This document shows positions 1-56,897 of a stretch of DNA of 56,897 nucleotides, one piece after another (positions within the stretch are counted from its first letter, which is position 1; each line of letters opens with the position of its first letter). A program made the position numbers and the translations under genes. Source of the DNA: Candidatus Omnitrophota bacterium (GTDB taxonomy: Bacteria > Omnitrophota > Gorgyraeia > Zapsychrales > Fredricksoniimonadaceae). Location of the stretch: NCBI GenBank assembly GCA_030650275.1, contig JAUSEK010000025.1:1-56897 (forward strand), in the 5' to 3' direction. The notes below the pieces were generated by a model. That model searched no databases. It was not told the DNA's origin and saw only the letters and a program-made list of their open reading frames with translations.

Positions 1-1
1 C

Positions 2-2380
2 GGCAATTATAACCGCATTTTATTGAGCAATGTTCTCAACCAGACGCAGGAAGCCAGTGCTATTTTTATCAATCCTTTAAGCTGGTTTAAGGAAAATAAT
101 ATCACCTTGCTCGCGGCTTTTAAAGCCGTCCACATTGACACCGGGCGCAAAACGGTCATTGCCCGTCAGCTGCATCCGCAGGCGCCTGCCTATGCCGCAC
201 ACACCGATGATGCTTTTTTGGGAGGGTCATTGGAAGAAAACTATGATCATTTGATCATTGCCACCGGTTCCCGTCCGTTCGTACCGCCGATGGAGGGGTT
301 TGGGGGTGAGGGGACGTTTTTGTTCCGCACCATTGATGATTGTGACCGTATTGCCGAATATGCCAGGAATTGTCAACGGGCCGTGGTGATCGGCGGCGGG
401 CTTTTGGGACTGGAAGCCGCGCGGGGACTGATGACGCATCATGTGGAAGTGACGATCGTGGAGGCGGCCGGCCAATTGATGCCGGCCCAATTGGATGTGG
501 AATCCGCGCAGATCTTAAAGCGCACCATGCAAGCCATGGGCCTGACCGTATTGACGGACCGCAAGACCGCGCAGATCCATAAGAATGACGGAAAGGTGAC
601 CTCCTTGGTATTTTCCGACGGGGCAACCATTCCCGCCGATATGGTGGTGGTCAGCGCCGGCATCCGTCCCATCACGGAGATCGCTAAGGGTTCCGGACTG
701 AATGTCAATAAAGGCATTGTCTGCGATGATCAAATGCGCACCAGCGATCCCCATATTTTTGCCCTGGGGGAATGTGTTGAGCATCGGGGCAAATTGTACG
801 GGCTGGTCGAACCCATTTGGACGCAGGCCAGGGTGGTGGCGGATGTGATCAGCGGATTTGATCCCCAGGCCGTTTATCAGGGCTCGAAAACCGGAACGAA
901 ATTAAAGGTCATGGGTGTCGACCTGATGTCGTTGGGAGAAAAAGAAGCCGGCGCCGACGATGATGAAGTCATTGTTTACCGTGAGCCCAACCGCGGCATT
1001 TATAAGAAGTTGATCGTGCGCGGCAATAAACTTTACGGGGCCATTCTTTTGGGGGACGCGGGGGCGGCGGACGTGCTCATCCAGATGTTCCTCAATGAGC
1101 AGGCCGTCCCGGAAAACCGTTCCGACCTTTTGTTCGGGGACGTCAAGGGGGCCGCCTTTATCCAGGCCGCGGACCTGCCGGACCACGCGCAGATCTGCAA
1201 TTGCAATGGCGTGTGCAAAAAGACCATTGTGGAGGCCATCAGTAGCGGATGCGAGACGGTGGCGTCCGTGGGTGCCAGGACCAAGGCGGGCAAGGGCTGC
1301 GGTTCCTGCCGCGGGCTCATTGCCCAGATCATCGAGGCGAAATTGGGCAAGGTGTCCTATGACCCCAGCGATCATTATTACGTGCCGGGGATCCCATTGG
1401 AAAAATCACAATTACTGGCGGCCATTAAGACGGGGAATTTGAAGTCCGTCAGCGCCGTGTTCGCGGCATTGGCCGACGGCAAAGAAGACGCGGACAGCAA
1501 GGTGGGTCTGGCGTCGCTGTTAAAGACCCTTTGGCCTGATGATTATAAGGATGAGCGTGATGCCCGTTTTATCAATGACCGGGTGCATGCCAATATCCAG
1601 AAAGACGGGACATTTTCAGTGGTGCCCCGCATTTACGGCGGGGTGACGTCGCCGGATGAACTGATGCGCATCGCCCGGGCCGCGGTGAAATATGACGTGA
1701 AGATGGTGAAATTCACCGGAGGCCAGCGCATTGATCTGCTGGGGGTTAAAAAGGAAGATCTGCCCAATATGTGGAAAGATTTGGGGCTTCCCAGCGGCCA
1801 TGCCTACACCAAGGCCTTTCGCACCTGCAAAAGTTGCGTAGGCACGGATTTCTGCCGTTACGGGCTGGGCGATTCCATTGCCCTGGCCCAGGAGATCGAA
1901 CGCCGTTTTCAGGGGCTTGAGTCGCCGCATAAGATGAAGCTGGCCACGGCCGGCTGTGCCCGCAACTGTTCCGAGGCCTATGTCAAAGATCTGGGGGCGG
2001 TCGCCATCGGCGATGGGAAATGGGAAATTTATGTCGGGGGTGCAGCCGGCGGCAGTGTCCGCAAGGGTGATCTATTGTGCGTTGTCAACAGCCACGCCCA
2101 GGTGCTGACGTGCATGGGGCGGTTTATGGAATATTACCGGGAGCATGGCAAATATTTAGAGCGTACTTATGGTTTTGTGGAACGCGTGGGCATTGACGTT
2201 TTGCGCGGTATTCTCGTCGATGATTCGTTAGGGATCTGCGCCCAGCTGGATGAGCGTATCCAGAAGGCGGTGGACGCGTACAAGGACCCCTGGAAAGAAG
2301 CGGATCAACCGGTACATCCTCATCAGTTTGAAGGTCCGCAGTTGGTTGAGACGCTGCGCGTGGCGGAGAATAATGGTTGA
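2..2380 (+). CDS. nirB: Nitrite reductase [NAD(P)H] large subunit, 5' end cut off
   Basis: Large subunit of assimilatory nitrite reductase, which reduces nitrite to ammonium in the cytoplasm. The reading frame is open to the left edge and starts inside the conserved NYNRILLS segment of NirB, so roughly the first 35 residues lie outside; the TTG at 23 is not a real start. Order of parts: FAD/NAD(P)-binding pyridine nucleotide-disulfide oxidoreductase domain (GGGLLGLEAARGL near 370-435), a BFD-type [2Fe-2S] domain with CNCNGVC near 1196 and GCGSC near 1300, then the sulfite/nitrite reductase half with siroheme-[4Fe-4S] ligands in SCVGTDFCRYG (near 1830) and GCARNCSEA (near 1950). The stop overlaps the nirD start by 8 nt, which indicates translational coupling. 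Function is well supported by the motifs and by the nitrate genes that follow. Confidence 0.95.
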   Translation, partial: GNYNRILLSNVLNQTQEASAIFINPLSWFKENNITLLAAFKAVHIDTGRKTVIARQLHPQAPAYAAHTDDAFLGGSLEENYDHLIIATGSRPFVPPMEGFGGEGTFLFRTIDDCDRIAEYARNCQRAVVIGGGLLGLEAARGLMTHHVEVTIVEAAGQLMPAQLDVESAQILKRTMQAMGLTVLTDRKTAQIHKNDGKVTSLVFSDGATIPADMVVVSAGIRPITEIAKGSGLNVNKGIVCDDQMRTSDPHIFALGECVEHRGKLYGLVEPIWTQARVVADVISGFDPQAVYQGSKTGTKLKVMGVDLMSLGEKEAGADDDEVIVYREPNRGIYKKLIVRGNKLYGAILLGDAGAADVLIQMFLNEQAVPENRSDLLFGDVKGAAFIQAADLPDHAQICNCNGVCKKTIVEAISSGCETVASVGARTKAGKGCGSCRGLIAQIIEAKLGKVSYDPSDHYYVPGIPLEKSQLLAAIKTGNLKSVSAVFAALADGKEDADSKVGLASLLKTLWPDDYKDERDARFINDRVHANIQKDGTFSVVPRIYGGVTSPDELMRIARAAVKYDVKMVKFTGGQRIDLLGVKKEDLPNMWKDLGLPSGHAYTKAFRTCKSCVGTDFCRYGLGDSIALAQEIERRFQGLESPHKMKLATAGCARNCSEAYVKDLGAVAIGDGKWEIYVGGAAGGSVRKGDLLCVVNSHAQVLTCMGRFMEYYREHGKYLERTYGFVERVGIDVLRGILVDDSLGICAQLDERIQKAVDAYKDPWKEADQPVHPHQFEGPQLVETLRVAENNG

Positions 2381-2678
2381 GCTGACTGTCAAGCTTGGTT
2401 TGGTAGAGCAGATCCCCGTGGGGCAGGGCAGATGTTTTATTGTTGATGGTCGGGAAATCGCTGTTTTCCGTTCCCGGGCCGGCCGTATTTTCGCGGTGAG
2501 CCATCGCTGTCCGCACCGGCAGGGGCCTTTGGCCGAGGGGGTCATTGGGGGCAACCAGGTCATTTGTCCTTTGCACGGGCATAAATTTGATCTGACCACC
2601 GGCAAAGGCAGTGAGATGGGCGAGTGTGTCAAAACATACCGGGTTTGGGAAGAAAATGGTCAATTGATGCTGGCATAA
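2373..2678 (+). CDS. nirD: Nitrite reductase small subunit, Rieske-type
   Basis: Small subunit of NAD(P)H nitrite reductase, 101 aa. The ATG at 2373 overlaps the end of nirB, the usual arrangement; an upstream in-frame extension inside nirB was rejected. The protein is one Rieske-like domain with CPH (HRCPHRQG) and CPLHGHKF spaced as in genuine [2Fe-2S] Rieske proteins. Many NirD proteins, such as that of E. coli, have lost the cluster ligands, so this member may carry a cluster. Expected to act with NirB in the cytoplasm. Confidence 0.93.
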   Translation: MVELTVKLGLVEQIPVGQGRCFIVDGREIAVFRSRAGRIFAVSHRCPHRQGPLAEGVIGGNQVICPLHGHKFDLTTGKGSEMGECVKTYRVWEENGQLMLA

Positions 2679-2712
2679 TTGCTATGTTTAACTTTTAAAA
2701 AGGATGGGGGCC

Positions 2713-4047
2713 ATGAATCTACACAAAGCCAATAAGATCAATCTGCTTGATTTTAAATCCATTCCCATGCGCACATTCCACATGACGTGGTTTGCGTTTT
2801 TTTTAAGTTTTTTCGGTTGGTTTGCCATTGCTCCGTTAATGCCGCTGGTACGTCATGATCTGGGCTTAACTAAAACGCAGATCGGCAATACCATCATCGC
2901 TTCTGTTGCGATCACTATTATTGTCCGCTTGTTGATCGGTTGGTTGTGTGATCGTTTTGGTCCTCGACGCACTTACGCGGCTTTACTGATCATCGGGTCT
3001 TTGCCTGTGATGGCCATCGGTTTGGCCCATGACTATCAGAGCTTCCTTTTGTTCCGTCTGGCCATCGGGGCCATCGGAGCTTCTTTCGTATTGACCCAAT
3101 ACCATACGTCCGTCATGTTTGCCCCTAATTGCGTGGGGACAGCCAATGCCACGGCCGCGGGCTGGGGCAATATGGGCGGCGGTATTACGCAGATGGTGAT
3201 GCCGTTCATACTGGCCGCGGCGATCGGTCTTGGACTTAGTGAAAGTTTGGGTTGGCGATTGAGCATGGTGGTCCCGGGCGTATTGTTGTTTTTGACGGGA
3301 TTTGCTTATGCCCGCTGGACCAAAGATTTTCCACAGGGCAACCTGGATGAACTGCGCGCGCAAGGGCTGTTGCCGACGAGAAAACAAGCCAAGGGAAGTT
3401 TCCGCGCCGCCTTGAAGGATCGCCGGGTGTGGGCCTTATGCGTCATTTACGCGGCCAGTTTCGGGGTGGAATTGACCATGAACAATATTGCCGCGCTTTA
3501 TTTTACGGACCAATTTCATCTGTCGATCGCGGCCGCCGGTTTGGTGGCCGGATTATTCGGTTTGATGAATCTTTTCGCCAGGTCATTGGGTGGATTTTTT
3601 TCCGACCGTTGTGCCCGCAGCGGCGGTTTAAAGGGGCGTGTCATTTTTTTAGGCGCCTCGCTTTTTATCGGCGGTTTATTGCTGATGGTCTTTTCGCGCA
3701 TGACCGTTTTACCCTGGGCCATTGCGGCGATGTTGAGTTTCGCCTTATTTATCAAAATGGCCAATGGCGCGACGTATGCGGTGGTGCCGTTCATCAATAA
3801 GAAGGCCTTGGGGGCGGTGGCCGGGATCATCGGTGCCGGCGGGAACTTGGGCGGCGTGCTTTTCGGGTTCTTGTTCCGCGATGATAAAATGAGCTATATG
3901 GATGGCTTGTTTTATTTAGGCATAGCGGTCGCTGTCATGGCTGGGTTATCTTTGGCGGTCAAGTTCTCCGTTGAGGATGAACGCGAAACCAAGGAGGCCT
4001 TTGATGTGGCCCGCGCCCGGCAGTTGGAAGCTGTGGCCTTAGGTTAA
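2713..4047 (+). CDS. narK: Nitrate/nitrite transporter, NNP family (MFS)
   Basis: Inner-membrane major facilitator of the NarK/NrtP/NasA group, about 444 aa with about 12 hydrophobic helices. Both family signatures are visible: GWGNMGGGITQMVMP in helix 5 and GAGGNLGGVLFGF in the second half, plus an MFS loop GWLCDRFGPRR after helix 2. ATG 2713 is chosen because AAGGA (2700-2704) sits 8 nt upstream; the in-frame ATG at 2704 overlaps that ribosome site. Placed between nitrite and nitrate reductase genes, so uptake of nitrate (possibly also nitrite export) for assimilation is the likely job. Confidence 0.94.
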   Translation: MNLHKANKINLLDFKSIPMRTFHMTWFAFFLSFFGWFAIAPLMPLVRHDLGLTKTQIGNTIIASVAITIIVRLLIGWLCDRFGPRRTYAALLIIGSLPVMAIGLAHDYQSFLLFRLAIGAIGASFVLTQYHTSVMFAPNCVGTANATAAGWGNMGGGITQMVMPFILAAAIGLGLSESLGWRLSMVVPGVLLFLTGFAYARWTKDFPQGNLDELRAQGLLPTRKQAKGSFRAALKDRRVWALCVIYAASFGVELTMNNIAALYFTDQFHLSIAAAGLVAGLFGLMNLFARSLGGFFSDRCARSGGLKGRVIFLGASLFIGGLLLMVFSRMTVLPWAIAAMLSFALFIKMANGATYAVVPFINKKALGAVAGIIGAGGNLGGVLFGFLFRDDKMSYMDGLFYLGIAVAVMAGLSLAVKFSVEDERETKEAFDVARARQLEAVALG

Positions 4048-4052
4048 TAAAT

Positions 4053-5666
4053 ATGGACAATGATGAAATACTGGTCCATCAGGTCCTGGAGGACCAGCAG
4101 GACATGACCGCGGTTGAGACATTCGCGTTCAAGCATGATTTTCATCAACTGCCGTCGGGGGCCGGTCCGTATAAGCAATTGATCCCCAAAACAACGCCTG
4201 GGCCGGGACAGCAGTATGCTTTTGAAGTCAATCTCGACCAGTGTACGGGTTGTAAGGCGTGCGTGACCGCCTGCCATAATGAGAACGGTCTCGAGGAGGA
4301 TGAGACCTGGCGGTCGGTGGGGCTGATCCATGGAGTCATCGCCGATCAACCCGTGATCCAGCATGTCACGAGTGCCTGCCATCATTGTCTGGACCCGGCG
4401 TGCATGAACGGCTGTCCGGTGAAGGCCTATGAGAAAGACCCCGTGACGGGCGTGGTCAAGCATCTGGGTGATCAATGCATCGGCTGCCAGTATTGCATTT
4501 TCAAATGTCCTTATGATGTGCCCAAGTACAGTAAGAGAAAAGGCATTGTGCATAAATGCGACATGTGCATCAGCCGCCTGGAGGTCGGCCAGGCGCCTGC
4601 GTGCGTGCGCGCCTGCCCCAATGAAGCGATCCGCATTACCCTGGTGGACACGGCCGTTGTCCGGAAAGACCCGTCGGAATTTGTCAGGATCCCCCAGGCC
4701 CCGGATTCCCGGTACACGCTGCCAACCACCCGTTACGTAACGGACAAAAAATTGACGCCGGACATGACATCCATGGATGCCGCTGTTTTTGAACCGGAAC
4801 ATCCGCACATGCCTTTGGTGGTGATGTTGGTTTTGACACAACTGTCCGTCGGTGCGTTTTGTGTGGAGGGACTGGTCAATTATTCCTTGCAGGATGATCT
4901 GCGCGTTTTGTTGATACCCGCCCACGCGTTGACTGCTTTGGCCTTCGGGCTTTTGGCATTGGGGGCCAGCATTTTTCATTTGGGCCGGCCGTTGTATGCT
5001 TTTCGCGCACTGCTGGGCCTTAAAACCTCCTGGCTAAGCCGCGAGATCCTGGCTTTCGGCGTATTCGCTTCTTTGGCTTTTGCTTATGCCGTTCGGGTAA
5101 AATATGCCCCGGCCGGATTTGCAGTATCAGCCGCGGGGTTGTTCGCTGTTTTTGCCTCGGTCATGGTTTACCGGGACACCCATCGGGTTTTATGGGACAC
5201 CCCCATGACAACGTTTAAATTCTTTATGACGGCCGCTATTTTAGGGACAGTAACGGTGATGGCCGTATCATTGAGCGTCTGCGCCGTTTATTCACCCCAA
5301 AATTTTGTTGATGTCTTGCGGGCGGTTGGTATTCCCTTAGGCCGCGTGATGGCGGCTTTGACCCTGGTTAAAATTGTCGTCGAGGCGTCCTTATTTTCTT
5401 ATCTGCGCCATCCGCGGATGACGCCGCTCAAGAAAAGCGCTGCGCTGATGTCCGGGCCTTTGCGGGCATGGACCACCCAGCGTTTTATATACGGGACCGT
5501 TGGCGGGGTTGTCCTGCCTGTTCTATTTCTGGTCATGAAGGATTATTTGACGCCCTCTTGGGTCTTGACCTGGGTTGGGGTCATGGCGGCCATGACAGCG
5601 GCCGGGGAGATCATGGAAAGGTATTTATTTTTCCGTGCGGTGACTCCTTTATCAGCCAGAGGCTGA
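4053..5666 (+). CDS. Fused DmsB-like ferredoxin and DmsC-like membrane anchor
   Basis: 537 aa. Residues about 55-200 are a four-cluster DmsB/NrfC-type ferredoxin: [11 protein letters not shown] (C64, C67, C70, C74), [26 protein letters not shown] and [21 protein letters not shown]. Residues about 250-535 carry multiple hydrophobic helices resembling the DmsC quinol-oxidising anchor. It lies 5 nt after the transporter and 29 nt before a Nas-type nitrate reductase. Inference: it passes electrons from the membrane quinol pool to the cytoplasmic nitrate reductase, in place of ferredoxin or the NADH-dependent NasB. No Tat signal is seen, so the Fe-S part should face the cytoplasm. The family fusion is recognisable; the exact partner is inferred from context. 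Confidence 0.85.
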
Positions 5667-5695
5667 TCCGCCTTTGGCGGAAAGATGCCGCAGTA

Positions 5696-7906
5696 ATGAC
5701 AAACACGATGAAACAATTTAAGGATTTGATCCATCAAAAAACCGGTTTTCTGACGGATGAATTGGCGCTGGCGCCTTCTCTATTGGGGGTTTTGCCCCAA
5801 CGGCTTTTGCCTGATGGGGCGGCGCGCGTGGTCTGCGGTTTTTGTTCGACGGGATGCAGTCTGGACGTGCATATCAAGAATGGAGTGCCGGTGAATCTGA
5901 CGCCGACCAAGGGATATCCGGTCAATACCGGCGAGGCCTGTCCCAAGGGCTGGGAGGCCTTGACGCCGTTGAAGGCCTTTGACCGCGCCACCACCCCTTA
6001 TGTGCGCAAAGGCCATGGCCGTCTGGAGCCGGCCCATTGGGACGCCGCGTTAAGGATCTTCACCAGCCGTTTTAAAGATATTCAATCACGCTACGGCAAT
6101 GACAGCGTTGCTTTTTTGAGCACAGGACAGATCACCACCGAGGAAATGGCGTTGCTGGGGGCGCTGGCCAAATTCGGCATGGGCCTTGTTCACGGCGACG
6201 GCAATACCCGTCAATGCATGGCCACCGCGGTGGTGGCCTATAAACAGGCCTTTGGTTTTGACGCCCCGCCGTATACGTATCAGGATTTTGAAGAAAGCGA
6301 TGTGATCATTTTTATCGGGGCCAATCCCTGCATCGCCCATCCGATCATGTGGCAGCGCGTGTGCCGCAATAAAAATAATCCGACGATCATTGTCATTGAC
6401 CCGCGCAAAACCGAAACAGCCATGGCCGCCACCCGTCATTACGCGTTAAAGCCCAAGAGCGATCTGGTTTTGTTATATGGTTTGGCGCGCGGGCTTATTG
6501 AACGCGGCTGGCTTGACGCCGATTTTATTGCCGGGCATACGGCGGGTTTCAAAGAGTTCCGCGCGCATGTGAAGATGTTCACTCTCGATCATGTCAGCCG
6601 GGCCACGGGATTATCAGAGGCCCAGATCGAGCAATGCGTCGCATTGATCGCCCGGGGTAAGAAGGTCTCATTTTGGTGGACCATGGGCGTTAATCAGGGT
6701 CATGAGGCGGTGCGCACTGCCCAGGCGATCATCAATCTGGCATTGATGACGGGAAATATCGGCCGGCCGGGCACGGGCGCAAACTCCATCACCGGCCAAT
6801 GCAATGCCATGGGCTCACGGCTTTTCAGCAACACGACGAATTTATTGGGCGGGCACGATTTTTGCGACAGCGCGCACCGGCGCAAGATCGCCACCCTCCT
6901 GAAGATAGACGAGGCACGGATCCCTTCTCAAAACAGTTTGCCTTACAATCAGATCATTGAAGAAATTGCCGTCGGAAAGATCAAGGGCCTGTGGATTATC
7001 GCCACCAACCCCGCGCATTCCTGGATCGGCCAGCAGGAGTTCCGGCAGATCTTAAAGAACCTGGAATTTCTCGTCGTGCAGGACATGTATCATACGACGG
7101 AAACCGCGCAGATGGCGGACCTGATCCTGCCGGCCGCCTGCTGGGGTGAGAAAGAAGGCACGATGATCAATTCGGAGCGGCGCATCGGTCTTTTGCGTAA
7201 AGTGGCCAAGGCGCCCGGTTTGGCCCTGGCTGATTTCTCTATTTTTAAATTGATCGCGCATTACTGGGGTTGCGGCGAACTTTTCAAGGACTGGCAAAGC
7301 CCCGAAGCGGTTTTTCAAATTCTCAAAGAGATCTCGCGGGGAACACCCTGCGATTTTACCGGTATCCGCGATTATGCCATGATCGAATCCAGCGGCGGCA
7401 TTCAATGGCCTTTGCCTGAAGGGGCATTGCCGTTGGAAGATCAACGCCGTCTATTTGCCGACGGTCAATTTTTCACCGATGACCGCAAAGCCAGGTTTAT
7501 ATTTGAAGCGCCCCGGCCAGTCCCCGAAGATGTTTGCGATCAGTATCCTCTTGTGCTTTTGACGGGACGGGGCACATCCGCCCAGTGGCATACGCAGACA
7601 CGCACCGCCAAGTCCCCGGTTTTGCGCAAGATGTACGCGCGGGACGTTTATGTGGAAATAAATCCCGAGGATGCCTGCAAATTGAGCATTCGTAGCGGAC
7701 AATGGGTGTTTGTGTCCACCCGGCGGGGGGAGATCAGGGCCAGGGCCTTGGTGATCCCCAGCGTGCAGCAGGGGCATATTTTTTTGCCCATGCATTATGA
7801 GGTGAGCAATCATCTGACACTGCCGGCGTTTGACCCGTATTCCTATCAACCTTCCTATAAAATGGCGGCGGCGCGCGTAGCCAAGGTGCCGTATTACTAT
7901 GCGTGA
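5696..7906 (+). CDS. nasC: Assimilatory nitrate reductase catalytic subunit
   Basis: 736 aa molybdopterin oxidoreductase of the NasC/NarB type, reducing nitrate to nitrite. The N-terminal [4Fe-4S] motif is CGFCSTGC (C47, C50, C54) with the fourth ligand in GEACPKGW (C82). [13 protein letters not shown] places a likely molybdenum-ligand cysteine at C174, and [17 protein letters not shown] is diagnostic for the Nas group. The C-terminal molydopterin dinucleotide-binding domain is present ([16 protein letters not shown]). ATG 5696 was chosen over an upstream in-frame start that would overlap the preceding gene; GGAAAG lies about 10 nt upstream. There is no Tat signal, so it is cytoplasmic. The stop overlaps the next gene by 8 nt. 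Confidence 0.95.
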
Positions 7907-8399
7907 ACCGATCTTGACCCCCCAGGTAGCGGCGGTGTGTATCTCCGGCGGGGGAATTCCTAAACTTCCCCAGACCTCGGTGCCGGTGACTTTCGCTGGC
8001 CTTGCCGGCGACGGGCACGATCACGCCAAGCACAATGATCCCTTACAGGCGGTGTGTCTGCAGGATATGGAGATCCTGGAGGATTTGACTAAGGAAGGGT
8101 TTGCCTTAAAGCCCGGGACGACCGGGGAGAATTTGACCGTGCGCGATCTTAAAGTCAATCATTTGGGGGTGGGGACAATTCTGGAATTTTCCGGCGGGGT
8201 GGTTTTGGAATTGACCAAGGAACGCAAGCCCTGTTACGTGCTGGATGCCATTGACCCGCGGTTAAAAGAAGCGATCGTGGGCCGCTGCGGTTTTTATGCC
8301 AAGGTCCTGCGGGAAGGCCTCATTCAAGCCGGCGACATCATTCAAGTCAGGGCACGGCAGGAATCCAGTTGTGCATTGGGCCCGGTCATGGTAATATAA
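7899..8399 (+). CDS. MOSC domain protein
   Basis: 166 aa single-domain protein of the MOSC family (molybdenum cofactor sulfurase C-terminal-like). Visible family features are [23 protein letters not shown] with the conserved cysteine, and [13 protein letters not shown]. The start overlaps nasC by 8 nt, so it is probably co-translated with the Mo-enzyme. MOSC domains bind molybdenum cofactor or handle sulfur carried on cysteine; a role in cofactor sulfuration or delivery to the nitrate reductase is inferred from position only. Confidence 0.88.
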
Positions 8400-8407
8400 T
8401 TTTGCTC

Positions 8408-8956
8408 ATGAATGACAAGAGCCGTTTAAGGAAGCATTATTTGGATCTTCTAAAACAGCAGGATCGTGAAGAGGGATTCAGGAAGAGCCGGTTGATCGCG
8501 GAAGAGTTTTTTAAACTTCCCGCCATCGTCAAAGCCAAAACCATCCTTTTTTACGCGTCCCTGCCGGGCGAAGTGGATACATTCGCGATGATCCGGAAGG
8601 CCATGGATTTAAAGAAACAGGTTGCATTGCCTGTTGTCCTGCGTGGACAAAGGACATTGATCCCGACATTAACCAAAAACATGAAAGATTTGCGCTTAAG
8701 CACATACGGCATTCACGAACCGCGGCGTCATAAAGACCGGGAGATCCCGCTCGAGCGCCTGGACGCGGTGGTGGTGCCTGCCTTGGCTTTTGACAAGGCC
8801 AACAATCGCCTGGGCCGCGGGAAGGGGTATTACGACCGCTTCCTGAAAAGTCTTTCATCCGCAGTGACCGTCGGTATCGCCTTTGATTTTCAGATCGCAG
8901 ATCGCCTTCCGCTCGAGGACCATGATGTTCCGGTCCACCACGTCATCGCCGCCTGA
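8408..8956 (+). CDS. 5-formyltetrahydrofolate cyclo-ligase
   Basis: 182 aa. Converts 5-formyl-THF to 5,10-methenyl-THF with ATP. The FTHFS_fam motifs are clear: SRLRKHYLDLLKQQ at the start, YASLPGEVDT and the nucleotide/substrate loop RLGRGKGYYDRFL, ending in HDVPVHHVIA. ATG 8408 begins 8 nt after the MOSC stop; an upstream in-frame ATG inside the MOSC gene is less likely. Often found near rny/ymdB-type housekeeping genes. Confidence 0.92.
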   Translation: MNDKSRLRKHYLDLLKQQDREEGFRKSRLIAEEFFKLPAIVKAKTILFYASLPGEVDTFAMIRKAMDLKKQVALPVVLRGQRTLIPTLTKNMKDLRLSTYGIHEPRRHKDREIPLERLDAVVVPALAFDKANNRLGRGKGYYDRFLKSLSSAVTVGIAFDFQIADRLPLEDHDVPVHHVIAA

Positions 8957-8986
8957 TCTTCGTTTTTAAATGAAGGGAGTCGTATT

Positions 8987-10561
8987 ATGGAAAACGCCAA
9001 CATTCTAGGCCAGGTGCTGTTTTTTGCCTTTGCCGCCATCGGCTGTGTCATTGCCGGGTTCTTTTTGAACCGTTTCATGGGACATAAACGCGGTCAGGAA
9101 GCGCAGAAAGGCGCTTTGGACATCCGTGAACTCGCCAGGCGCGAGGCCGAGACCATCCACAAGGAGGCGGAACTGCAGGCCAAGGATATTCTGATCAAGA
9201 TGCGTCAGGATTTTGAGAACCAGAGTAAGGAGCGGCGCGAAGAACTCAACAACGCGGAAAAACGCATTGCCCAGCGCGAGGAAAATCTCGACAAACGCGT
9301 TGATCTTCTGGAAAAGAAGGAAAAGGACCTGGCCGCCCGTCTGGACGCGCTGCGCGAAGGCGAGGCCCGCATGAAAGAAAAGACCGAAGAATTGGCCAAG
9401 GTCCTGGCCGAGGAAAAACAGCGCCTGCACACCATCGCGAATCTTTCCACCGAGGAGGCCAAACAATTGCTGCTACGTCGCGTGGACGAGGACCTCTTGA
9501 GCGAGAAGGCCTCACGTATACGGCACATGCAGGAAGAGATCAAGGAAAGCGCCGACAAACGCGCGCGCGAGGTCATCAGCACCGCCATTCAGCGTTGCGC
9601 CTCCGACCATACGGCGGAGACCACGATCAGCATGGTGGTGCTTCCCAACGATGAGATGAAAGGCCGCATCATCGGCCGGGAGGGCCGCAACATCCGCGCT
9701 TTGGAACAGGCCACGGGGGTGGACATCATTATCGACGACACGCCCGAAGCCGTGACCATTTCCGGATTTGACATGGTGCGCCGTGAGATCGCGCGCATGG
9801 CCATTGAACAATTGATCGGCGACGGGCGCATCCACCCGGGCCGCATTGAGGAAGTAGTGGCCAAGGCCAAGGATGCACTTGAGAACAAGATCAAGGAAGA
9901 GGGCGAGAGAGCGGTGATTGAACTGGGCATTCACGGGATGCATCCCGAATTGACCAAATTGGTCGGACGCCTGCGTTACCGCACCTCGTTCGGACAGAAC
10001 GGCTTGAGCCACTCCATCGAGGTCTCAAAGCTCATGGGCATCATGGCCCATCAATTGGGTGTGGACGTCAAGACCGCCAAACGCGCCGGGCTCTTGCATG
10101 ACATCGGCAAGGTTGTTTCTTCCGACGTGGAAGAAGGAACGCACGCCATTGTCGGCGCCCGGCTTTGCCGCAAATACGGCGAGGCCGAGGATGTGTCTTA
10201 CGCCGTTGAAAGCCACCACGGCGAAGTGGAGATGAACACCCTGTACGGCACCCTGGTCTCTGCCGCGGACGCCATCAGCGCCGCCCGTCCCGGGGCGCGG
10301 GCCGAATCCATGGAAACGTATATCAAACGTCTGGAAAATCTGGAAAAGATCTCCCATTCATTCAAGGGTGTTGAGAAGGCCTATGCTTTGCAGGCCGGGC
10401 GCGAGATCCGCGTCATGGTCATCCCGGACAAGGTCAACGACGATGAAGCCATTGTCATGGCGCGCGACATCCGAAAGAAGATCGAAGAGGAAATGGAATA
10501 CCCGGGGCACATCAAGGTGATGGTGGTCAGAGAAACGCGCGCAATTGAATATGCTAAGTAG
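8987..10561 (+). CDS. rny: Ribonuclease Y
   Basis: 524 aa membrane-anchored endoribonuclease that initiates mRNA decay. One N-terminal transmembrane helix (residues about 5-25) is followed by a long charged coiled coil (about 30-200), a KH domain ([14 protein letters not shown]) and an HD phosphohydrolase domain with LLHDIGK. Length and order match the family. The start is preceded by GAAGGGAG. The TAG stop (10559-10561) lies inside a palindromic repeat that begins at 10558. The next gene, ymdB, is its usual neighbour. Confidence 0.97.
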
Positions 10562-10586
10562 AGACGCAGCAATGCTGCGTCTGTAC
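10558..10586 (+). repeat. Palindromic repeat, family B (GTAGAGACGCA)
   Basis: 29-nt inverted repeat with arms GTAGAGACGCAGCA and TGCTGCGTCTGTAC. Further copies lie at 34701, 40578 and 47283. The second to fourth bases of the element are the stop codon of rny. It could also fold as a hairpin in the rny-ymdB transcript. Confidence 0.9.
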
Positions 10587-10597
10587 GAAATCAAATT

Positions 10598-11377
10598 ATG
10601 AACATTTTATGCATCGGTGACATTGTCGGACGTCCGGGCCGCGAGGTGCTGGCGAAAGTTTTGCCCGGCCTTAAGGCGGAATATGCCGTGGACTTTGTTA
10701 TCGCCAACGGCGAGAATGCCGCGGGCGGGTCCGGTATTCTACCCAAACAGGCCGAAGAGATCTTCGCGGCGGGCGTGGACGTTATCACATTAGGCGACCA
10801 TGTGTGGGACAGGCCGGAGATCCATGCGTATCTGCAGGACAACACGCGGATCATCCGTCCGGCCAATTTTCCAGATGGCGCTCCGGGCCGCGGCTGGACG
10901 GTTGCCGACTCCGCCGCCGGCGTCAAGATCGGGGTAATAAATCTTTTAGGCAGGACATTCATGCGTTATAATGTCGAGTGTCCTTTTCGTACGCTGGACA
11001 AAGCCCTGGCGGAGGTCCGGGAGCAGACACTTTTAAGCGTTGTGGACATGCACGCCGAAACCACCAGCGAAAAAGTGGCCATGGGTCATTATGCTGACGG
11101 TAAGGTTTCCGTTGTGTTCGGCACGCATACGCATATCCAGACCGCCGACGAAAAGGTTTTGCCCGGCGGCACCGCGTACATCACGGACCTGGGAATGACA
11201 GGGCCGTATGATTCTGTCATCGGCCAGAATAAAGAAAAGATCATCCAGCGTTTTTTGACCAGCATGCCGCACAAATTTGAGGTCGCCGCGGCGGCCGCCA
11301 CCCTCCACGGGGTGGTCGTTTCCGTTGATACGAAAACCGGACGGGCGCAAAACATCACCCGCATTCAAAGGGGGTAA
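10598..11377 (+). CDS. ymdB: YmdB family metallophosphoesterase
   Basis: 259 aa, TIGR00282-type cyclic-nucleotide phosphodiesterase family (B. subtilis YmdB, D. radiodurans DR1281). Metal-site motifs are CIGDIVGRPGR (D8), NGENAAGG (E39, N40) and GTHTHIQTAD. The usual GNHxWD motif reads GDHVWD here, so the metal-bridging asparagine is replaced by D67. It follows rny directly, as in many genomes. No clear ribosome site is seen before the ATG, which sits 11 nt after the family B repeat. Confidence 0.92.
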   Translation: MNILCIGDIVGRPGREVLAKVLPGLKAEYAVDFVIANGENAAGGSGILPKQAEEIFAAGVDVITLGDHVWDRPEIHAYLQDNTRIIRPANFPDGAPGRGWTVADSAAGVKIGVINLLGRTFMRYNVECPFRTLDKALAEVREQTLLSVVDMHAETTSEKVAMGHYADGKVSVVFGTHTHIQTADEKVLPGGTAYITDLGMTGPYDSVIGQNKEKIIQRFLTSMPHKFEVAAAAATLHGVVVSVDTKTGRAQNITRIQRG

Positions 11378-11378
11378 T

Positions 11379-11774
11379 ATGTCTTGGGATGGATTCAACC
11401 GTCGCCGTTTCCCGCGCCTCCTGTACCCGTGTCTGGTCAAAGTGACCACCTCCCACGGCGCAGAGCAGAACGCTTTTTTGACCCACACGGAGAATATCGG
11501 CGTGGGCGGCATTTGCATCATCGCCAAGAGAGAGATCCCGCTGTTGGCTCCGGTCCAGATCGAGGTGGACCTTTTGGAAGAGGCCGACCATCTTTTTGCC
11601 AGGGGCCGCGTGGCATGGATCGTGCAGAGGAAAGCCCTGGAATCGGTCAAACCTCTTTTTTATGACATCGGCATTGGATTCGAGGGGCTTGCCGCGAAAG
11701 ACAAGGCCCGTTTGGAAGCCACTGTTGCCCGGTTCATCAAAAAAGGGTATAAGATCCTCAAGCCCGTGTATTGA
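11379..11774 (+). CDS. PilZ domain protein (first of a pair)
   Basis: 131 aa, one PilZ domain, a c-di-GMP receptor fold. The RRRFPR stretch near residue 8 provides the RxxxR-type switch arginines, and ENIGVGGICI corresponds to the D/NxSxxG strand. The ATG lies 2 nt after the ymdB stop, so the two are probably co-transcribed. The second PilZ gene 24 nt downstream shares the same design. Partner proteins are unknown. Confidence 0.85.
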   Translation: MSWDGFNRRRFPRLLYPCLVKVTTSHGAEQNAFLTHTENIGVGGICIIAKREIPLLAPVQIEVDLLEEADHLFARGRVAWIVQRKALESVKPLFYDIGIGFEGLAAKDKARLEATVARFIKKGYKILKPVY

Positions 11775-11798
11775 TGGTTCGACAGGCTCACCATAAAT

Positions 11799-12170
11799 AT
11801 GTTCGACTCCGATAAACGCAGATTCCCCCGCGCTGATTATCCCTGCTCATTGACCGTATGGCATCAGGACGGCAATCAGGAGGTCATTCTCGCCCACACC
11901 GTCAATATCGGCGCCGGCGGTTTATGCGTGCGCCTGGACCGGAAACTTGTTTTGGATTCCTGTTTTGAGATCAGCATTGAATTCCCCCACAGCGCCTCGT
12001 TCAAATGCAAGGCCAGGGTCGTACGTTGTGAGGCATGCCCGGGCACGGCAGGCAAGGACCTTTATTCTGTGAGCTTGGAATTCGAGCCCATGGACGAAGT
12101 GAAACAGGCCGTTCTGCTGGGGATCGTTTCCGACCTGATCGCCCTCAACGAAAAGCACAAGAAGAAATAA
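11799..12170 (+). CDS. PilZ domain protein (second of a pair)
   Basis: 123 aa, single PilZ domain. KRRFPRADYPC supplies the arginine motif and VNIGAGGLCV the second motif. It is clearly homologous to the preceding protein, which suggests a tandem duplication that then diverged. The gap between them (11775-11798) holds a short ATGGT...ACCAT inverted repeat around TTCGACAGGCTC. gltX starts 2 nt after the stop. Confidence 0.85.
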   Translation: MFDSDKRRFPRADYPCSLTVWHQDGNQEVILAHTVNIGAGGLCVRLDRKLVLDSCFEISIEFPHSASFKCKARVVRCEACPGTAGKDLYSVSLEFEPMDEVKQAVLLGIVSDLIALNEKHKKK

Positions 12171-12171
12171 C

Positions 12172-13452
12172 ATGGTCCGCGTCCGTTTTGCCCCATCACC
12201 GACGGGATATCTGCACATAGGCGGGGCCCGCACCGCGCTCTTTAACTGGATGTATGCCCAGGCCCAGGGCGGGCAATTCATTTTGCGCATTGAGGACACG
12301 GACAAGGCGCGTTCAAAGCCCGAATACCTCGATGAAATATTGGACAGCATGCGCTGGCTGGGGCTTAACTGGGACGAGTTTTATAAACAAAGCGACCGGT
12401 TCGGCCTTTACCGTCAGCACGCGCAGAAATTGCTGGATGAGGGCAAGGCGTATAAGGACGGCGAAGCGGTTTTGCTGAAGATGCCCCAACAGCAGATCAA
12501 GGTCTATGATCTCATCCGCGGCGAGATCACCGTTGACAGCGCAGAGATCAAGGACCAGGTCCTGCTCAAAAGCGACGGGTCGCCGGCCTACAGTTTCGCC
12601 TGTGTGGTGGACGACGCGCTCATGCAGATCTCCTGCGTCATCCGCGGGGAAGACCACATTTCCAATACCCCCAAACAGATCGTTATTTATGAGGCGCTGG
12701 GATTTAAACTCCCTAAATTCGCGCATTTGCCGCTTATTCTCGATGATGAACGGGCGCGCCTGTCCAAACGCGCCGGCGCGGTGGCCGTCACTGATTACCG
12801 CAAACAGGGATTTCTGCCGGAAGCAGTGGTCAATTATTTGATGCTCTTGGGCTGGTCGCCCGGGGATAACAAAGAAAAAATTGACCTGGCACAGGCGGTG
12901 AAGAAATTTTCCATCAAAAGGATCAATAAAGCCGGCGCCGCTTTTTCCATGGACAAGTTAAAATGGCTCAACGGCCAATACATCAAAGAGATGGACGATG
13001 CCCGGCTGGCCCTGCTGGTGACGCCATTTTTGAAAGAAAAGGGATGGGATGCAAAAGCGGCCGGAAAAGACCTGGCAAGTATTGTCCATTTATTCAAATC
13101 CAGGATGAGCACGCTCGCGGATTTCCTGGACTGGGCCGGGTTTATTTTTAACGACGATGTTTCTTATGACGAGGGCGCCCGGACCGAACACCTTTCGAAG
13201 AGCATGGTCCGTGAGTTTGATCTTTTGGCACAGCGTTTGGGCGCTATAGTGGATTTTAACGCGGCAACCGCCGAGGAGGCGTTCCGTTCCTTGGTCAAGG
13301 AATTGGGCATTGAGGCCGGGGCTATGGTGCATCCGGTGCGCGTGGCTTTGACCGGCCGCGCCGTGGGGCCGGGGCTTTTTGATACAATGGCGGTTTTAGG
13401 CAAGGACAAGACTGTTAACCGTTTGCGTAATGCATTCCAGGAGGTTTTATGA
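12172..13452 (+). CDS. gltX: Glutamyl-tRNA synthetase, lacking zinc-binding insert
   Basis: 426 aa class I synthetase that charges tRNA-Glu. The HIGH motif reads HIGG (residues 15-18), within RFAPSPTGYLHIGGARTALF; the KMSKS motif reads RLSKR (196-200). Other family blocks are DGSPAYSFACVVDD and VIRGEDHISNTPKQI. Typical bacterial enzymes are about 460-500 aa. Here the sequence passes directly from LLDEGKAYKDGEAV to LLKMP, so the segment that normally holds CxC and YxxxC zinc ligands is missing. Start and length are otherwise normal. The stop overlaps the next gene by 4 nt (ATGA). Whether it charges tRNA-Glu only or also tRNA-Gln cannot be read directly. Confidence 0.93.
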   Translation: MVRVRFAPSPTGYLHIGGARTALFNWMYAQAQGGQFILRIEDTDKARSKPEYLDEILDSMRWLGLNWDEFYKQSDRFGLYRQHAQKLLDEGKAYKDGEAVLLKMPQQQIKVYDLIRGEITVDSAEIKDQVLLKSDGSPAYSFACVVDDALMQISCVIRGEDHISNTPKQIVIYEALGFKLPKFAHLPLILDDERARLSKRAGAVAVTDYRKQGFLPEAVVNYLMLLGWSPGDNKEKIDLAQAVKKFSIKRINKAGAAFSMDKLKWLNGQYIKEMDDARLALLVTPFLKEKGWDAKAAGKDLASIVHLFKSRMSTLADFLDWAGFIFNDDVSYDEGARTEHLSKSMVREFDLLAQRLGAIVDFNAATAEEAFRSLVKELGIEAGAMVHPVRVALTGRAVGPGLFDTMAVLGKDKTVNRLRNAFQEVL

Positions 13453-13667
13453 GAAAAATATCATTGCTTTTGATGGTCCTGGCCGTGTCAGCTATTTTGA
13501 CCGGCTGCGAAACGCTCAAATCCACCATCAGCGGCCCGTTCATCGGTTTGGAAAAGGACATGCAGAATGCCGGCAAGGCGATCGAGAGCGTGTGCAAGCC
13601 CGATCCGGTCACGGGAAAAAGCAAGCTGGACAATGCCGACGGCTGGGTGCAAGAGCATCTCTGGTAA
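13449..13667 (+). CDS. Small lipoprotein
   Basis: 72 aa. The signal peptide MRKISLLLMVLAVSAILTGC has a lipobox with the modified cysteine at residue 20. The mature part is about 50 aa, weakly amphipathic, with no domain recognised; the opening resembles entericidin-like small lipoproteins. It is coupled to gltX by an ATGA overlap and has GGAGG 7 nt before its ATG. Confidence 0.75.
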   Translation: MRKISLLLMVLAVSAILTGCETLKSTISGPFIGLEKDMQNAGKAIESVCKPDPVTGKSKLDNADGWVQEHLW

Positions 13668-13680
13668 ATTTCGGTTTTAT

Positions 13681-13751
13681 TGCCTTGTCGTCTAATGGTA
13701 GGACATCAGATTCTGGATCTGAGTATCATGGTTCGAATCCATGCGAGGCAA
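13681..13751 (+). tRNA. tRNA-Gln (CTG anticodon)
   Basis: 71 nt without encoded CCA. The acceptor arms TGCCTTG and CGAGGCA pair with one G-T pair, followed by discriminator A13751. The anticodon arm is TCAGA-TTCTGGA-TCTGA, so the anticodon is CTG, reading CAG codons. The T arm is CATGG-TTCGAAT-CCATG. It lies between the small lipoprotein and the PAS-GGDEF gene. Confidence 0.95.
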
Positions 13752-13771
13752 TTTAAATAAAAGGACAGTGG

Positions 13772-14704
13772 ATGGACGCGTATTTAGCAGGGAACAAAGA
13801 CCTGAATTTCCTGAATCCGGAATCCCATAAGATATTCCGGAATCTGGTGGAAGGGATTAAAATAGGGATCTTTATGGCTGACGCGCGGGCCAAGATCTTT
13901 TACGTCAACAAGGCCTTTGCCGATACTTTTGAATTACAAAATTGTTCCCAAGCGCTTGGGAAGAGCTGGCCGGAGACTTGTTTTCCCGACCCTGACCGGC
14001 GCAAACAATTCCTTGTCGAACTCGAGGCCCTCGGGGTCGTCAAGGATTTTGAAACAACGCGCGTCCTTTTGTCCGGGCGGAAAGATTATCTGCTGATCAC
14101 GGCCAATCATATCTATAGCGACCAGGGAGAGAAGACAGGGACCCACGGTTTCGCGGTCGATATTTCCGACCGGCGTCGGCTGGAAGAAGAGTTGTCCCTC
14201 AAGAACCAGGAATTGGAACACCTTTCCCAAACAGACCCCCTGACGGGGCTGTTGAACCACCGCAGTTTTATGCAGAAAATGGAAGAAGAGGTCCGGCGCG
14301 CCGTCAGGTACAGGTCCCCGTTGAGTTTAATGATGATCGACGTGGATGATTTTAAAACATACAACGACACCCAGGGCCATCTCGAGGGAGATCGTCTGTT
14401 AAAAAGGCTGGCGGAGATATTCAGGACCAATTTGCGTGCCACTGAATTCATCTGCCGGTATGGAGGGGATGAATTCAGCATCATTCTTCCCCAAACGGAT
14501 GCGGCGCAGGCCGCCGTGGCCGGAGAAAAGATACGCGCGATGGCCGCTAAGGAGTTTTTAAAGGCAAAGGTTTCCATCAGTATCGGTGTGGCGCAATTCC
14601 AGACGGGTTGGGGCACAGAGGCCCTGATCAAAGAGGCGGATGAATTGCTTTATCGGTCCAAGAAGGCCGGCCGCAACCGCGTTTCATTCAACCCTTCAAA
14701 ATGA
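13772..14704 (+). CDS. PAS-GGDEF diguanylate cyclase
   Basis: 310 aa. Residues about 20-135 form a PAS sensor domain (GIFMADARAKIFYVNKAFAD), then a short helix leads to a GGDEF domain with DPLTGLLNHRSF and an intact active site RYGGDEF near residue 231. The product would be cyclic di-GMP. The inhibitory I-site RxxD five residues before the active site reads RATE, so feedback control may be weak or absent. No membrane segment, so it is soluble. AAGGA precedes the ATG. PilZ receptors are encoded about 2 kb upstream. Confidence 0.92.
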   Translation: MDAYLAGNKDLNFLNPESHKIFRNLVEGIKIGIFMADARAKIFYVNKAFADTFELQNCSQALGKSWPETCFPDPDRRKQFLVELEALGVVKDFETTRVLLSGRKDYLLITANHIYSDQGEKTGTHGFAVDISDRRRLEEELSLKNQELEHLSQTDPLTGLLNHRSFMQKMEEEVRRAVRYRSPLSLMMIDVDDFKTYNDTQGHLEGDRLLKRLAEIFRTNLRATEFICRYGGDEFSIILPQTDAAQAAVAGEKIRAMAAKEFLKAKVSISIGVAQFQTGWGTEALIKEADELLYRSKKAGRNRVSFNPSK

Positions 14705-14714
14705 GGAGAATTTC

Positions 14715-14981
14715 ATGACAAGACATCGTTGCTTATTCGTTCTGGCGGTATTTGTATTGGCTGTTTCCGGTTGCGCGCAAAATCAGACAAGGGTGGGCGA
14801 AGGGGCCGCCATCGGAGGCGTGCTTGGCGCGGCCGCCGGAGAGATCATTGGCCATCAGAACCGCCACGATCTCACGGGTGTTTTGGTGGGAGGCGCTCTG
14901 GGCGCGGCGGCCGGAGCGGCCGTAGGCGCGCAGATCGAAAAACCCGCCTCCGAAACTCAAAATAAGATAGAAAATGAATGA
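14715..14981 (+). CDS. Glycine-zipper lipoprotein
   Basis: 88 aa. A signal peptide ends in a lipobox VSGC (cysteine 20). The mature part has two glycine-zipper stretches, GGVLGAAAGEIIG and GGALGAAAGAAVGA, like the YMGG/OmpA-associated Gly-zipper families that insert in or cross the outer membrane. GAGGAGAA precedes the ATG. Overlaps the following GNAT gene by 8 nt. Confidence 0.8.
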   Translation: MTRHRCLFVLAVFVLAVSGCAQNQTRVGEGAAIGGVLGAAAGEIIGHQNRHDLTGVLVGGALGAAAGAAVGAQIEKPASETQNKIENE

Positions 14982-15624
14982 TATCGTTGTCCGCCCGTTT
15001 GAACCCGGCGACCGGCAGGCCATCCGTGATATTTGCTGTGATGGCGCCGACCAGGGGAAACCCGTTGATGGTCTTTTTCCGGACAGGGAAGTGGCCGCGG
15101 ACATTTTGACCGGCTATTACACGGACCATGAACCGGGGTCCACGTTTGTCGCTCAGGTGGCCGGGGCCGTGGTCGGTTACGTGAACGGGTGTTTTGACAA
15201 TCGCCGTTACGGGCTGGTCATGTTCTGGATCATCGTGCCTTGTGCTTTGTGGAAAGCCGTTGCGCACAAGACAGTTTTTAAAAAAGAGTTTTGGACCATA
15301 ATCAACAGCATGGCCCGCAACGGGCATCGGCTTTTGCTCTGGCGTAAACAGTCCTTTCATAGCCATGAGGGACATATGCATATCAGCGTGGTCCGGGCCG
15401 GCCGCGGTCAAGGGGTGGGGGCGCGTTTGGTCCAGGCCCTTTTGGCGGCCGCGCAAGCGCGCGGCGTTGAGCAGATCACGGTGTCAGTGCACAGCGTCAA
15501 TATTGCGGCACGCGGTTTTTTCGAACATTTGGGTTTTGCTTTGGAAAAAAGTTATCCTATGGTCATGGCCCGTGAGGGGCGCATGGAACGCCATGAATCC
15601 CTTTATTATGTTAAACATTTATAG
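14974..15624 (+). CDS. GNAT family N-acetyltransferase
   Basis: 216 aa. C-terminal GNAT core with the acetyl-CoA loop RAGRGQGVGARL (motif A) and NIAARGFFEHLGFALEK (motif B). The N-terminal part begins VRPFEPGDRQAIRDI, typical of the family; a middle insertion of about 50 residues is hydrophobic and basic. The substrate is not predictable. Overlaps genes on both sides (8 and 17 nt). Confidence 0.85.
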   Translation: MNDIVVRPFEPGDRQAIRDICCDGADQGKPVDGLFPDREVAADILTGYYTDHEPGSTFVAQVAGAVVGYVNGCFDNRRYGLVMFWIIVPCALWKAVAHKTVFKKEFWTIINSMARNGHRLLLWRKQSFHSHEGHMHISVVRAGRGQGVGARLVQALLAAAQARGVEQITVSVHSVNIAARGFFEHLGFALEKSYPMVMAREGRMERHESLYYVKHL

Positions 15625-16993
15625 GGCATCCCCTTTTGTCTTCATTGTTTTTACGGCCATGACGTTATCTGCGGCATTGGCCGCGGACGCGCCACCCATT
15701 GCGTCGCTGGACCTTTCTCCTAAGGATAGAATTCTTGTTCTGGCACCCCATCCCGACGACGAGGTGTTGGGCGCCGGCGGCGTCATTCAAAGGTCCCTCG
15801 CCATGGGACTGCCTGTCAAGGTCGTGTTTTTTACCTACGGGGACAGCAATCAATGGTCGTTTTTATTGTACCGCAAACATCCGGTGTTCATGCCCGGCGC
15901 GGTGCGCAAGATGGGCCTGATCCGCCGTGACGAGGCGGTATCTGCGTCGGGGATTTTGGGATTAGGTCCCGGACAGTTGACGTTTTTGGGTTATCCGGAC
16001 TTCGGGACCATGAACATCTGGTTTTCCCATTGGGGGAGCCGGCCGCCGTTTCGTTCTTTCATGACCCGTGTTAATGCCGTTCCTTATCAGGGGGCTTTCA
16101 GGCCCGGCGCTCCTTATAAAGGAGAAGAGATCGTGGCGGATCTCCGTTCAATCCTCCGCCAGTTCAAACCGACCAAGATATTCATTTCCCATCCGGCGGA
16201 CCATAACGGCGACCATTTGTCCCTTTATCTTTATACGCGGGTGGCTTTATGGGACGAGAAAATGGACAGCCATACAGAGCTCTTTCCGTATTTGGTCCAC
16301 TATATCGGCTGGCCAAAGCCCAAGGGATTTGTGCCCAACGATCAGGACCCGCCCGAGACATTAAGAAGTTCCGTTCTTTGGACCGAGCACCGTTTGACGC
16401 CTCAAGAATTTGCGGCCAAAAAACGCGCCCTGCAGGCGCACCGGTCGCAATATACGTCCAGCCCCAAATACCTCCTGTCTTTCGTCAAGAACAATGAATT
16501 GTTCGGTGATTTTCCATCCGTTCGTTTGCATGTCAACGAGGATTCATCGGTGTTTTCCGGCCAACGCAGGACCATCTTAGCGGCGGAATTACCCGAGGAG
16601 TTCAACAGTCAGGAAAAAACAGCGTTCATCGGCGTCGAGTGGAAGTTCGTCCGCTGGGAAGGCGATGACCTGATCATTTCGATCCAGTTGTCCAAACCCC
16701 TGGCGCAGGACGTTGAAGCGTCGGTGTACATTTTTGGCTACAGCCCCGCCACGCCGTTTAGCCAAATGCCCAAGATCAGCGTCCGGCTGGGGAGTTTAAG
16801 TTACACGGTGTATGACCAGAACAAGCGCATCGCCCAGGATTCCATCAGCGTCAAACGCACGCCCGGCGACGTCACCATTGCCGTGCCGCTCAAACTTTTG
16901 GGCACCCCCGACCGCATCCTCACCAGCGCGCGCACGTATCTGGGCAACGTGCCTCTGGACAGCGCGTCATGGGTGTCGGTGGAATTATATTAA
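15608..16993 (+). CDS. Secreted PIG-L/LmbE deacetylase
   Basis: 461 aa. A signal peptide (residues 1-26, ending ALA-ADA) is followed by a PIG-L domain with the zinc motif PHPDDE (H48, D50, D51) and SHPADHNGDH further on. The last 150 or so residues form an extra beta-rich domain without a family I recognise. PIG-L enzymes remove acetyl groups from N-acetylglucosamine-type sugars; here the target would be periplasmic or extracellular. ATG 15608 was chosen because it opens the signal peptide; the frame continues upstream inside the GNAT gene but without a sensible start. Confidence 0.85.
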   Translation: MLNIYRASPFVFIVFTAMTLSAALAADAPPIASLDLSPKDRILVLAPHPDDEVLGAGGVIQRSLAMGLPVKVVFFTYGDSNQWSFLLYRKHPVFMPGAVRKMGLIRRDEAVSASGILGLGPGQLTFLGYPDFGTMNIWFSHWGSRPPFRSFMTRVNAVPYQGAFRPGAPYKGEEIVADLRSILRQFKPTKIFISHPADHNGDHLSLYLYTRVALWDEKMDSHTELFPYLVHYIGWPKPKGFVPNDQDPPETLRSSVLWTEHRLTPQEFAAKKRALQAHRSQYTSSPKYLLSFVKNNELFGDFPSVRLHVNEDSSVFSGQRRTILAAELPEEFNSQEKTAFIGVEWKFVRWEGDDLIISIQLSKPLAQDVEASVYIFGYSPATPFSQMPKISVRLGSLSYTVYDQNKRIAQDSISVKRTPGDVTIAVPLKLLGTPDRILTSARTYLGNVPLDSASWVSVELY

Positions 16994-18946
16994 ATGGATA
17001 TCACGCACGCGATCATTTTGGCGGTCATTGAAGGCATCACGGAATATCTGCCTATTTCTTCGACGGGGCATATGATCGCGGCGTCCCATTTGATGGGAAT
17101 GCCCCAGACCGAGTTCCTCAAGACCTTTGAGATCGCCATCCAATTAGGGGCCATCGCGGCGGTGGCAGGCCTTTATTGGCGCGTGTTCCTGCTGGACTGG
17201 GAGATCACTGCCAGGGTCGCCTGCGCGTTCGTTCCGACGGCCATTGTCGGTTTTCTGTTGTACGCAATGATCAAGAAATTTTTACTGGGCAATTATCTGG
17301 TTGTGGTCTGGGCTTTGTTCGCGGGGGGCGTTGTGCTCATTGTTTTCGAGCGTTTTTACCGTTTTAAAGGAGAGCCCGTCAAACGTTTGCAGGATATTTC
17401 CTGCGCGCAGGCCTTATGGATCGGGTTTTGTCAGTCCCTGGCCGTCATCCCCGGGGTTTCGCGTTCAGCCGCCACCATTGTCGGCGGTTTGGCCGCGGGC
17501 GTTGAGCGCGCCGTCATTGTAGAATTCTCATTTTTGCTGGCCGTTCCCACCATGCTGGCGGCCACGATCCTGGACCTGCTCAAGACCGAGGCCGTCCTGG
17601 ACGCGCAAGAATGGGGGATACTGGCCGTGGGCTTTGGCGTTGCTTTTATGGTTGCGTGGTTTGCGGTGAAATTCTTCCTGCAGTATGTCCGCCAACATGA
17701 CCTCGTTGCCTTCGGGATCTACCGTGTTGTTGCCGCCGTCCTTTTGCTTCTTTTCCTGAGCGGGACAACGGCGCATGCGTCCGAGGCCTTGACCCTCAAA
17801 GACTGCTATCAATTAGCGCTCAAACGCAGTGAATCATTGGCCATTCACCAGCAGCAGATCAAGGAAGCTGAAGGACGTTTCCTGCAGTCCTTGAGCGGCG
17901 CCTTACCCAAGGTCTCGTTCAATTATTCCGATAAATACACTGATGGGGATCAGGCCCCCGAAGCGAAGTTCACCTTCAGCCAGCCGCTGTTCTCTGGCTT
18001 CAAGGAATTCGCGGCCATGGCCGGTTCCAAAGCCGAAGAACGCCAGCGCCGGCAGGAGGAGATCCGCGCCCGCCAATTGCTGTTCACGGACGTGGCCGAT
18101 GCCTTCTACTATTATGATCTGTATCAGGAGCAGTTGAGGTCCACCCAAAGCATTGTGCAGGCCCTCTTTGATCGCATGGCGGAATTGCAAAAGCGGGTGG
18201 ACCTGGGCCGTTCGCGCGCCAGCGAATTGGCCAGCGCCGAGTCGCGCCTGCGCAAGGCCGAGGCCGACGTTGAGCAGACAAAGTCCGACATGACCGTAGC
18301 GCGCGAATTGCTGGAATTCCTGACCGGCACAACGCTGGAAGCCGTCCAGGATGAGGCCGGCCCTGTTTTTACCTTGAAAACCGGACAGGAATTGGCAGAC
18401 CATGCCGGGCACCGGCCGGATGTGACCGCGGCCCGGGAAGCCATGACCGTGGCTGACAGGAAGGTCGCGGTCGCCCGCGCGGGTTTCTGGCCCACGGTCG
18501 GCCTGGACGGAAATTATTATACGAAAAAGATCATTGAATCATCCTCGGATTGGGACGTCACTTTGAAGGTGGCTGTTCCTTTGTTCCAGGGCGGGGACAA
18601 TGCGGGCAAACTCAAAGAGGCCTCTGCTTTGTCCGAGGAAGCAAAATTGACCTTCAGCGAAACAGAGCGCCGTGCCCTGCTGGATATTCGTCAGGCCTAC
18701 AGCCGGTGGGAGGCCTCCGTCCGTCGTGATGAGGCCCTGAAAAAAGCGCTTGATGCCGCGGACAGGAATTATCAATTGCAGGCCGCCGACTACCGCAATA
18801 ATCTCGTCAATAATTTGGACGTTCTGCAGGCATTGGCAGACCTGGAAGACGTGCGCCGCGACGCCATCAGCGCGGCCACGGACGTCCGGCGCTTCTATTG
18901 GCAGTTTAAGGTCAAAACCGGGGATATCAGCCATGACGCTCTCTGA
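16994..18946 (+). CDS. Undecaprenyl-diphosphatase fused to a TolC-family protein
   Basis: 650 aa in a single uninterrupted frame. Residues 1 to about 255 are a complete UppP/BacA: ITEYLPISSTGH (15-26) and IPGVSRSAATI (about 151-161) are its two catalytic motifs, with the usual set of membrane helices ending FGIYRVVAAVLLLLFL. Directly after comes SGTTAHA-SEALTL, a good signal peptidase I site (cut after residue 262), and residues 263-650 are an outer-membrane efflux protein with two alpha-helical OEP repeats. The last UppP helix, with a basic YR before it, could therefore be the signal peptide of the TolC part. There is no stop and no internal start with a ribosome site between the halves. The end overlaps the RND gene by 14 nt. 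Each half is confidently identified; the processing is inference. Confidence 0.9.
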   Translation: MDITHAIILAVIEGITEYLPISSTGHMIAASHLMGMPQTEFLKTFEIAIQLGAIAAVAGLYWRVFLLDWEITARVACAFVPTAIVGFLLYAMIKKFLLGNYLVVVWALFAGGVVLIVFERFYRFKGEPVKRLQDISCAQALWIGFCQSLAVIPGVSRSAATIVGGLAAGVERAVIVEFSFLLAVPTMLAATILDLLKTEAVLDAQEWGILAVGFGVAFMVAWFAVKFFLQYVRQHDLVAFGIYRVVAAVLLLLFLSGTTAHASEALTLKDCYQLALKRSESLAIHQQQIKEAEGRFLQSLSGALPKVSFNYSDKYTDGDQAPEAKFTFSQPLFSGFKEFAAMAGSKAEERQRRQEEIRARQLLFTDVADAFYYYDLYQEQLRSTQSIVQALFDRMAELQKRVDLGRSRASELASAESRLRKAEADVEQTKSDMTVARELLEFLTGTTLEAVQDEAGPVFTLKTGQELADHAGHRPDVTAAREAMTVADRKVAVARAGFWPTVGLDGNYYTKKIIESSSDWDVTLKVAVPLFQGGDNAGKLKEASALSEEAKLTFSETERRALLDIRQAYSRWEASVRRDEALKKALDAADRNYQLQAADYRNNLVNNLDVLQALADLEDVRRDAISAATDVRRFYWQFKVKTGDISHDAL

Positions 18947-21900
18947 TCTGTCCATCAAGCGTCCGGTGTTCGCCTGGATGTTCATGGCCGCCCTCATCGT
19001 GTTCGGGGCGATCGGGTTTAAGGGCATGGGCGTGAGCCAATTGCCCGACGTGGAATTCCCGGTCATTTCCGTGAATCTCACCTGGCAGGGCGCGGCACCC
19101 GAGGTCATGGAGTCCAATGTCGTGGACATCATTGAACAATCGTTGACCTCCATCGAGGGGGTCCGCGACATTTCTTCCTCCGTCCGCCAGGGGCGGGCCA
19201 CCGTCACCGTTGAACTGGAATTGGACCGCAATGTGGACGTGGCTGTCCAGGAAGTGCAGACAAAAATATCCCAGGTCCAGAGGTCTTTGCCCAAAGACAT
19301 TGACCCGCCCACCGTGACCAAGGTCAACCCGGCCCAGCAGCCCATCATCTGGCTGACCCTGCACGGGGAAGGGCACGCCCCGCGGGAACTCATGAAATAC
19401 GTCCAGGACCATTTGCAGGACCAGTTTGCCACCATCAGCGGCGTGGGGGAAGTTACGCTGGGCGGGTTCGTGGCGCCCAATTTGCGCGTGTGGCTGGACG
19501 CGGACAAAATGACCGCCAATGAATTGACTGTCGACGATGTGGTCGCCGCCATCACCCGGGAACATTCCGAAATACCGGCCGGCCGCATTGAGACGCCGAC
19601 CATGGAACAGAACGTGCGCGCCATGGGCGAGGCCGGCACGGCGGAAGAATTCGCCGATATTGTCATCCCCAAAAGGAGCGGCCAGCCGATCTACAAACCC
19701 ATTTATCTCAAAGATGTGGCCGCGGTTGAGGACGGGCTGGACGATGTCCGGCGCATTTCCCGCAGCAACGGGGCCTCCGCCATAGGGCTCGGCATCCGCA
19801 AACAGACCGGCGCCAATGAAGTCGCGGTGAGCAAAGGGGTTTTCAAGAAACTGGAACAGGTCCGCAAACAATTGCCGAAAGGCATGGAACTCGACGCTGT
19901 CATCAACCGCACCAAGTTCATTGAGGATTCCATCAATGAACTGATGTTCACCCTCGTGCTTTCGGCCATCGTGACGTCCCTGGTCTGCTGGCTGTTTTTG
20001 GGGTCGTGGACCGCCACCGTCAATATTTTAATGGCTATTCCGACGTCCATCATAGGGACGTTCATCGTCATCCATTTCCTTGGTTTTACCCTCAACACGT
20101 TCACGGTCTTAGGGTTGTCGCTGGCCATCGGTATCGTGGTGGACGACGCGATCATGGTGCTGGAGAACATCGTCCGCTACCAGGAAAAAGGCGTGCCCCG
20201 TTTGGCGGCGGCCCAGCAGGGGGCCAGGCAGGTCACCTTCGCGGCCACGGCCGCGACCGCGGCCATCATCGCGATCTTTTTGCCCGTGGCGTTCATGTCC
20301 GGCATCATTGGAAAATTTTTCTATCAGTTCGGAGTGACCATTTCCGTGGCAGTCGCCCTGTCTTTGCTGGAAGCGCTGATGCTCACTCCCATGCGCTGTT
20401 CGCAATTCCTGCAGGCGGGGACGCGCTCGACGGCGTTCGGCAGGGCCGTGGACCGCCTGTTCCATCAAATGGCGAAGCATTACCGCGTCGGACTGCATTG
20501 GGTGCTGGGGCGCCGCTGGCCGGTGGTGGCGGTGTCTTTGGGGGTTTTCCTTTTGTCCCTGGTCTTTGTCGGATTTTTACGCAAGGAATTCGTCCCGGCG
20601 CAGGACCAGAGCATGTTCTTGTGCAGTTTGCAGACACCGGTGGGCTCTTCCATGGATTATACAAATGAGCGTTTTAAGGAAGCCGAGAAATTCGTCATGA
20701 GCCGCCCGGAGGTCGCGCGTTATTTCGCGGCCATCGGCGGTTTTCAGGGCGGTGAGGTCAACAAAGGCATGATCTTTGTGACCTTCAAGTCCCCGCGCCA
20801 GCGTCCCGTGGTAGTACCGGGCAAACATCCTTTGTCGCAGGCGGAATTGATGGTCCTGTTCCGCAAGGAACTCAACAAGGTCCCGCATGTGAAGGCGTTC
20901 ATCCAGGATCTGTCCTTGAGCGGTTTTTCCGCCAAGCGCGGGCTTCCCATTGAAATGTCCATCCAGGGCCCGGATTGGGACCAATTGTGGCAGCATGCCC
21001 AAGGGATCAAGGAGCGGATGGCCCAAAGCGGCCTGATGGTGGACGTGGATACCGATTATCTGGCCGGGGCCTCCGAGATCCGTGTCATCCCGGACCGCGC
21101 CAAAGCCGCCGCCCACGGGGTGAGCATTGAATCCATCAACGCGACCGTCAACGCGCTCATCGGCGGGGACCGGGTGGCCCAGTACACGCATAACGGCAAA
21201 CGCTACGACGTGCGTGTGCGCCTGATCGCGCAGCAAAGAGCGGCGGCCAACGACATCACTCAATTATGGGTGTGGAATGATCGCGGGGAACTGGTGCAGT
21301 TAAAAGACGTGGTGACACTTGAAGAAAAACCCGCGGCCGTCAACATCACCCGCCGCAACAGGGAGAGGGCCATCACCATTTTTGCCAACGTGGCGCCGGG
21401 CAAGTCTCAATCCACGGCCGCGGCCGAGGCCCAAAAGATCGCCAAGGCCGTTCTTCCCGATGGGTATACGGCTGTTTTCACCGGCAGCAGCAAGACGTCC
21501 CAGGAAAGCGGAGGGGGCCTGGCGTTCGTCTTTATCATGGGGATCGTGGTGGCCTATATGGTTTTGGCCTCGCAGTTCAACAGTTATGTCCATCCGTTGA
21601 GCGTTTTGATGGCGCTTCCGTTTTCCATTTCCGGGGCCCTGATCGCCTTATGGATGGGCGGGCAGTCCCTGAACCTTTACAGTTTGATCGGCCTCATTCT
21701 TTTGATGGGGATCGTTAAAAAGAATTCCATATTGCTGGTGGATTTTACCAATCAGATGCGCGAAAAAGGCCTTGAGGTCCGCGAGGCCTTGCTGGAGGCC
21801 TGTCCCGTGCGTCTGCGTCCCATTTTAATGACCTCCGCCGCGACCATTGCCGCGGCCATCCCGCCGGCATTGGCCATAGGCCCCGGTGTCGAAGTCCGCG

Positions 21901-22007
21901 TCCCCATGGCGATCGCGGTCATCGGCGGCGTTATTGTTTCAACTTTTTTCACCCTGTTCGTCGTGCCGTGCGTGTATAGCCTTTTGGCAAAACTGGAACA
22001 TAAATAA
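18933..22007 (+). CDS. RND efflux pump, HAE1/AcrB type
   Basis: 1024 aa inner-membrane proton-driven exporter. It starts MTLSDLSIKRPVFAWMF, the usual N-terminus, and has two sets of six helices with two large periplasmic loops. The proton-relay pair D404-D405 lies in GIVVDDAIMVLENIVRY. A second helix block contains LIGLILLMGIVKKNSILLVD. The ATG at 18933 overlaps the UppP-TolC gene by 14 nt. No periplasmic adaptor (membrane fusion protein) gene is found beside it, though such pumps normally need one. Substrate unknown. Confidence 0.94.
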   Translation: MTLSDLSIKRPVFAWMFMAALIVFGAIGFKGMGVSQLPDVEFPVISVNLTWQGAAPEVMESNVVDIIEQSLTSIEGVRDISSSVRQGRATVTVELELDRNVDVAVQEVQTKISQVQRSLPKDIDPPTVTKVNPAQQPIIWLTLHGEGHAPRELMKYVQDHLQDQFATISGVGEVTLGGFVAPNLRVWLDADKMTANELTVDDVVAAITREHSEIPAGRIETPTMEQNVRAMGEAGTAEEFADIVIPKRSGQPIYKPIYLKDVAAVEDGLDDVRRISRSNGASAIGLGIRKQTGANEVAVSKGVFKKLEQVRKQLPKGMELDAVINRTKFIEDSINELMFTLVLSAIVTSLVCWLFLGSWTATVNILMAIPTSIIGTFIVIHFLGFTLNTFTVLGLSLAIGIVVDDAIMVLENIVRYQEKGVPRLAAAQQGARQVTFAATAATAAIIAIFLPVAFMSGIIGKFFYQFGVTISVAVALSLLEALMLTPMRCSQFLQAGTRSTAFGRAVDRLFHQMAKHYRVGLHWVLGRRWPVVAVSLGVFLLSLVFVGFLRKEFVPAQDQSMFLCSLQTPVGSSMDYTNERFKEAEKFVMSRPEVARYFAAIGGFQGGEVNKGMIFVTFKSPRQRPVVVPGKHPLSQAELMVLFRKELNKVPHVKAFIQDLSLSGFSAKRGLPIEMSIQGPDWDQLWQHAQGIKERMAQSGLMVDVDTDYLAGASEIRVIPDRAKAAAHGVSIESINATVNALIGGDRVAQYTHNGKRYDVRVRLIAQQRAAANDITQLWVWNDRGELVQLKDVVTLEEKPAAVNITRRNRERAITIFANVAPGKSQSTAAAEAQKIAKAVLPDGYTAVFTGSSKTSQESGGGLAFVFIMGIVVAYMVLASQFNSYVHPLSVLMALPFSISGALIALWMGGQSLNLYSLIGLILLMGIVKKNSILLVDFTNQMREKGLEVREALLEACPVRLRPILMTSAATIAAAIPPALAIGPGVEVRVPMAIAVIGGVIVSTFFTLFVVPCVYSLLAKLEHK

Positions 22008-22023
22008 GGTAGCACCTGCCTTC
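22006..22023 (+). repeat. Half copy of family C repeat
   Basis: AAGGTAGCACCTGCCTTC, identical to the left arm of the hairpin at 48803-48844. It follows the RND stop and ends just before the AAGGAG ribosome site of the next gene. Confidence 0.7.
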
Positions 22024-22036
22024 TAAGGAGCGTTTC

Positions 22037-22444
22037 GTGTTCAAGCGATTTAAAAGTTGGGCAAAGGGTTTGTATGAGCGGCTGGTGCGCATGGACGACA
22101 GCCCCCAGCGCGTTGCTTTGGGTTTTGGCGTCGGCGTCTTTTTGGGGCTCCTGCCCGGCACAGGGCCGTTGGCGGCGCTGGCCGCCGCGTTCGTGTTCCG
22201 TTTAAATAAAGCAGCCGCGCTTTTGGGAAGCGTTTTGACCAATACGTGGTTGAGTTTCGTGACCTTTGCGCTGGCCTTGAAGATCGGGTCCGCGCTTTTA
22301 GGCGTCAACCGGTCTGACGACGCCTCCCTGGTCAATGTCCTTAAACCCTTGCTGGCCGGATACGCGGTGGTGGGTTTTGGCTGTGCCTTGGCCGCTTATT
22401 TGACAGCCCTTTGGGTCCTCACCCGACGCCGCAAGGTTAAGTGA
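22037..22444 (+). CDS. DUF2062 membrane protein
   Basis: 135 aa with GTG start 6 nt after AAGGAG. Three hydrophobic segments and the conserved DUF2062 stretch GFGVGVFLGLLPGTGPLAALAAAFVFRLNKAAALLGSV (given here as GVFLGLLPGTGPLAALA near residue 33 and RLNKAAALLG near 55). Members are small inner-membrane proteins of unknown function, sometimes next to polysaccharide or lipid genes. Confidence 0.85.
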   Translation: MFKRFKSWAKGLYERLVRMDDSPQRVALGFGVGVFLGLLPGTGPLAALAAAFVFRLNKAAALLGSVLTNTWLSFVTFALALKIGSALLGVNRSDDASLVNVLKPLLAGYAVVGFGCALAAYLTALWVLTRRRKVK

Positions 22445-22450
22445 TTTTTC

Positions 22451-22479
22451 TTGTCATTTATCCTGCCCGGAGATATACT
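22451..22479 (+). promoter_or_regulatory. Sigma70-type promoter for the 22514 gene
   Basis: TTGTCA (22451-22456), 17-nt spacer, TATACT (22474-22479). It sits in the gap after the DUF2062 gene and would give a leader of about 28 nt that contains the GGAGGA ribosome site. Confidence 0.6.
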
Positions 22480-22513
22480 ACTTTCTTTCCGCAAATAGAT
22501 TGGAGGATGACAC

Positions 22514-23248
22514 GTGGTAGAAAGTGTAGGGCAGAAAACCCGTTTGAAGCGCAACGCCGGCCTGATCCTGTCAGCAGGCATGATCATTCTGACCGTTTAT
22601 GTCCTTAATTTGCAGGAACACAATTCCCGTATTCTGGCGCACTCAACAGACATGGCCCTGACATCTTCCGCCCAGCAAAGCGCGGATTATCGTGCATATG
22701 TCCGTAGGTATGGCGAAACCAAAGCGCAGTTGGAGGAAACCACCCGCAAACTTGAAGAAGTCAACCACCAGCTGGATACGGTCAGCGCGGAATTGACGCT
22801 CACCAAGGGCATGCTATCTCAGACCAAGAACATGCTCCTCCAGGCCCAGACGGAGAACGCGCGTTTGAAAGAAGAGATCAACAGCATTGATACCCAGCAG
22901 GAGAATATCCCGCAATTGGAAGCCAAGATCACCTCCCTTAAAGAGAGGAACACGCAGGTGGCTTCTGAATTGGATGACCTGAAAGGCCAGTTGCGCGCTT
23001 TTGAGGCGGATTTCGCCAATATGGAGGAAGGCAAGTCCCTGATCGCCCTTTTCCAGAGCAAGATCAAATTGGTCAAAAGCCGTATGCGTTATCTGAAGCA
23101 GGAGGCCTCTTTCGCCAGGATCGCCGCCCAAAAAGAACGCGACCGCGTGGAAGCCATCAACGGGAACAGCGGTTATCTGGTCCGCGACGGACAGATCAAG
23201 AAAACCAACGGCAGATCATTTGCCATCGATGTGAAAATTGTGCCGTAG
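22514..23248 (+). CDS. Membrane-anchored coiled-coil protein
   Basis: 244 aa with GTG start 6 nt after GGAGGA. A short basic N-terminus is followed by one hydrophobic helix (residues about 15-32, AGLILSAGMIILTVYVL) and a long heptad-patterned coiled coil (about 65-215). No catalytic motif. It should lie in the inner membrane with the coiled coil in the periplasm. It resembles the 43206 protein in layout but not clearly in sequence. It is too short, and lacks the lipoyl and beta-barrel parts, to be the missing adaptor of the RND pump. The TAG stop falls inside a family A repeat. Confidence 0.7.
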   Translation: MVESVGQKTRLKRNAGLILSAGMIILTVYVLNLQEHNSRILAHSTDMALTSSAQQSADYRAYVRRYGETKAQLEETTRKLEEVNHQLDTVSAELTLTKGMLSQTKNMLLQAQTENARLKEEINSIDTQQENIPQLEAKITSLKERNTQVASELDDLKGQLRAFEADFANMEEGKSLIALFQSKIKLVKSRMRYLKQEASFARIAAQKERDRVEAINGNSGYLVRDGQIKKTNGRSFAIDVKIVP

Positions 23249-23269
23249 GGGCGATCCTTGTGATCGCCC
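23245..23269 (+). repeat. Palindromic repeat, family A (GTAGGGGCGAT)
   Basis: 25-nt element with arms GTAGGGGCGATC and GATCGCCC around CTTGT. Bases 23246-23248 are the stop codon of the upstream gene. It is followed by another palindrome (GGGCGCGTGAG / CTCACGCGCC, about 23284-23305) and a degenerate GTAGGGG copy near 23319. Confidence 0.9.
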
Positions 23270-23354
23270 GAACGGGCATTGTCCGGGCGCGTGAGTCTCA
23301 CGCGCCTGTTTTATGCGTAGGGGTTCGATTCATCGCCGCCCAAGGAGGTTTTCA

Positions 23355-23804
23355 ATGTCATTAGAAGACAAAATTTCCCAGGATTATATACAGGCCATGA
23401 AAGCCCGTGACACGTTGAGGTCTTCAACGTTGAATTTTCTGCGCGCCGAGATCAAGAACGCCAAGATCGACAAGCGCGTTGAGACGATCGCGGATGCGGA
23501 TGTGATCACCGTCATCAAGAAACAGGTCAAGCAGCGTCAGGATTCCATCACCCAGTTCCGGGCGGGCAGCAGGGAAGACCTGGCGGTCAAGGAAGAACAG
23601 GAACTGCGCATCCTTCAAAGTTATTTGCCTGTTGCTCTGCCGCTGGAAACATTGAGAGCCGTTGTGGACGAAGTCATCAAGTCCTCCGGGGCCGTATCCA
23701 TGAAGGACATGGGCAAGGTCATGAAAGAGGTTTTGGCCAAGGTCGCGGGTCAGGCCGACAGCCAGGCGGTCAGCGCCCTGGTCAAAGAACGATTGTCCAA
23801 ATGA
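23355..23804 (+). CDS. yqeY: YqeY/GatB-like protein
   Basis: 149 aa. A YqeY family protein resembling the C-terminal tRNA-binding tail domain of GatB. Conserved segments are MKARDTLRSSTLNFLRAEIK, RQDSITQFRAG and the C-terminal MGKVMKEVLAKVAGQAD. ATG 23355 follows AAGGAGG; an upstream in-frame start in the repeat region was rejected. The role in tRNA-dependent amidation or tRNA binding is not settled in the literature. ATGA overlap with the next gene. Confidence 0.9.
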   Translation: MSLEDKISQDYIQAMKARDTLRSSTLNFLRAEIKNAKIDKRVETIADADVITVIKKQVKQRQDSITQFRAGSREDLAVKEEQELRILQSYLPVALPLETLRAVVDEVIKSSGAVSMKDMGKVMKEVLAKVAGQADSQAVSALVKERLSK

Positions 23805-24568
23805 TGCGTCCGATAAAATTTTTTTTAGCCGTCCTCGCGGTCCTTATTTTTACGTTTTGGATGCGCGGCCGTTATGTGGTGCCGGTCATGACCTATCATC
23901 ATGTTTCCGATACCGAAAGCGGGCATTCTTTGAACAATGTGACGCCGCGGTCATTTGCCCGGCAGATGGAATTCCTCAAGGAGCACCGTTACAATGTCAT
24001 CAGTTTTGATGATCTGGTCGACGGCCTCAAAAAGGGACACATTTTTGCCCGCAATACGGTCGTCATCCAGTTCGACGATGGCAATGAGGACAATTATATC
24101 AATGCGTTCCCCGTGCTCAAACAATACCATTTTCCCGCCATGGCATTCCTGATCTCCGACATGGTCGGGACCCCGGGTTTTTTGACGTGGGACCAGGTCA
24201 GGGAAATGGACGCGCAAGGATTTAAGGCCGGGGCGCACACGCGGCATCATGTGTATTTGCCCGACGTTTCGCCGGACGCGGCCCGCGACGAGATCTTCGG
24301 GAGCAAAAAGATCATTGAGGAACGCCTGGGGCACGCGATCGATTATTTTGCCTATCCCTCCGGCGGGTTCACCGGGCAAGTGCAGGGGATCGTCCAAGAG
24401 GCCGGTTTCAAGGCCGCGGTCACCACCAACCGCGGGCAGGACCGTCTGAACCGCGACCTGTTCGCGTTCAGGAGGATCCGCATGAAGGACGGGGACAATG
24501 CCCTGACCTTGTGGGCGAAATTATCGGGATATTATAATTTTTTCAGGAAATCCAAGGACTCGTATTGA
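23801..24568 (+). CDS. Polysaccharide deacetylase (NodB family)
   Basis: 255 aa. One N-terminal hydrophobic segment (residues about 6-20) acts as signal anchor. The NodB fold follows with the metal/catalytic motif QFDDGNED, then GAHTRHH carrying the two zinc histidines, and FAYPSGGF. Expected to de-N-acetylate or de-O-acetylate an envelope polysaccharide outside the inner membrane. Coupled to yqeY by ATGA and followed 3 nt later by the large GH94-like gene. Confidence 0.9.
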   Translation: MMRPIKFFLAVLAVLIFTFWMRGRYVVPVMTYHHVSDTESGHSLNNVTPRSFARQMEFLKEHRYNVISFDDLVDGLKKGHIFARNTVVIQFDDGNEDNYINAFPVLKQYHFPAMAFLISDMVGTPGFLTWDQVREMDAQGFKAGAHTRHHVYLPDVSPDAARDEIFGSKKIIEERLGHAIDYFAYPSGGFTGQVQGIVQEAGFKAAVTTNRGQDRLNRDLFAFRRIRMKDGDNALTLWAKLSGYYNFFRKSKDSY

Positions 24569-24571
24569 GCG

Positions 24572-27500
24572 ATGACCCGACAACAATACCATCTTGATCC
24601 CGACGGTTCTTTCGTCATCAATGATTACGATCACGTGAAGGCCTTTTCCAATTTTTTTCCGGGCATCGCGGGGTTATATGGCATTCCCATGTGGGCTTTT
24701 TACGTCAACCGCGGCCAGGGGATCACCAGTTTCGGCGTTGAATCCAAAGACAAGGCCATTTTAGAATTCCAGCCCGCCGACCGCGCCTACCGCTTGACGT
24801 CCATCCAGGGTTTTCGCACCTTCATCAAGATCGCCGGTCCAAAAAAAAATTTCTACGAGCCGTTTTCCAATTCCTCGGTTTCACCGTTTAAAGTCAGCCG
24901 GCGCATGATCATCACCAGCCATGACCTGACGATCGAGGAGATCAATGCCTCCCTGGGGTTGAAGGTGACGGTGAATTATTTCACCATGCCGGAAGAAAAT
25001 TACGCGGCGCTTGTCCGGCGCGTGACCATCGCGAACACCTCCCGCAAGCCGCTGTCCCTGTCCATGATCGACGGTTTGCCGGCCGTTAATCCTTACGGGC
25101 TTAAGGATTCGCTTTCCAAGAGTATGTCGCGCACTGCCGAGGCCTGGGTCGCTGTGCGCAATGTCGATTGTCAGGTGCCGTTCTATCAGTTGAAGGTGCA
25201 AGTGGCCGACACGCCGCAGGTCACGCATATCAAAGAGGGGAATTTTTATTTTGCGTTTGACGGCAAGGGTCTTTTAGACCCCGTGGTCGAAGCCGCGGTC
25301 GTCTTTGGTCACGCCACTGATTTTCTGGTGCCGGAGAAATTTCTGTCCGATACCCATTTTCGCGTGCCGGCCCGTCAGCAGACGTCCAACCGCACGCCCT
25401 GCGCCATGGCGCACGCAGCTTTTGTCCTGAAAGCCGGCGGGTCACGGGAAATAACGTCTTTGACAGGTTTCGCGCATGACCTGAAAGAAGCCAACGCCAT
25501 TGCCCGGCGGGCGGCCGATCCCCGGTCTATAGCGGCCAAAGCTGTCCGCAACCGGCAGATCATCGACGGGATCAAGGACTTTTGTTTCACCCATAGCGCC
25601 AAGCCTGCTTTTGACCGATACGCGGGCCAGACGTTCTTGGACAATGTCCTGCGCGGCGGGCTTCCGGTCTGTGTGCAGACCGCCGAAGGGACAGCGTCCT
25701 TTAACGTGTACAGCCGCAAACACGGGGACCCGGAACGCGATTATAATTTCTTTATTCTGGCCCCTACGCATCTGTCCCAGGGCAACGGCAATTATCGTGA
25801 TGTTAACCAGAACCGCCGCAACGATGTGTGGTTCAACAGCGGCGTCAAAGAAACCACGGTGGTCAATTTCCTGAATCTGGTCCAGGCCGACGGGTATAAT
25901 CCGCTGACGGTCAAAGGCACGATCTTTGCCGTGGCTGACCCCGGCCAGGCAGATGCCCTGATCAAGGAATTCGGCATGACGGACAGCACCGGGACCCTAA
26001 AAGGCCTTTTGGTCAAAGGGTTCATGCCCGGCGATCTGCTGAAAACCGTCCGCTGTTCCCCGGAATTTTTGGCCCGCGTCCTGCGCGTCTGCCGGAAACA
26101 GGAACAGGCCGAGCCGGGCGAAGGGTTTTGGACGGACCATTGGACGTACAATCTGGACCTGATCGAAAGTTTCTTGGGGGTTTATCCGGAGCATCTGCGC
26201 CGCCTTTTGGTGGAGGAAAAAGTTTTTCATTTCTTTTTGAACGACGCGTATGTCCTGCCGCGTGAAAAACGTTATATCCTGACTGACCGCGGGGTGCGTC
26301 AATACCACTCTTTGGCCGAACAGCCCGCCGCCGCAGGCCCCGCCATAGGCGGGGCAGGCGGGGCAGCCAAAGACAAGGGATACAAGTTAAGGACAAAGAA
26401 CGGCCAGGGCGAGGTGTATCACACGACGCTGGCGGTCAAACTTTTGTGTTTGCTGGCCAACAAAGCCGCCACCTTTGATCCCAGCGGCATCGGCATTGAG
26501 ATGGAGGCTAATAGACCCAATTGGTATGACGCGCTCAACGGTTTGCCCGGCCTGTCGGGGTCTTCCATCAGTGAAACCTTTGAGGTCAAACGCCTCGGGT
26601 CTTTTTTAAATGCCGCGATCAAGCAGGCCGGTTTAAAAGACCACGAGTGTGTGTCCGTATTCGTGGAATTGGCGGATTTCGTGGAGGGACTTGACCATTT
26701 GCTGTCGCTGGAACAGGACCCTTTAAAATATTGGCATAAGGCCAATGACCTGAAAGAAAATTACCGCAAGTCCGTGCGTTCAGGGATCACCGGCGTGGAA
26801 AAACCGGTCAAGGCCGGCGACGTGAAAAGATTTTGCGAGAGGATCATGGCCCGCGCCGACGCCGGTGTTGCCGCGGCCCAAAAGGGCCCTAGTCTTTTTG
26901 CCACATATTTCACGCATGAGGTCACCCGATACGATGCCCAACCCCTGGCCTTTAAGCGCCATGACCTGCCGTTATTCCTGGAAGGGTTCGTGCATGCTAT
27001 GCGCGTTGAAAGCGATCCGGCCGCGGCGGGTGAGCTGTATCGCGCGGTGAAGAAAAGCAAACTCTACGACCGCGTTTTGGGGATGTACAGGGTCAACGCG
27101 GACCTCTCCGGGGAAAGTGAAGAGATCGGCCGCGCGCGTATTTTTCCCGCCGGCTGGCTGGAGAACGGGTCCATATGGCTGCACATGGAATACAAATATC
27201 TGCTGGAAGTGTTGCGCCGCGGACTTTACGAAGAATTTTTTGCCGACGCGGCCAAGGCCTTTGTCCCGTTCATGGACCCGGCCCGCTATGGCCGCAGCAT
27301 CCTCGAGAATTCTTCATTCATCGTCAGCTCTGTCCATGAGGACAAAAACCTGCACGGGCAGGGGTTCGTGGCGCGTTTGTCGGGGAGCACCGCGGAGTTC
27401 GTGCATATGTGGCTTGTGATGAGCGCGGGCCATAAACCTTTCGCGCTCAACACGAAAGGGGAATTAACGCTGGAATTCAAACCGATCCTGCCCGGCTGGA

Positions 27501-27757
27501 TGTTTACCCTGAAACCCGATAGGGGTTTCGGGGCCCATACCTATGCTTTTAAATTTTTAGGAACGGCATTGGTCGTGTATCATAATACCGGGCGCGGGAA
27601 CACCTTTGGTCCCGGAGCTGTCAAGCCGGTGCGGGCGATGGTCAAATACGCGGGCGGCCGGGAACCTGTGGCCGTTGAAGGGGCCGTGTTCACCGGACGT
27701 TTGGCGCAGGACATCCGCGGGGGCAAGGTTGAACGCGTGGACATTACGTTAATGTAG
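24572..27757 (+). CDS. Large GH94/cellobiose phosphorylase-like protein
   Basis: 1061 aa, no signal peptide. The N-terminal half resembles the beta-sandwich domain of GH94-type phosphorylases (YGIPMWAFYVNRGQGITSFG, then LEEFQP-like and PEENYAALVRRVTI strands); the centre looks like an (alpha/alpha)6 barrel (RDVNQNRRNDVWFN, EGFWTDHWTYNLDLIESFL). The typical GH94 general acid motif could not be pinned down, so the activity (phosphorolysis or hydrolysis of a beta-glucan) is uncertain. Residues near 590-600 are low-complexity (AAAGPAIGGAGGAA), caused by an inserted GC-rich palindrome. The TAG stop lies in a family A repeat. Confidence 0.65.
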   Translation: MTRQQYHLDPDGSFVINDYDHVKAFSNFFPGIAGLYGIPMWAFYVNRGQGITSFGVESKDKAILEFQPADRAYRLTSIQGFRTFIKIAGPKKNFYEPFSNSSVSPFKVSRRMIITSHDLTIEEINASLGLKVTVNYFTMPEENYAALVRRVTIANTSRKPLSLSMIDGLPAVNPYGLKDSLSKSMSRTAEAWVAVRNVDCQVPFYQLKVQVADTPQVTHIKEGNFYFAFDGKGLLDPVVEAAVVFGHATDFLVPEKFLSDTHFRVPARQQTSNRTPCAMAHAAFVLKAGGSREITSLTGFAHDLKEANAIARRAADPRSIAAKAVRNRQIIDGIKDFCFTHSAKPAFDRYAGQTFLDNVLRGGLPVCVQTAEGTASFNVYSRKHGDPERDYNFFILAPTHLSQGNGNYRDVNQNRRNDVWFNSGVKETTVVNFLNLVQADGYNPLTVKGTIFAVADPGQADALIKEFGMTDSTGTLKGLLVKGFMPGDLLKTVRCSPEFLARVLRVCRKQEQAEPGEGFWTDHWTYNLDLIESFLGVYPEHLRRLLVEEKVFHFFLNDAYVLPREKRYILTDRGVRQYHSLAEQPAAAGPAIGGAGGAAKDKGYKLRTKNGQGEVYHTTLAVKLLCLLANKAATFDPSGIGIEMEANRPNWYDALNGLPGLSGSSISETFEVKRLGSFLNAAIKQAGLKDHECVSVFVELADFVEGLDHLLSLEQDPLKYWHKANDLKENYRKSVRSGITGVEKPVKAGDVKRFCERIMARADAGVAAAQKGPSLFATYFTHEVTRYDAQPLAFKRHDLPLFLEGFVHAMRVESDPAAAGELYRAVKKSKLYDRVLGMYRVNADLSGESEEIGRARIFPAGWLENGSIWLHMEYKYLLEVLRRGLYEEFFADAAKAFVPFMDPARYGRSILENSSFIVSSVHEDKNLHGQGFVARLSGSTAEFVHMWLVMSAGHKPFALNTKGELTLEFKPILPGWMFTLKPDRGFGAHTYAFKFLGTALVVYHNTGRGNTFGPGAVKPVRAMVKYAGGREPVAVEGAVFTGRLAQDIRGGKVERVDITLM
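26337..26355 (+). repeat. GC-rich palindrome inside the GH94-like gene
   Basis: GCCCCGCC-ATA-GGCGGGGC, a perfect 8-bp inverted repeat followed by a third GGCGGGGC copy. It is translated as a Gly/Ala-rich linker and leaves the frame open, so it is probably a small in-frame insertion. Confidence 0.7.
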
Positions 27758-27778
27758 GGGCGATCCTTGTGATCGCCC
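27754..27778 (+). repeat. Palindromic repeat, family A
   Basis: Identical in its 25 nt to the copies at 23245 and 35814 (arms GTAGGGGCGATC / GATCGCCC). It supplies the TAG stop of the GH94-like gene at 27755-27757 and precedes the GGGAGG of purE. Confidence 0.9.
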
Positions 27779-27793
27779 AATAGGGAGGTTCAC

Positions 27794-28324
27794 ATGAAAA
27801 AACCATTGGTCGGCATCAACATGGGCAGTCAAAGCGATATGGCGGTCAAGTCCGGCGCTGCGGACGTTCTGGATGCGTTCCTTATTCCCTATGAGGTCAC
27901 CGTGGTCTCGGCGCACCGCTCGCCCCAAGGCACGTTTGATTATGCTCAAAAGGCCAAAGAGCGCGGTCTTAAGGTCATCATCGCCGGCGCCGGCGGGGCC
28001 GCGCATTTGCCGGGTGTCGTGGCCGCCTTAACAACGCTTCCCGTCGTGGGCGTTCCGATCAGGTCCGGCAATTCTCTGGAGGGCCTGGATTCTCTGTTGT
28101 CCATCGTGCAAATGCCCGAAGGGGTCCCCGTGGCGGCCATGGCCGTCAACGGCGCCGGGAATGCCGGGATCCTGGCCGCCGAGATCATCGGGACTTTTGA
28201 CGCGTCCGTGGCCCGTCGTTTGAAAACCCATAAGGCGGGCCTTAAGAAAAAAGTTGAGACCTCGGCCGCGGCCATCAGAAAAAAAGGTTTCCGAAACATG
28301 TTGAAGCTCATGCGCGGGCGGTGA
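27794..28324 (+). CDS. purE: 5-(carboxyamino)imidazole ribonucleotide mutase
   Basis: 176 aa, de novo purine synthesis, converting N5-CAIR to CAIR. Family motifs are [25 protein letters not shown] and [22 protein letters not shown] lies 6 nt before ATG. No purK lies next to it. The C-terminus has a basic tail ([15 protein letters not shown]) a little longer than usual. The promoter of the next gene lies over its stop. Confidence 0.93.
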
Positions 28325-28330
28325 TATACT
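28301..28330 (+). promoter_or_regulatory. Promoter giving a leaderless ppa transcript
   Basis: TTGAAG (28301-28306), 18-nt spacer, TATACT (28325-28330). The ppa ATG at 28337 is 7 nt after the -10 box, the expected transcription start, so the mRNA would begin at or next to the start codon. No ribosome site is present. Confidence 0.5.
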
Positions 28331-28336
28331 AATTCT

Positions 28337-29017
28337 ATGACCGACAATATCAAGACGCTGTGGCAGTCGCTGGCTTTGCTGTTACGCGCGCATCCGTGGC
28401 ACGGCATCCCCATCGGCGAAGACGCGCCCGAGATCTTCAATACCTATATTGAGACGGTCCCTTCTGATACCGTCAAATACGAGATAGACAAGAAAAGCGG
28501 GTTTTTGAAAGTGGCCCGCCCGCAAAAATACTCCAGCATCTGCCCGACCCTGTATGGGTTCATCCCGCAGACCTATTGCTCCAGGAATACCGCGGATTTT
28601 TGTTCGCAGCGTACGGGGCGTTTGGGGATCGTGGGGGACGACGACCCGCTGGACGTCTGCGTTTTGACCGAGAAGGTCATCAGCCACGGCGATATCATCG
28701 TGCGGGCCATTCCCATCGGCGGCTTCCGCATGATCGACGAGGGCAAGGCGGATGACAAGATCATCGCGGTCATGCACGGCGACGGCCTCTACAGCCAGTG
28801 GCACAATATCGAGGACTGCCCGCGCGCGTTCGTCGACCGGCTCAAGCATTATTTTCTGACCTACAAAGACCTTCCCGGTTCCGAAGAACGCATCTGCGAG
28901 ATCAGCCATGTTTACGGCCGTGAAGAGGCCCTGGAAGTCATCCGCCGCAGCCGCGCGGATTATCACGACCGTTTCGCCGATCTTGAATCCATGGTGTCCT
29001 CCGTCAAGGAGGACTGA
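28337..29017 (+). CDS. ppa: Inorganic pyrophosphatase, soluble family I
   Basis: 226 aa. Hydrolyses pyrophosphate. The family I signature reads DDDPLDVCVL, with the substrate lysines and tyrosines before it (EIDKKSGFLKV, YGFIPQTYC). Longer than bacterial type (about 175 aa), closer to larger variants with an N-terminal extension and a C-terminal helical tail. Probably translated from a leaderless transcript. Confidence 0.92.
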   Translation: MTDNIKTLWQSLALLLRAHPWHGIPIGEDAPEIFNTYIETVPSDTVKYEIDKKSGFLKVARPQKYSSICPTLYGFIPQTYCSRNTADFCSQRTGRLGIVGDDDPLDVCVLTEKVISHGDIIVRAIPIGGFRMIDEGKADDKIIAVMHGDGLYSQWHNIEDCPRAFVDRLKHYFLTYKDLPGSEERICEISHVYGREEALEVIRRSRADYHDRFADLESMVSSVKED

Positions 29018-29036
29018 ATAACAGGTATTGAAGTGA

Positions 29037-32000
29037 GTGCCCAATAAACCTTTCTTGTCCCCTGAAGTCCGCGTGGTCGAGGCCTCGGCCGGCTCCGGCA
29101 AGACCACCGCGCTCGCCAAACGTTATATCCAGATCCTGCTGTTAGCTTCCAGGTCCGATCCTCTGGCCATGAAACACATTTTGGCCATCACGTTCACCAA
29201 TAAGGCCGCCGGACAGATGAAGGAACGCATCGTCGAGCTCCTCAAGCGCATCGCTTTGGAGGGCCTGGCGCCATTCCCCCTCGGCCTTGCAAAGCCGGAA
29301 GCACAGCGCATGGCCTACCGGCTGATGGAAGAGCTCATCCGCCAGTATCATTTTTTCCAGGTCCAGACCATTGACAGTTTCATGAACGCGCTGTTGTCCG
29401 GGTGCGCGTTCAAGGTCGGGCTTTCGGCGCGTTTCAAGATCCGGCGCGATCCTTCCGATTACCTTGAACGGACGCTGGATGAGATCATTGCCGCTTCCGC
29501 CAGGGACGCCGCGTTGCGCCGGCTTTTGACAGGCATGGTCCGCCAGTATCTTTTTCTGGAAAACCGCACCGGATGGTTCCCTAAAAAGGATTTCCTCGCC
29601 GTTCTCAAAGTCCTGTTCGCCCACCAGAATATTTATCAGAAGGCATTTATCAAATACGGCGACGGCGCGCAGGACCTCTGGGCGATGAAACAGAAATTCA
29701 TCGCCCTGATCGAACAGATGCATCACAATGCTCCCGAGGGCACGCACAAAAGATTCCGGGACTGGCTTGAGGATTTTTGCGGCCGGCATACGGTCAGTTT
29801 TGACGTGGATGACGTGAGTACGTTATTGGCCAGGGACGATTTTCCCGTGACAAAGGGCAAAGATGTCGGGCCGCGGCTACAGCGCTTATGGGACGAGGCG
29901 CGCCGGTGCCTGCAGGCCATTGTCCGCCTTGAGGCCTACGGGATGTTTGACCCGCACATTGACCTTTTTGAACGTGCGATGGCTGTTTTAAAGACGCACC
30001 AGGTCAGGGACGATGTGCTGTTTTTGGAACAGCTCAACAGCAAGGCCCGCGCGCTGTTCGACGACGGGCTGGTCACGGTCGAGGAATTGTATTACCGTTT
30101 GGCCGCGCGTTTCCGCCATTACCTCATTGATGAATTTCAGGACACAAATCTCGGGCAATGGGCCAACCTGTCCATGATGGTGGAGGAGGCCCTGTCCACC
30201 GGAGGGACATTATTTTACGTGGGCGACAAGAAACAGGCCATTTACGGGTTTCGCGGTGGCAAAAGCGAATTGTTTGACCGGCTGCAGGATGACCTTTCCC
30301 ATTTTAACGTCGTGCGCGAAACGCTCACCAGGAATTACCGCAGTCACCGGCACATCGTTGATTTTAATAACCGTATTTTCGCCGTGGACAATTTGAAACG
30401 TTTTTTGCGTTCTCAGATCGTTTTCGGGCCTTCTGATGAGCAATTTTGTGAAGAGGTGTACGGCCATGCCCAACAGGAGGCGCTCCCGGAATTGGACCAG
30501 GGATCGGTGCGTGTGGCAATGGTGGCCGGAAAGACGCAAGCCCTGCGCGAGCCGATCATCCGCGTCCGGCTTCTGGAGGCGTTAAAGGACATCCACAGCC
30601 GTTTTCGCTGGCAGGACATCGCGGTCTTGACGCGCAGCAATGCCGAGGCTGCACAGGTCAGCCAATGGCTTTTGAGCGAGAACATCCTTGTCCAGTCCCA
30701 GCGCACCAGCGACGTGAAAAACCATCCTCTGGTCCAGGAGTTCCTGGATTATCTGAAATTTCTGGATTCCCCCGTTGATCATACCGTTTTTGCGGCGTTT
30801 TTGTCCGGAGAGATCTTTCCCGCGGCATCAGGAATGGCCCCGCAGGCGGTGAGGGATTTTTTGTTCAAAGAGCGCGCCAAATGTTTGCACAAGGCCTTTC
30901 AGGGTTCCTTCCCGGAGATGTGGCAGCGGCATTTCGCAAGGCATTTTCAGGAGGCGGGGCTTTATCCTTTGTACGAATTGGCCGTCAGCGTATGCCATGA
31001 CTGGCAGATGCTCGAGCGCTTTCCCGAGGCGCGCGGGTTTATTCTGCATTTTCTGGAACTCATCAAACGCAGGGAAGAGGACAGTTGTGACCTGCAAAGT
31101 TTTTTGGAGTATTTCGATGCTCTGGAAGGGGAGGAACGTTTCCTTCCCGTCAACGACGCGGATGCCGTGCGGGTCCTGACCGTGCATAAGGCCAAAGGCC
31201 TGGAATTCCCCGTCGTTATTATCCCGTTCCTGGAGATGGCGGTCAGGTCCGGGTCCGGGGACGGGGGGCAGTCCTTCGTGTGGGATGAAAGCAAGGACGG
31301 CATACGCCTGCTGCGTTTGAAAAAGCCCTACGGGGTTTTTTGTGAGGACCTCAAAGAACGTTTTGATGCGGAATATAAAAAGGAGTTTCTTGCCCAGTTG
31401 AACAATGTCTATGTGGCCCTGACCCGCGCGAAGTGGGAAATGGTTATTTTTGTCCCCGAACGCGCGGGCAACGCGGTCAATCCTGTTTTGGAGCTCATTC
31501 CCGATGACGCGCGCGCCGTCGGGCAGACGTCCCGTCCCGGTGGGCTTAAACCCGAGGCCCCGCCTCGTTTGTTGCTGGAAACCCTCGTCAGCCGCCAATG
31601 GATCAGCCGTTTGCATGAGGATTTTTCCGGCCAGGACCTGGACAGCGCGGGTGCGCGTTTGAAAGGCGAGGCCGCGCATTTTTGTTTGGCCTGTTCGGGG
31701 GACCTCAACGGTGTCGATGTCCCGTCATCCGTTGAGAAGGCCATCGGCCGCATGGCCGGCCGTTTTTCTTCCCAGGATGCCGGCGAATACAAGAACTGGC
31801 TTTCCAAGTTTTTACAAAGGGAGGATGTGCGGCCTTTATTTTTTCCGCCGCCGGGGACACAGGTCATCTGCGAACAGGAGATCGTCAACCGTTTCGGCGA
31901 CACCCGCCGCGTGGACCGGCTGCTGGTCGACGACGGTCAGGTTTTAGTCGTCGATTTCAAGACCTCACGCAGAGACGAGGCCTCCCATCAAAAGCAAATG

Positions 32001-32072
32001 GACGAGTACATCGCTTTGGTGCGCGCCCTTTATCCCGGCCGCATGGTGCGTGGAGAAATTATTTATGTCTGA
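29037..32072 (+). CDS. addA: AddA/RecB-like helicase-nuclease
   Basis: 1011 aa UvrD-family helicase with a C-terminal PD-(D/E)XK nuclease. Walker A is EASAGSGKTTALAKRY near the start, followed by AITFTNKAAGQMKERI, Walker B LIDEFQDTN, motif VI VYVALTRAKWEM and nuclease residues VDRLLVDDGQVLVVDFKTS. GTG start at 29037; no good ribosome site. Together with the next gene it would form an AddAB-type complex that resects double-strand breaks. It is shorter than B. subtilis AddA (about 1230 aa). Confidence 0.88.
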   Translation: MPNKPFLSPEVRVVEASAGSGKTTALAKRYIQILLLASRSDPLAMKHILAITFTNKAAGQMKERIVELLKRIALEGLAPFPLGLAKPEAQRMAYRLMEELIRQYHFFQVQTIDSFMNALLSGCAFKVGLSARFKIRRDPSDYLERTLDEIIAASARDAALRRLLTGMVRQYLFLENRTGWFPKKDFLAVLKVLFAHQNIYQKAFIKYGDGAQDLWAMKQKFIALIEQMHHNAPEGTHKRFRDWLEDFCGRHTVSFDVDDVSTLLARDDFPVTKGKDVGPRLQRLWDEARRCLQAIVRLEAYGMFDPHIDLFERAMAVLKTHQVRDDVLFLEQLNSKARALFDDGLVTVEELYYRLAARFRHYLIDEFQDTNLGQWANLSMMVEEALSTGGTLFYVGDKKQAIYGFRGGKSELFDRLQDDLSHFNVVRETLTRNYRSHRHIVDFNNRIFAVDNLKRFLRSQIVFGPSDEQFCEEVYGHAQQEALPELDQGSVRVAMVAGKTQALREPIIRVRLLEALKDIHSRFRWQDIAVLTRSNAEAAQVSQWLLSENILVQSQRTSDVKNHPLVQEFLDYLKFLDSPVDHTVFAAFLSGEIFPAASGMAPQAVRDFLFKERAKCLHKAFQGSFPEMWQRHFARHFQEAGLYPLYELAVSVCHDWQMLERFPEARGFILHFLELIKRREEDSCDLQSFLEYFDALEGEERFLPVNDADAVRVLTVHKAKGLEFPVVIIPFLEMAVRSGSGDGGQSFVWDESKDGIRLLRLKKPYGVFCEDLKERFDAEYKKEFLAQLNNVYVALTRAKWEMVIFVPERAGNAVNPVLELIPDDARAVGQTSRPGGLKPEAPPRLLLETLVSRQWISRLHEDFSGQDLDSAGARLKGEAAHFCLACSGDLNGVDVPSSVEKAIGRMAGRFSSQDAGEYKNWLSKFLQREDVRPLFFPPPGTQVICEQEIVNRFGDTRRVDRLLVDDGQVLVVDFKTSRRDEASHQKQMDEYIALVRALYPGRMVRGEIIYV

Positions 32073-34704
32073 CCAATTAATTACCATTCCTTTTACCGAA
32101 CGCTTCCTCGATCATGCCGTTGCCTACATTGAACGCGAATACCTCGTTCCGGGCAGGGACATGCGCCGCCTGGCCGTTGTCTTCGGCGGACACCGGCCAT
32201 CGCTTTTTCTCAAGCGCATGCTGGCGGACAAGATCAAGGCCCCGTTCTATCCGCCGCGATTTTTGACCATGGACGAACTCGTCGCGATGATCACCGACGG
32301 GAAGACCGGGTCCGGCAAAGCCGTTTCCGATCTGGAACATTCCCTGGTCTTGTATGATCTTGCCCGCTGCCATACCCCGCAGATATTGAAAGGAAGGGAG
32401 TCCTTTGCCAGGTTTTTACCCTGGGCCAAGGAGATCACCCATTTCATTGAGCAGATGGACCTGGAGGAGACCGGCGATGACGCGTTAAAGGTCCTCCGTG
32501 AACAGGCTCGCATCGGTTTTAGCGTGCCGCAGGACATCAACCGGCTTTTGGAAGACATGATGGTCCTGCGCCGGGCCTATCACGCCCATTTGGACAAAGA
32601 GGGCCTGTGCGTGCGGGGATACCGTTATTGGAAAGCGGGCCGCGGCGTGTCCTCTTGGGATGCAGACTGCTTTGACCGCATCCTTTTTTGTAATATTTTC
32701 TACCTGCACGCCACCGAAATGGCCGTGGTCAAGGACCTTTACGGCAGGAAAAAAGCGGTGCTCATGGTGCAGGGGGACCAGCGCCGCTGGCCGGCCCTTG
32801 AGCGCATCTCCCGCGTGGCCGGTTCTCCCGTCGTGGAAGGGGACCAGGTCCGTCCCACATCCTTTGACCTGCATCTGCACGCGGCGTTTGACATGCATTC
32901 CCAGGCCGGCCTGATCGCCGGGATCCTTCATAAGGTCCCGGACCCGGCTAGCGCGGTCATTGTTTTGCCGGACGCCCAATTCATGCTTCCTTTATTGTCC
33001 GCCCTGGGGGAGGGGCTGGGCGATTTCAACATTTCCATGGGTTATCCTTTGCGCCGCAGTTCCTTGCACGCCCTATTGGAATTGATCATCGCGGCCCAGG
33101 CCTCACGGCGCGACGGTTTGTATTATGCCCGCGATTATCTCAAAGTCCTGCGCCATCCGCTGGTCAAGGAGATGGACCGGGCCGCTGTTCATAAGGTTGA
33201 AGAAGTTTTGACCGGCGATGTCCGCACGCCCCTGTCCGGAAAATTATTCCTGGCTTTGAAAGAGGCGGGGGAGGACCTGTCCGCGGTCCATCAGCATTTG
33301 TTTGAGGCCTGGCAAAATGTGCGCGCTCCCCGGGACCTGGCGGCCGCGCTCAACGGGCTGCTGTTTTTTATGTTCCAAAGCGGCCGGACGAAGGACGATC
33401 CTTTGAACGCGCGCATCGCCGGGCGTTTGGGCGCGATCGCGGATGAGTTTGCCGCCTTAAAAGGCGCGGGACCATTCTCCGACGGAGAATTGTTCAAGGT
33501 CCTGCTGGAACGCCTGAAAGGCGAAATGGTCGCGTTCCATGGCTCTCCTTTGCGGGGCCTGCAGGTGCTGGGGCTTTTTGAGACCCGGTCTTTGAGTTTC
33601 AGGGACGTCATTGTCGCCGACGTCAACGAAGGCATGTTGCCCAACCTCAACGTGTATGAACCGCTGATCCCGCGCGAAGTCATGGTCAAACTCAACCTTG
33701 ACCGGCTGGAATTTGAGGAAGAGATCCAGCGTTACCAGTTCATGCGCCTGCTGTCGTCTGCCGAGCGCGTGCATCTGGTCTATCAGGAGAGGCCGGACAA
33801 GCAAAGGAGCCGTTTTATTGAAGAACTGGTCTGGGAACAGGAAAAACGCGAAGGGGTTTTGGGGGGGACGGCGGTCCATCGTCCGGGTTTTCGTGCCGAA
33901 ATACCTGCGGCGGTGAGGTCCGTGCCCAAGACGCTGTCCGTGGTTGACTTCCTTAAAAAAATGACGTTTTCAGCGACCAGCGTGAATACCTATGTGCGAA
34001 ATCCCCATGAATTTTATTTCAAATACGTGCTGGGCCTGAAGGAAAAGGATGACCTTCTCGACGATCCGGATGGCAAACATGTCGGCATCTTTGTCCACGC
34101 TTTGCTGGAGGAGGCGTTCAGGCGTTTTAAAGGCAAAAAGCCGGTCCTGAATGCCACGTTCGGGCGGTATTTCCGCGGACTTTTTGAAACACGTTTTGAA
34201 CAAACCTTCGGCGCTGCCATGGCCTCGGACGTTTTTTTGATGAAAGAGGTCCTTTCCGCGCGGCTCCAACGGTTCCTTCAGCAGGAGGCCCGGCGCTGTG
34301 AAAGCGTGGACCAGGTCCTTTATCTGGAGCATACCTTTGAGGATGTGATCGATCTTCCTTGCGGCCCGGTCAAATTCGTTTACCGCGTGGACCGGGTGGA
34401 CCGCGCCATCGACGGCACCATCATGATCATTGATTACAAGACCGGAGCGGCGGACCGGATGCCGGTGTTGTCTTGCGTAACATCCTTCCAGATGCCGCTG
34501 TATGCGCATTATCTGGACCGGCTTTATCCCGACGCGTCTGTCAACGCGGCCATTTATCATCTGCGCACGTCAAAATTGGAAACGTTCCTGGACGATGCCG
34601 GCCCTGCCGGCCGTAAAACCGTTTTGCCCGAATTCATGACAGCCCTGGGGGCTGTCATGGCCCAGATCCTGGATCCTGCGGTACCTTTTATGGATAAACC
34701 GTAG
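32065..34704 (+). CDS. addB: AddB-like nuclease subunit
   Basis: 879 aa. The N-terminal part has the inactivated helicase fold seen in AddB (RLAVVFGGHRPSLFLKRMLA), without a Walker A motif. The C-terminal PD-(D/E)XK nuclease has YRVDRVDRAIDGTIMIIDYKTG. The four-cysteine Fe-S cluster of classic AddB is not apparent. ATG 32065 overlaps addA by 8 nt and has GGAG 9 nt upstream; the in-frame GTG at 32050 is less likely. The TAG stop sits in a family B repeat. Confidence 0.85.
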   Translation: MSDQLITIPFTERFLDHAVAYIEREYLVPGRDMRRLAVVFGGHRPSLFLKRMLADKIKAPFYPPRFLTMDELVAMITDGKTGSGKAVSDLEHSLVLYDLARCHTPQILKGRESFARFLPWAKEITHFIEQMDLEETGDDALKVLREQARIGFSVPQDINRLLEDMMVLRRAYHAHLDKEGLCVRGYRYWKAGRGVSSWDADCFDRILFCNIFYLHATEMAVVKDLYGRKKAVLMVQGDQRRWPALERISRVAGSPVVEGDQVRPTSFDLHLHAAFDMHSQAGLIAGILHKVPDPASAVIVLPDAQFMLPLLSALGEGLGDFNISMGYPLRRSSLHALLELIIAAQASRRDGLYYARDYLKVLRHPLVKEMDRAAVHKVEEVLTGDVRTPLSGKLFLALKEAGEDLSAVHQHLFEAWQNVRAPRDLAAALNGLLFFMFQSGRTKDDPLNARIAGRLGAIADEFAALKGAGPFSDGELFKVLLERLKGEMVAFHGSPLRGLQVLGLFETRSLSFRDVIVADVNEGMLPNLNVYEPLIPREVMVKLNLDRLEFEEEIQRYQFMRLLSSAERVHLVYQERPDKQRSRFIEELVWEQEKREGVLGGTAVHRPGFRAEIPAAVRSVPKTLSVVDFLKKMTFSATSVNTYVRNPHEFYFKYVLGLKEKDDLLDDPDGKHVGIFVHALLEEAFRRFKGKKPVLNATFGRYFRGLFETRFEQTFGAAMASDVFLMKEVLSARLQRFLQQEARRCESVDQVLYLEHTFEDVIDLPCGPVKFVYRVDRVDRAIDGTIMIIDYKTGAADRMPVLSCVTSFQMPLYAHYLDRLYPDASVNAAIYHLRTSKLETFLDDAGPAGRKTVLPEFMTALGAVMAQILDPAVPFMDKP

Positions 34705-34728
34705 AGACGCAAAATTTTGCGTCTCTAC
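34701..34728 (+). repeat. Palindromic repeat, family B
   Basis: 28-nt perfect palindrome, GTAGAGACGCAAAA and its complement TTTTGCGTCTCTAC. Supplies the addB stop TAG (34702-34704). The promoter of the receiver gene begins at its right end. Confidence 0.9.
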
Positions 34729-34756
34729 TTGTCAATTCGCGTTCTTTAGATAGAAT
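34729..34756 (+). promoter_or_regulatory. Promoter giving a leaderless receiver-domain transcript
   Basis: TTGTCA (34729-34734), 16-nt spacer, TAGAAT (34751-34756). The ATG at 34763 is 7 nt after the -10 box, so transcription would start at the start codon. No ribosome site is present upstream. Confidence 0.55.
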
Positions 34757-34762
34757 ACAATT

Positions 34763-35128
34763 ATGTCAAAGACCATTCTCGTTGTGGACGATGAGCCCGT
34801 TATTGTTGAGATCGCCAGGCGCAAACTGGAAGAAGTTGGTTTCGAGGTGATGACGGCGCGCGATGGGCAAGAGGCCATGGCGTGTCTTCAGAAAAAGACC
34901 CCTCACTTGATCATCCTGGACGTGCAAATGCCCAAAATGGACGGGTATGCGTTCATGATAGAAAAAAGCAAGGTCCCCGAATACGAATCCATCCCGGTCA
35001 TCGTGGCCACCGCCCATCAGGAAACGGCACCCTTGTTCGAGCGCCACGGGATCAGGACCTACCTTTTAAAGCCGTTGAAACTCCAGGAACTTTTGGATAA
35101 GGTCGCCGAAGTCCTCGGTCCCGCTTAA
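34763..35128 (+). CDS. Single-domain response regulator (CheY-like)
   Basis: 121 aa receiver domain with no output domain. Acid pocket D9-D10 (VVDDEPV), phosphoacceptor D53 in LIILDVQMPKMDG, switch threonine in ATAHQ and conserved lysine in LLKPLKL. No kinase gene nearby. The stop TAA shares its last base with the ATG of yggS. Confidence 0.93.
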   Translation: MSKTILVVDDEPVIVEIARRKLEEVGFEVMTARDGQEAMACLQKKTPHLIILDVQMPKMDGYAFMIEKSKVPEYESIPVIVATAHQETAPLFERHGIRTYLLKPLKLQELLDKVAEVLGPA

Positions 35129-35817
35129 TGATCAAGGATAATGTCGCAAAGGTCCGGGCTGACATCGCTGTTGCCTGCCGCGCGGCCGGCCGTGACCCGT
35201 CGCAGGTGATCTTGGTGGCGGTGACCAAGTCCGTTCCCGTCCACGTCATTGCACAAGCCGTGTCCGCCGGCATTGAACACATCGCGGAAAACCAGGTGCA
35301 GGAGGCCGAAAAGAAATTTCCGGACCTGATCGCCAAGGATCCCCATTTGACCGGACATATCATCGGCCATTTGCAAACGAACAAGGCCGGGGATGCGCTC
35401 AAGGTCGCGGGTTTGATCCAGTCCGTGGACAGCGCGCGTTTGGCTGATGAAATTGAAAAACAGGCCGCGAAACTGGGCAGGACCGCGGACATTCTGGTGC
35501 AGGTCAATACCGCCCGAGAGCCGCAGAAACACGGGGCCGCGCCCGAAAAGGTCTTCGCGCTCATGGAACACATTTCTGGTTTGAAGCATGTGCGCGTTCT
35601 GGGCCTGATGGCCATGGCGCCTTTGACCGAAGATGAAGGCAGGGTCCGCAAAGCTTTCAGCGATTTGCGGGACATCCGCGACGGTGTGTCAAAACGTTTT
35701 TCAGGAAATTCAAAGGTCAATATGAAATATCTTTCCATGGGCATGAGTTCGGATTATCGTATTGCGATCCAAGAAGGTTCAACCATGGTGCGCATCGGCA
35801 GCGCGATATTTAAGTAG
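35128..35817 (+). CDS. yggS: YggS family PLP homeostasis protein
   Basis: 229 aa alanine racemase-like fold that binds pyridoxal phosphate. The PLP lysine is in LVAVTKSVPVH; ENQVQEAEKKFP, HIIGHLQTNKA and SMGMSSDYRIAI are the family blocks. It is next to proC, as in very many genomes, and follows the receiver gene with a one-base overlap. The stop TAG is part of a family A repeat. Confidence 0.95.
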   Translation: MIKDNVAKVRADIAVACRAAGRDPSQVILVAVTKSVPVHVIAQAVSAGIEHIAENQVQEAEKKFPDLIAKDPHLTGHIIGHLQTNKAGDALKVAGLIQSVDSARLADEIEKQAAKLGRTADILVQVNTAREPQKHGAAPEKVFALMEHISGLKHVRVLGLMAMAPLTEDEGRVRKAFSDLRDIRDGVSKRFSGNSKVNMKYLSMGMSSDYRIAIQEGSTMVRIGSAIFK

Positions 35818-35838
35818 GGGCGATCCTTGTGATCGCCC
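35814..35838 (+). repeat. Palindromic repeat, family A
   Basis: Arms GTAGGGGCGATC / GATCGCCC around CTTGT. Supplies the yggS stop TAG (35815-35817). It separates yggS from proC by 35 nt. Confidence 0.9.
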
Positions 35839-35852
35839 GACAGGAAAATAAT

Positions 35853-36641
35853 ATGTCAACCATCACGATCATCGGCGGCGGCAACATGGGGGAAGCCCTT
35901 GTGAAGGGGCTTTACCGGACGCATAAAGTTTGCGTTTGCGAGGCCGACCCCAAACGTGCCCGTGCTTTGAAAAATAAATACCGGATCGCCATTGCGGGCC
36001 TTCATACGGCGATTAAAAACGCCGAAATTGTCATCTTCGCCGTCAAGCCGCAGGACATGGCCGTGCTTTTGGTTCATGTAGGGGCGATTATCAATCGCCC
36101 GCAGAGGCAAATATTCATTTCTATTGCCGCTGGTTTAACGACAAAATTCTTTGAGAAACATTTAGGCAAGGTCAGGGTCGTGCGTGCCATGCCCAATATG
36201 CCGGCCTTGATCGGCGAGGGGATGACGGCTTTGTGCGCGGGCCGATATGCTTCATCCAAAGACCTGGCTGTTGCGCAGAAAATATTATCCAGCGTCGGAA
36301 AGACGATGGTGGTGAAAGAGAAATATATGGACGCGGTCACTGCGGTTTCAGGCAGCGGGCCGGCCTATGTGTTCTTGTTCGTCGAGCAATGGATGGCCGC
36401 GGCCAAGGCGCTGGGATTCAAAGACGTCCAGGCCAAAGCGCTGGTTTATCAGACCCTGACCGGCAGCGCCCATTTATTAGAGAAGAGCGTCTTTGATGCC
36501 GCGACCTTGCGGGCCAAGGTGACCTCCAAAGGCGGCACCACCCAGGCGGCCCTGGATGTCTTTTCTCAAGCAAAGTTCGATCACATCATGAAGAAGGCAT
36601 TATTGGCAGCAAAGAAACGTGCAAGCCAATTAGCTAAGTAA
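35853..36641 (+). CDS. proC: Pyrroline-5-carboxylate reductase
   Basis: 262 aa, last step of proline synthesis. The Rossmann motif GGGNMGEALVKGL, the NAD(P) region VKPQDM, and VRAMPNMPALIGEGMTAL, AVSGSGPAYVFLF and VTSKGGTTQAAL are all typical. In the surface loop after VKPQDM the residues VGAIINRP are encoded by a family A palindrome read in frame. ATG 35853 has AGGAAA upstream. Confidence 0.95.
   Translation: MSTITIIGGGNMGEALVKGLYRTHKVCVCEADPKRARALKNKYRIAIAGLHTAIKNAEIVIFAVKPQDMAVLLVHVGAIINRPQRQIFISIAAGLTTKFFEKHLGKVRVVRAMPNMPALIGEGMTALCAGRYASSKDLAVAQKILSSVGKTMVVKEKYMDAVTAVSGSGPAYVFLFVEQWMAAAKALGFKDVQAKALVYQTLTGSAHLLEKSVFDAATLRAKVTSKGGTTQAALDVFSQAKFDHIMKKALLAAKKRASQLAK
36078..36100 (+). repeat. 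Family A palindrome inside proC
   Basis: GTAGGGGCGATT / AATCGCCC around ATC. Here the phase is GTA GGG GCG, so no stop arises, and it encodes VGAIINRP in a variable loop of ProC. Confidence 0.85.
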
Positions 36642-36649
36642 TTGCTATA

Positions 36650-36803
36650 GGGCTTTGTGTGAAATTTTGAAAGGCGAATTATGTCCCTATCGTCTACGAC
36701 TCCGATCCGGAAATACAGTCCCCGTAGGGACGTTGTATTTCCGGAGTGTCAGGAAAGACGATTATTGACATAGTTGAGCCGACTCAAAATTTTACCAAAG
36801 CCC
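36650..36803. repeat. 154-nt imperfect palindrome between proC and mtnP
   Basis: Outer arms GGGCTTTG (36650-36657) and CAAAGCCC (36796-36803), then AAATTTTGA paired with TCAAAATTT, then weaker pairing (TATGTC, TATCGTCT), and a strong inner stem CCGGAAATACA / TGTATTTCCGG with GTCCC / GGGAC at the tip. It fills nearly all of the 181-nt gap. It could be a MITE-like element or a structured leader of mtnP. No target duplication is obvious and no known riboswitch is recognised. Confidence 0.7.
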
Positions 36804-36822
36804 GTTAAATTAGGGAGAACGC

Positions 36823-37683
36823 ATGTCCATCGTCGGAGTGATCGGCGGTAGCGGTTTATACCAGATCGATGGGATCACTGGCGTCAAGGAAGTGGCGGTC
36901 AAGACGCCCTTCGGTGACCCGTCGGACAACTTTGTCACCGGAACGCTGGAAGGTACTCGCGTCGTGTTTTTGCCGCGCCACGGCCGCGGCCACCGCATTT
37001 CTCCCAGTGAGATCAATTACCGTGCTAACATTTACGGGATGAAGGAACTTGGTGTCGCGGCCATCATTTCCGTTTCCGCCTGCGGCTCTTTGAAGGAACA
37101 ATACAAGCCCATGGATTTCGTGGTCCCCGACCAGTTCCTGGACCGCACGCGCAAGGGCAGGGCAGACACGTTTTTTACCAACGGCATCGTCGCGCACGTG
37201 GCCTTTGCCGACCCCGTATCACCGGAGATCGCCGATATTATTGATTCTTCCGCCAAGGCCTTGAAATTAACGGTGCACAAAGGCGGCACCTACGTCAACA
37301 TGGAAGGCCCGCAATTTTCCACTAAAGCGGAATCAAACCTTTACCGCTCTTGGGGCATGGACATCATCGGCATGACGAATCTGACCGAGGCCAAACTCGC
37401 CCGCGAAGCGGAAGTTTCTTACGCCACGCTCGCCGCTGTCACCGACTATGATTGCTGGCATCCCAGCCACGATTCCGTCACCATTGAGATGATCATCGCT
37501 AATCTCAACAAGAACGTGGCCAATGCCAAAAATATTTTGAAAGTAGCCATACCCCGGGTTGGAACATTAAAGACCTTCAGCGCCGCCAATGCCCTGCAAT
37601 ATGCTATCATGACCGACCGTGATATGATCCCTCTTGAAACCAAGAGAAATTTAGCGGTTATTATAGGAAAATACATTAAATAG
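36823..37683 (+). CDS. mtnP: S-methyl-5'-thioadenosine phosphorylase
   Basis: 286 aa purine nucleoside phosphorylase of the MTAP type. The phosphate site GGSGLY and PRHGRGHRISPSEINYRANI are present, as are YVNMEGPQFSTKAES and GMTNLTEAKLAREAEV. The serine-histidine pair and the MTAP-style length favour methylthioadenosine over inosine, but guanosine/inosine activity is not excluded. GGGAGA precedes ATG. Confidence 0.92.
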   Translation: MSIVGVIGGSGLYQIDGITGVKEVAVKTPFGDPSDNFVTGTLEGTRVVFLPRHGRGHRISPSEINYRANIYGMKELGVAAIISVSACGSLKEQYKPMDFVVPDQFLDRTRKGRADTFFTNGIVAHVAFADPVSPEIADIIDSSAKALKLTVHKGGTYVNMEGPQFSTKAESNLYRSWGMDIIGMTNLTEAKLAREAEVSYATLAAVTDYDCWHPSHDSVTIEMIIANLNKNVANAKNILKVAIPRVGTLKTFSAANALQYAIMTDRDMIPLETKRNLAVIIGKYIK

Positions 37684-37687
37684 TAGA

Positions 37688-37766
37688 AGGCGGGTGGCCG
37701 AGGTGGGGGCCCCCCGACGCGCGCAGGAACGAGCACGGCGGGGGTGACCGAGGACAGGACCCGCCT
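37688..37766 (+). ncRNA. GC-rich foldable leader upstream of ileS
   Basis: 79 nt closed by a perfect 8-bp stem AGGCGGGT (37688-37695) and ACCCGCCT (37759-37766). Inside there is GGGGG/CCCCCC and two similar blocks, GGTGGCCGAGG and GGTGACCGAGG. It lies 10 nt before the ileS ATG. It is not a tRNA, T-box, SRP RNA or SAH riboswitch by any motif I can find. It may be a regulatory RNA structure; an inserted palindrome is the alternative. Confidence 0.45.
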
Positions 37767-37776
37767 CACAAGTTAT

Positions 37777-40581
37777 ATGGATTATCAGAAGACGCTAAAT
37801 TTACCGCAGACCGACTTTTCCATGAAAGCGGGCCTGGTGGAAAAAGAACCGCAGACCCTGGCCGCCTGGGAACAGCAGGGCCTGTACGCGAAGATCCGCG
37901 CCAGATCATCCGGAAAAAAGTCCTTTATTCTGCACGACGGACCGCCGTATGCCAACGGCCGTATCCACATCGGCCACGCCCTTAATAAAATCCTCAAAGA
38001 CATCATTGTCAAATACCAGACCATGAAAGGCCGCGATGCTTTGTATGTCCCCGGCTGGGACTGCCACGGCCTGCCCATTGAACATCAATTGTTGAAGGAT
38101 CTGAAGGCTCTAAAAGCTGACAAACAGGATTTTGACGCCGTTGTTTTCCGCAGGAAAGCGCGTGATTATGCCATGGGATTCGTCGGTATCCAGCGCGAGG
38201 AATTCAAGCGTTTGGGTATTTTCGGCCAGTGGGATGACCCCTACCTGACGCTGTCGCATGACTATGAGCATTGGATCCTCAAGTCGTTGGCCGGACTTGT
38301 CAAAAAGGGCTACGTGTATCGCCGTCTCAAGCCGGTCCATTGGTGTTTCAGCTGTGCCACCGCGCTGGCCGAGGCCGAGGTGGAATATGAGGACGATACG
38401 TCCCCGGCGATATATGTAAAATTTAAAGTTAATAATCCTCAAGATCTAGCATTACCTACCGATAAAGAAGCTTTTTTATTGGTTTGGACAACGACCCCGT
38501 GGACATTATTAGCGAACGTGGCGGTGGCAGTACACCCGGATTTTACCTACTTTGCTATGGATCATGATAATGAAATCTTAATCCTTGAGGAAAAAGCAAG
38601 TGACTTAATAATCGCTCCTACGTTGGATCGAAATGACATACCAAAAATCGTTGGTACTTTTAAAGGTAGAGATCTAACTAAATTTTTTTATACACATCCT
38701 TTTCATGGACAGCCTTGTCCGGTAGTGACGGCCGATTATGTTACTAAAGAAGACGGCACAGGTTTGGTGCATATTGCGCCCGGGCATGGCCAGGAAGATT
38801 ATCAAGTTGGGTTAGCAAATAATTTACCGGTTATCATGCCGGTTAATTCAAAGGGCGTATTTACTGAAGAAGGCGGGAAGTTCGCTGGTCAGCATGTGTT
38901 TAAAGCCAATGACCAGATTATGGATGATCTTCAAAATCGTTGTTTGCTTTATAAAAAAGAATTTTTAGAACACTCTTATCCTCATTGCTGGCGCTGTAAA
39001 AATCCCGTCATCTTCCGCGCCACCGAACAATGGTTCTTGAACGTGGACCATGAGGGCCTGCGCGGGCGTCTGGCGCAAGCCATTGACAAGGTGGAATGGG
39101 TCCCGCCCGCGGGTAAGGAACGCATCAGCAGTATGGTGGCGTCCCGTCCCGACTGGTGCCTGTCGCGCCAGCGTTTTTGGGGCGTGCCCATTCCGGCATT
39201 GGTCTGCCGCGGCTGTAAGGGAGAGCATAAACTTTTCATCGCGGTCATTGAACATCTGGCCGGTCTGGTCAAAGCGCAGGGCAGCGGCGTGTGGTTTGAA
39301 AAAGACATCAAAGAACTTTTGCCGCCAAGCTTTAGATGCCCGGATTGCGGCGGCACGGATTTTCAAAAGACCCATGACATTCTGGATGTGTGGTTTGATT
39401 CCGGGGTCAGCCATCAGGCGGTATTCGGCCCCATGATCAAACGCCCTTTGCCGGCAGACCTGTATCTGGAGGGCTCTGACCAGCATCGCGGCTGGTTCCA
39501 GTCATCGCTCATCACCGCGGTGGCCCTCCACGGGCATCCGCCGTACACCCAGGTCCTGACCCACGGTTTTGTCGTGGACGGCCAGGGCCGCAAAATGTCC
39601 AAGTCGCTGGGCAATGTCATGGCCCCGCAGGACTTGATCAAGACCGGCGGTGCCGAGATCCTGCGGCTTTGGGTCGCCTCCAGCTCTTATCATGATGACG
39701 TGCGCATTTCCAAAGAGATCACGGACCGTCTGACCGACGCTTACCGCAAGATCCGCAATACGGTGCGTTATTTATTGGGTAATCTGTATGATTTTGATCC
39801 CGACAAGGACCTGCTTGATCATGAGAAACTTTTGGACCTGGACCGCTGGGCGCTGTCGCGTTTGGCCCGGGTGGTGAGGGAGGCGGATGCCGCTTACGCG
39901 GCCTATGATTTCCCGAGGGCCGTCAAGGCGGCCTACGCGTTTTGCAATGAAGATTGCTCCAGCATTTATCTTGACATCCTCAAAGACCGGCTATATACTT
40001 TCTGCGCTCAATCGCCGGAAAGACGTTCGGCGCAGACAGTTCTCTATCATATTTTGGATGCGTTGACGAGGATCCTCGCACCGGTCATGGCATTCACGGC
40101 GGAAGAAATTTTTTCCGCGAGTCCCAGGACAGCGGCCTTAAAAGAAATTTCCAGCGCGCATTTGCTGGACTGGCCGGCCCTGGACCCGCGCTGGTCGTCG
40201 CAAAGCATTGAAGAAAAATTCGGGCCTTTGATGGCCCTGCGGGTCCATGTGCTTAAAGCGCTGGATGAAAAACGAAAGAGCGGCCTCATCGGCAGTGCTC
40301 TGCAGGCCAAGGTCATCATCACCACCGCCAGCGACCGCGACCACGCGTATTTGAAAAGTGTTGAAGCGCTGTTGGCCCCGGTTTTCATCGTTTCGCAGGT
40401 GGAGTTGCAAAAAGTCGCTACGGGCATCCAGGGTCTGGATGAATATTTTTCCAAAACCGCGGTGATGGTCGTCCCGGCCGAAGGCGTCAAATGCGCCCGT
40501 TGCTGGCATCTTCGTTTGGATGTGGGAAAAGACCCGTCGCATCCTGAAATATGTTTGCGCTGTGTTGAAAATATACGGTAG
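37777..40581 (+). CDS. ileS: Isoleucyl-tRNA synthetase, mosaic composition
   Basis: 934 aa. Signature motifs are PPYANGRIHIGHALNK (HIGH), GRKMSKSLGNV (KMSKS), the editing domain with WTTTPWTL and GTGLVHIAPGHGQED, and a C-terminal zinc finger CARCWHL...CLRCVEN. ATG 37777 matches the usual N-terminus MDYQKTLNLPQTDF; an in-frame GTG at 37744 lies in the structured leader. Bases about 38411-38995, which encode the CP1 editing domain, are visibly AT-rich with different codon choices from both flanks. The stop TAG is in a family B repeat. Confidence 0.96.
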   Translation: MDYQKTLNLPQTDFSMKAGLVEKEPQTLAAWEQQGLYAKIRARSSGKKSFILHDGPPYANGRIHIGHALNKILKDIIVKYQTMKGRDALYVPGWDCHGLPIEHQLLKDLKALKADKQDFDAVVFRRKARDYAMGFVGIQREEFKRLGIFGQWDDPYLTLSHDYEHWILKSLAGLVKKGYVYRRLKPVHWCFSCATALAEAEVEYEDDTSPAIYVKFKVNNPQDLALPTDKEAFLLVWTTTPWTLLANVAVAVHPDFTYFAMDHDNEILILEEKASDLIIAPTLDRNDIPKIVGTFKGRDLTKFFYTHPFHGQPCPVVTADYVTKEDGTGLVHIAPGHGQEDYQVGLANNLPVIMPVNSKGVFTEEGGKFAGQHVFKANDQIMDDLQNRCLLYKKEFLEHSYPHCWRCKNPVIFRATEQWFLNVDHEGLRGRLAQAIDKVEWVPPAGKERISSMVASRPDWCLSRQRFWGVPIPALVCRGCKGEHKLFIAVIEHLAGLVKAQGSGVWFEKDIKELLPPSFRCPDCGGTDFQKTHDILDVWFDSGVSHQAVFGPMIKRPLPADLYLEGSDQHRGWFQSSLITAVALHGHPPYTQVLTHGFVVDGQGRKMSKSLGNVMAPQDLIKTGGAEILRLWVASSSYHDDVRISKEITDRLTDAYRKIRNTVRYLLGNLYDFDPDKDLLDHEKLLDLDRWALSRLARVVREADAAYAAYDFPRAVKAAYAFCNEDCSSIYLDILKDRLYTFCAQSPERRSAQTVLYHILDALTRILAPVMAFTAEEIFSASPRTAALKEISSAHLLDWPALDPRWSSQSIEEKFGPLMALRVHVLKALDEKRKSGLIGSALQAKVIITTASDRDHAYLKSVEALLAPVFIVSQVELQKVATGIQGLDEYFSKTAVMVVPAEGVKCARCWHLRLDVGKDPSHPEICLRCVENIR

Positions 40582-40606
40582 AGACGCAGCATTGCTGCGT
40601 CTGTAC
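40578..40606 (+). repeat. Palindromic repeat, family B
   Basis: GTAGAGACGCAGCA / TGCTGCGTCTGTAC. Supplies the ileS stop TAG (40579-40581) and is followed with no gap by a family A element. Confidence 0.9.
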
Positions 40607-40634
40607 GTAGGGGCGATTATTAATCGCCCCGTAC
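40607..40634 (+). repeat. Palindromic repeat, family A
   Basis: Arms GTAGGGGCGATTA and TAATCGCCCCGTAC. It directly abuts the family B element, so the two families share the GTAC/GTAG boundary. Confidence 0.9.
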
Positions 40635-40652
40635 ATAAAGGAGAAGCCGTTC

Positions 40653-41054
40653 ATGCCTTTGAATCCCTTTAAGAAAAAAAGAATTAATCCTAAATTTGAG
40701 CCCTATAAGAAATTGCTCCTGAAGGCCAAGGAACAGATCGTCGGTGACCTGCGCCAATTGTCCGACGATCATTCCGAAAGCGCCAATGACCGCAGCGGCG
40801 ACATTTCCGGCCATGCCATGCACATGGCGGATGTGGCCACCGACATGTATGACCGCGAATTCCTTTTAGGCCTTGCCTCCAATGACCGTGAACTTTTGTA
40901 TCAGATCGACGAAGCCATGGGCCGCATGGAAGACGGAACATACGGCCTTTGTGACAGCTGCCAAAAGCCCATCCCGGTCACCCGTCTGAAGGCCATTCCC
41001 CATGTCCGCACCTGCCTGAAGTGTCAGGAAAAACTGGAATCCAAGAAGCGCTAG
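40653..41054 (+). CDS. DksA/TraR family zinc-finger protein
   Basis: 133 aa. An N-terminal helical hairpin precedes a four-cysteine zinc finger, CDSCQKPIPVTRLKAIPH then CLKCQ, within YGLCDSC. These proteins reach into the RNA polymerase secondary channel and act with ppGpp. Acidic residues at the coiled-coil tip vary between members, so a true DksA role is not certain. AAAGGAG is 9 nt upstream. Confidence 0.9.
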   Translation: MPLNPFKKKRINPKFEPYKKLLLKAKEQIVGDLRQLSDDHSESANDRSGDISGHAMHMADVATDMYDREFLLGLASNDRELLYQIDEAMGRMEDGTYGLCDSCQKPIPVTRLKAIPHVRTCLKCQEKLESKKR

Positions 41055-41074
41055 CGCTTAAGAGGTATGTCCCC

Positions 41075-41551
41075 ATGCCCGACGCAAAACGTTCCAGCCG
41101 GGATATAGCGATTTTCCTGTGCGGCGTTCTGGCGGTCGTGGGCATCGACCGTTTGAGCAAGGCCTTCTTCGCGCATTTGTTGTCCCTCAATGAAAGCATT
41201 GCCCTGATCAAGGGTGTCGTGCATTTCACCCTCGTCCACAATACCGGCATCGCGTTCGGCCTTTTTAAGGATTGCGGAGCGATGTTTTTTGTCATTCCTT
41301 TGATCCTCACCGGGCTTTTGATCTATAATATTTACTATTACCGTGACCGCGAATACAGCCGGACCTATATCATGGCATTTTCCCTCATCCTGGGGGGAGC
41401 CATCGGGAACCTCATTGACCGGATCTTTTTGGGGCATGTCATTGATTTTATTGATCTGCGCGTGTGGCCGGTCTTTAACGTCGCCGATTCAGCCATCACC
41501 GTCGGCGCTGCCATCATCCTTTTAAAATGCATCCCGTCCTCTTCCAAATAG
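41075..41551 (+). CDS. lspA: Signal peptidase II (lipoprotein signal peptidase)
   Basis: 158 aa, four membrane helices. Catalytic aspartates lie in GNLIDRIF and FNVADSAI; VHNTGIAFG is the conserved loop. Cleaves prolipoproteins after Lgt has modified them, and its gene overlaps lgt by 25 nt. ATG 41075 was chosen because it gives the usual short N-terminus. Confidence 0.95.
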   Translation: MPDAKRSSRDIAIFLCGVLAVVGIDRLSKAFFAHLLSLNESIALIKGVVHFTLVHNTGIAFGLFKDCGAMFFVIPLILTGLLIYNIYYYRDREYSRTYIMAFSLILGGAIGNLIDRIFLGHVIDFIDLRVWPVFNVADSAITVGAAIILLKCIPSSSK

Positions 41552-42300
41552 GGTCGTTTCCCGTTTATTCCTACGGCGTCATGCTCGGGGTCGCCGTGCT
41601 TTTGTGCGCGTGGGGTTTCGGTAAAGACGCGTCAAAAAAAGGAATTCCCAAAGACGCGGCGTATGACCTTTTGTTCTGGACCGTCGTCGGCGGCATCATC
41701 GGGGCGCGTATTTTTTACGTGATCCTGTATCGGGATTATTTTTCCGCCTCACCTTTGGAGGTCCTGATGGTCAACCGCGGGGGCCTGGCCTGGCAGGGCG
41801 GTTTTTTGGGCGGTATTTTGGCCGGGACCGTTTGGTGCAAGCGTCGCGGTCATGCCTTACGGTCCATGCTGGACTTGGCGGCGCCTTATATCGCGCTGGG
41901 GCAGGCGGTGGGGCGCCTGGGATGTTTTTTCAACGGCTGTTGCTATGGCAAGCCGTGGGCGCACGGTATTTTTTTCCCCGTGCACGATGCGCGTTTGCAT
42001 CCCACACAGCTGTATGAGGCCGCCGGGCTTTTTTTTATTTTTATCGTTCTGAAGATGTACGCACGTAGGGGCGATCCTTGTGATCGCCCACAAGAGGGCG
42101 AATACAAGATTCGCCCCTACGGATTGATTTTTGTCGCGTATTTATGGCTGGCCGCCATTGAGCGCTTCTTTGTTGAGTTCTTGCGCGCCGACCACGACAC
42201 GCTGTGGTGGGGCCTAAGTTTGTTCCAGTATATCGCTTTGGGTATTTTTTTCGCCGGTCTCGCCTATGGTTTATTCATTCATCGTCAGCGGCGCGCATGA
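41527..42300 (+). CDS. lgt: Prolipoprotein diacylglyceryl transferase with repeat-encoded loop
   Basis: 257 aa inner-membrane enzyme that adds diacylglycerol to the lipobox cysteine. Typical blocks are YGVMLGVAVL, WQGGFLGGILAG, GRLGCFFNGCCYGKP and HPTQLYEAA. Between two C-terminal helices the residues [18 protein letters not shown] are encoded by a pair of opposed family A repeats (42065-42120). The frame and the remaining helices stay intact, so the protein is probably functional. Overlaps lspA (25 nt) and rluD (35 nt). Confidence 0.94.
   Translation: MHPVLFQIGSFPVYSYGVMLGVAVLLCAWGFGKDASKKGIPKDAAYDLLFWTVVGGIIGARIFYVILYRDYFSASPLEVLMVNRGGLAWQGGFLGGILAGTVWCKRRGHALRSMLDLAAPYIALGQAVGRLGCFFNGCCYGKPWAHGIFFPVHDARLHPTQLYEAAGLFFIFIVLKMYARRGDPCDRPQEGEYKIRPYGLIFVAYLWLAAIERFFVEFLRADHDTLWWGLSLFQYIALGIFFAGLAYGLFIHRQRRA
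42065..42120. repeat. Opposed pair of family A repeats inside lgt
   Basis: Forward copy 42065-42089 (GTAGGGGCGATC...GATCGCCC) and an inverted copy 42096-42120 ending CCCCTAC, separated by a few bases. This head-to-head pair resembles REPIN/BIME organisation and is translated in frame as an extra loop. Confidence 0.9.
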
Positions 42301-43168
42301 AGGTTTGCGCCTGGATGTATTTCTGGCGCAGGTCATTCCTGATGTCCCGTCGCGGGCTTTCGTGCAGAAACTCATCGCCCAGGACCGTGTCACGGTCAAC
42401 GGCAAGCCGCCGCTCAAGCCCAATACCAGGGTGGCCGTCGGGGACAAGGTGAGTGCCGATGTGGACCCCTCGTCCCTGATCGTGCCGGACATTATCGCGC
42501 AGGACATCGCTGTGGATGTTTTTTACGAGGACGCGGACATCATCCTCATCAACAAGCCCGCGGGCCTCACCGTGCATCCGGCGACCGGCAACCGTTCAGG
42601 CACCCTGGTCAATGCCCTGGCGCACCGTTTCCGGGAATTGTCCGACGTCAACGGCCCGGTGCGTCCCGGAATTGTCCATCGCCTGGACAAGGACACCTCG
42701 GGGCTGATCATCGTGGCCAAGACCAATGCCGCCCACGCCCGCCTGGCCCGTCAGTTTGAAAAACACACGGTCGTCAAAAGATACGTCGCGCGGGTGGAAG
42801 GGAAGGTGCAGTTTGACCAGGGCGTTGTGGACGTCAACATTGACAGCCACCCGAAATACCATGACCAGCGTCAGGCCTCACCCGAGGGGGGAGGCAAGGA
42901 CGCAATAACGCTTTATCAGGTGTTACAGCGGTTCCCTAAGTCCACCCTGATAGCACTTTTTCCCCAGACCGGCCGCACCCATCAATTGCGCGTGCACATG
43001 AAGCATCTGGGGCATCCGATATTGGGAGATGACCGTTACGGCCGCAAAGCCACGTTCCCGCGTCTGGCCCTGCACGCCCAGAGCATCGCCTTTGCGCATC
43101 CCGCGACCAGGCATTACGTTGAGTTTTCCTGTCCCGTCCCAAAAGAATTTCTGGACCCAAATTTTTAA
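42266..43168 (+). CDS. rluD: Ribosomal large subunit pseudouridine synthase, RluD type
   Basis: 300 aa. An S4-like RNA-binding domain (LRLDVFLAQVIPDVPSRAFV) precedes the pseudouridine synthase core with the catalytic aspartate in VHRLDKDTSGL and GRTHQLRVHMKHLGHPILGD. RluA/RluD family; the target 23S sites cannot be set by sequence alone. The start overlaps lgt by 35 nt. Confidence 0.94.
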   Translation: MVYSFIVSGAHEGLRLDVFLAQVIPDVPSRAFVQKLIAQDRVTVNGKPPLKPNTRVAVGDKVSADVDPSSLIVPDIIAQDIAVDVFYEDADIILINKPAGLTVHPATGNRSGTLVNALAHRFRELSDVNGPVRPGIVHRLDKDTSGLIIVAKTNAAHARLARQFEKHTVVKRYVARVEGKVQFDQGVVDVNIDSHPKYHDQRQASPEGGGKDAITLYQVLQRFPKSTLIALFPQTGRTHQLRVHMKHLGHPILGDDRYGRKATFPRLALHAQSIAFAHPATRHYVEFSCPVPKEFLDPNF

Positions 43169-43205
43169 ATTTGTCTTTACTAACTTATAGGGAGAACGTA
43201 TATTT

Positions 43206-44099
43206 ATGTATATGCGTCATCATAGCGGAAAAACGCTGACCATTTTCGTCATCCTCATCATCATCGTCCTGGCCTCCTCGACGTCCATCGGGTTCTTCCT
43301 CTATCATAAGGAAAACGACATGCGTCATTCCATTGAGTCCGAGCTCGACGAGGGCCGCGCAACGGAAACGAAACTGCAGACCCAGTTCAAAGAGGCCCAA
43401 AAGCGCCTGACCGTCCTGGAAGACAAGAACAAAGAGGCCGACGATAAGATCAATAATCTGATGGACGAGGCCGAACTGAATGATGGCCTGCACAATGCCC
43501 TGAAGACCGAGAACGTTTCATTAAAGGAAGCTTTGGAGACGGCCAAAAAGGAAAAGGAAAAGATCTTCACGGACCTCCAGGACACTGATAAAAGATATCA
43601 GGAGGCCGCCGGACTTTTAAAAGCCCAGCAGGAAAAGACGCAGGCATTGACCAAACGCGTGACGGAATTGGAAGATGCCAGGCAAAAGTCCGACGCGAAG
43701 ATCGCGGCCATGAAAGCCGACCTGATGCCGTATAATGACCGCACTGCCGACCAGCAGATCGCAGGGGAAGTTGTCCCCCCGGGGGGGACGCCAGCTGGCG
43801 GGACGCCGGGCCAGCGTACGGACAAGAACAAGGTTGAACTGGACAAGATCGTCGTCAATCCCAATGGCGTGCGCGGCAAGATCCTAAGCGTGGACAAGGA
43901 CGCCGAGTTCGTTGTCTGCAGTTTGGGCTTAAAGCAGGGGATCAAGCCCGAAGACATGCTGTCCGTTTATCGCGGCGAGGAATATCTGGGGGATGTCAAG
44001 GTTTCCCGCGTCCAGCAGGACATGTCCGCCGCCGATATTGTCCCGCCGTTTTCCAGCCGTAAAGTCCGCAAAAATGATATCGTGGTGTTCCGGCCGTGA
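43206..44099 (+). CDS. Membrane-anchored coiled-coil protein
   Basis: 297 aa. One N-terminal membrane helix (residues about 10-32), a heptad-rich coiled coil (about 38-180), a Gly/Pro-rich linker near 195-210 (VVPPGGTPAGGTPGQ) and a C-terminal beta-type domain (GVRGKILSVDKDAEFVVCSL...VYRGEEYLGDVKVSRVQ). The C-terminal piece resembles the FlgT C-terminal fold. Probably inner-membrane, facing the periplasm. The stop overlaps aroA (GTGA). Function unknown. Confidence 0.7.
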   Translation: MYMRHHSGKTLTIFVILIIIVLASSTSIGFFLYHKENDMRHSIESELDEGRATETKLQTQFKEAQKRLTVLEDKNKEADDKINNLMDEAELNDGLHNALKTENVSLKEALETAKKEKEKIFTDLQDTDKRYQEAAGLLKAQQEKTQALTKRVTELEDARQKSDAKIAAMKADLMPYNDRTADQQIAGEVVPPGGTPAGGTPGQRTDKNKVELDKIVVNPNGVRGKILSVDKDAEFVVCSLGLKQGIKPEDMLSVYRGEEYLGDVKVSRVQQDMSAADIVPPFSSRKVRKNDIVVFRP

Positions 44100-45340
44100 T
44101 CCTTGACGTTAAGCCCGTCCGCGCGCTGCAAGGTGTTCTTGACCTTCCGGCTTCCAAATCCTATACCATTCGCGCTTTCTTCATCGCCGCTTGCGGGGGT
44201 TCTTCCAGCATCATCGGGCCTTCCGGCGGCGACGACGCCGTGGTCGCCCAACGGGTGGCACGCGTGTTGAGTAGGGGCCGGGCATGCCCGGCCCGTACGG
44301 TATTTGATGTCGGGGAATCAGGGACCACCCTGCGGTTTTTATTGCCGCTTTTATCTTTCCTGGGACATCCCGCTGTTGTTAAAGGAAAAGGCACACTGGT
44401 TGGCCGGCCCAACCATCATTTATGTGCGGCTTTGCGCCGGCAGGGTATGGACATTCGTGGCACCGGCCCCCAAGAGTCCGTGCCCATTGTTTATAAAGGC
44501 GGGCCGCTTGAGGCCGGGACCATCAGGATCAACGGGAGTTTAAGCTCACAGTTCATTTCCGGGCTGATGATCGCTTTGCCGCGCCTGAAGGCCGATAGCC
44601 GTATTGTGGTTACCGGCAAAATGGTTTCCCATGATTATATCACCATGACCCGCCGCATTTTGGCCCGCGCCGGGATTAAAATACGTAGGGGCGACCCGTC
44701 GGGTCGCCCGTACTTTATTATTCCCGGCAACCAAAAATTCAAGGGTTTAAAAAATTTCCGCGTGCCGTCGGATTATGGTTTGGCGGCTTTTCCTCTGGCC
44801 GCGGCCCTGCTGGTGCCTTCAAAGGTTGTCCTTAAGGGAAATTTTGACCGCGCTTGGCCCCAGTCCGATGGGCATATCATCAACTTTTTGAAAAAAATGG
44901 GCGGCCGTTTCACGCATACCGACCGCTCCATCACCATCAAGGGTCCGTCTTCCTTAAAAGGGGGCGTGTTCAATTTGAAGGATTGTCCTGACCTTGTTCC
45001 TGTCATGGCGGTCTTAAGTTTGTTCGCCCGCAGCCGCACAAAACTCACAGGCATAGGCCATGCCCGTCTCAAGGAATCGGACCGCTTGAGCGATCTGCGC
45101 AAAGAATTATTGAAGGTGGGGGCTAAGGTATCGGAAACCAGGGATACCCTGGTCATTGACCCTAGGGCCTCATATAAGAGGGGCCAAGTCCTGGATCCTC
45201 ATCATGACCACCGGCTGGCCATGGCCTTTACGGTGCTGGGTTTGAAGATCGGCTGCAAGGTCAGGGACATCCAGTCCTGCGCGAAATCCTATCCCGCTTT
45301 TGTTAAAGACATAAACACATTAAGGGGACATCCACCGTAA
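44096..45340 (+). CDS. aroA: EPSP synthase with repeat-derived insertions
   Basis: 414 aa, with GTG start overlapping the previous stop. Makes 5-enolpyruvylshikimate-3-phosphate in the shikimate pathway. Recognisable blocks are LPASKSYTIRA, GESGTTLRFLLPL, GSLSSQFISGL, RLKESDRLSDL and HDHRLAMAF. Two family A palindromes are translated within it (SRGRACPAR at 44271, RRGDPSGRPY at 44685). The C-terminal LRGHPP and the stop come from another inverted repeat at 45324. The NAGT motif reads ESGT; the enzyme may still work but is altered at several places. Confidence 0.9.
   Translation: MILDVKPVRALQGVLDLPASKSYTIRAFFIAACGGSSSIIGPSGGDDAVVAQRVARVLSRGRACPARTVFDVGESGTTLRFLLPLLSFLGHPAVVKGKGTLVGRPNHHLCAALRRQGMDIRGTGPQESVPIVYKGGPLEAGTIRINGSLSSQFISGLMIALPRLKADSRIVVTGKMVSHDYITMTRRILARAGIKIRRGDPSGRPYFIIPGNQKFKGLKNFRVPSDYGLAAFPLAAALLVPSKVVLKGNFDRAWPQSDGHIINFLKKMGGRFTHTDRSITIKGPSSLKGGVFNLKDCPDLVPVMAVLSLFARSRTKLTGIGHARLKESDRLSDLRKELLKVGAKVSETRDTLVIDPRASYKRGQVLDPHHDHRLAMAFTVLGLKIGCKVRDIQSCAKSYPAFVKDINTLRGHPP
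44271..44298 (+). repeat. Family A palindrome inside aroA (first)
   Basis: GTAGGGGCCGGGCA / TGCCCGGCCCGTAC: same GTAGGGGC/GCCCGTAC ends as the other copies, but a different complementary core. Read as AGT AGG GGC, so no stop. Confidence 0.88.
44685..44713 (+). repeat. Family A palindrome inside aroA (second)
   Basis: GTAGGGGCGACCCG / CGGGTCGCCCGTAC around T. Read as CGT AGG GGC, encoding RRGDPSGRPY. Confidence 0.88.
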
Positions 45341-45384
45341 CCTGAATTCCGTAGACTTGAATTCGGGTTACGGTGGGTGTCCCC
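45324..45384. repeat. Long inverted repeat at the end of aroA
   Basis: Arms GGGGACATCCACCGTAACC (45324-45342) and GGTTACGGTGGGTGTCCCC (45366-45384) pair with one mismatch; an inner TGAATTC/GAATTC adds to the stem. It encodes the last residues and the stop of aroA and could end its transcript. GGGGACAC is also the core of the terminator at 50315. Confidence 0.85.
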
Positions 45385-45394
45385 AAAATTTAGG

Positions 45395-45421
45395 TTGACG
45401 CCGCAGGTGTATTCGTATAAT
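45395..45421 (+). promoter_or_regulatory. Promoter for mreBC
   Basis: TTGACG (45395-45400) and a perfect TATAAT (45416-45421), spacer 15 nt, a little short. Transcription would start about 7 nt before the mreB ATG at 45435, which has no ribosome site, so a nearly leaderless mRNA is expected. Confidence 0.5.
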
Positions 45422-45434
45422 ATCTGACATCAAT

Positions 45435-46508
45435 ATGTTCCAGAAAATCCAAAAATTCATCCGCGCCATTTCCGACCACGTTGTAGGCCTTTTTTCCAAA
45501 GACATGGGCATTGACCTGGGCACAGCCACGACCCTCGTGTATGTCAAGGGTGAAGGTGTTGTTTTGTGCGAGCCCTCGGTGGTGGCCATTGAAAAGGACA
45601 CCAACCGCGTGATCGCCGTCGGCGAAGAAGCCAAAAGGATGCTCGGCCGCACCCCGGGCAGCATCGTCGCCATCCGTCCCATGAAAGACGGCGTCATTTC
45701 CGATTTTGAAGTGACGGAGGCGATGCTCAAATATTTTATCCGCAAGGTCCAGCCCAGCAAATTTTTGTTCCGTCCGACCATCGTCATCGCCATCCCGTCA
45801 GGCATCACCGAGGTGGAAAAGCGCGCGGTCATTGATTCCGCCGAACACGCGGGCGCGCGGCACGTCATCCTCATTGAAGAGCCCAAGGCCGCGGCCATCG
45901 GCGTTGGCCTGCCCGTGCATGAGCCGGCCGGCAACATGATCATTGACATCGGCGGCGGGACCACGGAATTCGCGGTCATTTCTCTGGGCGGTCTGGTCTA
46001 TGCCAAATCCATCCGTATCGCCGGCGACGAGATGGACGTGGCCATCATTGAATATTTAAGGAAGACCTATAACCTGATGATCGGCGAACGCACGGCGGAG
46101 GAAATTAAAATTCGCATCGGCTCGGCCTATCCTTTGGAAGAGGAATTGAACATGGACGTGCGCGGCCGCGATCTGATCGCCGGCCTGCCCAAGACCATCA
46201 ACGTCACGTCCGTTGAGATCCGCGAAGCCCTGCAGGACCCGGTACAGACGATCGTGGATGCGTCCAAGTCCACGCTGGAACACACTCCGCCGGAATTGGC
46301 CGCGGACCTCATTGACCGGGGCATCGTCATGGCCGGAGGCGGTTCTTTACTGCGCGGCCTGGACAAGCGCATCGCCGAGGAAACCGGCCTGCCCGTGCAT
46401 GTCGCGGACGACCCTTTGACCGCGGTGGTGCTGGGGACCGGCGCCACACTTGACATGCCGCCGGCCATGCGCCGCAGATTCACGGCTCATACAAAATTGG
46501 ATTTCTGA
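45435..46508 (+). CDS. mreB: Rod shape-determining protein MreB
   Basis: 357 aa bacterial actin. Phosphate and nucleotide loops: [32 protein letters not shown], and [12 protein letters not shown]. An N-terminal extension of about 24 residues ([20 protein letters not shown]) looks like the amphipathic membrane-binding helix. Forms filaments under the inner membrane that direct cell-wall synthesis. mreC follows 1 nt later. Confidence 0.97.
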
Positions 46509-46509
46509 T

Positions 46510-47286
46510 GTGCTTCGAAAACACCGCAAAACAGCCGCCTATCTTGCCGTTTTTATCATCCCGTTCCTGATCGTATTATTTAAACCGAAAACTCCCAATG
46601 CCGTCGTTCTTTTAGACGCCGGCGCCGGCCCCGCGGGATTTTTTAAGTCCGCGGCCCGGGAATTCAAAAAATTTGTTTTTTACCGCGACACGTATGACGC
46701 CTATCTTTTCTTAAAGAAACAAAACGACGTTTTAAAAGCCGGTGCCGTGGCCTTGCGCGAGGCGCTGGCCAAGGCCGAGGTTGCGGCGGACATCGCGCGG
46801 TTTAGGCGCGGTCAGGATTACCCGTCCTTAGTCGCTGATGTTGTCGGCCGCGACCCTTCCAGCTGGAACGCGTCCCTGGTTTTGGACAAGGGCTCGTCGG
46901 AAGGGGTGAAGATCGGCATGCCGGTGGTCAGCCCCCTGGGTGTCGTGGGCCGCGTCGCCGAGGTGGGGCGCAACACGAGCAAGGTCATTTTATTGGCGGA
47001 CCCCAATTTCGCGGTGGCGGGCCTGGTGGCCCGCTCGCGGGAAAGCGGGCTGGTGACAGGCACCCTGCAGGGTTCCTGCCGTCTGGAGTATTTGACGGAC
47101 AATGCCGACGTGAAAGTGGGGGACCAGGTGGTGACGTCCAAGTTGAGTTCCGGTTTTCCCGAGGGCATTCTTATCGGCCGCGTGGTGGACGTGCAGGCCG
47201 GCATCAGCAGCCGCTCGGTGGAATGCCTCGTCGAACCGGCCGTTAACCTTTCGCAATTGGAACAAGTTGTGATTATAAAGCGGTAG
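46510..47286 (+). CDS. mreC: Rod shape-determining protein MreC
   Basis: 258 aa with GTG start right after mreB. One N-terminal membrane helix (AAYLAVFIIPFLIVLF), a coiled coil (about 55-95), and the MreC beta domain (VVGRDPSSWNASLVLDKGSSEGVKIGMPVV region, with VVSPLGVVGRVAEVG). Bridges MreB to periplasmic cell-wall enzymes. mreD, PBP2 and rodA do not follow. The stop TAG is part of a family B repeat. Confidence 0.93.
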   Translation: MLRKHRKTAAYLAVFIIPFLIVLFKPKTPNAVVLLDAGAGPAGFFKSAAREFKKFVFYRDTYDAYLFLKKQNDVLKAGAVALREALAKAEVAADIARFRRGQDYPSLVADVVGRDPSSWNASLVLDKGSSEGVKIGMPVVSPLGVVGRVAEVGRNTSKVILLADPNFAVAGLVARSRESGLVTGTLQGSCRLEYLTDNADVKVGDQVVTSKLSSGFPEGILIGRVVDVQAGISSRSVECLVEPAVNLSQLEQVVIIKR

Positions 47287-47311
47287 AGACGCAGCATTGC
47301 TGCGTCTGTAC
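47283..47311 (+). repeat. Palindromic repeat, family B
   Basis: GTAGAGACGCAGCA / TGCTGCGTCTGTAC, identical in arms to the copy at 40578. Supplies the mreC stop TAG (47284-47286) and sits just before the ABC ATPase gene. Confidence 0.9.
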
Positions 47312-47323
47312 AGGCATGAATGC

Positions 47324-48031
47324 ATGAACGCCATTGAAATCCATGGTTTAGTCAAGACCTACCGCAACGGCACAAAGGCGCTCAAAGGGGTGGACCTGAC
47401 CGTTGCCAAAGGGGATTTTTTTGCCTTGCTGGGCGCCAACGGCGCGGGCAAGACCACACTCATCGGCATCCTCACGGGTCTGGTCAACAAAACCGCGGGC
47501 ACGGTCAAGGTGTTCGGCTGCGACATTGACAAGGATTTCGCCAACGCCAAGCGCATGCTCGGGGTGGTGCCGCAGGAATTCAATTTCAACATGTTTGAGA
47601 ATGTCCAGGACATCGTCGTCAACCAGGCCGGATATTTCGGCGTGCCGTCCAAGACAGCGATCAGGGACGCCGAGGGTATTTTAAAGATGGTGGGCCTGTG
47701 GAAAAAACGCCGGTCCATGGCCCGCACGCTCTCCGGTGGCATGAAGCGCCGGCTCATGATCGCCCGCGCGCTCATCCATCACCCGAAGGTCCTCATCCTT
47801 GACGAACCCACCGCCGGGGTGGACGTGGAACTGCGCTTAGGCATGTGGGATTATCTGCGCGGCATCAACAGCCGGGGCACGACCATCCTTTTGACCACGC
47901 ATTATTTGGAAGAGGTCGAGCAGATGTGCCGCAACGCGGCCATCATCAAGGACGGGCTCATCGTGCGTCATGACGCGGTGCCCAACCTGCTGCCTCTGGA
48001 AAAATTGTTTTTGGAAATTTTAAAAACGTAA
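47324..48031 (+). CDS. ABC transporter ATP-binding protein (ABC-2 type exporter)
   Basis: 235 aa. Walker A GANGAGKTTLIG, signature LSGGMKRRLMIARAL, Walker B VLILDEPTAG, H-loop TTHYLEE. The DrrA/YadG-like group exports drugs, lipids or polysaccharides with a dimer of the permease that follows. ATG 47324 was chosen; the earlier in-frame ATG is made of repeat sequence. Confidence 0.93.
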   Translation: MNAIEIHGLVKTYRNGTKALKGVDLTVAKGDFFALLGANGAGKTTLIGILTGLVNKTAGTVKVFGCDIDKDFANAKRMLGVVPQEFNFNMFENVQDIVVNQAGYFGVPSKTAIRDAEGILKMVGLWKKRRSMARTLSGGMKRRLMIARALIHHPKVLILDEPTAGVDVELRLGMWDYLRGINSRGTTILLTTHYLEEVEQMCRNAAIIKDGLIVRHDAVPNLLPLEKLFLEILKT

Positions 48032-48033
48032 AT

Positions 48034-48804
48034 ATGGTTTACACCGATTACATTGCTTTAAAAACCATCGTCCGCAAAGAGGTCACGCGCATCATGCGCA
48101 TCTGGACGCAGACGCTTTTGCCGCCTTTGATCACGCAGACCCTGTATTTCCTCATCTTCGGCAAGTTCATCGGCGCGCAGATCGCCCCCATCGGAGGCGT
48201 CACCTACATGTCCTTTATCGTGCCGGGGCTGGTGATGATGGGGGTCATCGGCTCTTCCTACGGCAATGTGGTCAGTTCCTTTTTCGGGGCCAAGTTCCAG
48301 CGCAGTATTGAAGAGATCCTCGTTTCACCCGCGCCCAACTGGGTCATTTTGGCCGGTTACGTGACGGGAGGGGTCATCCGGGGCACGGTGGTCGGTGCTT
48401 TGGTCTTCGGCATCTCCTGTTTCTTCACTCATCCGGCGATCTACAATATCTGGGCCGTGCTTTTTTTTATGACCGTCACCGCGGTGCTGTTCTCACTGGG
48501 TGCTTTCATCAACGGCATTTTCGCCCGTAATTTTGACGAAGTGGCTTTTTTCCAGAATTTCATCCTCACCCCGCTCATGTATTTGGGGGGCGTGTTTTAT
48601 TCCATCCACAGTTTGCCGGCGTTTTGGCAGAAAGCGTCTTTGTTCAACCCGTTGGTCTACATGATCAACGGTTTTCGTTACGGGTTTTACGGGTTCAGCG
48701 ATGTGCATTTGGCGGTGTCTGCGGCCATTTTGGTGGTCCTGACCGTTGCCCTGACCGCTTTGAGCTTGTGGCTTTTGAAAAAGGGTATCGGCATCAAAAA
48801 TTAA
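48034..48804 (+). CDS. ABC-2 type permease
   Basis: 256 aa, six predicted helices, YadH/DrrB-like. IAPIGGVTYMSFIVPGLVMM and SPAPNWVILAGYVTGGVIRG are typical ABC2_membrane stretches. It begins 2 nt after the ATPase stop, so the two form one unit. The stop codon runs into a strong hairpin. Confidence 0.92.
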   Translation: MVYTDYIALKTIVRKEVTRIMRIWTQTLLPPLITQTLYFLIFGKFIGAQIAPIGGVTYMSFIVPGLVMMGVIGSSYGNVVSSFFGAKFQRSIEEILVSPAPNWVILAGYVTGGVIRGTVVGALVFGISCFFTHPAIYNIWAVLFFMTVTAVLFSLGAFINGIFARNFDEVAFFQNFILTPLMYLGGVFYSIHSLPAFWQKASLFNPLVYMINGFRYGFYGFSDVHLAVSAAILVVLTVALTALSLWLLKKGIGIKN

Positions 48805-48844
48805 GGTAGCACCTGCCTTCTTTCGAGAAGGCAGGTGCTACCTT
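48803..48844 (+). terminator. UUCG-loop hairpin terminator (family C repeat)
   Basis: Perfect 19-bp stem: AAGGTAGCACCTGCCTTCT (48803-48821) and AGAAGGCAGGTGCTACCTT (48826-48844) with loop TTCG, followed by TTTACAA. It overlaps the permease stop codon. The left arm alone occurs at 22006, and a related palindrome lies at 54623. Confidence 0.8.
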
Positions 48845-48869
48845 TACAACCAACCAACAGGAGGGGAAT

Positions 48870-49448
48870 ATGCGTACGTTTCGTTTATTCGTTTTGGCCA
48901 CCGGTATCGTTTTGGCGGGGCAGGGGGTTTGGGCTGCTGGTGATACCTATACCATTGATACGGCCCATTCAAGCATTGGCTTTTCGGCCAGGCACATGAT
49001 GGTCTCCACGGTCATCGGCGCTTTTGATGATTATCAGGGTACCATCACCTATGACCCGGCTGACCCGGCCGCGTTCAAGGCCGATGTCACCATCCAGGCC
49101 AAAAGCATTAACACCAAGGCGGCCAAGCGCGATGACCATTTGCGTAGCGCGGAGTTTTTTGACGTTGAAAAGCACCCGGTCATCACCTTCACAACCGTGA
49201 AACTGGACAAACAGGACGGCCGGGCGGTTTTGACCGGAAGTTTGACCATGAAAGGTGTTGCCAAGGAGGTCTCCATTCCGGTAACGATCGCCGGCCCGAT
49301 CCAGGGTGGATCGATCATCGGCCTAAGCGGTTCTTTCACCCTCAACCGTCAGGATTACGGCATTAACTGGAACCAAGCCCTGGATAACGGCGGCTTGGCG
49401 GTCAGCGATGAGGTCAAGGTGGATATAAACATAGAGGCGCACAAATAA
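48870..49448 (+). CDS. YceI family periplasmic protein
   Basis: 192 aa. Signal peptide (about 1-23, ending VWA-AGD), then a lipocalin-like YceI beta-barrel: IDTAHSSIGFSARHMMVSTV, LRSAEFFDVEKHPVITF and SGSFTLNRQDYGI. Members bind polyisoprenoids in the periplasm. AGGAGGGG precedes the ATG; the gene follows the hairpin at 48803, so it is a separate transcript. Confidence 0.93.
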   Translation: MRTFRLFVLATGIVLAGQGVWAAGDTYTIDTAHSSIGFSARHMMVSTVIGAFDDYQGTITYDPADPAAFKADVTIQAKSINTKAAKRDDHLRSAEFFDVEKHPVITFTTVKLDKQDGRAVLTGSLTMKGVAKEVSIPVTIAGPIQGGSIIGLSGSFTLNRQDYGINWNQALDNGGLAVSDEVKVDINIEAHK

Positions 49449-49450
49449 CG

Positions 49451-49558
49451 TAGGGGCCGGGTCCAGAAACCGCTTTCTAAAAAATCTCTGTTTACGCTTG
49501 CCAAGGTCTTGGCAGATGATATATTTGAAGTAGGGGCACGGGTATGCCGTGCCCGTAC
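49451..49558 (+). repeat. Family A repeat copies downstream of yceI
   Basis: A half copy GTAGGGGCCGGG at 49451 and a full copy 49530-49558 (GTAGGGGCACGGG / CCGTGCCCGTAC around TATG). No gene is seen in the 188-nt gap to the next start. Confidence 0.85.
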
Positions 49559-49636
49559 ATACGAATGGCGCGCCAGACCAATCAAGGGATGGTGATTTTA
49601 TAGATAAGAAAGCGTCAGAACCGAAAGGAGGGTCAC

Positions 49637-50296
49637 ATGATTACGTTTAACTACATCATGGATCCACTTAAAGAAGTAGGCGGTATGGTTTTGGGCGTTA
49701 CCCCAACGGTGTTTTGGGTGTTGGTTGTGCTGGTGGCGGGTACCTTGCTGGCGCGCACGCTCGGTTCAGTGGTGGCCGACGTGATCAAACGCATTCAGGT
49801 GGACAAGATCAGCAATACGATCGGTCTGGCCGGCGCTTTGGATGCCGGCGGGATCAAGCGTCCCATCAGCGAGTTGGTAGGCACCATTATTTCCTGGGTG
49901 CTGACGGTCACGACGTTCGTGGTCGCCCTCAAGCTGGTAGGGATCGCGGTCCTCGGTGAAGCGACCAGCGCCGTGATGGCCTATTTGCCCGGGCTTTTGT
50001 CCGGCATCGTGGCCTTGACGGTCGCCATCATCATCGCGCATATCATCGCCGCGTTCATTAAGGTTGTCGCGGTCAACACCGATATGCCGAAACCCGAATT
50101 AATGGCCACCTTCACCAAATGGGCGATTGTCCTGACCGGATTTGTCGCCTTCATGGAAAAGGTGGGTCTCGGGTTTTTGCTGACCGGAACGCCGTTCACG
50201 TTGATCATCGCCGCGCTGGCCCTGGCCTTAGGCCTGTCCTTCGGTCTTGGCGGCCGCGAACATGCGTCCCGTTATTTGGACAAGATCTTGAAATAA
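49637..50296 (+). CDS. MscS-like conserved TM-helix membrane protein
   Basis: 219 aa, five or so hydrophobic helices. Two copies of the TM_helix element occur (ISNTIGLAGALDAGGIKRPISE; the second ends LSFGLGGREHASRYLDKIL). The FGLGGREHA end is typical of CmpX/MscS-related proteins, but the beta and C-terminal cytoplasmic domains of MscS are absent. Possibly a small channel or scaffold. GAAAGGAGGG precedes ATG. Confidence 0.85.
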   Translation: MITFNYIMDPLKEVGGMVLGVTPTVFWVLVVLVAGTLLARTLGSVVADVIKRIQVDKISNTIGLAGALDAGGIKRPISELVGTIISWVLTVTTFVVALKLVGIAVLGEATSAVMAYLPGLLSGIVALTVAIIIAHIIAAFIKVVAVNTDMPKPELMATFTKWAIVLTGFVAFMEKVGLGFLLTGTPFTLIIAALALALGLSFGLGGREHASRYLDKILK

Positions 50297-50314
50297 CGCG
50301 TTTTTCCTCGCTGT

Positions 50315-50346
50315 AAAAAAGGGGACACTTTATAGTGTCCCCTTTT
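50315..50346 (+). terminator. Intrinsic terminator
   Basis: AAAAGGGGACACT (50317-50329), loop TTAT, AGTGTCCCCTTTT (50334-50346), then CTTTTG. Perfect 13-bp stem with a U-rich tail. It ends the TM-helix gene and insulates the toxin-antitoxin promoter. Confidence 0.85.
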
Positions 50347-50357
50347 CTTTTGTGGGC

Positions 50358-50429
50358 TTGACTTTTTTCAGATAGAATGTATACTTATTTCAGATAGTAT
50401 ACAGATAGATACATCAACTGAAATAAGTA
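50358..50429 (+). promoter_or_regulatory. Promoter and operator of the AbiE pair
   Basis: TTGACT (50358-50363), 16-nt spacer, TATACT (50380-50385). Perfect 12-bp inverted repeat TACTTATTTCAG (50382-50393) and CTGAAATAAGTA (50418-50429) covers the -10 box and the start region, and CAGATAG occurs three times (50369, 50391, 50402). AbiEi-type antitoxins repress their own promoter through inverted repeats, so this is the likely operator. Confidence 0.7.
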
Positions 50430-50433
50430 GAAT

Positions 50434-51045
50434 ATGCGTTTTGAGGACGTTTATAGGGAACTCGCCGGAAAGAAATATTACGTTTTCTCCAGTGAAGATC
50501 TGTGCGCTTTTTTTCCGAAAGCAAAGAGATCAACGGTCAAGCAGCATCTTTCCAGGTGGAAAAGAAGCGGATTGGTGGCTTCTGTAAGAAAAAATCTTTA
50601 CGAACTGACTTATCCCGGGTCTTACCATGTGCCGGATATGTATTTAGCCAATAAGATCTACGCGCCGTCGTATGTCTCGCTTGAGACCGCGCTTTCTCAT
50701 TATAGTATGATCCCCGATGTTTCCATGTCAGTCACGTCCATCACTGCTAAAGCGACCCGGCGATTTAAGAACCAGCACGGGCTCTTTACCTATCGGAGCG
50801 TTCAAACAAAAGCGTTTTGCGGCTATACGATCGAAAACCACAACGGTTTCGATATTTTGATCGCTGAACCGGAGAAGGCGCTGGTGGATTACGTTTATTT
50901 TAAGACCCTGCGAAAAACAAAATTGGATATTGAAGCGCTGCGGCTGGATAAAAAGAAGATCAGGCGGTTGGACCGAAAAAAACTCGAAACATACAGCCGC
51001 CTGTACGGGATCAACACAAAAGGAATCCTTGATGATCACCTATGA
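50434..51045 (+). CDS. AbiEi-type antitoxin
   Basis: 203 aa. An N-terminal winged-helix segment (FSSEDLCAFFPKAKRSTVKQ, LSRWKRSGLVASVRKNLYEL) and a C-terminal AbiEi_1-like part (YVSLETALSHYSMIP, ILIAEPEKALVDYVYF). It would neutralise the following nucleotidyltransferase and repress the operon. There is no ribosome site: the ATG lies 4 nt after the operator. Overlaps the toxin gene by 14 nt. Confidence 0.88.
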   Translation: MRFEDVYRELAGKKYYVFSSEDLCAFFPKAKRSTVKQHLSRWKRSGLVASVRKNLYELTYPGSYHVPDMYLANKIYAPSYVSLETALSHYSMIPDVSMSVTSITAKATRRFKNQHGLFTYRSVQTKAFCGYTIENHNGFDILIAEPEKALVDYVYFKTLRKTKLDIEALRLDKKKIRRLDRKKLETYSRLYGINTKGILDDHL

Positions 51046-51835
51046 AACGTTGATGAACGAGGCCAAAGAACGCGGCATGCCTGGCGTTAAAACACGGGGG
51101 GTGTTGAGGGAATATTTACAGGTATTGATCATGAAAGAGCTTTATCGCCTGGATATCGGAAAGAAGTTTTTCTTTACCGGCGGGACCTATTTACGGCTGG
51201 TGCATCACGCCAAGCGATTTTCAGAAGACCTCGATTTTAACGCGGCAAAGCTTTCCAGGACTGAATTTGAAGAGGCGCTCAAGAAAATTGTACCCGCGAT
51301 CAAGAATGAAGGGATGGTCTCCAAACTTGAATTTGATCACCGGGAGAATTTGTTGGTGGCGCGGGTGGTTTTCCCGGATATTGAAAGCATTTATGGGGTG
51401 GTCTCAAAATATTCCAAGAAAGAGGGTATTGTGATCAAAGTAGAAGTGAACCTGCCCCGTTGGGAGATCAAACCGGAAACACTCCTGATCAGCGGCTTCG
51501 GCCGGATGTATCCTGTGCTGTGCACACAAAAAGGCGCGCTTTTTGCCGATAAGATCGATGCTTTGATCAAGAAAAACAGGGCGCGGCATTTGTTTGACAT
51601 CATCTTTATGCTTTCTAACAAGTATCCCGTTGATGAGCAGGTATTAAATACGCTGGGCATTAAAGGGCCGCCGCTTGAAGCCATTTTGAAACGGGTGGAC
51701 GGTTTCTCTGAAGCACAGCTAAAGCATCAGGCCGAATCTCTGCGGCCCTTTTTGTTTGATGAAAACGAAGCACAACTGCTCATTAATGCTAAGACCATTG
51801 TTCGTCAATTAGTGGACCGTTTCCGACGCAGTTAA
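51032..51835 (+). CDS. AbiEii-type nucleotidyltransferase toxin
   Basis: 267 aa. The DUF1814/AbiEii nucleotidyltransferase motif is FTGGTYLRLVHHAKRFSEDL followed by DFNAAKL: GGT and the DxD-type DLDF are intact. A basic motif KIDALIKKNRARHLFDI follows. Type IV toxin-antitoxin systems of this kind act in phage exclusion and plasmid or island stability. ATG 51032 overlaps the antitoxin gene by 14 nt. Convergent with a minus-strand small gene whose stop shares its last bases. Confidence 0.88.
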   Translation: MITYETLMNEAKERGMPGVKTRGVLREYLQVLIMKELYRLDIGKKFFFTGGTYLRLVHHAKRFSEDLDFNAAKLSRTEFEEALKKIVPAIKNEGMVSKLEFDHRENLLVARVVFPDIESIYGVVSKYSKKEGIVIKVEVNLPRWEIKPETLLISGFGRMYPVLCTQKGALFADKIDALIKKNRARHLFDIIFMLSNKYPVDEQVLNTLGIKGPPLEAILKRVDGFSEAQLKHQAESLRPFLFDENEAQLLINAKTIVRQLVDRFRRS

Positions 51836-51933
51836 TGTGAAGGCATGTGTTTGCGGGCGCGATGGTCAAGATAGAACAGCACAACCACTCCGCCAACAAG
51901 GATCAAAGCGAAAATTATTATGTCCATGGTCAT
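51832..51933 (-). CDS. Tiny membrane protein (33 aa)
   Basis: Translation runs MTMDIIIFALILVGGVVV then LFYLDHRARKHMPSH. One membrane helix with a positively charged tail. Its ATG overlaps the stop of the upstream minus-strand gene (ATGA) and is preceded by GAAAGGAAA. Ends tail-to-tail with the AbiEii gene. No family recognised. Confidence 0.6.
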   Translation of the reverse strand: MTMDIIIFALILVGGVVVLFYLDHRARKHMPSH

Positions 51934-52124
51934 TTTCCTTTCTTTTCCATCAGTATAACACCTATAGCCAGGAACACAAGCGCCAGGCTGAAAATACCGA
52001 TACGCAGCCACAGCGTTATGTTGCTGAAAAAATGTGTGGCCAGCGCAACGGTACAGATGGCTTTACTCATGTCCGTGAAATATTTGGCGAGCAGGTCTTG
52101 GGTATCCGGCTGGATGATTTTCAT
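51930..52124 (-). CDS. Small membrane protein (64 aa)
   Basis: Residues 1-30 are polar (MKIIQPDTQDLLAKYFTDMS), then one hydrophobic stretch splits into TLWLRIGIFSLALVFLAIGV, ending MEKKGK. CGGAAA lies before the ATG. Upstream on the minus strand a perfect TATAAT lies about 36 nt before the ATG with TTGACT 20 nt before it, a long spacing. Forms a two-gene unit with the tiny gene at 51832. Function unknown. Confidence 0.55.
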   Translation of the reverse strand: MKIIQPDTQDLLAKYFTDMSKAICTVALATHFFSNITLWLRIGIFSLALVFLAIGVILMEKKGK

Positions 52125-52408
52125 GATAATTTCCGTGATAGGGGAGTTAATATTGATGATTATACTAATCTAATATTGATTATTAGTCAATCATTGTTTT
52201 CATCTGCAAAACGATCCATTACGCATCCCTTTAATTATTTATACATTATATAAAAAATTCCCGAAAGAAGTTGTCAATCGCAACGGGCTTGTTATAATTT
52301 ATTATGGATGGAAAAAATTTTTTCGCTTTTCATAAAAGAAGCACAACACTCTTAAAATAGGGCGTCAAGTTTTTATCAGTCAATTTGGTGGAAAATCGGG
52401 AGGCCTCA
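52125..52408. other. AT-rich intergenic region with a promoter
   Basis: 284 nt between the divergent minus-strand pair and the secreted protein. It holds the minus-strand TATAAT region (near 52160), the plus-strand promoter cassette at 52255, an AAAAAATTTTTT palindrome near 52313 and an 18-codon frame (52304-52360) with no ribosome site that I do not call a gene. Confidence 0.6.
52255..52301 (+). promoter_or_regulatory. Duplicated promoter cassette, copy 1
   Basis: TTGTCA (52271-52276), 16-nt spacer, TATAAT (52293-52298), with TG just before the -10 (extended -10). About 45 nt around it match copy 2 at 54501 nearly base for base, including GCAAYGGGCTTGTTATAAT. It precedes a secreted Lcl-domain protein. 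Confidence 0.7.
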
Positions 52409-53045
52409 ATGGCACGGCCTGATCTTGTTGCAGTTTTTTTCGTAATTCTTGTTTCCGGTGGGGGGGGTTGGAGGTGTAAGAATTTCGTATGCGGATACCG
52501 TTATTAACAATGCCCATTTAAATAACTTGACGATCAATGCGCCGTCGGCGGACCCCTGCGCCGGTTTGTCAATAGGCCAGACGTGCACGGGCGGCGCCAT
52601 CTATGCCGGCACGGGCTATGGCGACGGGCTTACGGCAACAGACAAATACATGGTAACTCCCAGCGACATCACGGGCGGTACCAGAGCATGGGCTACAGGG
52701 ACCTATGCTACTAGTAGTACGGGCGCAACGGACCTGAGCAATGGAAAGGCCAATACAGCAACTATAGTTGCGTTGGCGAGCACTACTCCCGCGGCCCTTG
52801 CGTGTTCAGACCTGGATTATGGGGGCTATACGGATTGGTTTCTACCTGCCAAGAATGAACTTAGCACTGTACTTTTTGCCAATAGAACGGCCTTGGGTGG
52901 GTTCGCGGTGGGTAGCACGGCCACCTATTGGTCGTCGTCGGAGGGCGGCACCACCAGCGCCTGGAGGCATTCCTTCGGCAGTAACGCCCAGATCAACATA
53001 AACAAGACGGTCAACGCCCGCGTCCGTTGCGTCCGGACGTATTGA
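52409..53045 (+). pseudogene. Secreted Lcl-domain protein split by a G8 tract
   Basis: A start ATG at 52409, 5 nt after GGGAGG, opens a hydrophobic leader (MARPDLVAVFFVILVSGG). The run of eight Gs at 52460-52467 puts the rest out of frame; the body (open from about 52449 to 53045) encodes VRISYADTVINNAHLNN and a C-terminal Lcl/DUF1566 domain (DWFLPAKNELS, TYWSSSEGG, NARVRCVRTY). With seven Gs the two parts join as SGGGVGGVRISYA, a good signal peptide. So this is either phase-OFF, a disrupted gene, or a homopolymer error. The intact protein would be about 211 aa, exported and surface-associated. Confidence 0.7.
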
Positions 53046-53110
53046 TGATTTGATCATTTTGAAGCGTTTCGGATCTTTGACCGTCAAGGTCTGCGGTCCC
53101 TCCCGATCAC

Positions 53111-53139
53111 TTGACAAAATCTTCTTTTTATGGCATTAT
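53111..53139 (+). promoter_or_regulatory. Promoter for the AAA ATPase gene
   Basis: TTGACA (53111-53116), 17-nt spacer, CATTAT (53134-53139). About 40 nt before the ATG at 53183, which has no ribosome site. Confidence 0.45.
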
Positions 53140-53182
53140 TTAGACAATAAACGTCAGGATTGTACAATTTCACCGTTTATAT

Positions 53183-54490
53183 ATGAATAAGAACGATATA
53201 ATTGCCATACTTCAGGATTGGAACAGCTGGCAGAAGCCCCTCGCGGTAGGGGTTGAGCGGCCGGAATATTTTTTAAAACTAAGGAAATTCCTGCGTTCTG
53301 ACCAGATCGTTACCGTTATGGGGCCAAGACGGGCCGGCAAGTCCTTTATCATGCGTCAGACCGCGGCCGGGCTTGTCAGTGAGGGGGTTTCGCCGCAAGA
53401 TATCCTCATGGTGAATTTTGAAGACCCTCGATTTATCGGTCTTGACGTTCAATTATTGGAACGCATTTATCAAACGTATTTAGAATTCTTTGCGCCCAAA
53501 AGAAAGCCGTACATTTTCCTGGATGAAGTCCAGGAGGTCCCGGGGTGGGAAAAATGGGTCAGGATGATGCATGAGCTTTCCAAGGCAAAAATTGTCGTGT
53601 CCGGATCCAATGCCAATCTTCTTAGCCGCGAACTGGGCACCGTGCTCACAGGCCGGCATCTTGATCTGAATGTTTTGCCGCTTTCTTTTAAAGAATACCT
53701 GACCTTTAACAATGTGACCCTGCATGGCCCCGTGGATGTTCTCAACCGGGGCGTTGAGATCCGGGGGTTTTTAAGGAGTTATATGGAAACCGGGTCTTTT
53801 CCGGAAGTGGTATTCACCGAGTCCAAAAAAGAAACATTATTGAATTATTTTGAGGACATTATCCACAAGGACCTTTTGAGGAGGTTTCGTATACGTAAAC
53901 CGGAAGGTCTGAAAGCATTGGTCAAGTTTTATCTAAGCAATCCGGCGGCCCACGTGACGTTCAGCTCTCTTGGCCGGTCATTAAAGATCTCTTCAGAAAG
54001 TGTGGAGAAGTTCTCGGGTTATTTTGAGCAGGCCTATGTGGTTTCATTCCTTAAGCGTTTTTCATTTAAGGTCAAAGAGCAGGAAAGAAGTCCGAGAAAG
54101 GTGTATGCCGTTGATACAGGATTATGCAACGCTGTTGGTTTCCGGTTCAACGAGAATTTGGGTAAATTAGCTGAAAATATTGTTTTTGCCCAACTCAGAA
54201 GAAAACAGCTCGCCGATCCGCGCTTTGAAGTTTTTTATTGGAAAGATGACAGGCATTGGGAAGTGGATTTTGTTGTCAAGGAGGGGCCCATAGTCAGCGG
54301 GCTCATACAGGTGTGTTGGGACGCGGGGGCATTAAAAACGCGCGATCGGGAGATCAGGGGCTTATTGAAGGCATTGGCAGATCTAAAATTGGATAGGGCA
54401 TTGGTCATTACTGATGAGGAAGAAAGCGAAGAAAAGATAAAGGGTGCCGTTATAAGATTTATTCCGCTCTGGAAATGGCTGGTTGATTAA
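53183..54490 (+). CDS. AAA_14/DUF4143 ATPase
   Basis: 435 aa. Walker A GPRRAGKS near residue 50, Walker B YIFLDEVQEVPGWEKWV, sensor SGSNANLLSRELGTVLTGR, then DUF4143 with a C-terminal PD-(D/E)XK-like fold (FEVFYWKDDRHWEVDFVV). These ATPases are common, often near toxin-antitoxin or mobile genes; their substrate is unknown. Its codon use is less GC-rich than the housekeeping genes, in keeping with an accessory region. Confidence 0.9.
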   Translation: MNKNDIIAILQDWNSWQKPLAVGVERPEYFLKLRKFLRSDQIVTVMGPRRAGKSFIMRQTAAGLVSEGVSPQDILMVNFEDPRFIGLDVQLLERIYQTYLEFFAPKRKPYIFLDEVQEVPGWEKWVRMMHELSKAKIVVSGSNANLLSRELGTVLTGRHLDLNVLPLSFKEYLTFNNVTLHGPVDVLNRGVEIRGFLRSYMETGSFPEVVFTESKKETLLNYFEDIIHKDLLRRFRIRKPEGLKALVKFYLSNPAAHVTFSSLGRSLKISSESVEKFSGYFEQAYVVSFLKRFSFKVKEQERSPRKVYAVDTGLCNAVGFRFNENLGKLAENIVFAQLRRKQLADPRFEVFYWKDDRHWEVDFVVKEGPIVSGLIQVCWDAGALKTRDREIRGLLKALADLKLDRALVITDEEESEEKIKGAVIRFIPLWKWLVD

Positions 54491-54500
54491 ACTGTCCCCA

Positions 54501-54549
54501 TAAAATTTCCGAAAAAAGTTGTCAAGCGCAATGGGCTTGTTATAATTCA
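54501..54549 (+). promoter_or_regulatory. Duplicated promoter cassette, copy 2
   Basis: TTGTCA (54519-54524), 16-nt spacer, TATAAT (54541-54546), extended -10 TG. Nearly identical to 52255-52301. It drives the large GNVGIGT-repeat protein. Confidence 0.7.
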
Positions 54550-54586
54550 TATAGTTATTTATTTACGGACACACTGATAACCCTTC

Positions 54587-56897
54587 ATGATTTTTCTTCG
54601 TAAAATAACCACGATTTATCGCAAGAAGGTAGCTGCTACCTTCTTGACCTTCTTGTACGCCATCGGCGGGGGGGTTGTTTTCGCCGCCAACATTGAGGCC
54701 GTTCTGGACGACGCCGCCGGCGCCAGCGCCTGGTCCATCCAGGATTCCGCCACCGCCGAGAAAGTCCGTGTCAATTCCCTGGGCAACGTCGGCATCGGCA
54801 CCACCACCCCGCAGGACAAATTGATCGTGTTGGGCGGCAACGTCGGCATCGGCACCTGGACAGCCACCGAGCGCATGATCATCCAAGGCGGGAATCTGGG
54901 GATCGGAACGACGAGTGCACCCCAATCTCTATACGTCGCCGGCACCGCAGAGGCCCAGGGGTTCAAACTCAATCAAAACGCTGTGGCTGGATACGTCCTG
55001 ACCTCTAGTTCCGTTGGGGTGGGCACATGGATGGCCGCCGGTACATTGGCCAGCGGGAGTGTTGCCAGCGGCACCATCAACCAGGTCGCCAAATACGCGG
55101 CCACCGGTGCTGTGGTCAGCGGCTCGTCCATTTTATTTGATGATGCCACCAACGTCGGGATCGGCACCAGTACCCCGCAAACGTTGTTCTCTGTTGTTGG
55201 CGGCAATGTCGGCATCGGCACCTGGACAGCCACCGAGCGCATGATCATCCAGGGCGGGAATCTGGGGATCGGAACGACGAGTGCACCCCAATCTCTATAC
55301 GTCGCCGGCACAGCCGAGGCCCAGGGCTTCAAACTCAATCAAAACGCTGTGGCTGGATACGTCTTGACCTCTAGTTCAGTGGGGGTAGGCACCTGGATGG
55401 CTGTTAGTACATTAGGTGCTGGTGGAACAGCGGCGGGCGGGTTAAACGCGGTGGAATACAACTCACCGGTCGGGACCTTTGCCGGCACCGAGAATGTATT
55501 TTCTTTCAACGGCACAAACGTCGGCATCGGCACCACCAACGGCGTCAACCTTTTGGACGTGCGGGGCGATACGTCTGTTACCTCCGGCAACGTCGGCATC
55601 GGCACCACCATCCCGCAGGGAGCGCTTACTGTCATGAGTGGCAACGTCGGCATCGGGACTTGGGTGCCAGGCAACCTTTTTCAAATGGTGAACAACGATA
55701 GCCAGACAATCCTAACCAGTATTGGGGGAATGGTAGCTTATAAAAATGTCAATACGACAAATAATACAGGAGTTAAATTTGTCTTCCAGACAAATGATAC
55801 CGACGGGGCATTGGCAGTGGGGGCAAGGGTTGCGGGTATATTTACTTCTCATGCGGCCGGTGCGGTAAGTGGTGACTTAGTGATTGAGACTACCAATGCC
55901 GGCACTTCCGCAGAAAAATTAAGGATTACTTCCGCTGGGAACGTCGGCATCGGCACTAACACCCCGCAGGGAGCGCTTACTGTCATGAACGGCAACGTCG
56001 GCATCGGCACGTGGAAACCTAACAATCTAATGAACCTTGTCTTAACGGACAGCACAATATCACCGACAATCGATGCTATCGGTACTGCGAATATGGGACT
56101 ACAAAATTTAAGCACTACTGATAACACATGGGCTCTTTTTGCTCTTCAAACTGTTAATAGTCTGGGAGTTCTCGTAAGAGGAGCAAGGGTCGGCTCAATC
56201 TTCACTGACCATACCAGCGGGAGCGTTGATGCGGATTTTGCTGTGGATACTGTTCTCGCTAGTACTTCACTTGAAAGGTTTCGTATAAAGAATAGTGGGA
56301 ATATCGGTATGGGGACTTTTGGACCGACCGCCCTGCTCCATGTTGTCCAGACCGCGGCTTCTGATGCTTTCAGGGTCAATGATGTGGCCGGGGACACCTC
56401 TCCGTTTCTCATCGACCAAAGCGGCAACGTCGGCATTGGGACAACCTTGACCACCACTGGAGTATTAACGGTTATGAGTGGGAATGTGGGGATTGGGACG
56501 TGGGTGCCTGGGGGGGGTCTTCATGTGAAGGGCGAATTTCCAGTAATGCTCGTTGAGCGGGTAACCGGCGCAATAGCAGGCATCGTTGTCGCGACGCAGA
56601 TACGAACCACCTCAACAGGGAGTGCGGCAGATGAGTTTGGTGGAACTATCGCTTTTGAATTAAACGATGATGAAACCGCAGGACTCAATGTTATTGGCAG
56701 AATTGGCGCAGTAAGAGATGGATCGGACACCTCCGGGGCGATGGTTTTACACACGTCAAGTGCGGGCACTGGAGCAGAAAAAATGAGAATAACAGCCACC
56801 GGCAACGTCGGCATCGCTACCTTTGCGCCAAACGCCTTTTTAGACATTTCTTCCACTACCAATCAGGATTTATTCAGGGTCAATGATAATGGGACGG
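54587..56897 (+). CDS. Large secreted GNVGIGT-repeat surface protein, 3' end cut off
   Basis: At least 770 aa, open to the right edge. Signal peptide about residues 1-35 (MIFLRKITTIYRKKVAATFL then TFLYAIGGGVVFAA). The rest is a chain of GNVGIGT and similar motifs (GNLGIGTTS, NVGIGTSTP, GNVGIGTW), as in tail-fibre-like trimeric stalks that often end in an intramolecular chaperone (S74); that end is not in view. It has a 200-bp direct repeat at 54836/55202. There is a G7 tract in the signal peptide (54668-54674) and a G8 tract at 56510-56517, both in frame. The minus-strand frames here are shadows. Role in adhesion is inferred. Confidence 0.85.
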   Translation, partial: MIFLRKITTIYRKKVAATFLTFLYAIGGGVVFAANIEAVLDDAAGASAWSIQDSATAEKVRVNSLGNVGIGTTTPQDKLIVLGGNVGIGTWTATERMIIQGGNLGIGTTSAPQSLYVAGTAEAQGFKLNQNAVAGYVLTSSSVGVGTWMAAGTLASGSVASGTINQVAKYAATGAVVSGSSILFDDATNVGIGTSTPQTLFSVVGGNVGIGTWTATERMIIQGGNLGIGTTSAPQSLYVAGTAEAQGFKLNQNAVAGYVLTSSSVGVGTWMAVSTLGAGGTAAGGLNAVEYNSPVGTFAGTENVFSFNGTNVGIGTTNGVNLLDVRGDTSVTSGNVGIGTTIPQGALTVMSGNVGIGTWVPGNLFQMVNNDSQTILTSIGGMVAYKNVNTTNNTGVKFVFQTNDTDGALAVGARVAGIFTSHAAGAVSGDLVIETTNAGTSAEKLRITSAGNVGIGTNTPQGALTVMNGNVGIGTWKPNNLMNLVLTDSTISPTIDAIGTANMGLQNLSTTDNTWALFALQTVNSLGVLVRGARVGSIFTDHTSGSVDADFAVDTVLASTSLERFRIKNSGNIGMGTFGPTALLHVVQTAASDAFRVNDVAGDTSPFLIDQSGNVGIGTTLTTTGVLTVMSGNVGIGTWVPGGGLHVKGEFPVMLVERVTGAIAGIVVATQIRTTSTGSAADEFGGTIAFELNDDETAGLNVIGRIGAVRDGSDTSGAMVLHTSSAGTGAEKMRITATGNVGIATFAPNAFLDISSTTNQDLFRVNDNGT
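54623..54645. repeat. Palindrome in the signal peptide region
   Basis: AAGAAGGTAGC-T-GCTACCTTCTT, related to the family C arms (AAGGTAGC). It encodes KKVAATF in the n/h-region of the surface protein signal peptide. Confidence 0.75.
54836..55035 (+). repeat. 200-bp direct repeat, copy 1
   Basis: Nearly identical to 55202-55401, offset 366 bp, in frame (GNVGIGTWTATERMIIQGG block). The few differences are mostly at third codon positions. Confidence 0.9.
55202..55401 (+). repeat. 200-bp direct repeat, copy 2
   Basis: Second copy of the 54836-55035 unit, followed by shorter GNVGIGT units. A recent in-frame duplication that can recombine or complicate assembly. Confidence 0.9.

Follow-up and report, generated by a model that had tools for sequence, protein, structure and literature searches.

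The window (the whole stretch of DNA analysed, 56,897 nucleotides from an uncultured Omnitrophota bacterium, which constitutes the entire contig) was found to contain an unbroken open reading frame (ORF) of 650 codons, extending from an ATG to a TGA (positions 16994-18946), in which an undecaprenyl-pyrophosphate phosphatase (UppP) is joined to a TolC-family outer-membrane factor. The ORF was confirmed as real, and its translation matches both the BacA and the OEP models of Pfam, in line with the first-pass annotation of this DNA, which had described a single 650-residue product comprising UppP and TolC. It is probable that this product is a single precursor, split by signal peptidase I after residue A262; we infer the cleavage, the localisation of the products and the order of events in evolution. 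The features of this region are:

14974-15624, forward strand: GNAT-type acetyltransferase-like gene, first gene of a conserved cluster (named from inspection of its sequence only)
15593-16993, forward strand: PIG-L-type deacetylase gene (Pfam PF02585), start codon uncertain (the longest ORF begins at 15365)
16994-17764, forward strand: UppP (BacA, undecaprenyl-pyrophosphate phosphatase) half, residues 1-257 (Pfam PF02673, superposition on 5OON, motifs)
17705-17779, forward strand: last UppP helix and signal-peptide-like c-region, residues 238-262 (R244, VVAAVLLLLFLSG, TTAHA; model and rule scan)
17777-17782, forward strand: predicted signal peptidase I cut, A262/S263 (A-x-A rule scan)
17780-18946, forward strand: TolC-family outer-membrane factor half, residues 263-650 (Pfam PF02321, Foldseek)
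18944-18946, forward strand: stop codon (TGA) of the UppP-TolC ORF
18933-22007, forward strand: RND inner-membrane transporter gene (ACR_tran; Pfam PF00873, 1e-284)

A codon-usage score, trained on the other genes of the window, is positive in the frame of the UppP-TolC ORF and negative in the other two frames throughout positions 17500-18040, with no dip in the signal at the join of the two halves. The stop codon of the PIG-L deacetylase gene abuts the ATG of UppP, and the RND gene shares its first 14 nt with the end of the TolC frame, stop codon included. An overlap of the GNAT and PIG-L reading frames is located near positions 15593-15624. Homologs of the GNAT gene also adjoin the PIG-L gene in the genomes designated G005, G014, G020, G023, G030 and G041, and it is possible that the GNAT-PIG-L-UppP cluster has a function related to lipid-linked glycans. 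The RND pump gene has no adjacent adaptor gene in the window, and the single adaptor model searched in the genome carrying the window (G000), HlyD_D23 (PF16576), gave no match.

Residues 6-249 of the fusion match Pfam BacA/UppP (PF02673; 7e-68, above the cut-off), and the score against the NCBIfam model TIGR00753 is a narrow miss (215.7 bits, with the cut-off at 217.5). Alignment revealed the conserved UppP motifs EGITEYLPISSTGH and PGVSRSAAT, and superposition on 5OON (Foldseek) gave a TMt of 0.85, an rmsd of 2.0 and 40% identity. Since related UppPs have lengths of 255-260 aa and end a few residues past the FG[IV]YR... helix, the UppP half is complete (to about residue 257). On the basis of the domain, both motifs and the full length, residues 1-257 belong to the UppP/BacA family. 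This half is the only BacA match in G000 (1.63 Mb, 96% complete; the missing 4% could conceal another copy of UppP or TolC). No PAP2-type phosphatase was found in this genome, using a search whose control was positive in 11 of 14 genomes. The UppP half is thus probably the only undecaprenyl-pyrophosphate phosphatase of a known type encoded by G000. As a sole copy with no PAP2 counterpart it should be under selection, which speaks against gene decay.

The TolC half matches Pfam OEP (PF02321) in two stretches (4e-48), and Foldseek matched it to the TolC/OprM/CusC family, including 1EK9. With two OEP repeats and the TolC fold it is a member of the TolC/OMF (OEP) family, and it is the only OEP protein detected in a search of G000. 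Members of this family usually carry an N-terminal signal peptide of their own, which is not strictly a defining trait. The TolC half lacks a start combined with such a peptide of its own, and possesses an internal signal-like segment instead: it opens in a signal-peptide c-region (TTAHA^SEALTL, with the predicted cut marked by ^), and its mature end, SEALTLKDCY, aligns with the mature N-termini of related TolCs.

Two crystal structure studies of E. coli UppP place both the N- and the C-terminus in the periplasm, in agreement with the positive-inside rule (PMC5861054, PMC5852022). With a periplasmic C-terminus, the last helix runs from the cytoplasm to the periplasm, which is the orientation of a signal peptide. 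This helix contains a positive residue (R244) and a hydrophobic core (VVAAVLLLLFL), followed by SGTTAHA^SEA; the first-pass annotation had placed the helix and the AHA-SEA site (A262/S263) correctly. A rule scan, requiring a positive residue, a hydrophobic core and A-x-A, detected a single signal-peptidase-like site along the whole fusion, at 260/262 (AHA^SEA, cut at 262/263). In 13 plain UppPs the same scan, which is crude and missed several genuine-looking TolC signal peptides, gave one hit, which is internal; their C-terminal ends had none. An AlphaFold model (44-row alignment, mean pLDDT 82) has a helix at residues 238-259 and low confidence or disorder at 257-263. G000 carries one gene for signal peptidase I. 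Cutting after A262 would yield a UppP of 262 residues (255-260 in relatives) and a normal mature TolC. Both the topology and the cut site of the precursor are predictions; with the orientation taken from the E. coli structures, the putative signal-peptidase site between the halves lies on the periplasmic side.

The polyprotein reading proposed in the first-pass annotation is the best of the explanations that we weighed. The single frame, the two complete domains, the topology and the single plausible signal-peptidase site all speak for it, and the cleavage itself is the step that we infer. According to this model, (i) UppP and TolC would be translated as one precursor of 650 residues, (ii) the UppP part would insert co-translationally into the inner membrane, (iii) the last UppP helix, ending on the periplasmic side, would double as the TolC signal peptide, (iv) signal peptidase I would cut after A262, leaving a UppP of normal length in the inner membrane, and (v) the mature TolC would be released to the outer membrane, where it would serve the RND pump encoded directly downstream.

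A search for further fusions revealed no other case of UppP and TolC in one frame, either among 81 Omnitrophota genomes of the same order or in a 384-genome sample of the phylum; a contig scan for a second UppP-TolC fusion, whose reach was confined to close relatives, also gave none. The first-pass annotation had regarded two separate genes in related genomes as grounds for rejecting the fusion. The genes are indeed separate in every other genome examined, which shows the fusion to be lineage-specific and does not in itself make it false. In the sole congeneric genome, G001 (contig JACPXN010000002.1; Omnitrophota, groundwater), the contig ends 31 codons short of the TolC end, and UppP gave no match. 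UppP and TolC are adjacent in G036, with overlapping stop and start codons (ATGA), UppP adjoins TolC in G032, and in G044 UppP is located directly upstream of a single frame that encodes a MarR regulator followed by TolC (MarR~TolC). Long frames preceding TolC in G306, G352, G365, G138, G317, G210, G325, G167 and G248 were rejected as out-of-frame translation, the separate TolC of these genomes having, on our reading, its own ATG. The open-access literature yielded neither a UppP-TolC nor a MarR-TolC fusion; the first-pass annotation had stated that it knew of no described UppP-TolC polyprotein.

The occurrence of UppP-TolC in a single metagenome-assembled genome, with no second genome carrying it, might indicate that a misassembly, or a stop codon or indel missing from the metagenome consensus, has joined two genes. 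The sister contig (that of the congener G001) breaks within TolC, and there is a precedent for such an artefact in G174, where an apparent TolC-RND fusion (L115, a frame of 1525 aa) is due to a scaffold gap (XXXX). We nevertheless consider this origin unlikely, although assembly error and the evidence from a single genome are the main sources of the doubt that is left. The join coincides with the natural UppP end and falls within the signal peptide of TolC, it retains the frame, the signal-peptidase site and the coding signal, and G036 and G044 show parallels to the gene order found here. Such a combination of properties would seldom result from a random join.

It is improbable that TolC is produced mainly from an internal start within the UppP gene, giving two overlapping products. 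Candidate in-frame starts do exist, at ATG 17648 (M219) and TTG 17744 (L251), and the separate genes of G036, with their ATGA overlap, are a point in favour of this reading. However, neither codon is preceded by an apparent Shine-Dalgarno-like sequence, and a start at M219 would result in an unusually long signal, while one at TTG-251 would leave a signal of 11-12 residues without a positive charge. Moreover, as UppP has no stop codon, every UppP would carry TolC even if an internal start were used. There is also little likelihood that the precursor stays uncut, with the N-terminus of the channel tethered to the inner membrane: the topology would permit this and the join is a flexible linker in the AlphaFold model, but the linker is short, the last helix is closely followed by a good AxA site, G000 encodes signal peptidase I, and a TolC must, by its architecture, reach the outer membrane.

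The preferred reading, a precursor cut after A262, draws support from the MarR~TolC genes. These were identified in seven genomes of the order, representing three families (G005, G014, G020, G023, G040, G044 and G079), as open frames of 561-583 aa, whose TolC is orthologous to that of G000. Among the 81 genomes, all close orthologs of this MarR (7/7) are fused to TolC. An eighth case, G187, belongs to another family and has a more distant MarR; its fusion is probably independent. The single frames of the eight Omnitrophota genomes are at loci L003, L005, L006, L007, L021, L023, L054 and L095, and all eight aligned members match both MarR and OEP of Pfam. Elsewhere among the Omnitrophota, the two genes often lie side by side but separate. 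No ATG, GTG or TTG occurs in the MarR~TolC gene of G023 between MarR residue 101 and the TolC core, so that its TolC can hardly start alone, and there is little alternative to a polyprotein whose signal peptide is internal; the other MarR~TolC genes do have in-frame start codons in this interval.

Among the seven MarR~TolC genes found within the order, six have a palindrome, TAGTTAA-N5-TTAACTA, ahead of the start (e.g. L005:2252-2270, L006:899-917 and L007:1011-1029), and the seventh, that of G079, has a variant of it. The palindrome is mostly located beside promoter-like boxes and resembles an operator of the autoregulatory type. No exact copy of it occurs in the window, and the single MarR query used gave no match in G000 (the same query matched in 39 of the 81 genomes).

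In a TolC tree, G000 is sister to G040 and G079, both of which have MarR~TolC (support 100/100), and in a UppP tree it groups with its own family and G078. The order GNAT-PIGL-UppP is found in the window, G005 and G030, and in G023 as far as the contig end; the order GNAT-PIGL-MarR~TolC occurs in G014 and G020, and UppP-MarR~TolC in G044. These gene orders suggest an ancestral arrangement GNAT-PIGL-UppP-MarR-TolC-RND, from which MarR and its operator were lost in G000. Most likely, the fusion arose by such a loss: a start-less TolC, formerly read through from the upstream MarR, would have lost MarR and the operator and landed directly behind UppP. This is a likely route rather than a demonstrated one. 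G000 TolC is sister to, and not nested in, the MarR~TolC proteins, which leaves a MarR-fused ancestor unproven, and the gene behind UppP in G005 and G008 is permease-like instead of TolC, so rearrangement besides deletion may be needed.

We tentatively propose that the TolC serving this RND pump may, within the Omnitrophota, have repeatedly lost its own start and become the exported C-terminal part of a polyprotein, and that in the lineage of the window the start-less channel was captured by UppP. If this is true, one regulator would stay bound to the membrane for every channel exported from a gene with MarR upstream, which would couple export to the regulation of the operon, and in the lineage of the window the supply of the channel would be tied to an essential cell-wall enzyme. 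With the MarR~TolC relatives, the fusion becomes part of a short series in evolution (separate genes, MarR~TolC, UppP~TolC). These relatives also point to a testable means of tying the supply of a regulator to the export of a channel.

Polyproteins that are split by signal peptidase are, to our knowledge, rare in bacteria. UppP-TolC would be one with functionally unrelated products, destined for different membranes. In E. coli, UppP and TolC are encoded by separate genes; the UppP half matches UppP/BacA of this bacterium (5OON, 6CB2), and the TolC half its TolC (1EK9), by sequence or fold. The MarR~TolC genes of Omnitrophota share with UppP-TolC the same TolC ortholog, the RND gene behind it and the lack of a stop ahead of TolC, and differ in the upstream partner, which is a cytoplasmic DNA-binding regulator rather than a membrane enzyme. 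The closest precedent in kind for two proteins from one translation event is the FbcH polyprotein (cytochrome b/c1) of Bradyrhizobium japonicum (Thony-Meyer, James and Hennecke 1991, PNAS 88:5001; reference 57 of PMC6976685). The cleavage of FbcH has reportedly been shown; for UppP-TolC the cleavage is predicted. As in FbcH, one frame encodes two complete proteins, a polytopic inner-membrane protein followed by a protein that, judging by its TolC family, would be exported, with an internal signal peptide, a predicted one in UppP-TolC, separating them. The products of FbcH share one inner-membrane complex, whereas UppP and TolC are unrelated and would reside in two membranes. UppP-TolC would also differ from FbcH in that the final helix of the first protein, here an enzyme, would itself be the signal peptide of the second.
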